Part shown: in pieces, positions 1-64,000 of the stretch
Layout of the letters: the number at the start of each line of letters is the position of its first letter
Numbering within the stretch: the first letter of the stretch is position 1
Assembly: GCF_006715055.1 (NCBI RefSeq)
Contig: NZ_VFMN01000001.1
Span: 2,418,001-2,482,000, forward strand
Length of the DNA: 64,000 nucleotides
Source of the DNA: Lapillicoccus jejuensis
Lineage (GTDB): Bacteria; Actinomycetota; Actinomycetes; Actinomycetales; Dermatophilaceae
Direction: 5' to 3'
Made by a program: the position numbers and the translations under genes
The notes under the pieces: generated by a model
The model's database searches: none
Told to the model about the DNA's origin: nothing
What the model saw: the letters and a program-made list of their open reading frames with translations, nothing else

Positions 1-1274
1 CGCTTGGTGGCGATCCCCTCGATCGTCGCGCCCGCGGACGCCCGCGCCATCGCGACGAACGCCTTGCCCGTGCCGCGGACCGACCCGTCGGGCTCGAGGA
101 GGCCGTAGCGCGGCTCGTCGGCGTTGCGGCCGTCCGGGTTGGGCACGAGTGGCAGCCACAGCACCATCGAGGCGCCCCGGCCGAGCAGCACCGCGACGGT
201 CTTGACCATCTGGTCGACGCGCTCCTGGTCGGTGAGCGAGCCGCCGCGCAGGAACTGCCCCGCCTCCCACACCTGGACGGGCACCCCGGACGGCGTCGTC
301 GCCCGCAGGTAGTCCATGAGCAGCGGGGCGGCCTGGTAGCTCTCGTAGAAGTGCACCTGGCGCAGGTCGGTGACCTTGTCGGCGAGCAGCTTCGTCGTCA
401 GCTGGAGGTACTCGAGGTTGCGCGAGGCCTGGTCCGAGGACAGCGCCGTCTTGAGGTCGTCGGCGCTCGTGACCTCGACGATCTGCTTGCCGCGCGTGCC
501 GAACCGTCGCTCGTAGTAGGTGTTGTAGGCCTTGACGGCCTGGGCGTCCTGCCCCTGGTCGAGCAGCCGCTGCGCGATCCCCGCGCCGTACGCCGTCGAG
601 CTGATCCCCATGTCGGCGACCTTCGCCTGCGGGTCGGCGGCCCGGATCGCGGTGGCGGCCGCCGTCACGAGCTGCTCGAGGTCACCGATCGACCCGCCCC
701 AGAAGGACGGCGAGTTGACCTCGTTCTCGACCGCGTAGACGTGCACGCCCTGCGCCGAGTAGCGCTTGACGGCCTCGATCACCCAGCTCCGGTACGTCGT
801 CATGTCGGCCGGCATGAGCGACTCGGTCTTGCGTCCGCGCGCCTTGGTCGCCTGCTGGTCGCCCGTCGCCCAGCACGCGCCGACGCGCAGCTTGAGCATC
901 ATCGACACCTTGAGGCTGCGGGCCTGCTGCACCACCGTGTCGACGGCCGACCAGTCGCGCTTGCCCTGCTGCGGCTCCACGTCGCACCAGGTCAGCTCGT
1001 AGAACGTCGGGACGTCGGCGCCGAGCTGGGCGACGTAGCTGCGGGCCAGGTCGACGCGGCTCCAGTCGAACTTCGCCCCCAGCGCGAGCGTGCGGCCCGG
1101 GGCCTGGGTGACCACCCCGGTCGGGGCGGCCGTCGGCGCGGGCGTCGACGACGTCGGGGTGGGGGAGGGCGCGGACGAGCCCGTGCAGGCGCCGAGCACG
1201 GTGGACAGCGCCAGGGCGAGCAGGGCGGCGGCCGCGGCCGGGCGTCGCCGGCGGTGGGCGGGTCGCGAGGTCAT
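1..1274 (-). CDS. Secreted glycoside-hydrolase-like lipoprotein (partial, C-terminus beyond window)
   Basis: The frame is open from an ATG at 1274 to the window edge, so only about 424 N-terminal residues are seen. The start has an arginine-rich n-region, a hydrophobic stretch and a lipobox LGAC near residue 29, followed by a Ser/Thr/Pro linker, which indicates a lipoprotein on the outer face of the membrane. The rest reads like a TIM-barrel glycosidase: an ENEVNSP segment near residue 180 fits the Asn-Glu acid/base pair of clan GH-A enzymes, and VWEAG near residue 335 could carry the nucleophile. The nearest-looking families are GH39 or GH5-like, but I cannot assign one. The start overlaps the stop of the upstream sulfotransferase by ATGA, so it is the third gene of a coupled operon. 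Trimming of a sulfated polysaccharide is an inference from context. Confidence 0.75.
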   Translation of the reverse strand, partial: MTSRPAHRRRRPAAAAALLALALSTVLGACTGSSAPSPTPTSSTPAPTAAPTGVVTQAPGRTLALGAKFDWSRVDLARSYVAQLGADVPTFYELTWCDVEPQQGKRDWSAVDTVVQQARSLKVSMMLKLRVGACWATGDQQATKARGRKTESLMPADMTTYRSWVIEAVKRYSAQGVHVYAVENEVNSPSFWGGSIGDLEQLVTAAATAIRAADPQAKVADMGISSTAYGAGIAQRLLDQGQDAQAVKAYNTYYERRFGTRGKQIVEVTSADDLKTALSSDQASRNLEYLQLTTKLLADKVTDLRQVHFYESYQAAPLLMDYLRATTPSGVPVQVWEAGQFLRGGSLTDQERVDQMVKTVAVLLGRGASMVLWLPLVPNPDGRNADEPRYGLLEPDGSVRGTGKAFVAMARASAGATIEGIATK

Positions 1275-2269
1275 GCGGTCCCTTCGGTGAGGCCGTGGGC
1301 CGGCTCGGCGGCCTCACCGGCGGACGAGGCCCGCCAAGCCGAGTCGAGCCGGGCGGCCATGTCGTCGGCGAGCGCGCGCACCCGCGGGTCGAGGTCGAGC
1401 CGGCCGCTGCCGTGCGAGACGCGCCGGTCGACGTGCTCGTCGAGCTCGGGTCGGTAGGGCAGGCCGACGAACGCGCACAGCCGGCGCATCTGCGCGGGCG
1501 GGTCGGCCGCGAAGGCGTCGTACGAGACGAGGGCGACGTCGTCGCGGGCGTCGAGGCCGAGCTCGAAGTACAGGCCGTTGCGCACGACCCAGAAGAGCGC
1601 GGCCGCGCTGTGCTCGCTCATCGCCTCGAGGTCGAAGGAGCGGATGAGCTCGACGGTCGCCGGGGCGAGCCGCTCGCCCTGCCAGCGCTGGTCGGCGAGG
1701 CCGGCGGCGATGTCACGCAGCGCCCACAGGTTGGCCGGACCGAACTTGGAGACCTCGGACCGGGCCCGGGCGTCGACGTCGCGGTAGACCCACAGGGCCC
1801 GTCCCGGGGCGAGCCCCGGCAGGTCAAGGAAGGTGTCGACGAGGTGCGAGTCGCAGATCGGCTTGACGAAGACGACCTGCTGGCGGCTCCTCAGGACGAC
1901 GTCGCGCAGGACGTCGGTCGAGCGGATGCGGAAGCGGTCGAAGAGCGCGCCGTCGTTCTCGTTGCGCACCTCGGTCTCCGGGGCCTCGTCGAGACCGCGC
2001 ATGAGCATGTTGGTGCCCGAGCGCTGCAGGCCCACGACGTAGACCGGGACGGCGGAGCCGGGCGCCTGCGGGTGGGCGCGCCGCCACCTCGCCTTGCGCC
2101 ACGCGGCGCGTACCCGGGGACGCGGGTCGAGCCGGTCCTCCTCGACGATCCGGCCGAAGCCCTCCGTCCGGGCCCAGTGGACCCGGCGCACCACCTTGCG
2201 GACGAGCTGCTGCCGACCGGTCAGCGGCCCCGGGTGGGGCGCGATCTGGCGGTCGTACCAGTCCTTCAC
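1271..2269 (-). CDS. Sulfotransferase family protein
   Basis: A 332-residue protein with the two PAPS-binding signatures of sulfotransferases: a P-loop-like GLQRSGTN near residues 76-83 (5'-phosphosulfate loop) and a YRDVDARARSEV segment near residue 160 (3'-phosphate region). It would transfer sulfate from PAPS to a glycan or other acceptor in the cytoplasm. The start is a GTG at 2269 inside a GTGA overlap with the stop of the gene at 2266-3006, with AGG eight bases upstream; longer readings of this frame run into sequence coding for the upstream gene. Its stop overlaps the ATG of the glycosidase-like lipoprotein, so the three genes form one translationally coupled unit. The acceptor is unknown. 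Confidence 0.85.
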   Translation of the reverse strand: MKDWYDRQIAPHPGPLTGRQQLVRKVVRRVHWARTEGFGRIVEEDRLDPRPRVRAAWRKARWRRAHPQAPGSAVPVYVVGLQRSGTNMLMRGLDEAPETEVRNENDGALFDRFRIRSTDVLRDVVLRSRQQVVFVKPICDSHLVDTFLDLPGLAPGRALWVYRDVDARARSEVSKFGPANLWALRDIAAGLADQRWQGERLAPATVELIRSFDLEAMSEHSAAALFWVVRNGLYFELGLDARDDVALVSYDAFAADPPAQMRRLCAFVGLPYRPELDEHVDRRVSHGSGRLDLDPRVRALADDMAARLDSAWRASSAGEAAEPAHGLTEGTA

Positions 2270-3006
2270 AGTCGGGACCTCGCTGGCAAGTGGGTGCGGG
2301 AGAGCTGCTCGACCTCCTCCAGCCGCATCGGGCACTCGGCGGCGACGGCCTGCAGGAGGTCGTCGACCCCCGTGACCGGCGTCCGCACGAAGTGCGGGCC
2401 GACGAACGTGGCCCAGTCCTCCTCGGTGAGGCCCAGGGCGGGGGCGAGCAGCGCGGTGTTGTCGATGACCTGGTGGGGTCGCGGGTCCACACGGTACATG
2501 TTCGGCGCGAGCGACACCCCGGAGCGCAGCAGCAGCGCCAGGCGGTGACCCCCGTCGCCGACGTGGAGCATGTGCGCGACCGGCAGACCCGAGTCGGTGA
2601 CCGCGGGCAGCGACACGCGGCGCAGGGTCAGCGGCCGGTCCGCGTCGAACCCGTGCCGCTCGACCGACGTGAACACGGCGAGGGCCTTGCCGACCCGGCG
2701 GACGAACATCCGCTCGACCTCGGCCTCGTCCTGCAGGACCCACGGGAAGAAGCGGCGCAGCTCGACCTCGCGGAACCACGTCGCGTACGGGTGGTCGCGC
2801 AGCTGCGCGGCGAAGTCCGGCAGGTCGTCGGTCGTGGGCCGCTCGGCGTCGATCCGGTCGAAGAGCGAGGCGCGGACGATGACGTCGTACCGGTACGGCC
2901 GGATGAGGTCGGAGACGTCGAGCGTCGCGTCGCCGGCGTGCTTCGGCCGCCACGTGGTGACGCGGCGCACCGTGCGGCGCACGGTGTTCGGCCAGGATCG
3001 CTGCAC
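2266..3006 (-). CDS. Conserved hypothetical protein with a ParB-like DGGHR motif
   Basis: A 246-residue cytoplasmic protein without signal peptide or membrane segment. I do not recognise a characterised family. A stretch near residues 145-165 reads HMLHVGDGGHRLALLLRSG, which resembles the G-(D/N)-G-x-H-R motif of the ParB/Srx N-terminal fold. That motif binds nucleotides and is also found in proteins of polysaccharide and sulfotransferase loci. The N-terminus is arginine-rich (RRTVRRVTTWRPK). It is the first gene of the operon 3006 to 1, overlaps the sulfotransferase by GTGA, and is divergent from the glycosyltransferase at 3235, with 228 bases between them that should hold both promoters. 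A role in making or sensing a sulfated glycan is only an inference from neighbours. Confidence 0.7.
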   Translation of the reverse strand: MQRSWPNTVRRTVRRVTTWRPKHAGDATLDVSDLIRPYRYDVIVRASLFDRIDAERPTTDDLPDFAAQLRDHPYATWFREVELRRFFPWVLQDEAEVERMFVRRVGKALAVFTSVERHGFDADRPLTLRRVSLPAVTDSGLPVAHMLHVGDGGHRLALLLRSGVSLAPNMYRVDPRPHQVIDNTALLAPALGLTEEDWATFVGPHFVRTPVTGVDDLLQAVAAECPMRLEEVEQLSRTHLPARSRL

Positions 3007-3234
3007 TGTCTGGTCCTCCGGACGACATCCCCCGCACTCGTCCCCCCGAGGCGGTCCGAGGCCTTCCCCTCGGCCTCGACCTCCAGTATGACGGGCCGGT
3101 TCCGCCGACCCGGGTCATTCCCGGATTTTCCACAGGCCGGCGCCCGGTGTGGTGTCATGGACCCCGGTCGTCCCCACGGCGGCCGGGCGTCCCGACGGCT
3201 CGCACCGACCGGGAGCCCCAGGGGCAGGAGTCAC

Positions 3235-4506
3235 GTGCGGATCCTTCACGTCAACAAGTACCTCTACCGGCGCGGTGGCGCGGAGGGGTACATGCTCGAC
3301 GTCGCCGCGCTGCAGCGCCGCGCCGGCCACGAGGTCGAGCTGTGGGGGATGCACCACCCGGAGAACCTCGCGCCGCTGCCGCTGGAGGACACCTTCGCCT
3401 CGTACGTCGAGCTGGAGCCCGCCCCCGGCGGCCTCGCCGGCGTCGCCGCGTCGCTGCGGATGGTGTGGAGCCGCGAGGCCGAGCGCGGCGTGCGCGCCGC
3501 GCTCGAGCGCTTCCGGCCCGACGTCGTGCACTGCCACAACATCTACCACCAGCTCTCGCCGTCGGTGCTGCGCCCGATGCGGCAGGCGGGGGTGCCGGTC
3601 GTCATGACGCTGCACGACTACAAGCTCGCCTGCCCGAGCTACCAGCTGCTCGCCGACGGCGCGCCCTGCGAAGCCTGCGTCGGGCACGGCACCTGGCACG
3701 CGGCCGTCAAGCGCTGCAAGGGCGGCTCGCTCGCCGGCAGCGCCGTCCTCGCCGTCGAGTCGGGCCTGCACCGCGCCACGGGGGCGTACGACGCCGTCGA
3801 CCGGCTGGTCTGCCCGAGCGCCTTCCTCGCAGGCGTCATGCGCCGCCAGGGCATCGAGGACGACCGGCTGCGGGTGGTCAACAACTTCACCGACGTCCCC
3901 CCGGCCGCCCCCCGCGACGACGCCGGCCGCGACGTGGTCTACGCCGGGCGCCTGTCGCACGAGAAAGGCGTCGAGGACGCGATCCGCGCCGTCGCCCGCA
4001 CCACCGGCGACACCGTCCTGCACGTCGCCGGCGACGGCCCGCTGCGCGCGTCCCTCGAGGAGCTCGCCCGCCGCGAGGCCCCCGGCCGGGTCGTCTTCCA
4101 CGGCCGTCTCGACGCGGGGGAGCTGGCCGACCTGCTGCGCCGCAGCCGCGCGCTCCTGCTGCCGGCTCGCTGGCACGAGAACCAGCCGATGATCATCCTC
4201 GAGGCCTACGCGGTCGGCCTGCCCGTCGTCGTCACCGACCTCGGCGGCCTGCCCGAGCTGGTCACCGACGGCGAGCACGGGCTCGTCGTGCCGCCGCGCG
4301 ACCCGGCGGCGCTCGCCGCCGCCGTCGACCGGCTCGTCGCCGACCCGGACCTCGCCCTCGCCATGGGCCGGGCCGGGCGGGCCCGCCTCGAGTCCGGCTT
4401 CGGCGCCGAGACCCACCTGGCTCGCCTCGACGAGGTGTACGCCGCCGCGGCGCACCGCGCCGAGGGCGCCGGGACCACCGACGCGGCCACGAGGAGCAGC
4501 GCGTGA
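3235..4506 (+). CDS. GT4-family glycosyltransferase
   Basis: A 423-residue GT-B glycosyltransferase. The N-terminal acceptor domain starts MRILHVNKYLYRRGGAE, with the usual glycine-rich loop of family GT4. The C-terminal donor domain has VVYAGRLSHEKGVEDA near residue 235 and the E-x7-E signature ENQPMIILE near residues 316-324. A cysteine-rich insert (CPSYQLLADGAPCEAC near residue 135) is typical of a subset of these proteins. The GTG at 3235 is chosen because it follows AGGAG by four bases and because the family N-terminus begins exactly there; the frame stays open far upstream without family similarity. The stop overlaps the next gene by GTGA. It probably adds a sugar to an exopolysaccharide or lipid carrier; the donor is unknown. 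Confidence 0.88.
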   Translation: MRILHVNKYLYRRGGAEGYMLDVAALQRRAGHEVELWGMHHPENLAPLPLEDTFASYVELEPAPGGLAGVAASLRMVWSREAERGVRAALERFRPDVVHCHNIYHQLSPSVLRPMRQAGVPVVMTLHDYKLACPSYQLLADGAPCEACVGHGTWHAAVKRCKGGSLAGSAVLAVESGLHRATGAYDAVDRLVCPSAFLAGVMRRQGIEDDRLRVVNNFTDVPPAAPRDDAGRDVVYAGRLSHEKGVEDAIRAVARTTGDTVLHVAGDGPLRASLEELARREAPGRVVFHGRLDAGELADLLRRSRALLLPARWHENQPMIILEAYAVGLPVVVTDLGGLPELVTDGEHGLVVPPRDPAALAAAVDRLVADPDLALAMGRAGRARLESGFGAETHLARLDEVYAAAAHRAEGAGTTDAATRSSA

Positions 4507-5483
4507 CGACGTCCACCCCACCCACCGGCCCCGCGCCCACCGGCACCGACCGGACGGCGACCAAGGTCCTCTTCGTCGCGGGCACGGGTCGCAGCGGCAC
4601 GACCATCCTCAGCTCGATCATCGGCCAGATCCCGGGCGCCATGGCGGCGGGCGAGATCCGCTACATCTGGGAGCGCGGGTTCCTCGAGGACCACCGCTGC
4701 GGCTGCGGCGAGCCGTTCAGCAGCTGCCCGGTCTGGACGCAGGTCGTCGCCACCGCCTTCCCCGACGGACCGCCGGACCCGGAGGCCGTCTCGCGCGACC
4801 TGCTCGACCGGCTGCGGATGCTGAGGGTGCCCTCGATGGTGTGGCGCCAGCTGCGCGGGCGCCCCGTCGTCACCCCGCACCCGCACGACGAGGCCATCGC
4901 CGCGCTGTACCGGGCCGTCATCGAGGTCGTCCGCCCGACCGTCCTCGTCGACTCCTCCAAGGTCCCGCCCTACGGCAAGCTGCTCGAGCGGCTGCCCGGC
5001 CTCGACCTGCACGTCCTGCAGGTCATCCGCGACCCGCGCGCCAACGCCTTCTCCTGGCAGCGGCTCAAGGAGACCCGCGACCGCGAGGGCGCGACCGACA
5101 CGATGGAGCAGCTCGAGCTGTGGCGCTCCGCGGCGATGTGGCTCGTGTGGAACTACCTCGTCGAGTTCTGGTGGCCCTGGCGCCGCCCGAGCAACGTGCA
5201 GGTCCACTACGAGCAGTTCGTCGCCGACCCCCGACGGGCCGTCGAGGACGTCGCCAGCGCCCTGGGCGTGGACGCCTCGAGCGTGGACTACGTCGACGAG
5301 CACGCGATCCGGATGCGGGTCAACCACACCGTCGCCGGCAACCCGAACCGCCACGACACCGGGGTGGTGCGGCTGCGCCGCGACGACGAGTGGCGCAACG
5401 CGATGCCCCGCTGGAGGCAGGCCCTCGTCACGGCGATGACCCTGCCCGGCCTGCGGCACTTCGGCTACGGCCTGCGCGGCTGA
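4503..5483 (+). CDS. Sulfotransferase family protein
   Basis: A 326-residue sulfotransferase. After about 25 low-complexity residues the P-loop reads VAGTGRSGTTI (residues about 26-36), and the 3'-phosphate binding segment is IRDPRANAFSW near residue 175. A cysteine cluster HRCGCGEPFSSCPVW near residue 62 occurs in one clade of these enzymes. It starts at GTG 4503 in a GTGA overlap with the GT4 gene, so the two are co-translated: a glycosyltransferase coupled to a sulfotransferase suggests that a glycan is assembled and then sulfated. It differs from the sulfotransferases at 1271 and 15905, so these are diverged members and not recent copies. The gene ends before a strong hairpin at 5501-5531. 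Confidence 0.87.
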   Translation: MTTSTPPTGPAPTGTDRTATKVLFVAGTGRSGTTILSSIIGQIPGAMAAGEIRYIWERGFLEDHRCGCGEPFSSCPVWTQVVATAFPDGPPDPEAVSRDLLDRLRMLRVPSMVWRQLRGRPVVTPHPHDEAIAALYRAVIEVVRPTVLVDSSKVPPYGKLLERLPGLDLHVLQVIRDPRANAFSWQRLKETRDREGATDTMEQLELWRSAAMWLVWNYLVEFWWPWRRPSNVQVHYEQFVADPRRAVEDVASALGVDASSVDYVDEHAIRMRVNHTVAGNPNRHDTGVVRLRRDDEWRNAMPRWRQALVTAMTLPGLRHFGYGLRG

Positions 5484-5500
5484 GCCGACCACGACGGCGA

Positions 5501-5531
5501 ACGGCCCCGCCCCCTTCCGGGGCGGGGCCGT
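5501..5531. terminator. Strong bidirectional hairpin terminator
   Basis: A perfect 13-bp stem (ACGGCCCCGCCCC at 5501-5513 and its complement at 5519-5531) with a 5-base loop lies between the convergent sulfotransferase (ends 5483) and the fibronectin-type protein (ends 5562). There is no long U-tract, as is usual in actinobacteria. Confidence 0.75.
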
Positions 5532-5561
5532 CGTCGTGGCGGGGCGCTGCTGGTGCCGCGC

Positions 5562-7583
5562 TCAGGGCAGGGTGACCGTGACCCCGTTGGAGAAGCGGCT
5601 GGCGCCGATGCTGTTGAGCGCCTTGACCTGGTAGACGTGGGTGCCCGAGGCGGGCGCCGGGTCGGTGAGGGTCTGGGTCGGCGCGGTGACGGTGCCGACG
5701 CGCACGCCGTCGCGCACGACGACGTACTTCGTGATCGGGCTGCCACCGGGGTCGGCGACGGTCCAGGTGAGGGTGACGACCGAGGGCGGCGTCGTCGTGT
5801 CGCGGGTGAGGACCGGCTGGCTCGGCACGCCGCTGGACGGCGTCGCCGTCTTCTCCGGGGTGCTCACCGACGCACCGACGGCGTTGAGGGCCTGGACCGT
5901 GTAGTAGTACTGCGTGCCGTCCACGACGGCCGTGTCGGCGTAGGTGCGCGTCGTGGCGTCGACGTCGACGAGCGCCGTCTCGGTGCCGCTGCTCGTGCCG
6001 CGCAGGATCCGGTACCCGGTGACCGGGGTGCCGCCGTCGAAGGTCGGCGCGCCCCAGCCGAGGTTCGCGACGTGCAGGCCGCCGGCGGCCTGGAAGGCCG
6101 TCGGGACGCCCGGCGCCGTCGTCGCGGCGGCCTGGGGGGTCGCGGTGACGGTCGGGCTGAACGGGCTGTCACCGGCGGCGTTGCGGGTGACGACGGCGTA
6201 CGCGTACGTCGTCCCGTTGGTCACCCGGGTGTCGACGAAGCTCTCCTGCCCGGGGTTGCCGACGACGCTCCAGGCGCCGCCACCGACCGAGCGGTAGACC
6301 ACGTAGGAGTAGGTCGGGTACCCGCCGTCGGTCCACGGCACGTCCCAGGTCAGCGCGACCGTCGCGTCGCCCGCCTGCGCCGACACCTGGGTGGTCGCCG
6401 GGGCCGTCGTACGGAAGTCGAGGTCGCGGAACTGCGTGAGGAACGGCGTGATCGTCGAGTCGACGCGGGTGAAGTCGCCGCCCACGACGACCGCGCGGGG
6501 GGTGGAGGTCATCGACCACAGCCCGAGCGCGCTGTTGACGTTGGGCGCGAAGGCCTGGGTGACCCCGCCGTCGGTCGTCACGGCCGCGAGCTTCTGCCGG
6601 TCGAGGCCGTCGAAGGAGGCCCCGCCGGAGAAGTGGCCGCCGCAGTACGTGTACGGCCCGAACACGGCGATCGACTGGACGTCGCCGTTGGCGTGCTTGC
6701 TCCACACCGTCTGCCCGGTGGTCGCGTCGAGCCGCGAGCACCCGCCGCCCGAGCCGGTCGCGGCGACGAGCAGCGCGTTGCCGGACAGGGTGAGCGCGTA
6801 CGCCGGCGCGCGCGCGGTGAGGTTGGTCGTCCCGCCGCGGAACGTCGGGTCGACGGCCGCGGTGGCCGTCGACAGCAGGGTCAGCTTGCCCGCGGGGCCG
6901 TAACCGCCGACCGTGGTGAAGTCGCCGCCGACGTAGACCTTGGTGCCGTCGGGGGTCGCGAGCAGCGAGCGGACCCGCTTGTCGAGGACCGGCGCCCAGG
7001 CGGTGTCCATCGTGCCCGTGGTGGTGTCGAGCTTCGCGGCGTAGGTCACGGTGTGCGCCCCGGCCGCGTCGGTGACCTTGGTCAGCAGCCCGCCGACGAA
7101 GACGCTCGAGCCGGCGACCGTGATGGTGTCGACCTCGCGGTTGATGCGGCCGGTGAAGGCCGTCTTCGTCGCGCCGGTCGCCAGCGAGACGGCGCCGAAG
7201 CTGGCCGCCTTGGTGCTGCCGTTGAGCGAGAGGAAGGTGCCGCCGACGAAGAGGGTGTCGCCGCTGGCGGCCAGCGCGAGGACCGACCCGTCGGTCGCCG
7301 GCCGCCAGGTCGTGTCGAAGGCCCCGGTCTCGGTGTCGTACTTGGCCAGGTGCCCGGCCGGGAAGGTGTGCCCGCTCGGGTCGACGACCTCGGTGAAGTC
7401 GCCGCCGACGACGACCGTCGTCCCGAGGCTCAGCAGGGCGCTGACCCGCCCGTTGGTGCCCCAGGTGCGCGAGGCGTTGGGCACCGCGCCCGACGAGCCG
7501 TCGGCGACGGCTCCGGCGGTCGCGGCGGCGCCGACGAGCGTGGCCGCGACGCTCACGGCGAGCAGGCGCAGGGGTGCGCGCAT
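5562..7583 (-). CDS. Secreted beta-propeller protein with three fibronectin type III domains
   Basis: A 673-residue exported protein. The start ATG at 7583 follows AGGAG by about seven bases. Residues 1-27 form a signal peptide (MRAPLRLLAVSVAAT then an alanine-rich region). Residues about 38-395 are repeated blades with VGGDFT or VGGTF motifs, each blade summarising a value, as in delta-60-repeat or PQQ-like propellers. Residues about 405-673 hold three fibronectin type III domains in a row, each ending in a Y-x-Y-x-V-x-A-x-N-x-x-G pattern. No sortase signal or transmembrane anchor is visible at the C-terminus (ends VTVTLP). It is a close paralogue of the gene at 7825-9900 on the same strand. 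Its job is unknown; adhesion or glycan binding outside the cell is plausible. Confidence 0.85.
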   Translation of the reverse strand: MRAPLRLLAVSVAATLVGAAATAGAVADGSSGAVPNASRTWGTNGRVSALLSLGTTVVVGGDFTEVVDPSGHTFPAGHLAKYDTETGAFDTTWRPATDGSVLALAASGDTLFVGGTFLSLNGSTKAASFGAVSLATGATKTAFTGRINREVDTITVAGSSVFVGGLLTKVTDAAGAHTVTYAAKLDTTTGTMDTAWAPVLDKRVRSLLATPDGTKVYVGGDFTTVGGYGPAGKLTLLSTATAAVDPTFRGGTTNLTARAPAYALTLSGNALLVAATGSGGGCSRLDATTGQTVWSKHANGDVQSIAVFGPYTYCGGHFSGGASFDGLDRQKLAAVTTDGGVTQAFAPNVNSALGLWSMTSTPRAVVVGGDFTRVDSTITPFLTQFRDLDFRTTAPATTQVSAQAGDATVALTWDVPWTDGGYPTYSYVVYRSVGGGAWSVVGNPGQESFVDTRVTNGTTYAYAVVTRNAAGDSPFSPTVTATPQAAATTAPGVPTAFQAAGGLHVANLGWGAPTFDGGTPVTGYRILRGTSSGTETALVDVDATTRTYADTAVVDGTQYYYTVQALNAVGASVSTPEKTATPSSGVPSQPVLTRDTTTPPSVVTLTWTVADPGGSPITKYVVVRDGVRVGTVTAPTQTLTDPAPASGTHVYQVKALNSIGASRFSNGVTVTLP

Positions 7584-7824
7584 GGTGGTCTCCTGGGCGG
7601 GTCCGGCGGTGAGGTGTCGCGCGGGTGGCGCGACGTGACGGGGACGACGCGTCACCCGGCGCACTCCCCGAGCCCGCGACCGACCCGGACGCGCCAGCGC
7701 CCGGACCCCGCCGCACCCGTCCCCACGGGTGGCGGCGGGCCCACGGTAACCCCCGCCACCGACACGGGGTGCCGGTTCGCCGCAGGATGGCCCGATCGGG
7801 CCCCGGGTGCGCGGGCGCGGCGCG

Positions 7825-9900
7825 TCAGCGCACGGTGACGAGGACCGCCTTGGACACCTTCGAGGTGCCCGCCGCGCTGACCGACTTGACCTGGTAGCGG
7901 TAGGTCTGCCCCTTGACCACATCGGTGTCGACCCAGCTGCCGCCGCCCTGCGAGGTCGCCGGCAGCGTCGTGACCCGGATCCGGTCGCGCACGACGACGT
8001 ACTTGGTGATCGGCGGTCCGGTCGTGGCGCCCACGGTCCAGGTGACCAGCACCTGCGGGCCGGTCTGCGACGTCGCGGTGACGACCGGGGTGGGCGGCAG
8101 GCTGCTCGTGGGGGTCACGGGCAGGGCCGCCGCCCGCGGACCCTCACCGACGGCGTTGAGCGCCGACACCTCGTAGGTGTACGACGTCCCGGCGGCCGCC
8201 CCGGGGTCGGTCCACGTCGTCGCCGCGGCGCCGGTGCTGCCGACCAGGACCCGGCTGCCGCCGGACGGGGTGCGGTAGACCCGGTAGCCGGTGACGGGGG
8301 AGCCGCCCGTGGCCGACGGGGTCCGCCACGCCACGTCGACCTGGCTGGTCGAGACGGTGGCGAGGACGTCGCGGGGCGCCGCGGGGGCCGCCGCGGCCCC
8401 CCGCGCCGGCACGAGCCCGCTCACCGTCGTGGTCGCCGACGCGCCGAGCGCGTTGACCGCGACGACGTCGTACGCGTAGGTCGTCCCGTCGACCACGGCC
8501 GTGTCGTCGAACGCGGGGGTCTTCTGGCGGGAGGCGACCACCTTGGTCGTCCCGCCCGAGCGGCGCGTCACGGTGTACCAGGTGACGGGCGAGCCGTGGT
8601 CGGTGTCGGGGGCCGACCAGGTCAGCTCGACCCGGCCGTCGTACGCCGTCCCGACGAGGGCGGTGACGGGCGCCGGCACCGACTGGGCGCTCGGCGGCAC
8701 GACCTGGGCGAGGTGACCGAGCCCGGTCGTCGCGCCGAACCGGGTGAAGTCGCCACCGACGTAGAGGCTCGTCGCGTCGGCGTCCATCGACCAGATGCCG
8801 AGGGGGCTGTCGACGCGCGGGGCCCACGCCAGCACGGTGCCGGTGGCGGGGTCGACGGCGGCGATCTTCTGGCGGTCCTGCCCCCCGAACGAGGCGGTCC
8901 CGCCGAAGTGCCCGCCGCAGTAGACGACGCCGTCGACGACCTCGACGCCCTGCATGTCGCCGTTCGCCCGCTGCGACCAGCGGGTCGCGCCGGTGATGGT
9001 GTCGAGGGCGGCGCACGCGCCGCCGCCGCCCCCGACGGCGACGTACACGCTCGTGCCGTCCCCGGCGACCGCCTGCACGGGTCCCCGGGTCGTGCCGTTG
9101 GTGGGCCCTGAGGCGAAGGTGGTGTCGAGCTGGCCCGTCGCCACCGAGAGCCGCGCGAGCTTGCGGGCCGCGGTCGTGTTGCCCCCCATGACGGCGAAGT
9201 CGCCGCCGACGTAGACCGAGCCGCCGCCGGGGGCCACGAGGAACGTGCGCACCTGCGCGTCGGGCGCCGGCGCGGGCACGGCGCTGCGCGCCCCGGAGGT
9301 CGTGAGCCGGGCCAGGTAGGGGCCGGTCGTCCCGCTCGTCGTCGACACCGAGAGGAAGGAGCCGCCCACGAGGACGTCGCCGCCGACGAGGGCGAGCGCG
9401 TTGACGCTGTTCGCGGCCGAGGGGGCCCACGGGGTGAGCGCCCCGGTGGCCAGCGAGACGGCGGCGAGGCGGGTGCGCGGCTGCCCGTTGACGCTCGTGA
9501 AGTCGCCGCCCAGCCACAGGGTGGTCCCGTCGGTCGCCACCGAGAGGACCGCGCCGTTCGTGCGCGCGGCGAAGCCGGCGGCGAAGGTGCCGGTGGCCGG
9601 GTCGAACACCGCGACGTTCCCGGCGGCCCGGCTGGCGCCGGACGGACCGACGAGGGCGCTGAACGCCCCGGCGACGACGAGGCGCCCGCCGGTGGCGAGG
9701 ACCTCGTGCACGCGGCCGTTCGTGCCCCAGGTGAGGGCGGCCGAGGTCGGCAGCGGGCTCGTCGTCGCCGCGCCGGCCGGGGCCGCGGCGACGGCGCCGA
9801 GGCCGGTGGCGACGAGGGCGACGGTCGCGGCGAGGACGCCGAGGCGGCGTCGGGCCGTGCGCGGGCGGACGGGGTGCGAGGCGGGTCGGCGCAGCGGCAT
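7825..9900 (-). CDS. Secreted beta-propeller protein with three fibronectin type III domains (paralogue)
   Basis: A 691-residue exported protein with the same plan as its downstream neighbour: signal peptide to about residue 46 (arginine-rich start, then LGVLAATVALVATGLGAV), a propeller region starting TWGTNGRVHEVL with VGGDFT blades, and three fibronectin type III domains ending in VLVTVR. The start ATG at 9900 follows GAGG at about eight bases. The opening motif TWGTNGRV is shared word for word with the other copy, so the pair arose by tandem duplication. The 241 bases between the two genes could hold a separate promoter. Upstream, 541 bases without a gene separate it from the divergent mfd. 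Function unknown. Confidence 0.85.
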   Translation of the reverse strand: MPLRRPASHPVRPRTARRRLGVLAATVALVATGLGAVAAAPAGAATTSPLPTSAALTWGTNGRVHEVLATGGRLVVAGAFSALVGPSGASRAAGNVAVFDPATGTFAAGFAARTNGAVLSVATDGTTLWLGGDFTSVNGQPRTRLAAVSLATGALTPWAPSAANSVNALALVGGDVLVGGSFLSVSTTSGTTGPYLARLTTSGARSAVPAPAPDAQVRTFLVAPGGGSVYVGGDFAVMGGNTTAARKLARLSVATGQLDTTFASGPTNGTTRGPVQAVAGDGTSVYVAVGGGGGACAALDTITGATRWSQRANGDMQGVEVVDGVVYCGGHFGGTASFGGQDRQKIAAVDPATGTVLAWAPRVDSPLGIWSMDADATSLYVGGDFTRFGATTGLGHLAQVVPPSAQSVPAPVTALVGTAYDGRVELTWSAPDTDHGSPVTWYTVTRRSGGTTKVVASRQKTPAFDDTAVVDGTTYAYDVVAVNALGASATTTVSGLVPARGAAAAPAAPRDVLATVSTSQVDVAWRTPSATGGSPVTGYRVYRTPSGGSRVLVGSTGAAATTWTDPGAAAGTSYTYEVSALNAVGEGPRAAALPVTPTSSLPPTPVVTATSQTGPQVLVTWTVGATTGPPITKYVVVRDRIRVTTLPATSQGGGSWVDTDVVKGQTYRYQVKSVSAAGTSKVSKAVLVTVR

Positions 9901-10441
9901 GGAGGGTCCCTCGTGGCAGGTCGAGGGACGCCCGCACCCGGGCGTCGTCCCCCGAGGACGGCACCGGTCCGAGATGGTCCTGTCGCGCGACGACCGACCG
10001 GCGCGGAACAGCAGAGCACGTCCAGCGGCCTCCCAGGCAGGAACCGCGGATTTTGGGTCGGCGAGGGACCTGTCGTCACGCAACCGTCATGTCGGCGCGC
10101 CCGGTCCGCCCGGCTACGTCCGCTTCGGCCGCCCGCTGTCCCGTCGCTGCTCTTTCGCACCTCCGTCGCACCTCCGCCGCACCTCCGCCGCACCTCCGCC
10201 GCACCTCCGCCGCACCTCCGCCGCACCTCCGCCGCACCTCCGCCGCACCTCCGCCGGCCCGTACGACGCCGCGACGGCGGCCGGTGTCGGTGCCCTCGCC
10301 TACGATGAACAGGTCGCCCGACGGTCTCCCGGTCCACCCCGGGGTGTCACCGCCTCGGGCCGTTCGCCGTGACCGACAGGTGCTCGACAGACCGTCGCCG
10401 GCCCCACCCCGCTCGTCCACCCGCTCGTCCTTCGGAGCACC
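9901..10441. other. 541-bp divergent intergenic region upstream of mfd
   Basis: The region between the propeller gene (minus) and mfd (plus) holds a 9-copy minisatellite (10157-10255) and a TACGAT hexamer at 10301-10306 that could be the -10 box for mfd, without an obvious -35 box. A 46-codon frame from ATG 10305 ends in a GTGA overlap with the mfd start; I do not support it as a gene, but it could act as a leader. Nothing else was recognised. Confidence 0.5.
10157..10255. repeat. Tandem repeat, nine 11-bp units
   Basis: Nine head-to-tail copies of GCACCTCCGCC; the first copy differs at one base (GTC instead of GCC at its end). The period is 11, so it is not a codon repeat. Each unit holds CACCTCC, identical to the anti-Shine-Dalgarno core of bacterial 16S rRNA; the other strand therefore shows nine GGAGGTG motifs. 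Confidence 0.95.
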
Positions 10442-14137
<3,696 letters not shown>

Positions 14138-14232
14138 GCGCCACGGGCCCCGCGGACGGCACAATGGCCCGCGAGCACGTCATCCCGCACGCCCGGCGCA
14201 CCCGCCGGGCGGCCCGGCCGGAAGGACCCCGC

Positions 14233-14835
14233 ATGCTGCCGCTCCCGACCCGCGCGACCGAGGTCGGCCGAGCCGTCCCCCGCCGTCGGCGGCGCGCCGC
14301 CGTGCCCGCGCTGGCCGCAGCCGGTCTCGTCCTGCTCGGCGGCTGCAGCACCGTGCAGAAGATGAACGCCGTCGCCGTCGTCGACGGCCAGGCCGTCACG
14401 GCCGACGAGCTGACCACGGCGACCGACCAGTACAACGCCTTCGCCCGCGCGGCCGGTGGCACCGAGGCGACGCAGACGCAGATCCTGCCCTACCTCGTGC
14501 AGTCGCGGATCGTCGTGCCCTGGGCGCGGAGCACGGGCGCGTGGAAGCCGGACGCCAGCTACGCCCAGGTGCTCAGCCGGGTGCCGTCGCCCGCGCCGGA
14601 GACCAAGGACCTCTTCGAGGCGATCGTCGTCTCGGGCCAGGCCGCGCAGGGCGGGCTCTCGGAGTCCGCCGCGCAGAGCCTGCAGAAGGCGGTCCAGGAC
14701 GCCGACGTCACCGTCAACCCCCGCTACGGCACCTTCGTGCGGGGGCTGGCGCCGACGGTGACCCCGCTCTCGCCGAACTGGATCACCCCGGGCTCGACCC
14801 CGACCGCGCAGGCCACGGCGCCCGCCGGGCAGTGA
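14233..14835 (+). CDS. SurA N-terminal-like lipoprotein
   Basis: A 200-residue lipoprotein. Residues 1-37 have an RRRRR cluster, a hydrophobic core and the lipobox LLGGC with Cys about residue 38. The mature part begins NAVAVVDGQAVTADEL, which matches the start of SurA/PpiC-type chaperone N-domains; no parvulin isomerase domain follows, and the C-terminus is a Pro/Thr-rich tail. The ATG at 14233 follows GGAAGGA by six bases; an upstream in-frame ATG at 14134 would add an unlikely leader before the signal peptide. The stop overlaps mazG by GTGA. This gene occurs between mfd and mazG in many actinobacteria; a role in folding exported proteins is inferred. Confidence 0.8.
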   Translation: MLPLPTRATEVGRAVPRRRRRAAVPALAAAGLVLLGGCSTVQKMNAVAVVDGQAVTADELTTATDQYNAFARAAGGTEATQTQILPYLVQSRIVVPWARSTGAWKPDASYAQVLSRVPSPAPETKDLFEAIVVSGQAAQGGLSESAAQSLQKAVQDADVTVNPRYGTFVRGLAPTVTPLSPNWITPGSTPTAQATAPAGQ

Positions 14836-15908
14836 GCGGGGGCCGGCTCACCCTGCTGCTGACCAGCCCGCGGCTGCCCGCCGGGCTGCTCACCCGCGAG
14901 GCCTGGCAGGTCCTCGAGGCCGCCGACGAGGTGCTCGGGCACCCCGACGAGCCCCAGGTCGCCGCGGTCACCGCCGCGGGGCTGAGCGTCGCGGACCCCG
15001 CATCGGCGCACCCGGACCTCCCGCTGGGCCGCGACCTCGTCGCCCGGGCCGACGGGCGCGCGGTGGTCTGGGTCGGCTCCTCGGACGCCGACCCCGGCCT
15101 GACCGACACCGTCGCGGCCGAGGTCACCCGGCTCGTCGGTGCGGGGGTCACGCCGCCGGACGTCGAGGTCCTCGTCGGCTCGTGGGACCCGCCGGGGGCC
15201 CGAGTCCTCGACCTCGTCGCCGTCATGGACCGGCTGCGCTCGCCCGGCGGCTGCCCCTGGGACGCCCAGCAGACCCCGAGCACGCTCGTGCCCTACCTCG
15301 TCGAGGAGGCCCACGAGGCGGTCGAGGCGATCGAGGCGGCCGCCGACGCGGAGGCCCGTGGCGCGGTCCCCGACCGGGTCGCCGTCGTCGAGGAGCTCGG
15401 GGACGTGCTGCTGCAGGTCGCCTTCCACGCCCGCGTCGGCGAGGAGCACCCGCACACGCCGTTCGACCTCGACGACGTCGCCGACGCCATCGTCACCAAG
15501 CTCGTGCGCCGCCACCCGCACGTCTTCGCCGTCGACGGGTCGTTCGGCAGCGACGCCGCCGACGCCGGGGCCGTCGAGGCGAACTGGGAGCAGATCAAGG
15601 CCGGTGAGAAGGCCGCCCGGGGCGACGGGGACACCGGGCCGCTCGCCGGCGTGCCCGCCGGACTGCCCCCGCTGGCGAGGGCGACCAAGGTCGTCTCCCG
15701 GCTGCGGCGCCGGGACGCGGCCGACCTGCTCGACGGGGCCCTGACCGACGACGACCCGGCGCCCACCGCGGTCGCGGGTCGGCGTCTGCTGTCGCTCGTC
15801 GCCGAGCTCGAGGCCGACGGCGTCGACCCCGACCAGGCCCTGCGCGGGGTGCTGCGCACCCTGGACGCGGCGGCGACCCGCCCGGGCCCGCCGGACCGGG
15901 ACCGCTAG
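14832..15908 (+). CDS. mazG: MazG-family nucleoside triphosphate pyrophosphohydrolase
   Basis: A 358-residue protein. Residues about 1-118 form a poorly conserved N-terminal domain like the vestigial SAM-methylase-type extension of actinobacterial MazG; the MazG core begins near residue 130 (RLRSPGGCPWDAQQT). The Mg-binding signature is visible as EEAHEAVEAIE near 158 and EELGDVLLQVAFHA near 187. The enzyme hydrolyses (deoxy)nucleoside triphosphates to monophosphates and pyrophosphate, cleaning oxidised or non-canonical nucleotides, and lowers ppGpp in E. coli. It starts at GTG 14832 inside a GTGA overlap with the lipoprotein. Its TAG stop lies in a CTAG that is also the stop of the convergent sulfotransferase. 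Confidence 0.92.
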   Translation: MSGGRLTLLLTSPRLPAGLLTREAWQVLEAADEVLGHPDEPQVAAVTAAGLSVADPASAHPDLPLGRDLVARADGRAVVWVGSSDADPGLTDTVAAEVTRLVGAGVTPPDVEVLVGSWDPPGARVLDLVAVMDRLRSPGGCPWDAQQTPSTLVPYLVEEAHEAVEAIEAAADAEARGAVPDRVAVVEELGDVLLQVAFHARVGEEHPHTPFDLDDVADAIVTKLVRRHPHVFAVDGSFGSDAADAGAVEANWEQIKAGEKAARGDGDTGPLAGVPAGLPPLARATKVVSRLRRRDAADLLDGALTDDDPAPTAVAGRRLLSLVAELEADGVDPDQALRGVLRTLDAAATRPGPPDRDR

Positions 15909-16780
15909 GCGGTCAGCCGGCTCCAGCCGTGCGTCCAGCCGAGCAGCGCGGTGAGCCGCTCGTCGGACTCGGCCAGCTCCTCCTCGAGCCGGGCCCGCAC
16001 CGCCGGGGTCAGCTGGGTCTCGCGCGTGTCGTCCCAGTGGTTGGTCCGCTGGAACTCCACCCCGTCGAAGGCGGGCAGACCGACCCGCTCCAGCACCTCG
16101 TCGTACGTCGTCGCCGGGTCGGCGAAGAAGTCCTCGGACCGCACGACGAGCAGCTGCTCGCGCGGCACGAAGGAGAGCCACCGCTCGAGCTGGTCGGCGT
16201 ACCGGCCGCGGGTGACGTAGGACGCGTTGCGGAACAGCTCGATGCCGCGGCGGCTGCCCAGCCCGAGCCGGCGCGCGTGCGCGATCCGCTCGGGCTCGGC
16301 GTCGAGCGCGTCGACGAAGCTCAGCGACTCGGCGGCGTACTCGAGGTTGTGCAGGTAGTGGCTGTAGGCCCGCTCGACCGGGTCGCGCAGCAGGGCCACG
16401 AAGAGGGCGTCCGGCAGCCGCTCGGCGGCGCGGGCGGGCACCCGGGGGTCGGCGAGGTAGAGGGGGCTGGCCTCCATCGCGCGCTGGTGCGGCAGGACGG
16501 CGGGGAAGTGCCCGGCGTACCAGCCGGGGCCCTTGCCGTAGTGCAGGCTCAGCGCGTTGAGCTCCTTGGAGCGGGGGGTGACGACGTCGGGGTGGGCCGC
16601 CAGGTAGCGGAAGAGCGACGTCGTCCCGCAGCGCTGGCCGCCGATGACGACGACGTCCGGCAGCGACGTGCCGACGCCGGGGGCGAGCGAGCGCGCCCAG
16701 GCGCGGGTCGTCGTGTAGGCGCGGCGCAGGCGGGTGCGCTCGCGTCGTCGCAGCGCGCCGTGACGGGCTGGTGCGGGCAC
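15905..16780 (-). CDS. Sulfotransferase domain protein
   Basis: A 291-residue sulfotransferase. The P-loop is VIGGQRCGTTSLFRYL near residues 44-59 and the 3'-phosphate binding segment is LLRDPVERAYSHYLHN near 130. Both match the heparan-sulfate N-deacetylase/N-sulfotransferase-like group that often modifies extracellular polysaccharides. The start is GTG 16780 with an excellent AGGAGGT five bases upstream. It is convergent with mazG and shares the palindromic stop CTAG at 15905-15908. It sits inside an otherwise conserved housekeeping block (mazG to eno), so it was probably inserted there; base composition does not differ by eye. It is the third sulfotransferase within 16 kb, consistent with a sulfated surface glycan. 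Confidence 0.87.
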   Translation of the reverse strand: MPAPARHGALRRRERTRLRRAYTTTRAWARSLAPGVGTSLPDVVVIGGQRCGTTSLFRYLAAHPDVVTPRSKELNALSLHYGKGPGWYAGHFPAVLPHQRAMEASPLYLADPRVPARAAERLPDALFVALLRDPVERAYSHYLHNLEYAAESLSFVDALDAEPERIAHARRLGLGSRRGIELFRNASYVTRGRYADQLERWLSFVPREQLLVVRSEDFFADPATTYDEVLERVGLPAFDGVEFQRTNHWDDTRETQLTPAVRARLEEELAESDERLTALLGWTHGWSRLTA

Positions 16781-16992
16781 GGGGGACCTCCTGGGACGGG
16801 CCGGGCCGTCGGGGGGACGCGGTGGCGAGGGGAGAGCGGTGAGAGGTGCGCTGGGGACGGGGCTGCCGGCCGGGGAAGACTCGCAGTCCGAGGTGAAGCC
16901 TACTCATCCGGGAGGGATCGGGACGGTGAACGCGGGAACCGGTCCGACCGCACCTCGGGCGCGCGCGCCGCGGGTCCCGCGAGGGTGGCTAG

Positions 16993-18360
<1,368 letters not shown>

Positions 18361-18409
18361 GCCTCGACGGGCCCACGCAGCGCGCCGTCCGCGACGCGCA
18401 GGACGCCGT

Positions 18410-18447
18410 ACGGCGCCGCCACGCCCACCCGGGCGTGGCGGCGCCGT
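18410..18447 (+). terminator. Perfect 17-bp hairpin after enolase
   Basis: Arms 18410-18426 and 18431-18447 pair without mismatch around the loop ACCC. It starts 50 bases after the eno stop and 81 bases before the ftsB-like ATG. It lacks a U-tract, so it may act as terminator or attenuator. The left arm overlaps a GCCGTACGGC palindrome (18405-18414). Confidence 0.75.
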
Positions 18448-18527
18448 CGTCGTCCCGGTGCCTGACACACTGGGCGGCGAGCGAGTGGGCGCGACGAGCC
18501 GCGCGAGAAGTGGGACGAGAGGTGACG

Positions 18528-19142
18528 ATGGACCGGACCGCACGACCCGGCCGCCCGGCCGGGCGGGCCACGTCCGCCACCCCCCGTCCCCGGGCCCCGC
18601 GACCGGCGTCCGGCCGGACGACGACGGCACGCCCGAGCGCCGCCCGCACGACGAGCCCGCGCCCCGGCCCGGCCGCCCGACGCCCGGCCGAGGCCTCCCG
18701 GGGCCGCACGCCGCAGCCGGTCGAGCCGACCTCGTCCAAGGCCTGGGTGCGCGGCGCCGTCCTCGCGACGATCGTCGTCATGCTGCTCGTCACGCTCGTC
18801 CCGACCGCGCGGTCGGTCATCCGGCAGCGCAGCCAGATCGCCCAGCTCCACTCGACGATCGCCGCGCAGGAGGCCGACGTCGCCGCGCAGCAGGCCGAGC
18901 TGGCCCGCTGGCAGGACCCGGCCTACGTCGAGCAGCAGGCCCGGGAGCGGCTGAAGTTCGTCAAGCCGGGGGAGAAGTCGTACTCCGTCATCGACCCCGC
19001 CGACGCGGCCCCGTCGCTGCCCTCGGGAGCCAGCGTCGCCGCGCCGTCGTCCTCGGGCACCCTGCCCTGGTACGGCGCGCTGTGGAAGTCCGTGCAGCTG
19101 GCCGACCAGCCCACCGCCGGCATGGAGCCGGTCGCCCCGTGA
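18528..19142 (+). CDS. Septum formation initiator (FtsB/DivIC family)
   Basis: A 204-residue bitopic membrane protein. A long Pro/Arg/Ala-rich cytoplasmic N-terminus (about 70 residues) precedes one transmembrane helix (WVRGAVLATIVVMLLVTLVP, about 74-93). A coiled coil follows (SQIAQLHSTIAAQEADVAAQQAELARWQ), then the family motif DPAYVEQQARERLKFVKPGE. It belongs to the FtsBLQ division subcomplex family that links FtsW/FtsI to the divisome. The ATG at 18528 is preceded by AGAGG at five bases; a GTG six bases earlier is the alternative. Its stop overlaps the DUF501 gene by GTGA, and the eno, ftsB-like, DUF501, ppx order is conserved in actinobacteria. Confidence 0.88.
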   Translation: MDRTARPGRPAGRATSATPRPRAPRPASGRTTTARPSAARTTSPRPGPAARRPAEASRGRTPQPVEPTSSKAWVRGAVLATIVVMLLVTLVPTARSVIRQRSQIAQLHSTIAAQEADVAAQQAELARWQDPAYVEQQARERLKFVKPGEKSYSVIDPADAAPSLPSGASVAAPSSSGTLPWYGALWKSVQLADQPTAGMEPVAP

Positions 19143-19681
19143 GCGACGCCCCGCCGGATCCCGGGCGGGCCGACGGCGTGACCGACGCGGACCTCGCCGC
19201 GATGTCCCGCCAGCGCGGCCGGCCGATGCGCGGGGTCGTCGCCGTCGCGCACCGCTGCCCGTGCGGCGAGCCCGACGTCGTGCGGACCGCGCCGCGGCTG
19301 CCCGACGGCACGCCGTTCCCGACGTCCTTCTACGCGACCTGCCCGCGGCTGACCGGGGCGCTGAGCACGCTCGAGAGCCAGGGCCTCATGCGCGAGATGC
19401 AGGACCGGCTGGGCGCCGAGCCCGAGCTGGCGACGGCATACCTCGCCGCCCACGAGGACTACCTGCGCCGCCGTGCCGAGCTCGGCTCGGTCGAGGAGAT
19501 CGACGGCATCTCCGCCGGCGGCATGCCCGACCGGGTCAAGTGCCTGCACGTCCTCGCCGCGCACTCCCTCGGCGTCGGACCCGGCGTCAACCCGCTCGGC
19601 GACGAGGCGCTCGCGCTGCTCGGGCCGTGGTGGGAGCCGACGAGCTGCGCCCAGCAGGCCGCGGAGGACCCGGCGTCGTGA
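19139..19681 (+). CDS. DUF501 family protein
   Basis: A 180-residue soluble protein of the DUF501 family, whose function is not known. Conserved-looking features are the RCPCGEPDVVRTAPRL segment, the PFPTSFYATCPRL block and the C-terminal GGMPDRVKCLHVLAAHSLG region with an invariant Cys-Leu-His. It starts at GTG 19139 in a GTGA overlap with the ftsB-like gene, and its own stop overlaps ppx by GTGA, so the three proteins should be made in fixed ratio. The three conserved cysteines and the histidine could bind a metal; that is an inference. Confidence 0.88.
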   Translation: MSDAPPDPGRADGVTDADLAAMSRQRGRPMRGVVAVAHRCPCGEPDVVRTAPRLPDGTPFPTSFYATCPRLTGALSTLESQGLMREMQDRLGAEPELATAYLAAHEDYLRRRAELGSVEEIDGISAGGMPDRVKCLHVLAAHSLGVGPGVNPLGDEALALLGPWWEPTSCAQQAAEDPAS

Positions 19682-20661
19682 CCTCGCGGTCCGTGCGGGT
19701 GGGCGCCGTCGACTGCGGCACCAACTCGATCCGACTGCTCGTCGCCGACGTCGACGAGGCGGGCGGGCTCACCGACGTCGTGCGCGACGTCGAGGTCGTC
19801 CGGCTCGGCTACGGCGTCGACCGCACCGGCCGGATCGACCCGGCGGCGATGGAGCGCACCCTCGCGCAGAGCCGCCGGTACGCCGACGCGTGCGCGGACG
19901 CCGGGGTGGGCGCCGTGCGCTTCGTCGCGACGTCGGCGTCCCGGGACGCCGAGAACGCGGCCGAGTTCGTCGCGGGCGTGCGCGAGGCGTTCGCCCGCTG
20001 GGACGTCGCGCCCGAGGTCGTCACCGGCGCCGAGGAGGCGGCCCTGTCGTTCCGCGGCGCGACGGGCGACCTGCGCGCGGCGGGGGTCGCGGCGCCGTAC
20101 CTCGTCGTCGACCTGGGCGGCGGCTCGACCGAGCTGGCCCGCGGCACCGACACCGTCGAGGCGGCGCTGTCGGTCGACGTCGGCAGCGTCCGGCTGCACG
20201 AGCGGCACCTGGCCGGTGACCCGCCGACGCCGGAGCAGGTCGAGGCGGCCCGGGCCGATGTCGACGTGGCCCTCGACGCCGCCGACGCGGCCGTCGACCT
20301 CGGGTCGGTGCGCGCCCTGGTCGGCCTCGCCGGGTCGGTCACGACGATCACGGCGCACCGCCTGCGGCTGCCGGCGTACGACGCCGCGGCCGTCCACCTC
20401 GCGACGTGCTCGCCGGACGAGGCCCGCGCCGCGTCGCTCGACCTGCTGCACGCGACCCGCGCGGAGCGGGCCGCGCTGCCCTACGTGCACCCGGGCCGGG
20501 TCGACGTCATCGGCGCCGGCGCGCTGGTGTGGGAGCGGGTCGTGGCCCGCGTCGAGGCCCGCAGCGCGCCGTACCGGAGCGGGGAGCCGCTGCTCGTCGT
20601 GACGAGCGAGCACGACATCCTCGACGGGATCGCGCTCACCGCCGCCGAGCGCCTGCGCTGA
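19678..20661 (+). CDS. ppx: Exopolyphosphatase, Ppx/GppA family
   Basis: A 327-residue ASKHA-fold phosphatase that removes terminal phosphate from polyphosphate and may also act on pppGpp. The N-terminal phosphate loop reads AVDCGTNSIRLLVAD, and the second nucleotide/phosphate loop VVDLGGGSTEL lies near residue 142; GLAGSVTTITAHRL near 220 is a further family motif. The length fits the short actinobacterial Ppx1 type without an HD domain. It starts at GTG 19678 in a GTGA overlap with the DUF501 gene. The stop is followed by two palindromes (20683-20746 and 20768-20830) in the convergent 322-bp gap. Confidence 0.92.
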   Translation: MTSRSVRVGAVDCGTNSIRLLVADVDEAGGLTDVVRDVEVVRLGYGVDRTGRIDPAAMERTLAQSRRYADACADAGVGAVRFVATSASRDAENAAEFVAGVREAFARWDVAPEVVTGAEEAALSFRGATGDLRAAGVAAPYLVVDLGGGSTELARGTDTVEAALSVDVGSVRLHERHLAGDPPTPEQVEAARADVDVALDAADAAVDLGSVRALVGLAGSVTTITAHRLRLPAYDAAAVHLATCSPDEARAASLDLLHATRAERAALPYVHPGRVDVIGAGALVWERVVARVEARSAPYRSGEPLLVVTSEHDILDGIALTAAERLR

Positions 20662-20682
20662 GCCCCTGACCGCCGACCCACC

Positions 20683-20746
20683 CGAATCGGGTTCGCGGCG
20701 CTCGGCTCGGGTCGTGACGGGAGCCGAGCGGGACGAATCCGATTCG
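20683..20746. repeat. 64-bp palindromic element, intergenic copy
   Basis: Starts CGAATCGGGTTCG and ends CGAATCCGATTCG; the centre is CTCGGCTC, a GTCGTGAC core flanked by GG pairs, then GAGCCGAG, so the whole folds on itself. The same 64-bp layout occurs twice inside meaB (43804-43867 and 43879-43942). This copy starts 22 bases after the ppx stop and could also work as its terminator. Confidence 0.85.
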
Positions 20747-20767
20747 CGGGGCTGCCCCGGACACGGC

Positions 20768-20830
20768 GATGCCCCCGGTACCGACCCACCCTGCCCGTGG
20801 GTTGAGGTACCGGGGACATCGAGCTCCCGT
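20768..20830. repeat. 63-bp palindrome of a different sequence
   Basis: Arms of 15 bp (20768-20782, ending CCCCGGTACC, and 20816-20830, starting GGTACCGGGG) pair with one mismatch. An inner stem CCCAC/GTGGG lies within. It sits 21 bases after the 64-bp element in the 322-bp gap between convergent ppx and the DUF2510 gene. Most of the rest of that gap (20831-20983) shows nothing recognisable. Confidence 0.75.
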
Positions 20831-20983
20831 GTTCGTGACGGGCGCGACCGGCCGCCCGGGAGGATCGTCAGGCCCTTCCCGTCACGTGGAGAAGACTGTC
20901 AGCGTCGGCGGGGCCGGACCATCGACCGTGCCGGTCGACCCACCTCGTCCGTACGGCTCCCCGACCCGGCGAACGGCTCGGCC

Positions 20984-21475
20984 TCAGCTGAGGATGCCGT
21001 GTCGCGCGTTCCAGCGCTGCGCGCCCTGGTACGCGTCGACCATCCCCCACACCCAGAAGCCGAACACCCCGACGATCCCGATGACGACGAGGGTGAGCAC
21101 GCAGGACAGCAGGTAGCTGACGAGGATGAGCACGCCGCGGCGGGTGTCGCCGTTGAGCATCGAGCCCAGACCGGGCAGGAAGAACGACGCGAGCAGCATG
21201 AGGGCGGGGGTCTTCGGCGCGACGGCGTACGGCGCCGGGTGCCCCTGCCCGTACGGCGACCCGTACGGCGACCCGGGCGGCGGGTACGCGGCGTACGGCG
21301 CCGCCGCGGGGGTGACCGGGGCGTCGTACGGCGACGTCGGCAGCGGGCTGGTGGGCGGGTACGACGGCGTCGGGGAGGGGGCCGGCGTCGGCGGCAGGGC
21401 CTGGGTCCAGCGCGAGCCGTCCCAGTAGCCCTGCCCGCCGCCGTAGGGGTACCAGCCGGGTGGTGCTGCGCTCAT
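20984..21475 (-). CDS. DUF2510 and TM2 domain membrane protein
   Basis: A 163-residue protein. Residues 1-25 match the DUF2510 motif (PPGWYPYGGGQGYWDGSRWT), which often opens actinobacterial membrane proteins. Residues about 26-85 are a Pro/Tyr/Gly/Ser-rich linker encoded in part by GTACGGCGA repeats (21245-21330). Residues about 90-155 form the TM2 domain with two membrane helices (ALMLLASFFLPGLGSML and VLILVSYLLSCVLTLVVIGI) joined by NGDTRRG. The ATG at 21475 follows GGAGG by five bases; a longer reading to 21505 lacks such a site. It is convergent with ppx and lies 39 bases downstream of the carboxylase gene on the same strand, so it may be co-transcribed with it. Function unknown. Confidence 0.85.
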   Translation of the reverse strand: MSAAPPGWYPYGGGQGYWDGSRWTQALPPTPAPSPTPSYPPTSPLPTSPYDAPVTPAAAPYAAYPPPGSPYGSPYGQGHPAPYAVAPKTPALMLLASFFLPGLGSMLNGDTRRGVLILVSYLLSCVLTLVVIGIVGVFGFWVWGMVDAYQGAQRWNARHGILS

Positions 21476-21514
21476 CTCGTCCTCCGCTGCCCCCGAGGCA
21501 GCCACGTCGGGCTG

Positions 21515-27124
<5,610 letters not shown>

Positions 27125-27212
27125 CGGCTCGGAATCTTCCACATCCGGCGCCTACTATCGAGTCACAAGCGCCACCCCTTCCTGCGTGGCGGCCGGGTGC
27201 GAGGATGCGGGG

Positions 27213-28070
27213 ATGCCGCAGGCCACGCAGGGACCGACCGGCGACGTGCGGCCGCACCCGCTGACGGGCGACCTCTTCCCCTCCCCGGTCCCGCCGGGGA
27301 CGGGCTGGCCGGGCGACCCGGCGGACGCCGCGACCCCGGTCGCCGCCACCCCCGCGCAGGTACGACGCCTCGCCGCCGCCGCGCCCGACGTCGCGCAGCT
27401 CGACGCCCGGATCTCCGTGTGCCGGGCCTGCCCGCGGCTCGTGCAGTGGCGCGAGTCGGTCGCGACGACGGGGCGCCGTGCGTCGTTCGCCGACCAGCCC
27501 TACTGGGGCCGTCCGGGCCCGGGCTTCGGCGACCCGGACGAGGAGGCCGTCGAGGTCCTCGTCCTCGGCCTCGCGCCGGCGGCCAACGGCACCAACCGCA
27601 CGGGCCGGATGTTCACCGGCGACCGCTCCGGCGACTGGCTGTACGCCGCCCTGCACCGCGGGGGGTTCGCCGACCGGCCGACCAGCGTGCACGCCGGCGA
27701 CGGGCAGCGGCTGCGCGGGATGCGGATCGTCGCGACCGTGCGCTGCGCCCCGCCCGCCAACACGCCGACGACGCTCGAGAAGGAGACCTGCGCCCCGTGG
27801 CTCGACCGCGACCTCGAGCTCTCGGCCCCGCGGCTGCGCTCGATGCTCGCGCTCGGCTCGATCGCGTGGGACGCGGCGCTCGGCGCCGCCCGCCGCCGCG
27901 GCTGGGAGGTGCCGCGACCCAAGCCGCGGTTCGGGCACGGCGCCGAGGTGGGCCTCGGGACGCCGTACGGCGTCGTGCGGCTGGTCGGAAGCTACCACGT
28001 CAGCCAGCAGAACACCTTCACCGGCAAGCTCACCGAGGCGATGCTCGACGATGTCGTCGCGCGGCTGTGA
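27213..28070 (+). CDS. Family 5 uracil-DNA glycosylase (UdgB type)
   Basis: A 285-residue DNA repair enzyme that removes uracil, and in this family also hypoxanthine or ethenocytosine, from DNA. The family-5 active-site motif reads [19 protein letters not shown] near residues 120-138, and the C-terminal motif [16 protein letters not shown] near 258 fits the minor-groove loop. Cysteines in [16 protein letters not shown] and ETCAPW are placed as in the four-cysteine Fe-S cluster of families 4 and 5. The ATG at 27213 follows GAGG by eight bases; the frame stays open upstream on the strand opposite the carboxylase gene, but similarity begins after this start. It is divergent from the carboxylase with under 100 bases between. 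Confidence 0.9.
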
Positions 28071-28197
28071 GCTCTCCGGGAGCGCGGTGGCCAAGGGGTG
28101 ACGCGGCGCCGACCGCCCGGGGTCGGGGCTGCGACTTTCTCACCAACTACCGCGTGTGCCTTGCCAACGGTCGCCGTCGCCCCCCAAGGTGGGGGCC

Positions 28198-29340
28198 ATG
28201 TCCATCCGTACCTCGGGGAGCGTCCTGCTGGGCGCCGCCCTCGCCGCCACCGCCCTCACCGCCTGCGGCTCGACCTCCGGCTCGTCCGGGTCGTCGGGCG
28301 GGGACAAGACCATCACCGTCGCGGCCAGCGGCGACACCAACGTCCAGCAGCTGTGGCAGCAGCTGCTCATCCCCGACTTCGAGAAGGCCAACCCCGGGAC
28401 CACGGTCAAGCTGAGCTTCGACCTGCACGGCAACAACGACCAGCAGAACTTCGCCCGCCTCGCCGCGGCCACGCAGCAGAAGAAGGACCCGGGCGTCGAC
28501 CTCGTCGCGAGCTTCACCGACAAGGCCGCCAGCGCCGGGCTGCTCGCCGACGTCTCCTCGCAGGTGACCAACCTCAAGGACGTGGACCCGCAGATCGTCA
28601 AGGCCGGCGGCGCCGGCGCGATCCCGTACCGCGCCTCGTCGGTGCTGCTCGCCTACAACCCCTCCACGGTCATGGACCCGCCCAAGACGCTCGCCGACCT
28701 GCTCACCTGGATCAAGGCGCACCCGGGCAAGTTCACCTACAACTCGCCCAAGAGCGGCGGCTCGGGGCAGGCCTTCGTCGTCACCGTCCTCGACAGCCAG
28801 ACCCCGCAGGCCGACCGCGAGAAGATGACGAGCGGCTACGACAAGTCGCTCGAGAAGGACTGGGACGCGGGCTGGTCGACGCTGTCCGGGCTGAACCAGT
28901 ACGTGTACCAGAAGGGCGTCTACCCCAACGGCAACAACCAGGTCCTCCAGCTCCTGTCGTCGGGGCAGATCGACATGGCGCCGGTGTGGTCCGACCAGTT
29001 CATCTCCGGCCAGGCCGCCGGCACCATCCCCAAGACGGTCAAGGCGCAGCAGATCACCAACCCGTCCTTCACCGGCGGGGCGGCGTACGTCGGCGTGACC
29101 AAGGCGTCGAAGAACCAGGAGCTCGCGGCCGAGCTGGCGAACTTCATCCTCACGCCCGACGAGCAGGCGAAGATCGCCGACAAGATCGCCGGCTACCCGG
29201 TCATCCCGATCAGCAAGCTGAGCAGCGAGGTGCAGCAGAAGTTCTCCGGCGCCGACGCCAACAACCTGCGCCCGGGGCTGTCCCCGGACCACGCGAGCGA
29301 CGTCAACGACCTGTGGGACCAGAAGGTCCCGGGGAAGTGA
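28198..29340 (+). CDS. ABC transporter substrate-binding lipoprotein
   Basis: A 380-residue family-1-type extracellular solute-binding protein. The signal peptide has the lipobox LTAC with Cys at residue 23, then a Ser/Gly linker. The mature part (KTITVAASGDTNVQQLWQQLLIPDFEKANPG) is like the binding proteins of AfuA/PotD-type importers. The ATG at 28198 is preceded by AAGGTGGGGG. It is the first gene of a six-gene operon (28198-33960): binding protein, two permeases, ATPase, phosphodiesterase and phosphatase. The ligand is not evident from sequence; the two enzymes at the end suggest a phosphodiester or phosphorylated polyol. Confidence 0.9.
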   Translation: MSIRTSGSVLLGAALAATALTACGSTSGSSGSSGGDKTITVAASGDTNVQQLWQQLLIPDFEKANPGTTVKLSFDLHGNNDQQNFARLAAATQQKKDPGVDLVASFTDKAASAGLLADVSSQVTNLKDVDPQIVKAGGAGAIPYRASSVLLAYNPSTVMDPPKTLADLLTWIKAHPGKFTYNSPKSGGSGQAFVVTVLDSQTPQADREKMTSGYDKSLEKDWDAGWSTLSGLNQYVYQKGVYPNGNNQVLQLLSSGQIDMAPVWSDQFISGQAAGTIPKTVKAQQITNPSFTGGAAYVGVTKASKNQELAAELANFILTPDEQAKIADKIAGYPVIPISKLSSEVQQKFSGADANNLRPGLSPDHASDVNDLWDQKVPGK

Positions 29341-29374
29341 CCGAGCAGATGACCGGGAAGTGACCTCCTAGGAC

Positions 29375-30334
29375 ATGTCCGCCGAGAACGTCACCGCGGC
29401 CGTCGTCCCCGTCCCCGACGGGACGACGGCCGAGCGGCCGAGCCGCCGGCACCGGGCCACCGGCCTGCTGCTGGCCAGCCCGCCGCTGCTGCTCGTCGCC
29501 CTCTTCGTGGGCTTCCCGATCGTCGTCGCCGTCGCGTACTCGCTCGGCCACACCGGGGGTCTCAACGCGACCGTCTCCGTCATCGCCAAGGAGCAGGTGA
29601 CGGTCTCCTCCTGGTGGCAGCAGAGCCTCGGGGCCTACTCCTCGCTCTTCGCCGACGAGAGGTTCCGTCGCGACCTGCTCGTCACGGTGCTCGTCTCGCT
29701 CGGGGTCACCGTGCTCGTGCTCGTCCTCGCGTGGGTCATCGCGCTCTACGTGCGGTTGTCGGACTCGTGGGTCTCGCGGGTGCTGTCGGCGCTCGCCGTC
29801 GTCCCGATGTTCGTGCCCGTCGTCATCGCCTCGTGGGCCATCCTCACCTTCTACGCCGCAGACGGGTTCCTGCGCTCGGTCGCCGCGACGATGGGGCTGA
29901 CCGCGCCGGTGTGGGGCTACACGACGACGGCCGTCGTCATCGGCCTGACCTGGACGAGCCTGCCGTTCGCGACGCTCATGGTCGTCTCGGGCGTGCAGGG
30001 TGTGCCCGACGCGCTCATCGAGGCGGCCCGGGACGCGGGCGCGTCGCTGCCGCGCGTCGTGCTCAGCGTCATCGCCCCGATGGCGCTGGTGCCGACGGTC
30101 ATCGCCGGGACGTTCACCGCGATCGGCACGCTGGGCTCGTTCACGGTGCCGTACTTCACCGGCCCGAACGCGCCGAAGATGCTCGGCGTCGACATGTCGG
30201 ACTACTTCACGTCCTACAACCTGCCCCAGGCGTCGGTCGCCATGGCCGTCGTCGTCTTCGTCGTCGCGGCCGGGTTCGGCGCTGTCTACGTGTGGGCCAA
30301 CTACCGCAGCGCGGCGAGCACGGGGAGGGTCTGA
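29375..30334 (+). CDS. ABC transporter permease
   Basis: A 319-residue inner-membrane permease. About six transmembrane helices are visible, the first at residues 31-52 (LLLASPPLLLVALFVGFPIV). The cytoplasmic EAA loop EAARDAGASLPRVVLSVIAPM near residue 214 contacts the ATPase. It begins 34 bases after the binding-protein stop at ATG 29375, with a weak TAGGA site, and its stop overlaps the next permease ATG (TGATG). It pairs with that protein to form the membrane channel. Confidence 0.9.
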   Translation: MSAENVTAAVVPVPDGTTAERPSRRHRATGLLLASPPLLLVALFVGFPIVVAVAYSLGHTGGLNATVSVIAKEQVTVSSWWQQSLGAYSSLFADERFRRDLLVTVLVSLGVTVLVLVLAWVIALYVRLSDSWVSRVLSALAVVPMFVPVVIASWAILTFYAADGFLRSVAATMGLTAPVWGYTTTAVVIGLTWTSLPFATLMVVSGVQGVPDALIEAARDAGASLPRVVLSVIAPMALVPTVIAGTFTAIGTLGSFTVPYFTGPNAPKMLGVDMSDYFTSYNLPQASVAMAVVVFVVAAGFGAVYVWANYRSAASTGRV

Positions 30335-31233
30335 TGGCGACGGTCACGCAGTCCGCGCGGCCGGGCGTCGCGCCCGACGACGCCGTACGGCGTCCTGCCC
30401 CGCGGCCGGCGCGCCGCCGCGGCGGGAGGGCCTGGGGCGGGCGGCTGTTCACCGGGTTGCTCGCGGTCGCCCTCGCGCTCTTCATCCTCGGGCCGCTGGT
30501 CTGGCTCGGGGTGCACGCCTTCGCGACGAGCTGGACCTACCCGCACCTGCTGCCCGACGGCTGGACGATGCAGTGGTGGTCCGCGGTGTTCGACGACCCC
30601 AACCTGTCGGGGTCGGTGGTGCTGTCGCTGGAGTTCGCGGTCGTGACGATGGCCGTGTCGGCGGTGCTCTGCCTGCCGGCGGCGTACGCGTTCGCGCGCT
30701 TCGACTTCCCCGGCCGGCGGGTCTTCCTCATCGGGCTCTTCGCGACCAACGCCTTCCCGAAGATGGGGCTGTTCGTCGCGCTGGCGTCGCTGTTCTACAC
30801 GCTCAACCTCATGTCGACCTTCGTCGGCGTCGTCATCATCCACCTGCTGGGCACGGTGGTCTTCATGACGTGGATCCCGGCCGCGGCCTTCGCGGCCGTG
30901 CCGCGCTCGCTCGAGGAGGCGGCCCGCGACGCGGGGGCCGGGCGGTTCACGGTGCTGCGCACGGTGACCCTGCCGCTCGCGCTGCCCGGCATCCTCGTCG
31001 CGCTCATCATGAGCTTCCTCGCCTCCTTCGACGAGGCGCAGGGGACCTACCTGGTCGGCAACCCCGACTTCGTCACGATGCCCACCCAGATGTACTCGCT
31101 CGTCCTCAACTACCCGCCCCAGGTCGCCGCGGTCTTCTCGATCCTGCTGGCCGTCCCGTCGGCGGTGCTGCTGCTCCTCGTGCGCAAGCACGTCATGGGC
31201 GGGCAGCTGGCAGAAGGGTTCCAGATCCGATGA
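30334..31233 (+). CDS. ABC transporter permease
   Basis: A 299-residue permease. A short arginine-rich N-terminus precedes six predicted helices, the first at about residues 37-60 (LFTGLLAVALALFILGPLVWL). The EAA loop reads EAARDAGAGRFTVLRTVTLPLALPGI near residue 193. The ATG at 30334 follows GGAGG by five bases and overlaps the stop of the first permease (TGATG); its own stop overlaps the ATPase by ATGA. The arrangement is that of PotC- or AfuB-like second permeases. Confidence 0.9.
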   Translation: MATVTQSARPGVAPDDAVRRPAPRPARRRGGRAWGGRLFTGLLAVALALFILGPLVWLGVHAFATSWTYPHLLPDGWTMQWWSAVFDDPNLSGSVVLSLEFAVVTMAVSAVLCLPAAYAFARFDFPGRRVFLIGLFATNAFPKMGLFVALASLFYTLNLMSTFVGVVIIHLLGTVVFMTWIPAAAFAAVPRSLEEAARDAGAGRFTVLRTVTLPLALPGILVALIMSFLASFDEAQGTYLVGNPDFVTMPTQMYSLVLNYPPQVAAVFSILLAVPSAVLLLLVRKHVMGGQLAEGFQIR

Positions 31234-32366
31234 CCACCACCCCCGACGCGGCCACCGCGCGCCGTACGGAGCCCTCGACCGTCACCGAGCTCGGGCCGGC
31301 GCCCGCCGACGGCGGGCTCGTCCTGCGCGGCGTGCACAAGGTCCTCGGCGGGCGGACCATCGTCGACGCCCTCGACCTCACCGTCGCCAAGGGCGAGCTG
31401 GTCTGCCTGCTCGGCCCGAGCGGCTGCGGCAAGACGACGACGCTGCGGATGGTCGCGGGCTTCCTCGACCCCGACGCCGGCTCGGTGACCATCGACGGGC
31501 AGGACGTCACGTCGCTGCCGCCGGAGCGGCGGCCGACCGCGATGGTCTTCCAGAACTACGCGCTGTGGCCGCACATGAGCGTCTTCGACAACGTCGCCTT
31601 CCCGCTCAAGCTGCGCAAGACGCCGAAGCCCGAGCTGCGCCAGCGGGTCGAGGCGGTGCTCGAGCTCGTAGGGCTCACCCACCACCTGAAGTCCCGCCCC
31701 GCGCGGATCTCCGGCGGCGAGCAGCAGCGAGTGGCGCTGGCCCGCGCCCTCGTGCAGGAGCCGCAGGTGCTGCTGCTCGACGAGCCGCTGTCCAACCTCG
31801 ACGCCAAGCTGCGCGTGCGGGTCCGCGAGGACATCCGCGAGATCCAGCAGCGGCTCGGCATCACGACGGTGATCGTCACCCACGACCAGGACGAGGCGCT
31901 GTCGGTGTCCGACCGGGTGGCCGTGATGAACGGCGGGCGGATCGAGCAGTACGCCGCCCCGTCCGAGCTCTACCGCTCGCCGGTCACGACCTTCGTCGGC
32001 GGGTTCGTCGGCGCGACCAACACCGTCTCCGGGCGGCTCGAGCCGGCCGGTGGCGGCTGGGTGCTCGACGTGGGCGGGTCGCGGGTGCCGGTGGCGACGA
32101 CCAACCTCGCGGCTGTCGGACGCGACGACGACACCGTGTCGGTGCGGCCCGAGGACGTCGTGGTGGGCGGTGACGGCGTGCCCGCCGCGGTGGAGCGGGT
32201 CATCCCGCGCGGGCACTTCACCGAGGTCGTGCTGCGGCTCGGCTCCGGGGCGGAGGCGGTGCGGGCGTACGTCGACGCCGACGCGGCCCTCGCGGTCGGG
32301 GTGGGCTCGAGCGTGCCTGTGCGGTTCCGGCGGGCGCTGGCCTACCGCGACGGCGTGCTCGCGTGA
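31230..32366 (+). CDS. ABC transporter ATP-binding protein
   Basis: A 378-residue ATPase of the importer. Walker A GPSGCGKTTT near residue 62, Q-loop VFQNYALWPHM near 108, signature ISGGEQQRVALARAL near 160, Walker B VLLLDEPLSNLD near 181, and the switch histidine in IVTHDQDEAL near 213. Residues about 260-378 form a TOBE domain, typical of the MalK/PotA/FbpC class that can sense substrate or bind a regulator. It starts at ATG 31230 in an ATGA overlap with the permease and ends in a GTGA overlap with the phosphodiesterase, so transporter and enzyme are translationally coupled. Confidence 0.93.
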   Translation: MTTTPDAATARRTEPSTVTELGPAPADGGLVLRGVHKVLGGRTIVDALDLTVAKGELVCLLGPSGCGKTTTLRMVAGFLDPDAGSVTIDGQDVTSLPPERRPTAMVFQNYALWPHMSVFDNVAFPLKLRKTPKPELRQRVEAVLELVGLTHHLKSRPARISGGEQQRVALARALVQEPQVLLLDEPLSNLDAKLRVRVREDIREIQQRLGITTVIVTHDQDEALSVSDRVAVMNGGRIEQYAAPSELYRSPVTTFVGGFVGATNTVSGRLEPAGGGWVLDVGGSRVPVATTNLAAVGRDDDTVSVRPEDVVVGGDGVPAAVERVIPRGHFTEVVLRLGSGAEAVRAYVDADAALAVGVGSSVPVRFRRALAYRDGVLA

Positions 32367-33151
32367 CGGCGGCGCAGACGTCCGTGGCGCTGCCGCGCGT
32401 CGGGCAGGGTCGGGCGCTGGCCGTCGGTCACCGCGGCGACCCGGTCGCCCACCGGGAGAACACGCTGCCGGCCGTGCGGGCCGCGATCGAGGCCGGCGTC
32501 GACCTCGTCGAGGTCGACCTCAAGACGAGCGCCGACGGGGTCAGCGTGCTGCTGCACGACGACCGGCTCACCCGGCTGTGGGAGCTCGACCGCGGCGTGC
32601 GCGAGCTGACCGCCGCCGAGCTGGCCGACCTCGGCGGGCCGACCGACCGGCCCGGGGTGGGCGAGGCTCCGTACGTGCCCCGGCTCGAGCAGGCGCTGCG
32701 GCTGCTCACCGGGACCTCCTGCGGGATGCTGCTCGACCTCACGTCCGCCGAGTGGGTGCCGGCCGCGCTGGACACGGTCCGGGCCGCGGTGGCCGGCGGC
32801 ACCGTCCGCCCCGACCAGGTCGCGTGGTGCGGCGGGGTCGACGCGCTGCGGCTCGTGCGCGAGGCTGACGACACCGCGCGCGTGTTCCTCACCTGGGGTG
32901 AGGAGCTGCGGACGGGGCTGCCCGACGACGCGCTCGTCGAGGAGCTGCGTCCCGAGTCGTTCAACCCGCACTGGCAGGGCGTCGTCCCTCGGGTCCGCGA
33001 GTGGTGCGACGAGCGGGGACTGGGCCTCAGCTGCTGGACCGTCGACGACCGCGAGACGGTCCGCCGGGTCCTCGAGGAGGGGGCCGGGTCCGTGACGTCG
33101 AACCGCGTGCCGCAGGTCGTCGCCGAGGTCGCCGCGTGGAACGCCCGATGA
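32363..33151 (+). CDS. Glycerophosphodiester phosphodiesterase family protein
   Basis: A 262-residue GDPD-fold enzyme. The catalytic signature is present: GHRGDPVAHRENTLPAV near residue 23 (His-Arg and Glu-Asn-Thr), VEVDLKTSADG near 50 (metal-binding Glu and Asp) and LLHDDRLTR near 64 (second catalytic His). Such enzymes split glycerophosphodiesters into glycerol 3-phosphate and an alcohol. There is no signal peptide, so it acts inside the cell, after uptake. It starts at GTG 32363 in a GTGA overlap with the ABC ATPase and ends in an ATGA overlap with the phosphatase. The coupling suggests that the importer brings in its substrate. Confidence 0.88.
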   Translation: MTAAQTSVALPRVGQGRALAVGHRGDPVAHRENTLPAVRAAIEAGVDLVEVDLKTSADGVSVLLHDDRLTRLWELDRGVRELTAAELADLGGPTDRPGVGEAPYVPRLEQALRLLTGTSCGMLLDLTSAEWVPAALDTVRAAVAGGTVRPDQVAWCGGVDALRLVREADDTARVFLTWGEELRTGLPDDALVEELRPESFNPHWQGVVPRVREWCDERGLGLSCWTVDDRETVRRVLEEGAGSVTSNRVPQVVAEVAAWNAR

Positions 33152-33960
33152 GCGCGTCGTCCGTGGACCTCGACGCCGTGCTCGAGGTCGCGCTGGCCTG
33201 CGCCGACGACGCGGCCCGGGTGCTGCACGACGTGCCCCGCGGCGAGATCCGCACGAAGAAGCACGCCGCCGACCTCGTCACCGACGTCGACGTCGCGACC
33301 GAGCGGACGGTGCGGGCGCGGATCGCCGACGCCTTCCCGGGACACCTCGTCGTGGGAGAGGAGCTCGGCGGCGAGCCCGACCTCGACGGCGACACCCCGA
33401 CCTGGTGGTGCGACCCGGTCGACGGCACGACCAACCTCGCGTCCGGGCTGCCGTGGACGTCGTTCTCCCTGGCCCTCGCGGTCGGCCGCGAGCCGCTCGT
33501 CGGCGTCGTCGCGGACCTGTGGCGCGGCGAGGTGTGGTGGACGAGCGCCGGGGGCGGGGCGTGGCGCCGTACGGACGACGGTGGACGGGAGCGGCTCACC
33601 GCCTCGTCCGCGACCGGCCTCGCCGGCCAGGTGCTGCTGACCGAGTGGGCGTCGTACGCGCCGTGGCCGGGGATGCTCGACCTGCTCGCCGCCCTGTGGG
33701 AGCGGCACTGCACGAGCCGGGTCATGGGCTCGGGGACGCTCAGCGTCGCGTCGGTCGGCACCGGCCGCGCGGCCGCCGCGGTGATCGGGTCGTTCGGTCC
33801 CGAGGACCACCTCGCCGCGCTGCTCATCGGCCTCGAGGCCGGCGCCGTCGTCCGCGACGCAGCGGGTCGGGAGACCCGCTGGCCCGGCCCCGGCCCCTTC
33901 TCCGTCGCCGCCCCCGGCGTCGACGCCGACCTCCGGGCCCTGACGACCTCTTGCTTCTGA
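33148..33960 (+). CDS. Inositol monophosphatase family protein
   Basis: A 270-residue Mg-dependent phosphatase of the IMPase/FBPase fold. Visible metal-site motifs are the Glu-Glu pair in VVGEELGGEP near residue 71, WWCDPVDGTTNLASG near 89 (the D-P-x-D-G-T signature) and PEDHLAALLIGLEAG near 223 (expected W-D replaced by E-D at that position). It starts at ATG 33148 in an ATGA overlap with the phosphodiesterase and ends the operon. With the phosphodiesterase it could release free inositol or another polyol from an imported phosphodiester; the true substrate is not known. Confidence 0.87.
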   Translation: MSASSVDLDAVLEVALACADDAARVLHDVPRGEIRTKKHAADLVTDVDVATERTVRARIADAFPGHLVVGEELGGEPDLDGDTPTWWCDPVDGTTNLASGLPWTSFSLALAVGREPLVGVVADLWRGEVWWTSAGGGAWRRTDDGGRERLTASSATGLAGQVLLTEWASYAPWPGMLDLLAALWERHCTSRVMGSGTLSVASVGTGRAAAAVIGSFGPEDHLAALLIGLEAGAVVRDAAGRETRWPGPGPFSVAAPGVDADLRALTTSCF

Positions 33961-34022
33961 TGTGCCCGAAATCCCTGTCTGAGCACTGAGTTCGGTCACA
34001 TCCGGAGCACGAAGTCGTCCCT

Positions 34023-35196
<1,174 letters not shown>

Positions 35197-35200
<4 letters not shown>

Positions 35201-35805
35201 CGGCCGGCCCCCCGGCCGACGAGGGTGGCGAGCGCGGGCAGCTGCTCGGGCGACTCCAGCGCCGAGCCCACGGCGACCCCGCGCGCACCGGCGTCGAGGA
35301 AGGCCCGGGCGTTGTGGCTGTCGATCCCGCCCGTGCAGACCAGCCGCGCCTGCGGGAACGGTCCGGCGATCGCCGCGAGCCACGCGGGCGTGAGCAGCGA
35401 GGCGGGGAACGCCTTGAGCCAGGTGTACCCGTGCGCCATCGCGGCCCCCACCTCCGACGGCGTCGCCACCCCGGGCAGGTGCGGCAGGCCCGCGGCCTCG
35501 CTCTCGGCGGCGACGGCCGCGTCGAAGCCGGGCGCCACCGTGAACTGCGCCCCGGCGGCCAGTGACCGGGCGACCCGCTCCGACGTCGTCACGGTCCCGG
35601 CGCCGATGACGACGTCCCGGCCCGCGGCGGCCTCGACGACGGCGGCGAGGGACTCCACCGCCTCGGGCGACTGCACCGGCACCTCGACGCAGGCGATGCC
35701 GAGGTCCCAGGCGGTGCGGGCGAGCTCGACGGAGCGGTCGGCGGTGTACCCGCGCAGGATCGCCATGACGGGCGTGCGGTCGAAGATGGTCGCGAAGTCG
35801 ACCAT
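35197..35805 (-). CDS. 2-dehydro-3-deoxy-6-phosphogalactonate/gluconate aldolase
   Basis: A 202-residue class I aldolase of the KDPG/KDPGal family. MAILRGYT near residue 13 carries the phosphate-binding Arg, VEVPVQSPEA near 35 the catalytic Glu, GAGTV near 63, and WLKAFPAS near 128 the Schiff-base Lys. It splits the phosphorylated 2-keto-3-deoxy acid into pyruvate and glyceraldehyde 3-phosphate. The ATG at 35805 follows GGAGG by seven bases. It lies between the kinase and the galactonate dehydratase, so it can serve both the galactonate and the mannonate branch. DgoA (KDPGal) and Eda (KDPG) types cannot be told apart safely here; the neighbour dgoD favours DgoA-like use. Confidence 0.88.
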
Positions 35806-35839
35806 GGTGCTCCCTCCGGTGTGGTGCGGTCGGGTCGGG

Positions 35840-36805
35840 TCAGCGGTGGACGCGTTCGGCGCGGGCGAGCAGGCCGAGCTCGGAACGGCGGGCGGCACCC
35901 TCCCAGTCGCCGTGCACCGACACGGCGAACGCCCCGCACTCGACGGCCCGGTCGAGGCACGCCGCGGGGTCGACGCCGTCGAGCAGCCCGCTGAGGAACC
36001 CGGCGACGAACGCGTCGCCCGCTCCCACGGGGTCCACCGCGGTCACCGCGAGGGCGGGCCGCTCGATGACGCCGAACGCGCCGTGGACCGAGGCGCCGTC
36101 CGCCCCCCGCTTGCGCACGACGACCGACGGCCGCTGCCGGAGCAGGTCGTCCACCGCCGCATGGACGTCGCCGACGTCGCCACCGATGTCGCGCCGGGCG
36201 AGCGCGAGGAGCTCGTCGTCCCCACCGAAGACGAGGTCCACGGCGTCGAGCAGGGGGGCGAGCGCGGCGCCGGCCTCCTGAGCGCTCCAGAGCAGCGCGC
36301 GGTGGTTGACGTCGAGGCTGACGACGAGACCGGCGGCCCGAGCGGCCCGCACCGCCGTCTCGACGGTCCTCATCGCCGACGCGCTGAGCGCCGGGGTGAT
36401 CCCCGTGACGTGGAGCAGCCGCGCGCCGGAGAGGTCGGGCACGTCGCCCGGCTGCAGCCGCGACCCGGCCGCCCCGTCGCGGTAGTAGAGCACCGTCAGG
36501 GCGTCGGCGGTCCGGTGCTGGCGCACCATGAGGGCCGTCGGCGCGGCCTCGTCGACGACGACCCCCGAGACGTCGACCCCCTCGCCCCGCAGCGTCTCGA
36601 CGACCATCCGTCCCACGAAGTCGTCCCCGACCCGGCTGACGAACCCGACCGCGTGCCCGAGCCGGGCCAGGCCGATGGCGACGTTGGACTCCGCGCCCGC
36701 GAAGCTGAACCGCACTGACGAGCCGGCCCGCAGCGGGGTCGCGGGCTCGCCCATGACGAGGCCGAGCGACTCGCCCAGCGTGATGGCGTCCACGGCGGCG
36801 GTCAC
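35840..36805 (-). CDS. PfkB-family sugar kinase, probably 2-keto-3-deoxygluconate kinase
   Basis: A 321-residue ribokinase-fold kinase. The N-terminal region has [14 protein letters not shown] and [16 protein letters not shown] near residue 35; the C-terminal PfkB signature [17 protein letters not shown] near 258 holds the catalytic Asp and anion hole. By context it phosphorylates 2-keto-3-deoxygluconate (and perhaps the galacto form) for the adjacent aldolase. It starts at GTG 36805 in a GTGA overlap with the mannonate dehydratase; the open frame further upstream lies inside that gene and has no kinase similarity. It ends 34 bases before the aldolase start. Confidence 0.88.
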
Positions 36806-38052
36806 CAGTCGTGCATGCTGCCGTCGAGGCGGCGGTTGACCGGCAGGTACCTGCGGACGTACGGATACCGTTCCGCCGCCTCGAGATCCACCTCGACGCC
36901 CAGCCCCGGCACGTCGTCGTCGACCTCCAGGTGCCCGTCCACGAGCCGGTACGACGTCGTGAAGACCTCCGCCGCCGCGTCGGGGTAGCCCATGAACTCC
37001 TGCACCCCGAAGTTGGGGATGGCCACGTCGAGGTGGACGTTGGCCGCCATGCCGATCGGGGAGACGTCGCTCGGCCCGTGGCACCCGGACCGCACCCCGT
37101 GGAGGTCGGCGAGGTCGAGGATCCGCCTCATGTGGGTGATGCCGCCGGTGTGCGTCGTCGCGCAGCGGATGTAGTCGATCCACCGGTTGCTGATGAGCTC
37201 CTGGCAGTCCCAGATCGAGTTGAACACCTCGCCGACCGCGAGGGGGGTCGTCGTCCCGGCCTTGATCGGGGCGAACGCCCGCTGGTCCTCGGCCGGCGTG
37301 ACGTCCTCGAGCCAGAACAGCCGCTGCGGCTCGAGCTCCCTGCCCAGCCACGTCGCCTCGGTGGGGCTGAGCCGGTGGTGGCCGTCGTGCAGGAGGGCGA
37401 AGCCGAAGCCCAGCTCGTCGCGGACCCGCTTCATGAGCCTCGGCACGAAGTCGAGGTAGAGCGGGGTGCTCCACGCCTCCTCGTCCGGGAGGTCGGTGTG
37501 CGCCGGCTCGTAGGCCTCGTCACCGACGTGGACCCCGTACGTCGACGGCAGCCCCGGCACCGAGGCCTGCACCCGCACAGCCGCGTAGCCCTCCTCGAGC
37601 CTGCCGGCGACGGAGGCGACGGCGTCCTCGACCGAGTGCCCCGTGGCGTGCGGGTACGTCATCAGCCGCTCCCGCGCGCGGCCCCCCAGCAGCTGGAACA
37701 CCGGCATGCCGGCGGCCTTGCCCTGCAGGTCCCACAGCGCCTGGTCCACCGCGGAGATCGACGCCATGGTCACCGGCCCGCGGCGCCAGTAGGGGCCGCG
37801 GTAGAGGTACTGCCACAGGTCGCCGATGCGGGACGCGTCCTTGCCGAGCAGGAGCGGTGCGACGTGGTCGCGCAGGTAGGACGCGACGGCGAGCTCACGC
37901 CCGTTGAGCGTCGCGTCGCCCCACCCGACGAGCCCGTCGGTGGTCCCGAGGCGCAGCGTCACGTAGTTGCGCCCCGGGGAGCAGACGACGACGTCGACGT
38001 CCGTGATGGTGCGGGAGCCGTGCCGGGCCCTGGTCGTCCCGAGCGCCGTCAT
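36802..38052 (-). CDS. manD: D-mannonate dehydratase, ManD family (enolase superfamily)
   Basis: A 416-residue member of the ManD/RspA group. Family landmarks are [18 protein letters not shown] at the start, [16 protein letters not shown] near 47, [21 protein letters not shown] near 85, HDGHHRLSP near 219 (the D-x-H motif), [13 protein letters not shown] near 247 and the WGY-like end [10 protein letters not shown]. It dehydrates D-mannonate (some relatives D-gluconate) to 2-keto-3-deoxygluconate. The ATG at 38052 overlaps the transporter stop by ATGA, and its stop overlaps the kinase GTG. With the fructuronate reductase at 39550 and the kinase it forms a complete fructuronate to KDPG route. 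High- and low-activity ManD types cannot be separated here with certainty. Confidence 0.88.
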
Positions 38053-39476
38053 GCGTCGTGCCGCGCCACCGCGCGGGCGACCCGGGCCTCCTCCTGCTCC
38101 ACGTAGCCGTACATCTCCGGGAGGATGAACTTGGCCGACAGGAAGCCGATGCCCGAGAGGACGGCCACGGCGAGCGTGGCCCAGACCTTGCCCCACGCGT
38201 CGGTCATGACGGGGAAGATGAACGCGCCGAAGAACGACGCCGCCTTGACGAACGTGTAGGCGAAGCCGGAGGCGGTGGCCTTGAACCGCGGCGGCGCGAC
38301 CATCGAGACGATGGTCATGCCGTTGGACGCGTCCCAGTAGTGACCCCACATGAGGATGCAGGCACCGATGACGATGAGCCACTTGATGTCGGCGCCGAGG
38401 GCGTAGGCGCCGATGACGAGACCGAGGAACGCGAGCCCGAAGCCCCACATGGCCACGCCGCGGTGACCGATGCGCGGGAGCATGAGCGGGGCGACGAACC
38501 CGGAGATCGTGGCGAGCACGTAGATGCCGGCGGTGACGAGGTTCGTCCCGGTGATGTTCGTGTTGCCGACGCTGCCGGTCACGCCGACCCCGGCGGAGAC
38601 GAGGATGACGGGCAGGTAGAAGCCGAACGCCGTGAACTCGGCTCCCTGGCAGGCGTTGGAGATCCAGCCGAAGATCGTGGCCCGCTTCTTGACCGGGTCG
38701 GCGAAGATGACCCGCAGGAAGTCGCCCACCTTGGGCTTCTCCATCGTCACGTCCTCGTCGGGGAGCATGTCCAGCGGGTCGTCGAAGAGCTTCTGCGACG
38801 CGGCCTTGGCCTTGACGAACTGGCCGCGCTGCAGCAGCGAGAGCGGCGTCTCCGGCAGGTTGAGCCGGGCGAGCAGGAGGACGAGGGCCGGGATGGCGCC
38901 GAGCGCCAGGGCCACGCGCCACAGGATCTCGTGGTCCATGCCGGTGACGTACATGACGGTGATGACGAGGATCGAGAAGACCTCGCCGAGGCCGAACATG
39001 AACTGCCAGCGGCTGCCCATGATCTCGCGCTTGCCCTTGGGCATCGACTCCATGATGTAGGCGTAGCCGTTGGAGATGTCGCTGCCGAGCGGGATGCCGA
39101 TGAGGAAGCGGATGATGATGAGGTCGACGATGTTCTGGGAGAAGCCCTGGGCGACGGCCAGGACGATGAACAGGACCATGGTGAGGATGAACACGCGCTT
39201 GCGACCGAGCCGGTCGGCGACGTAGCCGCCGAGCAGGGCGCCGACGAGCGCGCCGCCCTGGACCGCCGCGGTGGCGAGCCCGAGCTCGACGGCCGAGGGG
39301 TCGTACTCGGCCTTGATGAAGATGAGGACGAAGGAGATCGCGTAGAGGTCCCAGGCCTCGATGAGGATGGTGGCGATCATCATCCAGCCGCCCCGGTTGC
39401 TGGAGGCGGTGCCGTCCTTGTCGAGCAGGACCGCGGTCGCCTCGTCGGACAACCGGCGGATGGTGCCGTGGTCCAT
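38049..39476 (-). CDS. MFS transporter, sugar-porter-like
   Basis: A 475-residue major facilitator protein with about 12 membrane helices. Typical loop motifs are [14 protein letters not shown] near residue 84 (loop 2-3, the MFS D-R-x-G-R-K/R signature) and [22 protein letters not shown] near 123; the central loop (about 215-260) is long and charged. The ATG at 39476 follows GAGGGAG by five bases and is preferred to a GTG six bases earlier that would sit on this ribosome site. It overlaps manD by ATGA at its end. It probably imports the sugar acid (galactonate, gluconate, gulonate or a hexuronate) degraded by the flanking enzymes. Confidence 0.88.
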
Positions 39477-39549
39477 GGTCACTCCCTCACGTCGTCGTGG
39501 TGGTGGGTCGGTGGTTCTCGGGTGGGCTCGCTACCCGGTCGGGAGCCCC

Positions 39550-40974
39550 TCAGGCCGTCAGGGCCGGGGTGCTCCTGGCCATCGAGCGGATCAGCGCGGC
39601 GGCCGGGTGGCGGCGCAGGTCGGCCAGCAGCTCGCCCACCCGGTCGACGAAGGACGTCCGTGTCGTGAGGTCGTGGCCGAGCAGCGCGGCGTCCACGAGC
39701 GCGGCGTGGGCGAGGTCGTGCGGGCCGCGGGCGGCGGCTGCGAGGGAGCGGACCCGGTCACGGACCGGCTCGTGCAGGCCGATGGTGGGGATGGTGACCG
39801 CGTCGGCGTCGGCGGTGACCCGCAGCCAGGCGGCCACGAGCAGCGCCAGGTGCTCGGGCACGGACCCTCGGGCGGTGTGCCACGCGACCGCGGCCGGCAC
39901 CCGCTGGGTCAGCTTGAGCGAGCCGTCGGACCCGACCTGCTCGGTGAGGTGGCGCAGGTCGTGGTTGAGGAACCGCCGGAAGACCTGGGCGCGGTAGGCG
40001 GCCGCGTCGAACCCGGCCGGCAGGGGGATGGTCGGCTCCATCTCGTCGCCGAGGGCGCGGTCGGCCAGGGCGCGCAGGTCGGGATCGGCCGCCGCGTCGG
40101 CGATCTCGGTCCGCCCGGTCAGGAGGCCGAGGTAGGCGAGCATCGAGTTGGGGGCGTTGAGCAGCCGCAGCTTGACCAGCTCGTAGGCGCCGACCTCGCC
40201 GCTGAGGACCGCCCCGGCGGACTCCCAGGCCGGGCGGGGTGCGGTGAAGCCGGAGGCGTCCAGCACCCACATCGAGAACGGCTCGGCCGGCACGGGTACG
40301 GCGTCGCTGATCCCGGCCGCGGCCACGGCTCGCCGGGTGGCCTCGGTGGTGCGCGGCACGATCCGGTCGACCATCGTGTCAGGCGTGCCCGCCGCGTCGA
40401 GGACCGTGCGGACCGCCGCGCCCTCGCGGGGCGGCAGCAGCGCGGCGTACTGCTCGAGCACCGCGCGCAGGGCGGCGCCGTTGTGCCCGACGTTGTCGCA
40501 GCTGACGAGGTCGACCGGGGCGCCGTGGTCGGCACGGGCGAGCAGGCCCGCGGCGAGCAGGCCGACGGCGGTGGTCGGCGGGGCCTCGAGCGTCGCGTCG
40601 CGGCGGATGCCCGGGTCGGTGAGGTCGAGGTCGTGGCCGCCGGGGCGGAAGGCGTACCCCTTCTCGGTGACCGTGAGGGTGACCGTCGTCGTCGCCTCGT
40701 CCGCGAGGGCGGCCACGACGGCGACCGGCTGGTCGGCGGCGAGGAGCACCTCGTCGACGACCTCGACGGTGAGCGGCGCCGCGGCGTCGGGGCCCACCTC
40801 GAGGACGGTGTAGCGCCCGCGCTGGGCACGCAGGGCGGCGACGAGCTCGCGGTTGCGCAGGCTCACCCCGGTGATGCGCCGGTCGCTCCCGGTGACGCGG
40901 TTGGCCGCCTGGGTGTAGACGGCCTGGTGGGCCCGGTGGAAGCTGCCCAGGCCGAGGTGCACGACGCGGCTCAC
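39550..40974 (-). CDS. uxuB: Mannitol dehydrogenase family protein, probably D-fructuronate reductase
   Basis: A 474-residue long-chain polyol dehydrogenase. The NAD-binding start VVHLGLGSFHRAHQAVY is at residue 4; DLVSCDNVGHNGAAL near 155, VDRIVPRTTE near 202 and KLRLLNAPNSMLAYLG near 268 (with the catalytic Lys) are family motifs. Next to manD and a KDG-type kinase it most likely reduces D-fructuronate to D-mannonate; mannitol or tagaturonate reductases are the alternatives. The start is GTG 40974 with GAGGAGGTGAC directly upstream. It heads the minus-strand cluster and shares the 144-bp divergent promoter region with the IclR regulator. Confidence 0.85.
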   Translation of the reverse strand: MSRVVHLGLGSFHRAHQAVYTQAANRVTGSDRRITGVSLRNRELVAALRAQRGRYTVLEVGPDAAAPLTVEVVDEVLLAADQPVAVVAALADEATTTVTLTVTEKGYAFRPGGHDLDLTDPGIRRDATLEAPPTTAVGLLAAGLLARADHGAPVDLVSCDNVGHNGAALRAVLEQYAALLPPREGAAVRTVLDAAGTPDTMVDRIVPRTTEATRRAVAAAGISDAVPVPAEPFSMWVLDASGFTAPRPAWESAGAVLSGEVGAYELVKLRLLNAPNSMLAYLGLLTGRTEIADAAADPDLRALADRALGDEMEPTIPLPAGFDAAAYRAQVFRRFLNHDLRHLTEQVGSDGSLKLTQRVPAAVAWHTARGSVPEHLALLVAAWLRVTADADAVTIPTIGLHEPVRDRVRSLAAAARGPHDLAHAALVDAALLGHDLTTRTSFVDRVGELLADLRRHPAAALIRSMARSTPALTA

Positions 40975-41001
40975 GTCACCTCCTCGCCACGGTCGGGGTG
41001 C

Positions 41002-41018
41002 GTTCCGGTTGACGGAAC
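41002..41018. promoter_or_regulatory. Likely IclR operator in the divergent promoter region
   Basis: A perfect inverted repeat GTTCCG-GTTGA-CGGAAC lies midway between the fructuronate reductase (40974, minus) and iclR-type (41119, plus) starts. It overlaps a TTGACG -35-like hexamer at 41009-41014 with TGAAAT 18 bases further (41033-41038). GTTCC/GGAAC palindromes are typical of IclR-family sites. A further half-site-like GGGAAC is at 41041-41046. Confidence 0.65.
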
Positions 41019-41118
41019 GTCATTCAGTCAGGTGAAATCTCGGGAACAGTAGGCCTCGACGACTCGTTGCGCAAGGGCGCACGGGCAGGGACGGTGCCCG
41101 GCATGGACAGGAGGCGTC

Positions 41119-41859
41119 GTGACCGACACCGGGACGGCGTCCGGGCACAAGCTGCTCGGCCTGCTCGAGGCCCTCGGCGCGGTGGAGCGGCCGCAGCGCC
41201 TCGGCGAGCTGGCCGAGCGGACCGGGCTGACCAAGCCGACGGTCCACCGGCTGCTCGGCGTGCTCGCCGACTCGGGGTGGGCGGTGCAGCGCGACGGCGG
41301 CTTCTACGAGCTGGGACCGCGCGCCCGAGCGCTCGGCCACGCCGACGCCGAGTGGGGCGACGGCGTCGAGAGCGCCATCCACCAGCTGGCCACGGCGACG
41401 AACCAGACCGTCCACGTCGCGGTGCTCGCCGACGGGGAGGTGCTCTACACCCACAAGGCCACCGCGCCCCAGGCCTTCATCATGCGCTCGCGGGTCGGCT
41501 CCCGGATGCCCGCGCACTCGACCGCCGTCGGCAAGGCCATGCTCGCCACGCTCCCCGAGCCGCGCCTCGTGGCCCTGCTCACGGCCCGGGGCCTGCCGGC
41601 GCGGACGCCCGCGACGCACACCGACGTGGACGAGCTGCTGGCCGAGCTGGCCACGGTGCGGGAGTGCGGCTACGCCCTCGACCGCGAGGAGAACGAGGTC
41701 AACGTCCGGTGCATGGCCGTCCCGATCCGGTTGGGGGACAACGGGATCGCCGGCGTGAGCATCTCGACCATCACGTTCCTCACCCCGGAGGCCGAGCTGC
41801 TGGGCCTGCTGCCCAGCCTGCGCGACACGGCGGCCCGCGTCGTCGCCGCCCTGTCCTGA
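41119..41859 (+). CDS. IclR-family transcriptional regulator
   Basis: A 246-residue regulator. Residues about 1-70 form the winged helix-turn-helix (LGELAERTGLTKPTVHRLLGVLADSGW); residues about 75-245 are the effector-binding domain (ALGHADAEWGD, HSTAVGKAMLATLPE near 130, and VSISTITFLTPEAE near the end). In its neighbourhood it is most simply a KdgR-like repressor that senses 2-keto-3-deoxygluconate or a phosphorylated product and controls the divergent catabolic operon. The GTG at 41119 follows AGGAGG by four bases. It ends in the same CTGTCCTGA as the convergent dehydrogenase gene. Confidence 0.9.
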   Translation: MTDTGTASGHKLLGLLEALGAVERPQRLGELAERTGLTKPTVHRLLGVLADSGWAVQRDGGFYELGPRARALGHADAEWGDGVESAIHQLATATNQTVHVAVLADGEVLYTHKATAPQAFIMRSRVGSRMPAHSTAVGKAMLATLPEPRLVALLTARGLPARTPATHTDVDELLAELATVRECGYALDREENEVNVRCMAVPIRLGDNGIAGVSISTITFLTPEAELLGLLPSLRDTAARVVAALS

Positions 41860-41909
41860 GCCTCGGCCCGGCCGGGATGCGGCCGGGATGCGGGCCGGGA
41901 TCAGGACAG
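41851..41909. terminator. Bidirectional hairpin containing both stop codons
   Basis: CTGTCCTGA at 41851-41859 (end of the IclR gene) is the exact complement of TCAGGACAG at 41901-41909 (end of the dehydrogenase gene on the minus strand). Inside, CGGCCCG (41864-41870) pairs with CGGGCCG (41891-41897). The loop carries two copies of GGCCGGGATGC in tandem. The stem therefore includes the last codons and stops of both convergent genes. Confidence 0.7.
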
Positions 41910-42911
41910 CTCGAGGACGACCTTCGAGGACCGGCCCGGGTCGAGGGCGACGTCCATCGCCCGCGCCACGTCGGCGAGCGGGAAGGTGTGGGTCACGACG
42001 TGACCGAAGCGGTCGTCGGTGGCCAGCAGGTGCAGCGCCTCGTCGATCTCGTCGGTGAACCGGAAGGCGCCCCGCAGCGTGATCTCCCGCGACACGAGGG
42101 CCCCGAGCGCCACCGACAGGTCCCCGCCCGGCAGGCTGCCCACCTGCACCACCGTGCCGCCGCGCACCACGGACGCGATCGCCGTGCTCAGCCCGCGGGG
42201 CGACCCCGACGCCTCGACCGCGACGTCGTGGGCCAGCTCCGGCACCGGCTCGCGGTCGACGCGGACGGTCCTCGTCGCCCCGACGAGGTGGGCGACCTCC
42301 AGGGCCTTGTCCTGCAGGTCGGTCGCGGTGACCTCGGCGGCCCCCCGCGCCGCGGCGGCCGCGACGACGAGGGCGCCGATCGGACCGGCCCCGGTGACGA
42401 GCACGCGCCGGCCCCGCACGTCCCCCGCCCGGTCGAGCGCGTGCAGGGCGACCCCGAGCGGCTCGGCGAGCACGGCCCGGTCGAGCTCGAGCCCCTGCGG
42501 CAGCGGGCGGAGCTGGTCGAGCCGGACGACCGTGTGCTCGGCGAAGCCGCCCTGGGTCTGCGGGTCGCTGGCGGCGGAGCCGAGGTAGCGGGCGTTGCGG
42601 CACGTGTTGGGGTGGCCGGCGAGGCACTCGGGGCAGCGGTGGTCGGCATAGGCCGGGTGGATGGCGACCTTCGTGCCGGGGGCGTGCCGGCCGCTCGGGT
42701 CGAGGTCGACGGTGCCGACGACCTCGTGACCGAGCACGAGCGGCCCCTGCAGGACGAAGCTGCCCACCCGACCGTCGAGGTAGTAGTGCAGGTCCGAGCC
42801 GCAGATGCCGCCGTGCGTCATGCGCACGCGCACCTCGCCCTCGCCCGGGTCGGGGACGGGGCGCTCCTCGACGCGCAGGTCACGGGCGGCGTGGACGACG
42901 ACGGCCTTCAT
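41901..42911 (-). CDS. Zinc-dependent alcohol dehydrogenase, L-idonate/L-gulonate 5-dehydrogenase type
   Basis: A 336-residue medium-chain dehydrogenase. Catalytic zinc ligands are in GGICGSDLHYYLDGRVG near 37 and GHEVVGTV near 62; the structural zinc site HRCPECLAGHPNTCRNARY near 90 has its four cysteines. The Rossmann motif is VTGAGPIGALVVAA near 168. The HYYLDGRVG wording is typical of IdnD/RspB proteins. It could oxidise L-idonate to 5-ketogluconate, or L-gulonate to D-fructuronate; the neighbouring fructuronate reductase and ManD favour the second, as known for RspA/RspB-type clusters. The ATG is at 42911. It is convergent with the regulator and shares a hairpin with it. Confidence 0.85.
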   Translation of the reverse strand: MKAVVVHAARDLRVEERPVPDPGEGEVRVRMTHGGICGSDLHYYLDGRVGSFVLQGPLVLGHEVVGTVDLDPSGRHAPGTKVAIHPAYADHRCPECLAGHPNTCRNARYLGSAASDPQTQGGFAEHTVVRLDQLRPLPQGLELDRAVLAEPLGVALHALDRAGDVRGRRVLVTGAGPIGALVVAAAAARGAAEVTATDLQDKALEVAHLVGATRTVRVDREPVPELAHDVAVEASGSPRGLSTAIASVVRGGTVVQVGSLPGGDLSVALGALVSREITLRGAFRFTDEIDEALHLLATDDRFGHVVTHTFPLADVARAMDVALDPGRSSKVVLELS

Positions 42912-42954
42912 GGGCGGCCATTCTGCACCCGGGCCCGGACGGCGGTCGGGGCGC

Positions 42955-44118
42955 TCAGGAGTGGTCGTAGGCGGCGAGCAGGCGGTCGGCGGCGACGGTG
43001 GCGGGGAGCTCACCGGCGAGGACGGCACGCCGCACGTCGTCCTGCACGGCGCGGACGCCGGGGGAGTGGCGCAGCCGCTGGTCGAGCTCGTCCCGGACGA
43101 GGGCCCAGGTGAAGTCGAGCTGCTGGCCGGCGCGCTTGGCCGCGAGGCCGTCCTCGCCGAGGTGGTCGCGGTGGCGCAGCACCTGCGCCCACACCTCGTC
43201 GACACCGCGGTCGTGCAGCGCCGAGCAGGTGACGACCGACGGCACCCACTCGTCCTTGCCGCGGACCAGCCGCAGGGCGCCGTACAGCTCGCGCGCGGCG
43301 CCCTTGGCCGTGGTCTCCTGGTCGCCGTCGGCCTTGTTGACCGCGACGACGTCGGCGATCTCGAGGATCCCCTTCTTGATGCCCTGGAGCTGGTCACCGG
43401 TGCGGGCCAGGGTGAGGAAGAGGAAGGTGTCGACCATGCCGGCGACGGTGATCTCGCTCTGCCCGACGCCGACGGTCTCGACGAGCACGACGTCGTACGA
43501 CGCCGCCTCGAGGACCGTCATCGCCTGGACGGTGGCCCGGGCGACCCCGCCGAGGGTGCCGGCCGCCGGCGACGGGCGCACGTACGCGTCCGGGTCGGCC
43601 GCGAGCCGCGCCATCCGGGTCTTGTCGCCGAGCACGGACCCGCCGGTGCGCACCGAGGACGGGTCGACGGCGAGCACCCCGACCCGGTGGCCGTCGGCGG
43701 TGAGCCGGGTCCCGAGCGCCTCGACGAAGGTCGACTTGCCGACCCCGGGCACACCCGACACCCCGACCCGCACCGCCCGCGACCGCACGCCGGCCAAGGG
43801 CCGCGAATCGGATTCGGGGCGCTCGGCTCCCGTCGTGACCCGAGCCGAGTGGCCCGAATCCGAGTCGGCCGAGCCACTCGAATCGGAGTCGATGAGCTCG
43901 GCTCCCGTCGTGCCCCGAGCCGAGCGGACCGAATCCGATTCGCGGTCGTCGACCAGGGCCGTCAGGAGCTCGCGCGCGGCCGCGCGGTGCGCGGGACGGC
44001 GCGACTCGACGAGGGTGATGGCGCGCGAGACGTCGGCGCGGCGGCCGGCGCGGACGCCCTCGAGGAGGGCGTCGACGTCGACGGCCCGCCCGCCGGACGA
44101 CCCGCCGGAAGCGCTCAG
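42955..44118 (-). CDS. meaB: MeaB/ArgK-type GTPase chaperone of methylmalonyl-CoA mutase, with an in-frame palindromic insertion
   Basis: A 387-residue G3E GTPase that protects and reloads the B12 mutase. Residues about 17-55 hold the conserved helical N-terminus ([19 protein letters not shown], then [17 protein letters not shown]). The GTPase domain starts near 111 with Walker [13 protein letters not shown] (119-130), then [11 protein letters not shown] and VNKADGD (NKxD). Residues about 59-106 are an extra, Ser/Asp-rich insert encoded by two copies of a 64-bp palindrome (43804-43942), read in frame. No ATG, GTG or TTG precedes the N-terminus; the likely start is CTG 44118 in a CTGA overlap with the mutB stop. 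A TTG at 43797 would delete both N-terminal helix and insert, so I reject it. Start confidence is moderate. Confidence 0.8.
43804..43942. repeat. Two tandem 64-bp palindromic elements inside meaB
   Basis: Copy 1 is 43804-43867, copy 2 is 43879-43942, 11 bases apart (period 75 bases = 25 codons). Each begins CGAATCGGA(T/G)TCG, ends CGAATCCGA(G/T)TCG and has a centre CTCGGCTCCC, GTCGTG, then CCCGAGCCGAG. The layout and length equal the intergenic copy at 20683-20746. On the minus strand both are translated in the same frame into similar peptides ([15 protein letters not shown] and [15 protein letters not shown]). Confidence 0.9.
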
Positions 44119-46286
44119 TGGCCCAGCTGCTCGCGCAGCCGCGCCAGCAGGTCGAGGGCGGACTCGGCGATGACCGTGCCGGGCAGGAAGACCGCCGCGG
44201 CGCCCATCTCCTTGAGCCGGGGGACGTCATCGGGCGGGATGACGCCGCCGATGACGACCATGATGTCGCCGCGGCCCTGCCCGGCCAGCGCCTCGCGCAG
44301 CGCCGGCAGCAGCGCGAGGTGGCCCGCGGCGAGCGAGCTGACCCCGACGATGTGCACGTCGTTGTCGACCGCCTGCTGCGCGACTTCCTCGGGCGTGGAG
44401 AACAGCGGGCCCACGTCGACGTCGAACCCCATGTCGGCGAAGGCGGAGACGATGACCTTCTGCCCGCGGTCGTGGCCGTCCTGGCCCATCTTCGCGACGA
44501 GGATGCGCGGGCGCCGGCCCTCCGCCTCCTCGAACTCGGCCGTCGCCTCGAGCACCTGCGGGACGAGACCGCCACCCCCGCCGGTCGACTCGTCGCGGTA
44601 CACGCCGCTGATCGTACGGATCGTCGCCTGGTAGCGGCCGTAGACCTTCTCCAGCGCCTCGCTGATCTCGCCGACCGTCGCCTTCGCGCGCGCCGCGTCG
44701 ACGGCGAGCGCGAGCAGGTTGCCATCGAGCCCCGACCCGCCGCCGGTCTCCGCCGAGCGGGTGAGCGCCTCGAGGGAACGCCGTACGGCGTCGTCGTCGC
44801 GCTCCGCGCGCAGCCGCTCCAGCTTGGCGATCTGCTGCCGGTAGACCGCGTCGTTGTCGACGCGCAGGACGTCGAGCTGGTCCTCGGCGGCGAGCCGGTA
44901 GGTGTTGACGCCGATGACCTTCTGCAACCCCGCGTCGATCCGCGCCTGGGTGCGGGCGGCGGCCTCCTCGATGCGCATCTTGGGGATGCCCTGCTCGATC
45001 GCGGCCGCCATCCCGCCGGCCTGCTCGGCCTCCTGGATGTGCGCCCACGCCTTCTCGGCCAGGTCGTGGGTGAGCCGCTCGACGTAGTACGAGCCCGCCC
45101 ACGGGTCGATGGTGTGCGTCGTCCCGGACTCCTGCTGCAGCAGCAGCTGGGTGTTGCGGGCGATCCGCGCGGAGAAGTCGGTCGGCAGCGCGATGGCCTC
45201 GTCGAGCGCATTGGTGTGCAGGCTCTGGGTGTGGCCCTGCGTCGCGGCCATCGCCTCGAGGCAGGTGCGAGCGACGTTGTTGAACGGGTCCTGCGCGGCG
45301 AGCGACCAGCCGGAGGTCTGGCTGTGCGTGCGCAGGCTGAGCGACTTAGGGTTCTGCGGGTCGAACTGGCGCACCAGCCGCGCCCACAGCGCCCGGGCCG
45401 CGCGGAGCTTGGCGACCTCCATGAAGACGTTCATCCCGATGGCCCAGAAGAACGACAGCCGCGGCGCGAACTGGTCGATGGTCAGCCCGGTCGCGAGCCC
45501 GGCGCGGACGTACTCGACGCCGTCGGCGAGCGTGTAGGCCAGCTCGAGGTCGGCCGTCGCCCCGGCCTCCTGCATGTGGTAGCCGGAGATGGAGATCGAG
45601 TTGAAGCGCGGCATCCGCGCGGACGTGAACCCGAAGATGTCGGAGATGATCCGCATCGACGGCGCCGGCGGGTAGATGTAGGTGTTGCGGACCATGAACT
45701 CCTTGAGGATGTCGTTCTGGATGGTCCCCGACAGCTGCTCAGGGCTCACCCCCTGCTCCTCGGCCGCGGCGACGTAGAGCGCGAGGACGGGCAGCACCGC
45801 GCCGTTCATCGTCATCGACACCGACATCTTGTCCAGCGGGATCCCGTCGAACAGCGTCCGCGCGTCGAGGATCGAGTCGATCGCGACCCCCGCCATCCCG
45901 ACGTCGCCGCGCACCCGCGGGTGGTCGGAGTCGTAGCCGCGGTGGGTCGCGAGGTCGAAGGCGACCGACAGCCCCTTCTGCCCGGCCGCGAGGTTGCGCC
46001 GGTAGAACGCGTTCGACTCCTCGGCCGTCGAGAACCCGGCGTACTGCCGGATCGTCCACGGCTGCGTCGTGTACATCGTCGGGTAGGGCCCGCGCAGGAA
46101 CGGCGCGAGACCCGGCCACGTGTCGAGCGCGTCGAGACCCTCGAGGTGCTCCGGCCCGTAGACCGGCAGCACGTCGATGCCCTCCGGGGAGAGCCACGGC
46201 TGCCCGTACGACGCCGCGGATCTGCTTGTCGCCGTAGGTTGCCCGCCCTCCAGGGGCAGATCGGCGAAGCTGCTCGGGATGCTCAT
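44115..46286 (-). CDS. mutB: Methylmalonyl-CoA mutase, large (B12-binding) subunit
   Basis: A 723-residue mutase large subunit. The TIM-barrel domain has [27 protein letters not shown] near residue 70 and [11 protein letters not shown] near 325; the C-terminal B12 domain has [14 protein letters not shown] near 600 with the D-x-H-x-x-G motif whose His binds cobalt. It interconverts (R)-methylmalonyl-CoA and succinyl-CoA. The ATG at 46286 follows GGAGG by seven bases and overlaps the mutA stop by ATGA. Its own stop overlaps the probable CTG start of meaB. The mutA-mutB-meaB order is the usual one, and the locus links to propionyl-CoA produced or used through carboxylases such as the one at 21515. 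Confidence 0.97.
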
Positions 46287-48157
46287 GCTCGCGCCTCCTC
46301 GCGCGTGTGGACCGGTCGCTCGTCGCCTGGTCGGTCGTCGCCCAGCTTCTCGCGCGTGCGGCTCAGGAAGGCGAGCGCGTCCACGCCCATCGCGCAGGAG
46401 TCGTCGGCCCACCCGGCGGGCTTGCCGGCGACGACGACCCAGCGAGCGCCCTTGTCGCGCAACGCCCGCGCGGCATCGGCGCCCCACTGCGCGTAGGCGT
46501 CGTCGGTGCCGGCGACGAGCACGACGGGCTGACCGCCGTACGCCGCCGCGACCTCCCCGGCGTCGGCGGTCGCCCCGGCGACGTCGACGCCGATCCCGCC
46601 GGCGGCGAGCAGGTTGCTGGCGAAGGTCGCCCGCGCGGTGTGCTGCGCGACAGGGCCGAGGGTGGCGAGGAAGACGGTCGCCGACGGCGGGTCGTCGCGC
46701 AGGGCCTCGTACGGCGCCCCGTACCGCCGGACCGGTGGGGCGAGCCGGTCGGGGGAGCGGGTCGGGCGGCGCTCGGCCAGGTCGGGGAACTCGCTGAGCC
46801 CGGTGACCGGGCGGCGACGGGTGGCGACGAGCCGGTCGCGCGCGGCGACGGAGTCGTCGACGCGGGCGAGCAGCGAGCCATCGTCGAGCGCGGCGAGCAC
46901 CCCGCCCGCGGCCTCGATGCGCTGCAGCTCGGCCCAGCCGGCGCGGGCGAGGTCGTCGGTCAGCCGCTCGACGGCGTACGCGCCGCCGGCCGGGTCGGCG
47001 ACCGCACCGACGTGCGACTCGTCGAGCAGCAGCGCCGACTGGTTGCGCGCCATCCGGCGCGAGAACGCGTCGGCGCGGCCGATCGGCTCGTCGTACGGCA
47101 GGACGGTGACGGCGTCGGCGCCGCCGACGCCGGCCGCGAACGCCGCGACCGTCGTGCGCAGGAGGTTGACGTGGACGTCGTACGCGCTGAGCATCGGCCG
47201 GCTCGTCACGGCGTGCTGCCGCTGCGGCGCCGGTGCGGCGCCGCAGTGCTCGAGCACCCGCGCCCAGAGGCGGCGGGCGGCGCGCAGCAGCGCGATGGTG
47301 GGGAACTGCTCGTCCGTGGCGGCGTAGCGGAAGGACAGCAGGCGCCCCGCGTCGTCGAGCCCGACCTCGGCCTCGAGCGCGCGCAGGTAGGCCAGGCCGA
47401 CGGCGAGCGAGTAGCCCAGCTCCTGGGCCTGCGTCGCTCCGCGGTCGTGCAGCGCGGTCGCGTCGACGATGGCCGCCTCGACGCCGGCGTCGCGGGCGAG
47501 CCGGGCGATCTCGACGAGCGCGTCGAGGGAGACGTCGACACCACGCACCCGCGCGGCGACCGGGTCGGCGCCGAGGCTCGTGCCCGCCGCGGCGGTCACC
47601 CCGGTCGCGCGCAGGTGGTCTACGAACGCGCGCGCCGTGTCGAGCGCCGACCCCGGCGCGTCGAGGACGACGGGCGCGACGTCGAGCAGCACCCCGTCGA
47701 GGAGCGCGGGCAGGTCCGTGTCCGGCGCGACCCGCAGCCACAGCGAAGTGACCCCGCCCTCGAGGTCGGCGAGCGCCTCCTCGCGGGCGGCGGCCGGGGC
47801 GACGTCGTCGCCGACGCTGAGCAGCGCGCGGACGTCCCAGGCGCCGACCCGCTGCGGGCGGCCGCCGGTCACGAGGCCGTCGAGGTCGTCGGGGGTGCCG
47901 AGCGGGGTGACGGTCAGGCCGTCGAGGGTGCGGCGGGCGAGCTTCTCCCAGACCAGCGCGTCGGCGTCGTCGTCCGTGAGCCGGCCGGCCTTGCGCAGCA
48001 CCCCGGCGGCGGCGTGCTCCCACTGCTCGCGGGTGGCGGTGGCGCCGTCGGCGAGGGCCAGGCTGCCCTGGGCCGGCTCGAGGTCGGCGCGCTCGTCGAG
48101 CCCGCCCCGCACCTCCTCGGCCACCGGCTCGGCCGCGTCGCCGTCGTTCTCGCTCAT
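46283..48157 (-). CDS. mutA: Methylmalonyl-CoA mutase, small subunit
   Basis: A 624-residue small subunit, paralogous to mutB but catalytically silent. The barrel region is degenerate ([30 protein letters not shown] near 285, [25 protein letters not shown] near 330). The C-terminal flavodoxin-like domain lacks the D-x-H-x-x-G cobalt-binding motif, as expected for MutA. It forms the heterodimer with MutB. The start ATG at 48157 begins [15 protein letters not shown], an acidic tail typical of the family. It is the first gene of the mutA-mutB-meaB operon and is divergent from the ACT-domain gene at 48254; 96 bases separate them. Confidence 0.94.
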
Positions 48158-48253
48158 GCCCCCGACTGTATTGAGGCCGGGACCCGCTCGACACCTCGCC
48201 GGGTGTCGGACACGTCACCCGGCCGCGTCGCGCGCCTCGCTACCCTCGCGACC

Positions 48254-48772
48254 GTGAGCCTCGTCGCCGTCACCGTCCTCGGGACCGACCGTCCCGGCAT
48301 CGTCGCCGACCTCACGTCGGCCCTCGCCGCGACGGGTGCGAACCTCGAGGACTCGACGATGACGCTGCTGCGCGGCCACTTCGCGATGGTCGTCCTCGTG
48401 CGGGCCGACACCGACCCCGACGCCCTGGCCGACGCGCTCGCGCCGCTCGCCGCCGACGGCGCGCTCGCGGTCGACGTGCGCGCCCTCCCCGAGGGCCACG
48501 GGTCCGGTGCCGACGGGGCGTCGTACACCCTCAAGGTGCACGGGGCCGACCGCCCGGGCATCGTCGCCGCGCTCACCCGCGTCGTCGCCGACCACGGCGG
48601 CAACGTCGTCGACCTCGGCACGCGCCTGTCGCGCGGGCTCTACGTCCTCACCGCCGAGCTCGTCCTGCCCGCCGGGGTCACGCCCGCGCGGCTCGAGGAG
48701 GACCTGCACGCCGCCGCCCGCGCGGTCGGCGTCGACGTGCACCTCGACCCGATCGACGACGACCTGCTGTGA
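48254..48772 (+). CDS. Two-ACT-domain protein (GcvR-like)
   Basis: A 172-residue protein made of two ACT domains. The first starts VTVLGTDRPGIVADLTSALAATGANLEDS and the second YTLKVHGADRPGIVAALTRVVADHGGNVVD near residue 92; each carries the D-R-P-G-I amino-acid binding turn. It resembles the glycine-cleavage regulator GcvR and similar amino-acid sensors; no DNA-binding domain is present, so it should act through a partner. The GTG at 48254 lies eight bases after TACCCT (48241-48246), which fits a leaderless transcript. Its stop overlaps the deformylase start by GTGA. Confidence 0.85.
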   Translation: MSLVAVTVLGTDRPGIVADLTSALAATGANLEDSTMTLLRGHFAMVVLVRADTDPDALADALAPLAADGALAVDVRALPEGHGSGADGASYTLKVHGADRPGIVAALTRVVADHGGNVVDLGTRLSRGLYVLTAELVLPAGVTPARLEEDLHAAARAVGVDVHLDPIDDDLL

Positions 48773-49326
48773 CCGACACCGCTGCTCCCGGCCCCGCCTG
48801 GCGGATGCCGGACCTCCCGCCCGGGCACGTACGGCGCGTCGTCGAAGCACCGGACCCGGTCCTCTCGACGCCGGGCGCCGACGTCGACCCCGCCGACCCC
48901 GAGGTCGTGCAGCTGGCCGCCGACCTGCTCGCCACCCAGGCCGTCTCGCCCGGCTGCGTCGGCCTCGCCGCCCAGCAGGTCGGGGTCGCCGTACGACTGT
49001 TCTCGGTCGACGTCACCGGCCACGCGAAGACGAAGGTCTGCCACGGCGCGTTCGTCCTCGCCAACGCCGAGGTGGTCTCGGCGACCCGCAGGGAGAAGGG
49101 CCGCGAGGGCTGCATGTCGGTGCCCGACCTCACCGGCGACGTCGCCCGCGCCCGCCGGCTGACCGTCCGCGGCCAGCTGCCGGTCACGGGGGAGTGGGTC
49201 GAGGTCGTCACCGACGCCTTCGAGGCCGTCGCGCTCCAGCACGAGGTCGACCACACCGACGGCCTGCTCTTCCTCGACCGGGTCGCCGGCCCGTCCGCCG
49301 TGCACCCGCGCCGCACCTACCTCTGA
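48769..49326 (+). CDS. def: Peptide deformylase
   Basis: A 185-residue metalloenzyme that removes the N-formyl group from new proteins. All three motifs are seen: GCVGLAAQQVGV near residue 62 (motif 1), EGCMSVP near 110 (motif 2, metal Cys), and QHEVDHTDGLLFLDRV near 151 (motif 3, two metal His and catalytic Glu). Motif 1 has CVG in place of the usual G-x-G, and motif 2 has Met for Leu, minor changes seen in actinobacterial extra copies. It starts at GTG 48769 in a GTGA overlap with the ACT-domain gene. It could be the only or a second deformylase; the window cannot tell. Confidence 0.93.
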   Translation: MTDTAAPGPAWRMPDLPPGHVRRVVEAPDPVLSTPGADVDPADPEVVQLAADLLATQAVSPGCVGLAAQQVGVAVRLFSVDVTGHAKTKVCHGAFVLANAEVVSATRREKGREGCMSVPDLTGDVARARRLTVRGQLPVTGEWVEVVTDAFEAVALQHEVDHTDGLLFLDRVAGPSAVHPRRTYL

Positions 49327-49351
49327 CCTCGCCACCACCTAGGCTGACCCC

Positions 49352-49425
49352 GCCCCCGTAGCCCAACCGGCAGAGGCAGGCGACTTAAAATCGCTGGGTT
49401 GCGAGTTCGAGTCTCGTCGGGGGCA
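49352..49425 (+). tRNA. tRNA with UAA anticodon and short variable loop (tRNA-Leu-like)
   Basis: A 74-base cloverleaf: acceptor GCCCCCG/CGGGGGC (7 bp), anticodon stem GGCGA/TCGCT with loop CTTAAAA (anticodon TAA, reading UUA), T arm GCGAG, TTCGAGT, CTCGT, discriminator A, no encoded CCA (next bases CCC). The variable loop is only 5 bases (GGGTT), whereas bacterial leucine tRNAs normally have a long variable arm. The D stem has three good pairs plus a C-A mismatch. Codon meaning is from the anticodon; its charging identity is uncertain. Confidence 0.85.
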
Positions 49426-49490
49426 CCCAGCCCGTACGGCGCCCGGTCCGCCCCCACGTGAGACCATCGACGAGAGCCGACACGGCTCAC

Positions 49491-49530
49491 CCGGACGAGG
49501 GAGCCGTACCCGGAACGCGACAAGACGGCC
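49491..49530 (+). promoter_or_regulatory. Guanidine-III (ykkC-III) riboswitch
   Basis: The segment from CCGGACGAGG (49491-49500) through GCCGTACCCGG (49503-49513) to GACAAGACGGC (49519-49529) matches the conserved pseudoknot parts of the guanidine-III riboswitch. It ends three bases before the ribosome site GAGGAG (49533-49538) of the SMR exporter gene, so it probably controls translation start when guanidinium binds. Confidence 0.88.
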
Positions 49531-49546
49531 ACGAGGAGTGGTTGTC

Positions 49547-49861
49547 GTGTCGTGGTTGGTGCTCGTCGTCTCTGGCGTCCTGGAGTCCGTGTGGGCCGTG
49601 GCCCTGAGCAGGACGCAGGGCTTCTCCCGCCCCGTCCCGACGGCGATCTTCGCCACCGCGCTGGTCGCCAGCATGGGCGGCCTCGCGTTCGCGCTCCGCA
49701 GCCTGCCGGTCGGGACGGCGTACGCCGTCTGGGTCGGCATCGGAGCCGGGCTCACCGTCACCTACGGCATGGTCACCGGCGCCGAGACGGTCAGCGTGCT
49801 CAAGGTGGCGCTGATCGTCGGCCTCGTCGGCTGCGTCGTCGGCCTCAAGCTCGCGCACTGA
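49547..49861 (+). CDS. SMR-family guanidinium exporter (Gdx/SugE type)
   Basis: A 104-residue small multidrug resistance protein with four membrane helices. The start MSWLVLVVSGVLESVWAVAL carries the essential membrane Glu (E13 by count) and matches SugE/Gdx proteins, not EmrE; a second helix has the PVGTAYAVWVGIGAG motif near residue 57. Gdx proteins export guanidinium in exchange for protons. The GTG at 49547 is chosen over GTG 49538 because GAGGAG lies eight bases before it and the family N-terminus fits. The guanidine-III riboswitch directly upstream supports the assignment strongly. Confidence 0.93.
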   Translation: MSWLVLVVSGVLESVWAVALSRTQGFSRPVPTAIFATALVASMGGLAFALRSLPVGTAYAVWVGIGAGLTVTYGMVTGAETVSVLKVALIVGLVGCVVGLKLAH

Positions 49862-49870
49862 TCGCACCCC

Positions 49871-49876
49871 TAGGGT
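49871..49876 (+). promoter_or_regulatory. Likely -10 box (TAGGGT) for a leaderless transcript
   Basis: TAGGGT ends seven bases before the ATG at 49884, the spacing expected for TANNNT leaderless promoters of actinobacteria. AGGGTG could also serve as a weak ribosome site, so the two readings compete. Confidence 0.4.
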
Positions 49877-49883
49877 GACGGCC

Positions 49884-50420
49884 ATGCCGCTCCTGTCCTT
49901 CGGTGACCACCAGCCCCGCGTCGACCCGACCGCCTGGGTCGCCGGCAGCGCCGAGCTCGTCGGAGACGTGACGCTGCACGCCGACTCCAGCGTCTGGTAC
50001 CAGTCCGTCCTGCGCGCCGAGCTCGCGCCGATCACGCTCGGCGCGGGCAGCAACCTCCAGGACGGGTGCGTCGTGCACACCGACGAGGACTTCCCGACGA
50101 CGATCGGTGCCCGCGTCAGCGTCGGCCACCGCGCCGTCCTGCACGGCTGCACGATCGGCGACGGCGCGCTCGTCGGGATGGGCGCGGTCGTCCTCAACGG
50201 CGCGGTCGTCGGCGAGGAGTGCCTCGTCGCCGCCGGGGCCGTCGTCCCGGAGGGCATGGTCGTCCCGCCGCGGACGCTCGTCGCCGGCGTGCCGGCCAAG
50301 GTCCGCCGCGAGCTCGACGACGCCTCCCTGCTGCGGGTGCGGGCCAACTCGGTCATCTACGTCGAGCTCGCGCAGCAGCACCGCGACACCGCCCGCCCGG
50401 TGCCCGCCGACGGTTCCTGA
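49884..50420 (+). CDS. Gamma-carbonic-anhydrase-like hexapeptide protein
   Basis: A 178-residue left-handed beta-helix protein of the gamma-CA/YrdA/PaaY group. Hexapeptide repeats start at AWVAGSAELVGDVTLHADSSVWYQSVLRAE; the zinc histidines are in CVVHTDEDFPTTIG near residue 62 and VGHRAVLHGCTIGDG near 82. Such proteins bind zinc; many lack carbonic anhydrase activity and the role of this one is not known. ATG 49884 and GTG 49875 are both in frame; the ATG is preferred because the family begins near MPLLSF. It is 22 bases after the exporter stop, but a -10-like TAGGGT suggests its own promoter. Confidence 0.88.
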   Translation: MPLLSFGDHQPRVDPTAWVAGSAELVGDVTLHADSSVWYQSVLRAELAPITLGAGSNLQDGCVVHTDEDFPTTIGARVSVGHRAVLHGCTIGDGALVGMGAVVLNGAVVGEECLVAAGAVVPEGMVVPPRTLVAGVPAKVRRELDDASLLRVRANSVIYVELAQQHRDTARPVPADGS

Positions 50421-50547
50421 GAGCGAACCTGGGAAGATCCTGACAACGCCGACCCCCAACCGGGAACACCGGCGCCCCGCCGCTCGTAGAACGAGTGCAC
50501 ACCCCTCGCGCCCGCCCGGGCGCCCAGCAGTCGACAGGAGCACGGAG

Positions 50548-51399
50548 ATGGCCGGCAACAACCCGGTGTTCTCGAAGTTCGAGCAGCAGGCGTCCCAGCA
50601 GGGCTACGCCGGCTTCGGACGCAACCAGGCGCCGACGTACCCGCCGCAGTACCCCGGCCCGCAGGGCGGCTACGGCCCGCAGGACCTCGACGCGCTGTAC
50701 CAGCAGCCGTCCGCCGGCCCGCTGCAGACCGGCCGGCTGACCGTCGACGACGTCGTGATGAAGACGCTGGGCCTCTTCGTCCTCGTCCTCGCCGCCGGCG
50801 GCGTCTCGTGGGTCCTCACGGACAGCCAGCCCGCGTTGACGACGCCCCTGTGGCTCGGCGGCATGCTCGTCGGCCTCGGCCTCGGCCTGGCGATCTCCTT
50901 CATGAAGAAGGTCAGCGTCCCGCTCATCCTGCTGTACGCCGTCGCCGAGGGCCTCTTCCTCGGGGCGTTCAGCCGTGTCATGGAGGCCGCGTTCCCCGGC
51001 GTCGTCACCTCGGCCGTCGTCGCCACGCTCGCCACCTTCGCCGGCATGTTCGCGGGCTACCGCTTCGGGATCATCAAGGTCACCGACAAGAGCCGCCGGA
51101 TCTTCGGCCTGGCCATCCTCGGCTACCTCGTCTTCAGCCTCGTCAACGTCGTCGCCCTGCTCGCCGGCTGGACCTCCGGCTGGGGCTTCGGCGGCGGCGG
51201 CATGCTCGGCATCGCCATCTCGCTCCTCGGTGTCGGCCTGGCCGCGTACTCGCTGGCCATGGACTTCGACTCCATCGACCGCGCCGTCCGCGCCCAGGTC
51301 CCGCAGCAGTACTCGTGGCTGCTGGCCCACGGCCTCATCGTCAGCCTCGTCTGGCTGTACGTCGAGATGCTGCGCCTCTTCGCGCGGCTGCGCGACTGA
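50548..51399 (+). CDS. Bax inhibitor-1/YccA family membrane protein
   Basis: A 283-residue membrane protein. Residues about 1-65 are a Gln/Pro/Tyr/Gly-rich cytoplasmic tail (GYAGFGRNQAPTYPPQYPG); seven membrane helices follow from about residue 72 (TLGLFVLVLAAGGVSWVL). The family loop between helices reads GYRFGIIKVTDKSRRI near 172 and the C-terminal part AMDFDSIDRAV near 240 carries the acidic residues that in BsYetJ form the calcium-leak latch. The ATG at 50548 follows AGGAG (50536-50540) by seven bases, with a second GGAG close by. Actinobacterial members of this family usually have this Pro-rich tail. Function in this host is unknown. Confidence 0.9.
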   Translation: MAGNNPVFSKFEQQASQQGYAGFGRNQAPTYPPQYPGPQGGYGPQDLDALYQQPSAGPLQTGRLTVDDVVMKTLGLFVLVLAAGGVSWVLTDSQPALTTPLWLGGMLVGLGLGLAISFMKKVSVPLILLYAVAEGLFLGAFSRVMEAAFPGVVTSAVVATLATFAGMFAGYRFGIIKVTDKSRRIFGLAILGYLVFSLVNVVALLAGWTSGWGFGGGGMLGIAISLLGVGLAAYSLAMDFDSIDRAVRAQVPQQYSWLLAHGLIVSLVWLYVEMLRLFARLRD

Positions 51400-51427
51400 C
51401 CGGCCCCGCACCACGGACGCCGACCGC

Positions 51428-51718
51428 GTGACCACTCCGCCGCGACCCCTGCCGACCGGGGTCGCGGCGGAGCTGCGTCGGGTCACCGACCGGTGGCGCA
51501 CCCTCCCGGTCGCCGAGGCAGGCCGCCGTACGGCGACCGTCCGCACCCTCCTCGACGAGCTCGCCGTCGCCACCGCACCGCACGCCGGTCCGGTCCCCGA
51601 CCTCGGGCCGGCCGCCCTGCCCGACCAGCTGGCCGTCCTCGTGTACGACGCCGCGGCGGCGGGGGAGGACCCGCAGCGGCTCGAGGCCCGTCTCGCGGAC
51701 CTGCGCCGCGCCCTCTGA
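51428..51718 (+). CDS. Small hypothetical protein (96 residues)
   Basis: A short open frame from GTG 51428, 28 bases after the YccA-type gene. The product is alanine- and arginine-rich (GVAAELRRVTDRWRTLPVAEAGRRTATVRTLLDELA), soluble and probably helical, with a C-terminal helix (PQRLEARLADLRRAL). Third-position GC preference fits a real gene. I do not recognise the family. There is no clear ribosome site; coupling to the upstream gene is possible. Confidence 0.6.
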   Translation: MTTPPRPLPTGVAAELRRVTDRWRTLPVAEAGRRTATVRTLLDELAVATAPHAGPVPDLGPAALPDQLAVLVYDAAAAGEDPQRLEARLADLRRAL

Positions 51719-51826
51719 CGCGCCGCTGCGGACGCGTCACCTGCGACCGCGCCGCCAGTCGGCCGTGAGATCCCCGATCCGGGCTGCGAGCCGAAACTCC
51801 CGGGGAACCGATCGCGTTCCCCGCCC

Positions 51827-53284
51827 GTGACCGCACGTCCCCTCCTGCCGCCGGCCCTCCGGTCGGCCTCGCGACCGCGCCTCGCCGCCCTCGTCGCCCT
51901 CGTCCTCACCACCGGTGCGCTCGCCGGAGTCGCGAGCGCCCGCAGCGCCGCGCCGGCCGATCTCCTCGTCGTCCGCCCACCGACGGTGGCGGCGCTGACG
52001 GCCCCGGCGGAGCTCACCGTCACCGTCGGCGCGACCCCGACGGACGGCGTCGTGCCGTCCGGCGCGATCGGGCTGTCCTTCGACGAGAACGTGCTCGGCA
52101 GCCGGGGCCTTAGCGCGGCCGCCGGTCTCGTCCCGCTGATGCGACGGCTGGGCCCGTCGATCCTGCGCATCGGCGGGACCTCGTCGCAGTGGGGCCGCGC
52201 GGTGCCGTTCACCGCCACGCAGCTGCACTCGCTCGACACGGTGCTGCGCGGGAGCGGTTGGCGGGCGATCCTCACCGAGGACGACGCGCACTGGTCGGCG
52301 AGCGTCACCGCTCAGGACGCCCGCGCCGCGAACGCCGTCCTGGGCCCGCGGCTCGCCGGGATGGCGTGCGGCAACGAGCCCGCGGGCTACGCCCCCTCCG
52401 GCTGGCGGCCGCGGGGGTGGACGACCGCGCAGACCGTCGCCGACGAGCTGACCTGTCTGCGCGCCGTGCACGCCGCCGTCCCGAGCATCCGGCTCGTCGG
52501 TCCCGACGCGGGCCAGGGCGACTGGGTGCGCCGGTGGGCGCCGCAGGGCGCGAGCAGCGTCGCGATCGTGACGACCCACCTCTACCCGATGGCCGCGTGC
52601 CGGGTGCCGTGGCCGCTGCCCGGGACACTGCTCGGCCCCGCGGCGCAGCGGGTCGCGCTCGAGGACGTCGCCCCCGCGCTCGCCGCGGCCCGCGCCGCGC
52701 ACCGGCCGCTGCTGCTCGACGAGACGAACTCGGCCGCCTGCGGCGGGATCCGTGGCCTCAGCGACGCGTACGCCGCCGCGCTCTGGGCCCCCGACGACGT
52801 CCTCACCCTGCTCCAGGCCGGGGTCGTCGGTCTCGACTTCCACGGGGCACCGAACGCCCACGGCTGCAGCCAGTACTCACCGATCTGCCTCCCCGCCGGC
52901 GCGAGCACCGACCGCGCCCAGCCGGTGTACGACGGCCTGCTCCTCGCCCACGACCTCGGCACCGGCCGGCTGCTGCCGGTCTCGGGGACGACCGCGCTGC
53001 TGCGGGCGCACGCCCTGCTGCGGGGGGACGGGCGCACCGCGGTGCTGCTCGACAACGAGTCCGACCACCCGGTGCTCGTCCACCTCGTCGTGCCGCACTC
53101 CTCGGGCTCGGCGGCCGAGACGCTCATGACCGACCCCGGCGGCCTGCGGGCGCGCGGTGGGGTCTGCTTCACGACCGGCCAGGTGGACGGGACCGCGGAG
53201 GGCACGGGCACGACGTCGTACGTCGTCCGGTTGCCCGCCTTCAGCGCCGACGACGTCGTCACCGCGGTCTCGGTCGCCGCCTGA
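51827..53284 (+). CDS. Secreted GH79-like (heparanase family) glycoside hydrolase
   Basis: A 485-residue exported protein with a signal peptide (LAALVALVLTTGALAGVASA, about residues 22-41). The catalytic region resembles family GH79: GLSFDENVLGSRG near 82, RRLGPSILRIGGTSSQWGR near 105, the acid/base motif CGNEPAGY near 184 and the probable nucleophile in LLLDETNSAACGG near 300. Residues about 385-485 form a beta-rich C-terminal domain. GH79 enzymes remove glucuronic acid from glycans, including sulfated ones, so a link to the sulfated-glycan genes at the other end of the window is possible but not shown. The GTG at 51827 lacks a ribosome site, but the signal peptide sets the start region. Confidence 0.82.
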   Translation: MTARPLLPPALRSASRPRLAALVALVLTTGALAGVASARSAAPADLLVVRPPTVAALTAPAELTVTVGATPTDGVVPSGAIGLSFDENVLGSRGLSAAAGLVPLMRRLGPSILRIGGTSSQWGRAVPFTATQLHSLDTVLRGSGWRAILTEDDAHWSASVTAQDARAANAVLGPRLAGMACGNEPAGYAPSGWRPRGWTTAQTVADELTCLRAVHAAVPSIRLVGPDAGQGDWVRRWAPQGASSVAIVTTHLYPMAACRVPWPLPGTLLGPAAQRVALEDVAPALAAARAAHRPLLLDETNSAACGGIRGLSDAYAAALWAPDDVLTLLQAGVVGLDFHGAPNAHGCSQYSPICLPAGASTDRAQPVYDGLLLAHDLGTGRLLPVSGTTALLRAHALLRGDGRTAVLLDNESDHPVLVHLVVPHSSGSAAETLMTDPGGLRARGGVCFTTGQVDGTAEGTGTTSYVVRLPAFSADDVVTAVSVAA

Positions 53285-53378
53285 CCCGAGGTGTCGGCGG
53301 GAGCACGGCCGAGGACGCTCCCCGGCACGCTGGACCCGGCCGTGAAACCCTCCGTGGGGGGTGCGGACATGAAGGGGT

Positions 53379-54167
53379 GTGACGGTGGACGAGAGGGGCT
53401 CGGGGGCTTCGCGGGATGGTGATGCCCGGCCCCAGGAGCCCCACGTCCCGGTGCGGGGCTCGCGGACGAGCGTTCACGGCGGGGAGGGCGCCGTCGCGTC
53501 GCTGTTGGAGCCGGGTCGGGGGACGGGGCCGGCTCGCGACCATGAGGAGCTGGTGTGGGGTCGTGCCCGCAGCGGCGACGGACAGGCGTTCGCGGTCGTG
53601 TTCGACCTGCACCGTGACCGGGTCTACGTCCATGCGCTCCGGATGCTGGGGGCGCCCGGCGACGCCGAGGACGTGGCGGCGTCGGCCTTCCTCGAGCTCT
53701 GGCGCCGACGGGACGCCGTACGCGTGGTCAACGGTTCGGTCCTGCCGTGGCTGCTGGTCACTACCGGGAACGTCGCCCGGAACACGGCCCGGGCACGGCG
53801 TCGGTACCGGGACTTCCTCGCTCGCCTACCGCACAGCGGCGACCTGGCCGGAGAGGCGGCCCGCCCCGGGGTGTCGGGGAGTGCCGCGGAGGCGAGGGAT
53901 GCGGCGGAACAGGCTCTGGCCGGACGTGAGCTCGGGGTGGACCCGAGGCTGCGGGACGCGCTGCGGGCCCTGCCCGAGCTCGACATGACCCTGCTCCTGC
54001 TCGTCGGCTTCGAGGACCTCACCGTCGCGGACGCCGCCGCCGCGACGGGGATCAGTCCGGCGGCGGCCAAGACACGGCTGCATCGAGCCCGTCTGCGGAT
54101 CCGGCAGCAGCTGGCTGACTTCCCGGAGGACTCGACCGGCACCGAACGCATCGGAGCAGCGCGATGA
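53379..54167 (+). CDS. ECF-type RNA polymerase sigma factor
   Basis: A 262-residue group IV sigma factor with a long, low-complexity N-terminus of about 58 residues. Region 2 is FAVVFDLHRDRVYVHALRMLGAPGDAEDVAASAFLELWRR (about 72-111), followed by VLPWLLVTTGNVARNTARARRR. Region 4 covers about 193-250: ALRALPELDMTLLLLVGFEDLTV and the recognition helix ATGISPAAAKTRLHRARLRIR. The start GTG 53379 has GAAGGGG upstream; GTG 53385 is an alternative. The stop overlaps the next gene (a single-pass membrane protein) by ATGA, the usual layout for a sigma factor with its membrane partner. Confidence 0.88.
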   Translation: MTVDERGSGASRDGDARPQEPHVPVRGSRTSVHGGEGAVASLLEPGRGTGPARDHEELVWGRARSGDGQAFAVVFDLHRDRVYVHALRMLGAPGDAEDVAASAFLELWRRRDAVRVVNGSVLPWLLVTTGNVARNTARARRRYRDFLARLPHSGDLAGEAARPGVSGSAAEARDAAEQALAGRELGVDPRLRDALRALPELDMTLLLLVGFEDLTVADAAAATGISPAAAKTRLHRARLRIRQQLADFPEDSTGTERIGAAR

Positions 54168-54943
54168 CGATCCGGATGGACGACCACTTCGCCGGCGCCC
54201 TGCGGGCCGCTCTCATCGAGCACGTCACGGAACAGGGCGCGGAGCACCGTGCTCGGTCCACGGCGCGGCGACGGCAGGCACGGCTCCGGGTGGTGGTCGG
54301 TGCCGTCACGGGCCTGGCCGTTCTCGGTGGCGGGGTCGCCGTGGCGGCGGCCGGGGGATGGTTCTCGCTGCCCGGTTCGGATGTCGTCACGACGTCGGCG
54401 CCGGCGGTGACGGTCACCCGGTCCGGGACGGCCACGGTCGAGCTGGGAGCGATACCGAGCGACGCCACCGATGTGACGTTGCAGCTGTCCTGCCTCACCG
54501 CGGGCACGTTCACCTTCTCCGACGGTGCCTCGATGATCTGCTCCGCATCAGATGCCGGAACCCGTCAGGGCGTCACGACGTACCGACTCCCACTCGCGCC
54601 TGGTCAGCACTCCATCACGATCACCAGCAGTCCTGCGACGCGTTGGACCCTCATCGCGACGTTTGCGCACGTGGAGGTCAGTGAGTGGGGCCGCAACGCC
54701 GACGGGCTCACGTACGGCGTGCAGAACGCGCACGGGACCCCGGACCTGATCGCCGTCACCGCGACGAACGGCAGAGAGGGCTACGCCTTCGACCGAGACC
54801 TCGACCCGCCCCCACCGACCGGCCTGCAGACCGGGCCTGAACCCGCGCGCACCATCCCCGTCTTCACCTCCGACGGTCACACCCGCATCGGCGTCTTCGT
54901 CATCGGCGGGGACCCGCACGAGGGAACCACCCCTATCCGCTGA
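54164..54943 (+). CDS. Single-pass membrane protein, putative partner of the ECF sigma factor
   Basis: A 259-residue protein. Residues about 1-42 are cytoplasmic and charged (HVTEQGAEHRARSTARRRQAR), one helix spans about 43-66 (VVVGAVTGLAVLGGGVAVAAAGGWF) and the rest is extracytoplasmic, Thr/Ser-rich and beta-rich, with two cysteines (LSCLTAG and SMICSAS) that could form a disulfide. No zinc-type anti-sigma motif (H-x3-C-x2-C) is present in the N-terminus, so a classical anti-sigma role is uncertain. The ATG at 54164 overlaps the sigma stop by ATGA. Genes with this plan often sit after such sigma factors; function unknown. Confidence 0.75.
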   Translation: MTIRMDDHFAGALRAALIEHVTEQGAEHRARSTARRRQARLRVVVGAVTGLAVLGGGVAVAAAGGWFSLPGSDVVTTSAPAVTVTRSGTATVELGAIPSDATDVTLQLSCLTAGTFTFSDGASMICSASDAGTRQGVTTYRLPLAPGQHSITITSSPATRWTLIATFAHVEVSEWGRNADGLTYGVQNAHGTPDLIAVTATNGREGYAFDRDLDPPPPTGLQTGPEPARTIPVFTSDGHTRIGVFVIGGDPHEGTTPIR

Positions 54944-54969
54944 ACGGTCCTGAGGTCCGCACGGTATCC

Positions 54970-55383
54970 CTACTGCCACAGGGACCGTGGTCGGATGCCC
55001 AGACGACGGGCCGTGACGATGTAGCCAGCGACGATGGCGGTGGAGGCGAACGCGGACACGGCCATGAGACCACCGACCGCGTAGCGGAAGGTGGTCCCGG
55101 CGGGCGTCGTCCCCGTGTTGAACGCGATCGCGCCGGCCAGGAGGAGCCCGGCGACCCCGTTGGGGAGGATCAGCACGTGCTGCTCGACATCGAGGACCGC
55201 CGCCAGCCGGTCGTCCTCGCCGACGGGGCTGCCCTGCCTCACCATCTTGTGGACCCGGGCCATGTCGTACCGGACGGCGTCCCGCTCGGCGCGGGTACGG
55301 CGCCGCCACCGCACCTGCACGACCACCGAGGCGACGAGGACGGCGGCCCCGACGACGGCCACCACGCTCAGCCAGACGTCCAC
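54970..55383 (-). CDS. Small membrane protein of unknown function
   Basis: A 137-residue protein with three hydrophobic segments: an N-terminal helix (VWLSVVAVVGAAVLVASVVVQV, residues 3-24), then a charged region with RRRTRAERDAVRYDMARVHKMVRQG, and two helices near 83-100 and 107-128. The GTG start at 55383 lies inside the end of the upstream gene (16-base overlap, 55368-55383), so both are translated from one message. It probably works with the neighbour protein, which also combines a Arg-rich cytoplasmic domain with membrane helices. I do not recognise the family. It is convergent with the sigma-factor operon, 26 bases from its end. Confidence 0.68.
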   Translation of the reverse strand: MDVWLSVVAVVGAAVLVASVVVQVRWRRRTRAERDAVRYDMARVHKMVRQGSPVGEDDRLAAVLDVEQHVLILPNGVAGLLLAGAIAFNTGTTPAGTTFRYAVGGLMAVSAFASTAIVAGYIVTARRLGIRPRSLWQ

Positions 55384-56015
55384 GTGCGTCCCCTCTCACC
55401 GCGCGAGGAGGTCAGGCCCTGGGCGCGGGCGCCGGTCAGTGCGCGGCGCAGCTGGACGAAGGAGCCACCGATCATGACGAGGGCGAGGATCATCATCACG
55501 GCGACGAACCACGGCACCGGGCGGTGCGACGCGGCGGGTAGCCCGACCGCGACCGCTCCGAGGAGCAGGAGGGCGAGGACGAGCCACGGTGCTGTCCGCA
55601 GCTGCCGTCGCGCCGAGTCGACGCAGGCCTGCGCGATCGGCCGGTCGTCGTCCGAGATCGTCTCGCCTCGGCGTAGGGACCGGTAGACGCGGCGGATGTC
55701 GCGGCGGTCGCCGCTGACGATCAGTGCTCGCGCCGTCGTGTCGCGACGGAAGAAACGTCGCCGCAGCAGCCGGAACTGGATCGGGATGACGACGAGGAGG
55801 AGGACGGCGGCGATCGACCAGGGAACCCAGGTCGGGACCGGGTGGTGGCCCGGGCGCGGGGTGGGTGGGTCGAGCCGCGCGTTGACGACGAAGACGACGA
55901 CGAGGGTGGCGGGCAGGACGAGCAGCTGGGAGATCCAGATCCGACGCCACGCCCGTTCCAGACGCCGACGCTGCTCCACCGTCAGGTCGTCGTCGACGTC
56001 GCTGCCCGCGCTCAT
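55368..56015 (-). CDS. Membrane protein of unknown function (215 residues)
   Basis: A 215-residue protein with four likely membrane helices: about 29-48 (ISQLLVLPATLVVVFVVNA), 66-84 (VPWSIAAVLLLVVIPIQF), 144-162 (PWLVLALLLLGAVAVGLP) and 171-190 (FVAVMMILALVMIGGSFVQL). Between the second and third lies a cytoplasmic stretch RRDIRRVYRSLRRGETISDDDRPIAQACVDSARRQLR, whose ISDDDRPIAQA wording resembles the GxxVxDDRLAxVLD segment of the downstream small protein (SPVGEDDRLAAVLD), so the two may be related. ATG 56015 begins MSAGSDVDDDLTVEQ. No ribosome site is obvious. Family not recognised. Confidence 0.68.
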   Translation of the reverse strand: MSAGSDVDDDLTVEQRRRLERAWRRIWISQLLVLPATLVVVFVVNARLDPPTPRPGHHPVPTWVPWSIAAVLLLVVIPIQFRLLRRRFFRRDTTARALIVSGDRRDIRRVYRSLRRGETISDDDRPIAQACVDSARRQLRTAPWLVLALLLLGAVAVGLPAASHRPVPWFVAVMMILALVMIGGSFVQLRRALTGARAQGLTSSRGERGRTWTSG

Positions 56016-56141
56016 GTGCCCCCCGTTGACCCGTCATCAGCTCCAGATGGGAACGTAGCGACGGACCCGGAGCTCCGCAGCCCTTCGGTGGATTCGTGCT
56101 TCGCCCCGTCGCTGTCTCGTCGTCCCGCGGGCAACGACCGG

Positions 56142-56696
56142 TCAGTACAGGTCGGACAAGCGGATCAGCTCCGGATCAGTCGGGTGCGGCCACCCCACCA
56201 GCGACAGCAGCAGACGCCCGGTGTGGTCCTCGAACCGGTTGTACCGCAGGCTCCAGACCAGGCATGCCAGGTCGAGCTCGGGACGGGCGGCCATCACTCC
56301 GTCGCCCCAGTCGACGACGCCGGTCAGCTCCCCGGTGCTCGGGATACCCAGGATGTTCGGGAGGGTCAGGTCGCCGTGGAAGACGTCGGCGTCCTGAAGC
56401 GTCGACCAGGCGGCGCCGAGGACCTCGACCAGACGCTCGGGCTGGGTGCGCCACGCCGGGTCCGTGGCCGGCACACCAGGTAGCGCGGACAGCAACAGCC
56501 GATCCCCACGCGCGGCAATCACCGTCGGCACCGGCAGGCCGCGTGCCGCCAGCCGCGGCAGCAGCGCCGCCGTCCCGTCGTCCGGCCGCAGGTAGGCCTC
56601 AGCGCCGTCGACCAGCCGGACTCGGTGCACGCCGCCGCGGCCCAGCACGGCCGGCTCGATCTCCTGAACCTCCGGCCATCTCGGGTCAACGGTCAC
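56142..56696 (-). CDS. Small APH-fold phosphotransferase-like protein
   Basis: A protein of about 184 residues related to aminoglycoside phosphotransferase/choline kinase folds. The catalytic loop VFHGDLTLPNILG near residue 105 has the H-x-D-x4-N pattern, and VVDWGDGVMAARPELDLACLVWSLRY near 125 carries the metal-binding Asp. The N-lobe is short: there is no clear glycine-rich loop, so the protein is smaller than usual (250-300). Start choice is uncertain between GTG 56696 and ATG 56744 (200 residues); neither has a good ribosome site. Substrate unknown; fructosamine-kinase-like or antibiotic-kinase-like function cannot be judged. Confidence 0.65.
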   Translation of the reverse strand: MTVDPRWPEVQEIEPAVLGRGGVHRVRLVDGAEAYLRPDDGTAALLPRLAARGLPVPTVIAARGDRLLLSALPGVPATDPAWRTQPERLVEVLGAAWSTLQDADVFHGDLTLPNILGIPSTGELTGVVDWGDGVMAARPELDLACLVWSLRYNRFEDHTGRLLLSLVGWPHPTDPELIRLSDLY

Positions 56697-56774
56697 GCCG
56701 ACCACTGTGCCCGTCCTGTCTGTCGGCGCCGCACCCGTCTTCATCGGAACCGGGTGGCGGTCGAGCCTGTCACG

Positions 56775-57143
56775 ATGGCCGCCGTGCGACAGAGGATCGA
56801 TCTCGACGCGGCGGCCGAGGAGCTTCGCCGCCGAGCGGCATCCTGGCGCGAGAACGGTCTCCACGTCGGTGACCTCACGTGGGCGGACGGCCAGACTACG
56901 GTGCACCCCGTCACGACCGACCGGGGCGCCGTGCGCGGCGACTACTCGGTCGGCGTCGCCGTCCGGCGCGGCGAGCGCGAGGGGATCCTCGTCCTGTACG
57001 GGGGCGGCTGGTGCGACCTCATCGTCTGGTCCGGTCGTCCCGGCGATGCCGCCGTCGACGAGGTACCCGGGTGGCAGGACTGGCTCGACCTCCAGGCGTT
57101 CTCCCGGGTCGTGGACCGGTTCGAGGCGCTCCTGCTCGAGTAG
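56775..57143 (+). CDS. Hypothetical protein (122 residues)
   Basis: A 122-residue acidic soluble protein, divergent from the phosphotransferase-like gene with 78 bases between. It begins MAAVRQRIDLDAAAEELRRRA, then has a mixed region ending GILVLYGGGWCDLIVWSG near 80 and a C-terminal helix (LQAFSRVVDRFEALLLE). The size, charge and isolated position resemble immunity-type proteins, but this is only a resemblance. Start ATG 56775; the ribosome site is weak. It ends 74 bases before a strong hairpin. Confidence 0.6.
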   Translation: MAAVRQRIDLDAAAEELRRRAASWRENGLHVGDLTWADGQTTVHPVTTDRGAVRGDYSVGVAVRRGEREGILVLYGGGWCDLIVWSGRPGDAAVDEVPGWQDWLDLQAFSRVVDRFEALLLE

Positions 57144-57216
57144 GGCACGTCGCCGTACGGCTCGGCCCGAGGGCTGATCGACCGCACGCGCCAGGCGACC
57201 CCCCGCCATGGAGCAA

Positions 57217-57246
57217 GGGCCGGCGGGGCATGCGCCCCGCCGGCCC
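57217..57246. terminator. Perfect 13-bp hairpin, bidirectional terminator
   Basis: GGGCCGGCGGGGC (57217-57229) pairs perfectly with 57234-57246 around the loop ATGC. It lies between the convergent hypothetical gene (ends 57143) and thiolase (ends 57273). Confidence 0.75.
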
Positions 57247-57272
57247 TCGCCGATCCTGTTGGTCGAGCTCGC

Positions 57273-58496
57273 TCAGCTGAGGCGCTCGTACAGGATCGCC
57301 ATGCCCTGGCCGCCGCCGACGCACATCGTCTCCAGGCCGATGCTCTTGTCGTGCTCGCGCAGGTTGTGCAGCAGCGTCGTCGTGATCCGCGCGCCGGTCG
57401 AGCCGAAGGGGTGCCCGAGCGCGATGGCGCCGCCGTTGACGTTGAGCTTGTCGAAGTCCATGCCGAGGTCGTCGGCCGACGCGAGCACCTGCGCGGCGAA
57501 GGCCTCGTTGATCTCGTACAGGTCGACGTCGTCGATGGTCATGCCGGCGCGGGCGAGCGCCTGCCGCGAGGCCTCGACCGGGCCGAGGCCCATGATCTCG
57601 GGGGACAGGCCGGAGACGCCGGTCGAGATGACCCGGGCCAGGGGCGTGAGGCCGAGCTCGGCGGCCTTGGTGTCGCTCATGACGACGACCGCGGCGGCGC
57701 CGTCGTTGAGCGGGCAGCAGTTGCCGGCCGTGACGGTGCCGTCCGGGCGGAAGACCGGCTGGAGACCCGCGACACCCTCCATGGTGACGCCGGCCCGGGG
57801 GCCGTCGTCCTTGCTGACGACCGTGCCGTCGGGCAGCGTCACCGGGGTGATCTCGGCCTCGAAGAAGCCGTTGGCGATGGCCTTCTCGGCGCGGTTCTGG
57901 CTGGAGACGCCCCATTCGTCCTGACGCTGGCGCGAGATGCCGCGCGACGTGGCGACGTTCTCCGCGGTCTGGCCCATGGCGATGTAGATGTCGGGCAGCA
58001 GGCCGTCCTCGCGGGGGTCGCGCCAGGTCTCGTTGCTCTCCGCGGTGGCCTTGGTGCGCGCGACGGCGTCGGCGAAGGCCGGGTTCTGCACGTCCTGCTC
58101 GGCGCCACCGGCCCCGGCGAAGCTCGTGTACTGCGAGACGCACTCGACGCCGCCGGAGAGGAACGCGTGCCCCTCGCCGGCCTTGATGGCGTGGAAGGCC
58201 ATCCGGGTCGTCTGCACGCTGGAAGAGCAGAACCGGTTGACCGTGGCGCCGGGCAACGCGTCGTAGCCGGCGAGCACCGCGACGACGCGGGCGAGGTTGG
58301 ACCCGTGCCGACCGGACGGCTCGGCGCAGCCCCAGTAGAGGTCGTCGAGGTCGGCCGGGTCGAGGCCCGGGACCTGGTCGAGGGCGGCGCGGACCATCTG
58401 CACCGAGAGGTCGTCCGGGCGGACGTCCTTGAGCGAGCCCTTGAAGGCCCGGCCGATCGGCGAGCGGGCGGTCGAGACGATGACGGCTTCGGGCAC
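57273..58496 (-). CDS. Acetyl-CoA acetyltransferase (thiolase)
   Basis: A 407-residue thiolase II/FadA-like enzyme. The acylated Cys is in VNRFCSSSVQTTRMA near residue 89; EINEAFAAQVLA near 327, NVNGGAIALGHPFGSTGARI near 354 (catalytic His) and CVGGGQGMAILYE near 391 (second Cys) complete the active site. It either cleaves 3-ketoacyl-CoA in beta-oxidation or condenses acetyl-CoA. The GTG at 58496 follows GGAGG by four bases; the frame is open upstream to 58637 but without family similarity. A TAAGCG-CT-CGCTTA palindrome 43 bases upstream suggests control by a TetR-type fatty-acid regulator. Beta-oxidation partners (fadB) are not next to it. Confidence 0.93.
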   Translation of the reverse strand: MPEAVIVSTARSPIGRAFKGSLKDVRPDDLSVQMVRAALDQVPGLDPADLDDLYWGCAEPSGRHGSNLARVVAVLAGYDALPGATVNRFCSSSVQTTRMAFHAIKAGEGHAFLSGGVECVSQYTSFAGAGGAEQDVQNPAFADAVARTKATAESNETWRDPREDGLLPDIYIAMGQTAENVATSRGISRQRQDEWGVSSQNRAEKAIANGFFEAEITPVTLPDGTVVSKDDGPRAGVTMEGVAGLQPVFRPDGTVTAGNCCPLNDGAAAVVVMSDTKAAELGLTPLARVISTGVSGLSPEIMGLGPVEASRQALARAGMTIDDVDLYEINEAFAAQVLASADDLGMDFDKLNVNGGAIALGHPFGSTGARITTTLLHNLREHDKSIGLETMCVGGGQGMAILYERLS

Positions 58497-58538
58497 GGGT
58501 CCTCCAGGGTCGGCGGTGACGGGGGACGGCGACGCGGT

Positions 58539-58552
58539 AAGCGCTCGCTTAG
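58539..58552. promoter_or_regulatory. Palindromic operator upstream of the thiolase
   Basis: TAAGCG-CT-CGCTTA is a 14-base inverted repeat in the 202-bp divergent region between the thiolase and the lipoprotein. Palindromes of this AAGCG/CGCTT type are typical targets of TetR-family regulators of acyl-CoA metabolism; the regulator is not in the window. Confidence 0.55.
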
Positions 58553-58698
58553 TCCAGGTCCGATCGTAGGCCCGACGGCTGGGCGGGGACAGTCCCGGGG
58601 CTGTGCGGCCGGTCACCGCCCCTAGCATCGTCCTCACCGACGCCGTACGGGCCGTTCACAGGTCCTCGTCGGCCGCAGTCCAGCAGGGGAGATCCGTC

Positions 58699-59577
58699 AT
58701 GCACCGTCCTCGCGTCCGCCCGCGACCCGCCACCCGCGGCGCCTCGCTCGCCGTCGCCCTCAGCCTCGCGCTCGCCCCCGTCGCCCTCGGCGGCTGCTCG
58801 TCGGGCTCCGGCTCGACCGGGACCGCCGCCACCGCCGGCACGAGCTCGTCGGCCTCGTCGGCCTCGTCGGCCTCGTCGGGCTCGTCGGGCTCATCGGGCT
58901 CGCCCAGCTCCTCCGGCCCGTCCAGCGAGGCGAGCTCGTCCACCACCTCGTCCGCGTCGCCGACCTCGACCGGCGAGGTCGACGCGCCCAGCCCGAGCGA
59001 CCTGCTGGCCAAGGCCAAGGCCGCCGTCGAGCAGGCCAAGAGCTCGCACGTCTCCGGCACCGTCAAGGACTCCGGCAAGCCGGTCACCGTCGACGTCGCC
59101 GGCACCTCCGACGGCACCAGCGCCCAGGGATCGGTCAAGACCGCCGAGGCGACCATCGAGTTCATCCTCGTCGGCGGTCAGACCTACATCCGCGGCGACC
59201 AGAAGTTCTGGGCCACGGCCGGCGCCCCCGCCGCCCGCGCCGCCGAGCTCGCCTCGTCGAAGAAGTGGGTGAAGGCGTCCGCCGCGGAGGCCAAGTCCTT
59301 CACGCAGCTGGCCAACCCCAAGGCCCTGCTCGGCGAGCTGCTCGGCACGGACACCAACTCCCTCACCCAGAAGGTCGACGCGACCACCGTCGACGGCGCC
59401 CCGTGCTGGGGTCTGCGGGACCGCATCGGGTCCGACGACGCCGAGCTCGACGTGCTCAAGTCGTCGTACCTGCCGGTGCGCCTGGCCATCGGCAAGGGCC
59501 AGAGCCTCACCTTCGGCGACTGGGACTCGGTGCCCACGCCCACGGCGCCCGCGGCCTCGCAGATCATCACCGGCTGA
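58699..59577 (+). CDS. Serine-rich lipoprotein (LprG/LppX-like fold possible)
   Basis: A 292-residue lipoprotein. The signal peptide ends in the lipobox LGGC (Cys about residue 33). Residues about 34-92 are a low-complexity Ser/Ala/Gly/Pro linker with SSA and SSG repeats. The mature domain (about 98-292) starts LLAKAKAAVEQAKSSHVSGTV, reminiscent of LprG/LppX or DUF-type lipid-binding lipoproteins, and ends QIITG. One cysteine remains in the mature part (APCWGL). The ATG at 58699 is preceded by AGGGGAG (58685-58691). TAGCAT at 58623-58628 could be a -10 box. It is monocistronic, followed by an 11-bp hairpin. Function unknown. Confidence 0.82.
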   Translation: MHRPRVRPRPATRGASLAVALSLALAPVALGGCSSGSGSTGTAATAGTSSSASSASSASSGSSGSSGSPSSSGPSSEASSSTTSSASPTSTGEVDAPSPSDLLAKAKAAVEQAKSSHVSGTVKDSGKPVTVDVAGTSDGTSAQGSVKTAEATIEFILVGGQTYIRGDQKFWATAGAPAARAAELASSKKWVKASAAEAKSFTQLANPKALLGELLGTDTNSLTQKVDATTVDGAPCWGLRDRIGSDDAELDVLKSSYLPVRLAIGKGQSLTFGDWDSVPTPTAPAASQIITG

Positions 59578-59602
59578 CCGCCCGTACGGCGTCCTGTCCG
59601 CA

Positions 59603-59631
59603 GGCTCCGGTGGCGGCTCGCCACCGGGGCC
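59603..59631. terminator. 11-bp hairpin between convergent genes
   Basis: GGCTCCGGTGG (59603-59613) pairs with CCACCGGGGCC (59621-59631), one T-G pair, loop of 7 bases. It lies between the lipoprotein stop (59577) and the SGNH hydrolase stop (59634). Confidence 0.65.
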
Positions 59632-59633
59632 GC

Positions 59634-60713
59634 TCAGCTGCCGGGGACCTGCTCGGCGGCCACCGCCGTCGTCCCGACCAGGCCCGTCGCCGCGCCGCCC
59701 GCGCCGGCGCGCGCCGTCCGCTCGGGTACGGGGCGCCGGACGCGGCGCAGCCCGATGGCCCAGCGCCCGCGTGGTCCGCGCTCGGCGCCGGCGACCTCGG
59801 TCGCGCTGACCTCGGTGCCGGGGGCGGCGACGGCAGCGCTGGCCGTCCGTGAGACCGGCCCGACGGTGTCGCCGCGGCGCCAGTCCGGCGTCGTCGACGA
59901 CTGCTCCTCCCACAGCCCGAGAGCCACGCACACGGAGGGCAGCATCGCCGACGCGGCGCGGGCGTAGCCGGCCGACGAGGGGTGGAAGCGGTCCTTGGCG
60001 AACATCTCCTCGGGGCTGCGGGCGAACTCCGGCCCGAGCAGGTCGCCGAGGGAGACGCTGCGCCCGCCGGCCTCGACGACGGCGACGGTCTGCGCGGCGG
60101 CCAGGTCGCGGCTCCACCGCCGCGCCAGCAGCCGCAGCGGCTGGGCCACGGGGGTGACGGCGCCGAGGTCGGGGCAGGTGCCGACGACGACCTCGGCCCC
60201 GGCGTCGCGCAGCCGGCGCACCGCCCGGGCGAGGTGCCGCACGGCGACGGCCTTGTCGATCCGGTGGGTGACGTCGTTCGCGCCGATGAGGATGACGGCG
60301 GCGTCCGGGTGGGGTACGGCGTCGAGGGCGTTGACGACCTGGACCTCGAGACCGCTGGACTCGGCGCCGACGACGGCGACGTTGGTCAGGCGGACCTGGC
60401 GCCCGGCGAAGGCGGACAGCCCGCCGGCGAGGAAGGCGCCCGCGGTCTGCATGGCCGAGTCGGCGCCGAGGCCGGCGGCGGTGCTGTCGCCGAGGACGAG
60501 CAGCTCGAGGGGGGCGCCGAGACCGGCGCCGTACAGGCCGTCGTCGTCGGGGGCGCCGTCGAACGGCTGGCCGACGATGCGGCGGGCGAGGCGGGCCTCG
60601 ACCGTGATGACGCCGTACCCGAGGGCGCCGAGCGCACCGATGCCCGCGACCCCGAACCCGCCGCCGTACGCGGCGGCCTGGGCGATGCGTGTCGCCCTGC
60701 GCGCCCTGCCCAT
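59634..60713 (-). CDS. SGNH/GDSL-type hydrolase with N-terminal membrane segment
   Basis: A 359-residue esterase/lipase-like protein. Residues about 12-34 form a Gly/Ala-rich hydrophobic segment (AAAYGGGFGVAGIGALGALGYG), either a signal anchor or an uncleaved signal. The catalytic blocks are LLVLGDSTAAGLG near 72 (Ser), ILIGANDVTHRI near 142 (Asn block) and KDRFHPSSAGYARAA near 240 (Asp and His). The C-terminal 95 residues are a low-complexity Ala/Arg/Pro tail. The ATG at 60713 has GGAGG upstream. Actinobacteria have many such proteins next to or near cystathionine beta-synthase, with which it is divergent. The substrate may be an acyl or acetyl ester of a surface glycan or lipid. Confidence 0.87.
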   Translation of the reverse strand: MGRARRATRIAQAAAYGGGFGVAGIGALGALGYGVITVEARLARRIVGQPFDGAPDDDGLYGAGLGAPLELLVLGDSTAAGLGADSAMQTAGAFLAGGLSAFAGRQVRLTNVAVVGAESSGLEVQVVNALDAVPHPDAAVILIGANDVTHRIDKAVAVRHLARAVRRLRDAGAEVVVGTCPDLGAVTPVAQPLRLLARRWSRDLAAAQTVAVVEAGGRSVSLGDLLGPEFARSPEEMFAKDRFHPSSAGYARAASAMLPSVCVALGLWEEQSSTTPDWRRGDTVGPVSRTASAAVAAPGTEVSATEVAGAERGPRGRWAIGLRRVRRPVPERTARAGAGGAATGLVGTTAVAAEQVPGS

Positions 60714-60926
60714 GGACCGTCCTCCTACCAGTGCTGCTGCTGACTGCTGCTGCGCGTGCCGGTGGCGGTCGGGGTGCTGCTGCCCGACGTCGTTGCCCGG
60801 CTCATCCCGGTAGATCGGTCACCCTCCGCCTCTTCTTAACGTAACGCCGGTCCCAGCGGGTTCGCTCCCGTCGTCACCCGCCCGCGCGCGGTCCGGCGGG
60901 ACGCGCGGATCTGACAGGATCGGGGG

Positions 60927-62291
60927 GTGAAGTACGCCGAGCACATCAGCGACCTCGTCGGCGACACCCCGCTGGTCCGCCTCACGAAGGTGACCGAGGG
61001 TCTCGCCTGCACCGTCCTCGCCAAGGTCGAGTACCTCAACCCCGGTGGGTCCGTGAAGGACCGGATCGCCCGCCGGATGGTCGAGGCCGCCGAGGCCTCC
61101 GGGGAGCTGCGCCCCGGTGGGACGATCGTCGAGCCCACCTCCGGCAACACCGGGGTCGGGCTCGCCCTCATCGCCCAGCGCCGCGGGTACCAGTGCGTGT
61201 TCGTCTGCCCCGACAAGGTGGCCGAGGACAAGCGCAACGTGCTCAAGGCGTACGGCGCGGAGGTGGTCGTCTGCCCGACGGCCGTCGCCCCCGACCACCC
61301 CGACTCCTACTACTCGGTCTCCGACCGGCTGGTGAAGGAGATCGACGGAGCCTGGAAGCCGAACCAGTACTTCAACGTCGAGGGCCCGAACAGCCACTAC
61401 CACTCGACCGGTCCGGAGATCTGGGCCGACACCGAGGGTGAGATCACCCACTTCGTCACCGGCATCGGCACCGGCGGCACCATCTCGGGCACCGGCCGCT
61501 ACCTCAAGGAGGTCTCGGAGGGGAAGGTCCGCGTCATCGGGTCCGACCCCGAGGGCTCGGTCTACTCCGGGGGCACCGGCCGGCCGTACCTCGTCGAGGG
61601 CGTCGGTGAGGACTTCTGGCCCGGCGCCTACGACCCCTCGGTCGTCGACGAGGTCATCGCCGTCTCCGACGCCGACTCGTTCGCCATGACCCGCCGCCTC
61701 GCCCGCGAGGAGGGCCTGCTCGTCGGCGGCTCGTGCGGCATGGCCGTCGTCTCCGCGCTGCGCGCGGCGAAGGACCTGCCGGCCGACGCGGTCGTCGTCG
61801 TCCTGCTGCCCGACTCGGGCCGTGGCTACCTGAGCAAGATCTTCAACGACGAGTGGATGGCGTCGTACGGCTTCCTCCACGACGGCGTCGAGACGACGGT
61901 CGGGGACGTGCTGCGCAGCAAGTCCGGCGACCTGCCGGCGCTCGTGCACACCCACCCCAACGAGACGATCCGCGTCGCCGTCGACATCCTGCGGGAGTAC
62001 GGCGTCTCGCAGATGCCGGTCGTCAAGGCCGAGCCGCCGGTGATGAGCGGCGAGGTCGCGGGCGCGGTCAGCGAGCGGCACCTGCTCGAGCTGCTCTTCA
62101 CCCAGCAGGCGCACCTGGCCGACTCGGTCGAGAAGCACATCGAGCCCGGCCTGCCGCTCGTCGGCGCCGGCGAGAAGGTCTCGGTCGCGCGCCAGGAGCT
62201 GCAGACCTCCGACGCGATCCTCGTCGTCGACGGCGGCAAGCCCGTCGGCGTCCTCACCCGCGCCGACCTCCTGGGCTTCCTCAGCGACTGA
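60927..62291 (+). CDS. cbs: Cystathionine beta-synthase
   Basis: A 454-residue PLP enzyme joining serine (or O-acetylserine-like donors) and homocysteine to cystathionine in transsulfuration. The PLP lysine is in NPGGSVKDRIA near residue 43, the substrate loop is PTSGNTGVG near 72 and the phosphate loop is GIGTGGTISGTGRYL near 180. Residues about 335-454 form two CBS domains (VHTHPNETIRVAVDILREYGVSQMPVV and SDAILVVDGGKPVGVLTRADLLGFL). No haem-binding N-terminus exists, as in mycobacterial Cbs. The GTG at 60927 closely follows AGGATCGGGGG, and CAGGAT could also act as a -10 box. Confidence 0.93.
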   Translation: MKYAEHISDLVGDTPLVRLTKVTEGLACTVLAKVEYLNPGGSVKDRIARRMVEAAEASGELRPGGTIVEPTSGNTGVGLALIAQRRGYQCVFVCPDKVAEDKRNVLKAYGAEVVVCPTAVAPDHPDSYYSVSDRLVKEIDGAWKPNQYFNVEGPNSHYHSTGPEIWADTEGEITHFVTGIGTGGTISGTGRYLKEVSEGKVRVIGSDPEGSVYSGGTGRPYLVEGVGEDFWPGAYDPSVVDEVIAVSDADSFAMTRRLAREEGLLVGGSCGMAVVSALRAAKDLPADAVVVVLLPDSGRGYLSKIFNDEWMASYGFLHDGVETTVGDVLRSKSGDLPALVHTHPNETIRVAVDILREYGVSQMPVVKAEPPVMSGEVAGAVSERHLLELLFTQQAHLADSVEKHIEPGLPLVGAGEKVSVARQELQTSDAILVVDGGKPVGVLTRADLLGFLSD

Positions 62292-62328
62292 GGTCCCCGT
62301 CGGGTCCTGCACGGCCCACACGCGAACA

Positions 62329-62408
62329 CCCCACTTGTTGCTACTTTCCGACCGACCCGCGGTCGGCGCGCCGACCGAGACCGGGTCGGAAAGTGGCAAC
62401 AAGTGGGG
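62329..62408. repeat. 80-bp imperfect palindrome with 25-bp arms
   Basis: Left arm 62329-62353 (CCCCACTTGTTGC then TACTTTCCGACC) pairs with 62384-62408 with a single mismatch. The 30-base middle is itself palindromic (GGTCGGCGCGCCGACC at 62361-62376). It lies between cbs (ends 62291) and the convergent transporter (ends 62426). It is longer and richer in A/T than the other hairpins here. Confidence 0.85.
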
Positions 62409-62425
62409 TTCTGCGTATCCCGGGG

Positions 62426-63850
62426 TCAGCCGCGGGCGGTGACCGCGGTGGCGCCGTACGGCGTGCTCGCCGTCAGCGCCTCGCGGTCGGCGGCGTCGAG
62501 CGCGGCCAGCGACGAGCCGCGGGTCTCGCGCAGGGCGAGCGCGGCGACGGTCGTCACGGCGCAGGCGACGGCGAGGTAGACCGCGGTCGGGACCCACGAG
62601 CCGGTCGTCTTGAGCCACTCGGTGGCGAGCACCGGCGCGAGCGAGCCGGCGAGGACCGAGGTGACCTGGTAGCAGATCGACACCCCGGAGTAGCGCATCC
62701 GCGTCGGGAACAGCTCGGCCATGATCGCGGGCTGCCCGGCGTACATCAGCGAGTGGAAGAGCAGGCCGAGGATGATCGCGCCGAGGATGACGGCGGTCTG
62801 CTTCGTGCCGAAGGCGGGGAAGGCGATGAAGCCCCAGCTCGCCGAGAGCACCGCGCCGGTGAGGTAGACGGGCCGGCGGCCGACCCGGTCGGCGAGCCGT
62901 CCGACGAGCGGGATGACGGCGAAGTGCACGAGGTGCGCGATGCCGATGACGCCGAGGATCGAGGCCGTCTTCATCTTCAGCCCGGTGCCGAGGTAGACGA
63001 TCGAGAAGCTCACGACGAGGTAGTAGAGGATGTTCTCGGCGAAGCGCAGGCCCATCCCGACGAGGATGCCGCGGGGGTGGCGGCGGACGACCTCGAGGGC
63101 GCCGTACGGGCGGTCGTCGTGGGCGATGGCCTCGCGGGCCTCCTCGAACAGGCGCGACTCCGAGACCGTACGACGCACCAGCGCGCCGACGAGGACGACG
63201 ACCGCCGAGAGCCAGAAGGCGACCCGCCAGCCCCAGGCGAGGAACGCGTCGTCGGACAGGGTCCGCGACATGACCCACAGCACCGCGGTGGCGAGCAGGT
63301 TGCCGGCCGGGACGGCGGCCTGCGGCCACGACGCCCAGAACGCGCGGTCGCGGTCGGGCGCCTGCTCGGCGACGAGGAGCACCGCCCCGCCCCACTCGCC
63401 GCCGATGGCCAGGCCCTGGACGAAGCGCAGCAGCACCAGCAGGATCGGCGCCCACACGCCGATGCTCGCGTAGGTCGGCAGGCAGCCCATGGCGACGGTC
63501 GCGGCGCCGATGAGCCCGATGGTCAGCTGCAGCGTGTGCTTGCGCCCCAGCCGGTCGCCCAGGTGGCCGAAGACGACCCCACCCAGCGGGCGGGCGAGGA
63601 AGCCGACGGCGTAGGTGACGAAGGCGCCGATGACCGCGTCGTACTGGTTGTCCATGTGCGGCAGCAGGACCTTGCTGAAGACCAGCGTGGCCGCCGTCGC
63701 GTAGAGGAAGAAGTCGTACCACTCGACCACGGTCCCGGCCATCGAGGCGCCGACGAGGCGGCGCAGGCCGGGTGGGGTGCCGCCTGCGCCGCCGGGAGCG
63801 TCGCCGGCGCCGGGGCCGGCCGGGCGGGTGGGGGTGGGGGGTGCGCTCAT
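62426..63850 (-). CDS. MFS transporter of the metabolite:H+ symporter (MHS) family
   Basis: A 474-residue 12-helix transporter. MHS landmarks are ASMAGTVVEWYDFFLYATAATLVF near residue 35, ARPLGGVVFGHLGDRLGRKHTL near 85, LLVLLRFVQGLAIGGEWGGAVLLVAE near 135 and FPTRMRYSGVSICYQ near 375. Members (ProP, ShiA, KgtP-like) import proline, betaine, shikimate, 2-oxoglutarate or similar acids; the substrate cannot be told. The N-terminal 30 residues are a Pro/Gly-rich tail. The ATG at 63850 follows GGAGA by six bases; the upstream open frame lacks family sequence. It is divergent from a possible gene at 63931. Confidence 0.9.
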   Translation of the reverse strand: MSAPPTPTRPAGPGAGDAPGGAGGTPPGLRRLVGASMAGTVVEWYDFFLYATAATLVFSKVLLPHMDNQYDAVIGAFVTYAVGFLARPLGGVVFGHLGDRLGRKHTLQLTIGLIGAATVAMGCLPTYASIGVWAPILLVLLRFVQGLAIGGEWGGAVLLVAEQAPDRDRAFWASWPQAAVPAGNLLATAVLWVMSRTLSDDAFLAWGWRVAFWLSAVVVLVGALVRRTVSESRLFEEAREAIAHDDRPYGALEVVRRHPRGILVGMGLRFAENILYYLVVSFSIVYLGTGLKMKTASILGVIGIAHLVHFAVIPLVGRLADRVGRRPVYLTGAVLSASWGFIAFPAFGTKQTAVILGAIILGLLFHSLMYAGQPAIMAELFPTRMRYSGVSICYQVTSVLAGSLAPVLATEWLKTTGSWVPTAVYLAVACAVTTVAALALRETRGSSLAALDAADREALTASTPYGATAVTARG

Positions 63851-63918
63851 GCGGGCTCTCCGTCGTCGTCGGTGACGTGTGCGCCAGCGACGCACCGCGA
63901 CGATGATGCAGGTGCGGT

Positions 63919-63924
63919 TACGCT
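63919..63924 (+). promoter_or_regulatory. -10 box (TACGCT) for a leaderless start at 63931
   Basis: TACGCT lies six bases before ATG 63931, the classical distance for leaderless transcripts in actinobacteria. There is no ribosome site in the intervening CACGCC. Confidence 0.5.
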
Positions 63925-63930
63925 CACGCC

Positions 63931-64000
63931 ATGGCCAAAGAGGCACCGGCGGTGTGCGAAAACGCAGATCCCGCCTCGTCGGTGCGGGGGTCGGCGCCCA
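63931..64000 (+). CDS. Possible start of a gene running out of the window
   Basis: ATG 63931 opens a frame MAKEAPAVCENADPASSVRG that stays open to the window end (23 codons). It is preceded by a well-placed -10 box and is divergent from the transporter gene, a typical place for a regulator of that transporter. Too little is visible to name it. Confidence 0.45.
   Translation, partial: MAKEAPAVCENADPASSVRGSAP

Follow-up and report, generated by a model that had tools for sequence, protein, structure and literature searches.

Tandem palindromes in the meaB gene

The window analysed here is a 64,000-nt stretch (positions 2418001-2482000) of the single-contig, 4,579,077-bp chromosome of Lapillicoccus jejuensis (G000). 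It encodes a MeaB protein whose reading frame runs through two copies of a 64-bp palindrome, and it carries a third copy in an intergenic gap (Table 1). These elements are referred to as family A. A sequence-only reading had reported the pair in meaB and the intergenic copy at 20683; the pair was recovered at the same place as strong inverted repeats, together with the third copy. A search of the window with the core pattern (up to three mismatches) returned three matches, and none in 100 shuffles. The third copy lies 21 nt past the stop of its left gene. Genes were called with a home-made codon-usage caller, which gives approximate starts and split meaB, so that this gene was placed by hand.

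Table 1. Features of the window and coding sites of family A in the chromosome
Feature	Position	Numbering	Strand	Remark
meaB	42955..44118	window	-	Pfam PF03308, E 8.1e-99; palindromes span residues 59-105
meaB palindrome copy 1 (family A)	43804..43867	window	none	in frame inside meaB
Linker between tandem copies 1 and 2	43868..43878	window	none	11 nt
meaB palindrome copy 2 (family A)	43879..43942	window	none	in frame inside meaB
Third window copy (family A)	20683..20746	window	none	between convergent called genes
Family D palindrome	62328-62409	window		CTTGTTGC/GCAACAAG ends
MeaB insert	43804-43942	window		two in-frame copies
AAA ATPase (presumably MoxR-like)	72502	chromosome		one in-frame copy
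DUF58 protein	156517	chromosome		one in-frame copy
Lipoyl/E2 acyltransferase	1285417	chromosome		one in-frame copy
Nucleoside hydrolase-PfkB protein	2556589	chromosome		one in-frame copy
AIR-carboxylase-family protein (presumably LarB-like)	3879477	chromosome		one in-frame copy

The two meaB copies begin 75 bp, or 25 codons, apart, and the frame is open throughout, as the same reading held. Copy 1 covers residues 59-80 and copy 2 residues 84-105. They are 88% identical to each other, and the identity between copy 1 and copies elsewhere in the genome reaches 92% over all 64 positions. From LLTALV to VRVG, the window MeaB has 59 residues versus 21 in G002, one of the two other genomes of the genus (G001 and G002). 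The sequence-only reading held that known MeaB proteins continue nearly directly into the GTPase domain. Among solved MeaB-like structures, chains 3nxs and 3tk1 go at the insert point from residue 52 to residues 56 and 54, and a comparable insert occurs in none of the 28 homologues aligned, G002 included (29 sequences were fetched and L087 was left out).

No ATG, GTG or TTG lies between the last in-frame stop and the conserved N-terminal region of meaB. The probable start is the CTG at 44116-44118, which overlaps the TGA stop of the upstream mutase; G002 has GTG in its place.

Architecture of the element

The element is built from symmetric conserved blocks and nearly free spacers, with the architecture GAATCSGATTC - N5 - CTCGGCTC - NN - GTC NN GAC - NN - GAGCCGAG - N5 - GAATCSGATTC. 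Among 54 aligned copies, conserved positions deviate in 79 of 2700 cells. The outer flanks of these copies look inverted (GACC...GGTC) and are weaker than the blocks. In the variable arms, complementary pairs at 15/50, 16/49, 17/48, 18/47, 27/38 and 28/37 do not exceed the expectation from independence, and pair 14/51 is complementary in 33 copies versus 32.4 expected. Since paired positions do not covary, it is the sequence of the blocks, not the pairing of the arms, that seems to be kept, and selection on an RNA structure is not supported. The independence of the arms would also argue against copying through a hairpin. An Rfam search gave eight sub-threshold microRNA models, which we attribute to the chance resemblance of any long hairpin.

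Nine sites hold tandem pairs spaced at 75 or 86 bp, with linkers of 11 nt at four sites and 22 nt at five. Four of the pairs rank within the top 4% of pair identity and the remaining five do not; local duplication therefore fits only some of them and is rejected as a general origin. Forty-one of 54 copies are open in five of the six frames. This is above shuffled copies but not above random genomic 64-mers, so there is no case for a stop-free design.

A dispersed family confined to one genome

The chromosome contains 57 copies at the 48 sites read, of which 54 were found by similarity, pattern and position score and three more through a search with the end blocks. Chance similarity among three sites can thus be set aside. 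The census is a lower bound: the pattern is satisfied by 54 of the 57 copies and counts 56 places in the chromosome (reversed-pattern control, 0), leaving at least two more places.

At E<=0.001, family A matched none of 37 relatives (two from the same genus, 21 from the same family and 14 from the same order). A pattern scan of GTDB-220 contigs, from which the genome studied here may be excluded, hit seven contigs, two of them from Williamsia, with a single half-match in each. None of the seven carries a full element. Their best full-length fits have 19-23 mismatches in 50, like the fit to unrelated G002 DNA (20/50), and the seven contigs are rejected as carriers. Carriage by phages is likewise rejected, with 0 matches in viral_contigs, a set from which records near this genome may be excluded.

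Nine intergenic sites, three at L063 and six others, were looked up in relatives by their flanking DNA. At three convergent gaps (L055, L064 and L069), both neighbouring genes are conserved in G002 and the element is absent. The L055 gap measures 18 nt in G002, which equals the 18 nt (12 + 6) that remain here once the element is removed. The L064 gap is 23 nt in the G001/G002 comparison versus an element-free remainder of 8 nt here, and the G002 gap at L069 is longer than, and unrelated to, the remainder here. As these two gaps exceed the element-free remainder, replacement of older sequence instead of a clean insertion is possible there. At the three L063 sites, the element is missing from G002, which has kept one neighbour but not the other. 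Lookup by flanking DNA gave no gap with both neighbours adjacent in G001 or G002 for L049, L073 and L074.

Placement at the ends of genes

The 48 sites comprise 21 between convergent genes, 19 between codirectional genes, two between divergent genes and six inside genes. Convergent gaps account for 21 of the 42 intergenic sites, compared with 57 of 333 other gaps. Where a copy faces a stop codon, 32 of 40 sites lie within 13 nt of that stop, versus 9.9% of other intergenic positions (binomial 2.5e-25). The distance is exactly 6 nt at 17 sites and 2 nt at seven (24/40 together); the remaining eight lie 20 to 147 nt away. In a set of 45 sites, the stop adjacent to the element reads TGACCC, a stop plus CCC, in 21 of 44 cases versus 42 of 434 other stops.

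The stop beside copy 2598044 stands at the same codon in G002, G042 and G001 (there TAG), and the stop to the right of copy 2591489 is in the same place in G002. The gene end at copy 2587109 differs from that of G002. Placement at gene ends may reflect targeting or survival.

Copies inside genes

Seven copies at six sites lie within genes, and all are in frame (Table 1). Five are read as ESDS...ESDS and two as NRIR...NPIR, and in two copies the other of these frames contains a stop. All six inserts fall outside the Pfam stretches shown. The insert is absent from the G002 counterparts of MeaB, the AAA ATPase and the E2 acyltransferase, where the linker alignment is loose, and from the G001 counterparts of the DUF58 protein and the presumed LarB-like protein, in keeping with the absence of family A from both genomes. 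Same-genus counterparts are thus free of the insert at all six sites when the site described below is included. If each site had a one-in-three chance, all six would fall in frame with a probability of 0.0014; purging of frameshifts explains this equally well.

The sixth site involves two enzymes. In G001, a nucleoside hydrolase and a PfkB kinase are encoded by two genes in different frames, with stop and start overlapping as TGATG. In G002, PfkB starts from a separate ATG ahead of GRVVVVG, with no neighbouring hydrolase (4 kb read), and the hydrolases of G042 and G005 have no PfkB frame beside them (3.2 kb read). In the genome studied here the element sits between both domains. The stop has disappeared, GTC stands where the ATG would be, and a single frame joins the two. 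From the reading frames, nucleoside hydrolase and PfkB kinase are apparently joined as one fused enzyme gene.

Other palindrome families

The genome hosts further palindromes. Family B, with ends GACGCWGCGTC, occurs at 14 places (e.g., L044:6040-6119 and L063:15124-15203), three of them 13-15 nt from a family A copy. G001 and G002 have a few weak places and 35 other genomes have none; G001 carries a GACTCSGAGTC variant.

Family D consists of CTTGTTGC, a gap and GCAACAAG, with palindromic interiors that are species-specific. A search of 99 genomes gave 8, 7 and 7 matches in the three genomes of the genus. Four genomes from two further genera had 4-13, three more had a single match and the remaining 89 had none (the reversed control gave one match in each of three genomes and none in the rest). 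At three places that correspond to family A sites here, the orthologous gene is followed by a family D palindrome: in G001 at L055, in G001 at the gene left of copy 2598044 and in G002 at the gene left of the L049 copy.

The G002 meaB linker contains a short palindrome, GACTCTGAGTC. Counts of this block are weak in G002 (9 versus 3 in the control) and higher in G001 (38 versus 3), where the 18 stretches read show it within a family-B-like element, alone or in a short array. A relative of family A in G002 is therefore rejected.

Three further repeats were noted. A 91-bp palindrome (GGACATTATCGGG...) has two copies in the stretches read (L046:4659-4749 and L053:10094-10184). Two close palindromes with CCATCAATTGA units lie at L070:8746-8828 and 9834-9924. 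In G001, L198 (G001:C65:3300-4400) is a tandem array of three GACTCCGAGTC blocks, one every 20 nt.

Origin and maintenance of family A

We consider it likely that family A, with its 57 or more dispersed copies, is specific to this lineage and resembles in its behaviour the non-autonomous mobile elements of the REP/RPE kind. The copies are dispersed and symmetric, they lie close to stops, their frames are open and their counterparts in the genus are insert-free. They probably arrived once this lineage had separated from the two same-genus species compared here. Mobility in trans by an unnamed recombinase would be the simplest account of the dispersal, the species limits and the element-free sites. 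Mobilisation by a RAYT is not supported: the RAYT/Y1 transposase profile PF01797 has no match in this genome, with control matches in five of 14 genomes including E. coli. Eight scanned flanking genes include no transposase. Among the end-block matches listed, the three seemingly unpaired blocks that were fetched proved to be full copies.

Copies would survive mainly directly 3' of stops and between convergent genes, where the hairpin probably serves, harmlessly or usefully, as a bidirectional terminator or as the 3' end of an mRNA. With at least one frame of a copy free of stops, insertions of a net multiple of three could be tolerated in linkers and tails, each in-frame copy adding about 22 residues to the predicted protein. 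At one site, an element placed where the hydrolase stop and PfkB start overlap in G001 would have joined both in one frame. The sequence-only idea of a small mobile repeat that creates protein sequence gains support from the six in-frame sites and the element-free gaps, which suggest mobility.

Beyond this, we propose tentatively that one bacterial family hosts several palindrome families of similar architecture (A, B and D), moved by a hitherto undescribed trans-acting enzyme with a preference for gene ends around the stop codon, and that occasional stop loss merges adjacent genes into fused enzymes.

A fixed host function is an unlikely alternative origin. Family A would then be a symmetric multi-block site bound by a protein, for instance a nucleoid organiser or termination factor, and spread or maintained by selection without being selfish. 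The two-fold symmetric blocks, free spacers and arms without covariation are what such a site could look like, as are the few deviations at conserved positions (79/2700) and the placement at gene ends. Its absence from either same-genus species is harder to reconcile with a host function, as are seven copies inside coding regions, nine tandem pairs at two set spacings and, at three places in sister species, a different palindrome (family D) behind the orthologous gene.

Selection for bidirectional terminators, with the coding copies as accidents of read-through evolution, seems very improbable. The folding energies of the window copies do range from -35 to -46 kcal/mol over the two strands, lower than in any of the 200 shuffles of each, and half of the intergenic sites are convergent. 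Selection on a hairpin should nevertheless keep pairing, and the variable arms pair no more than independence predicts, save 14/51. A shared 64-bp sequence needs a common origin, not convergence, and copies in genes would risk termination within them. Finally, the notion that the MeaB insert is an ancestral linker resembling the repeat by chance draws on the G002 linker, which at 21 residues exceeds most homologues and holds GACTCTGAGTC, and is refuted by the insert-free homologues and by the identity of copy 1 to copies elsewhere.

Comparison with known systems

The mobile-element reading places family A beside several described repeats. Rickettsia is the best-known host of in-frame palindromic elements, and the case here would be a second, unrelated one. 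It would suggest that new linkers and domain fusions arise from small palindromes more generally, and the close association with stop codons opens the insertion mechanism to testing. RPEs are a known kind, as the sequence-only reading had stated: they are dispersed palindromes, a genome can hold several families, and copies lie between genes as well as in frame within conserved proteins that are unrelated to one another, with CGTC repeats, including RPE-4 and RPE-6, lacking a dedicated transposase (PMC10969869, PMC2229807, PMC3733652). Family A resembles them in its in-frame copies within conserved proteins (6/48 sites), free of inserts in the G001 and G002 counterparts. It differs in its host outside Rickettsiales, its length of 64 bp versus 105-150 bp, the absence of a CGTC consensus at either end (flanks of 54 copies), its position directly after stops at most sites and the apparent gene fusion.

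GTAG/CGTC-tagged REPs and REPINs are described as palindromes mainly 3' of genes, between convergent or codirectional ORFs; they form pairs and groups in species-specific families, intragenic copies are reported and GTAG termini often supply the stop (PMC3733652). The placement of family A is similar, with 40/48 sites convergent or codirectional and 32/40 stop-facing sites within 13 nt of the stop. In contrast, family A is a longer single palindrome without a GTAG/CGTC tag, its termini are CGAATC/GATTCG-like and its flanks GACC/GGTC-like (54 copies), and its host has no RAYT. Bacterial MITEs such as ERIC, RUP and NEMIS are short, dispersed and non-autonomous, and some of them form in-frame fusions (PMC2229807). 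No insertion sequence with the ends of family A came up among the end-block matches listed.

For Actinobacteria, titles and abstract openings, mostly outside subscription journals, gave no description of a palindromic in-frame element. MIRUs are direct repeats, not palindromes. To this extent the earlier statement that no actinobacterial equivalent is described stands; it does not hold for mobile-looking repeats in general, as mycobacterial MIRUs are described as small repeats of this appearance that insert at start codons, so that neighbouring frames overlap (PMC12548453). MIRUs couple genes by overlapping codons, whereas one family A site apparently fuses them. The string 'actinobact' is absent from the main text of PMC3733652.

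RPEs and intragenic REPs are, by these sources, already established kinds. As far as our literature searches go, family A adds the host group, the untagged architecture, the combination of stop proximity with insert-free counterparts at the six coding sites, and the apparent fusion.
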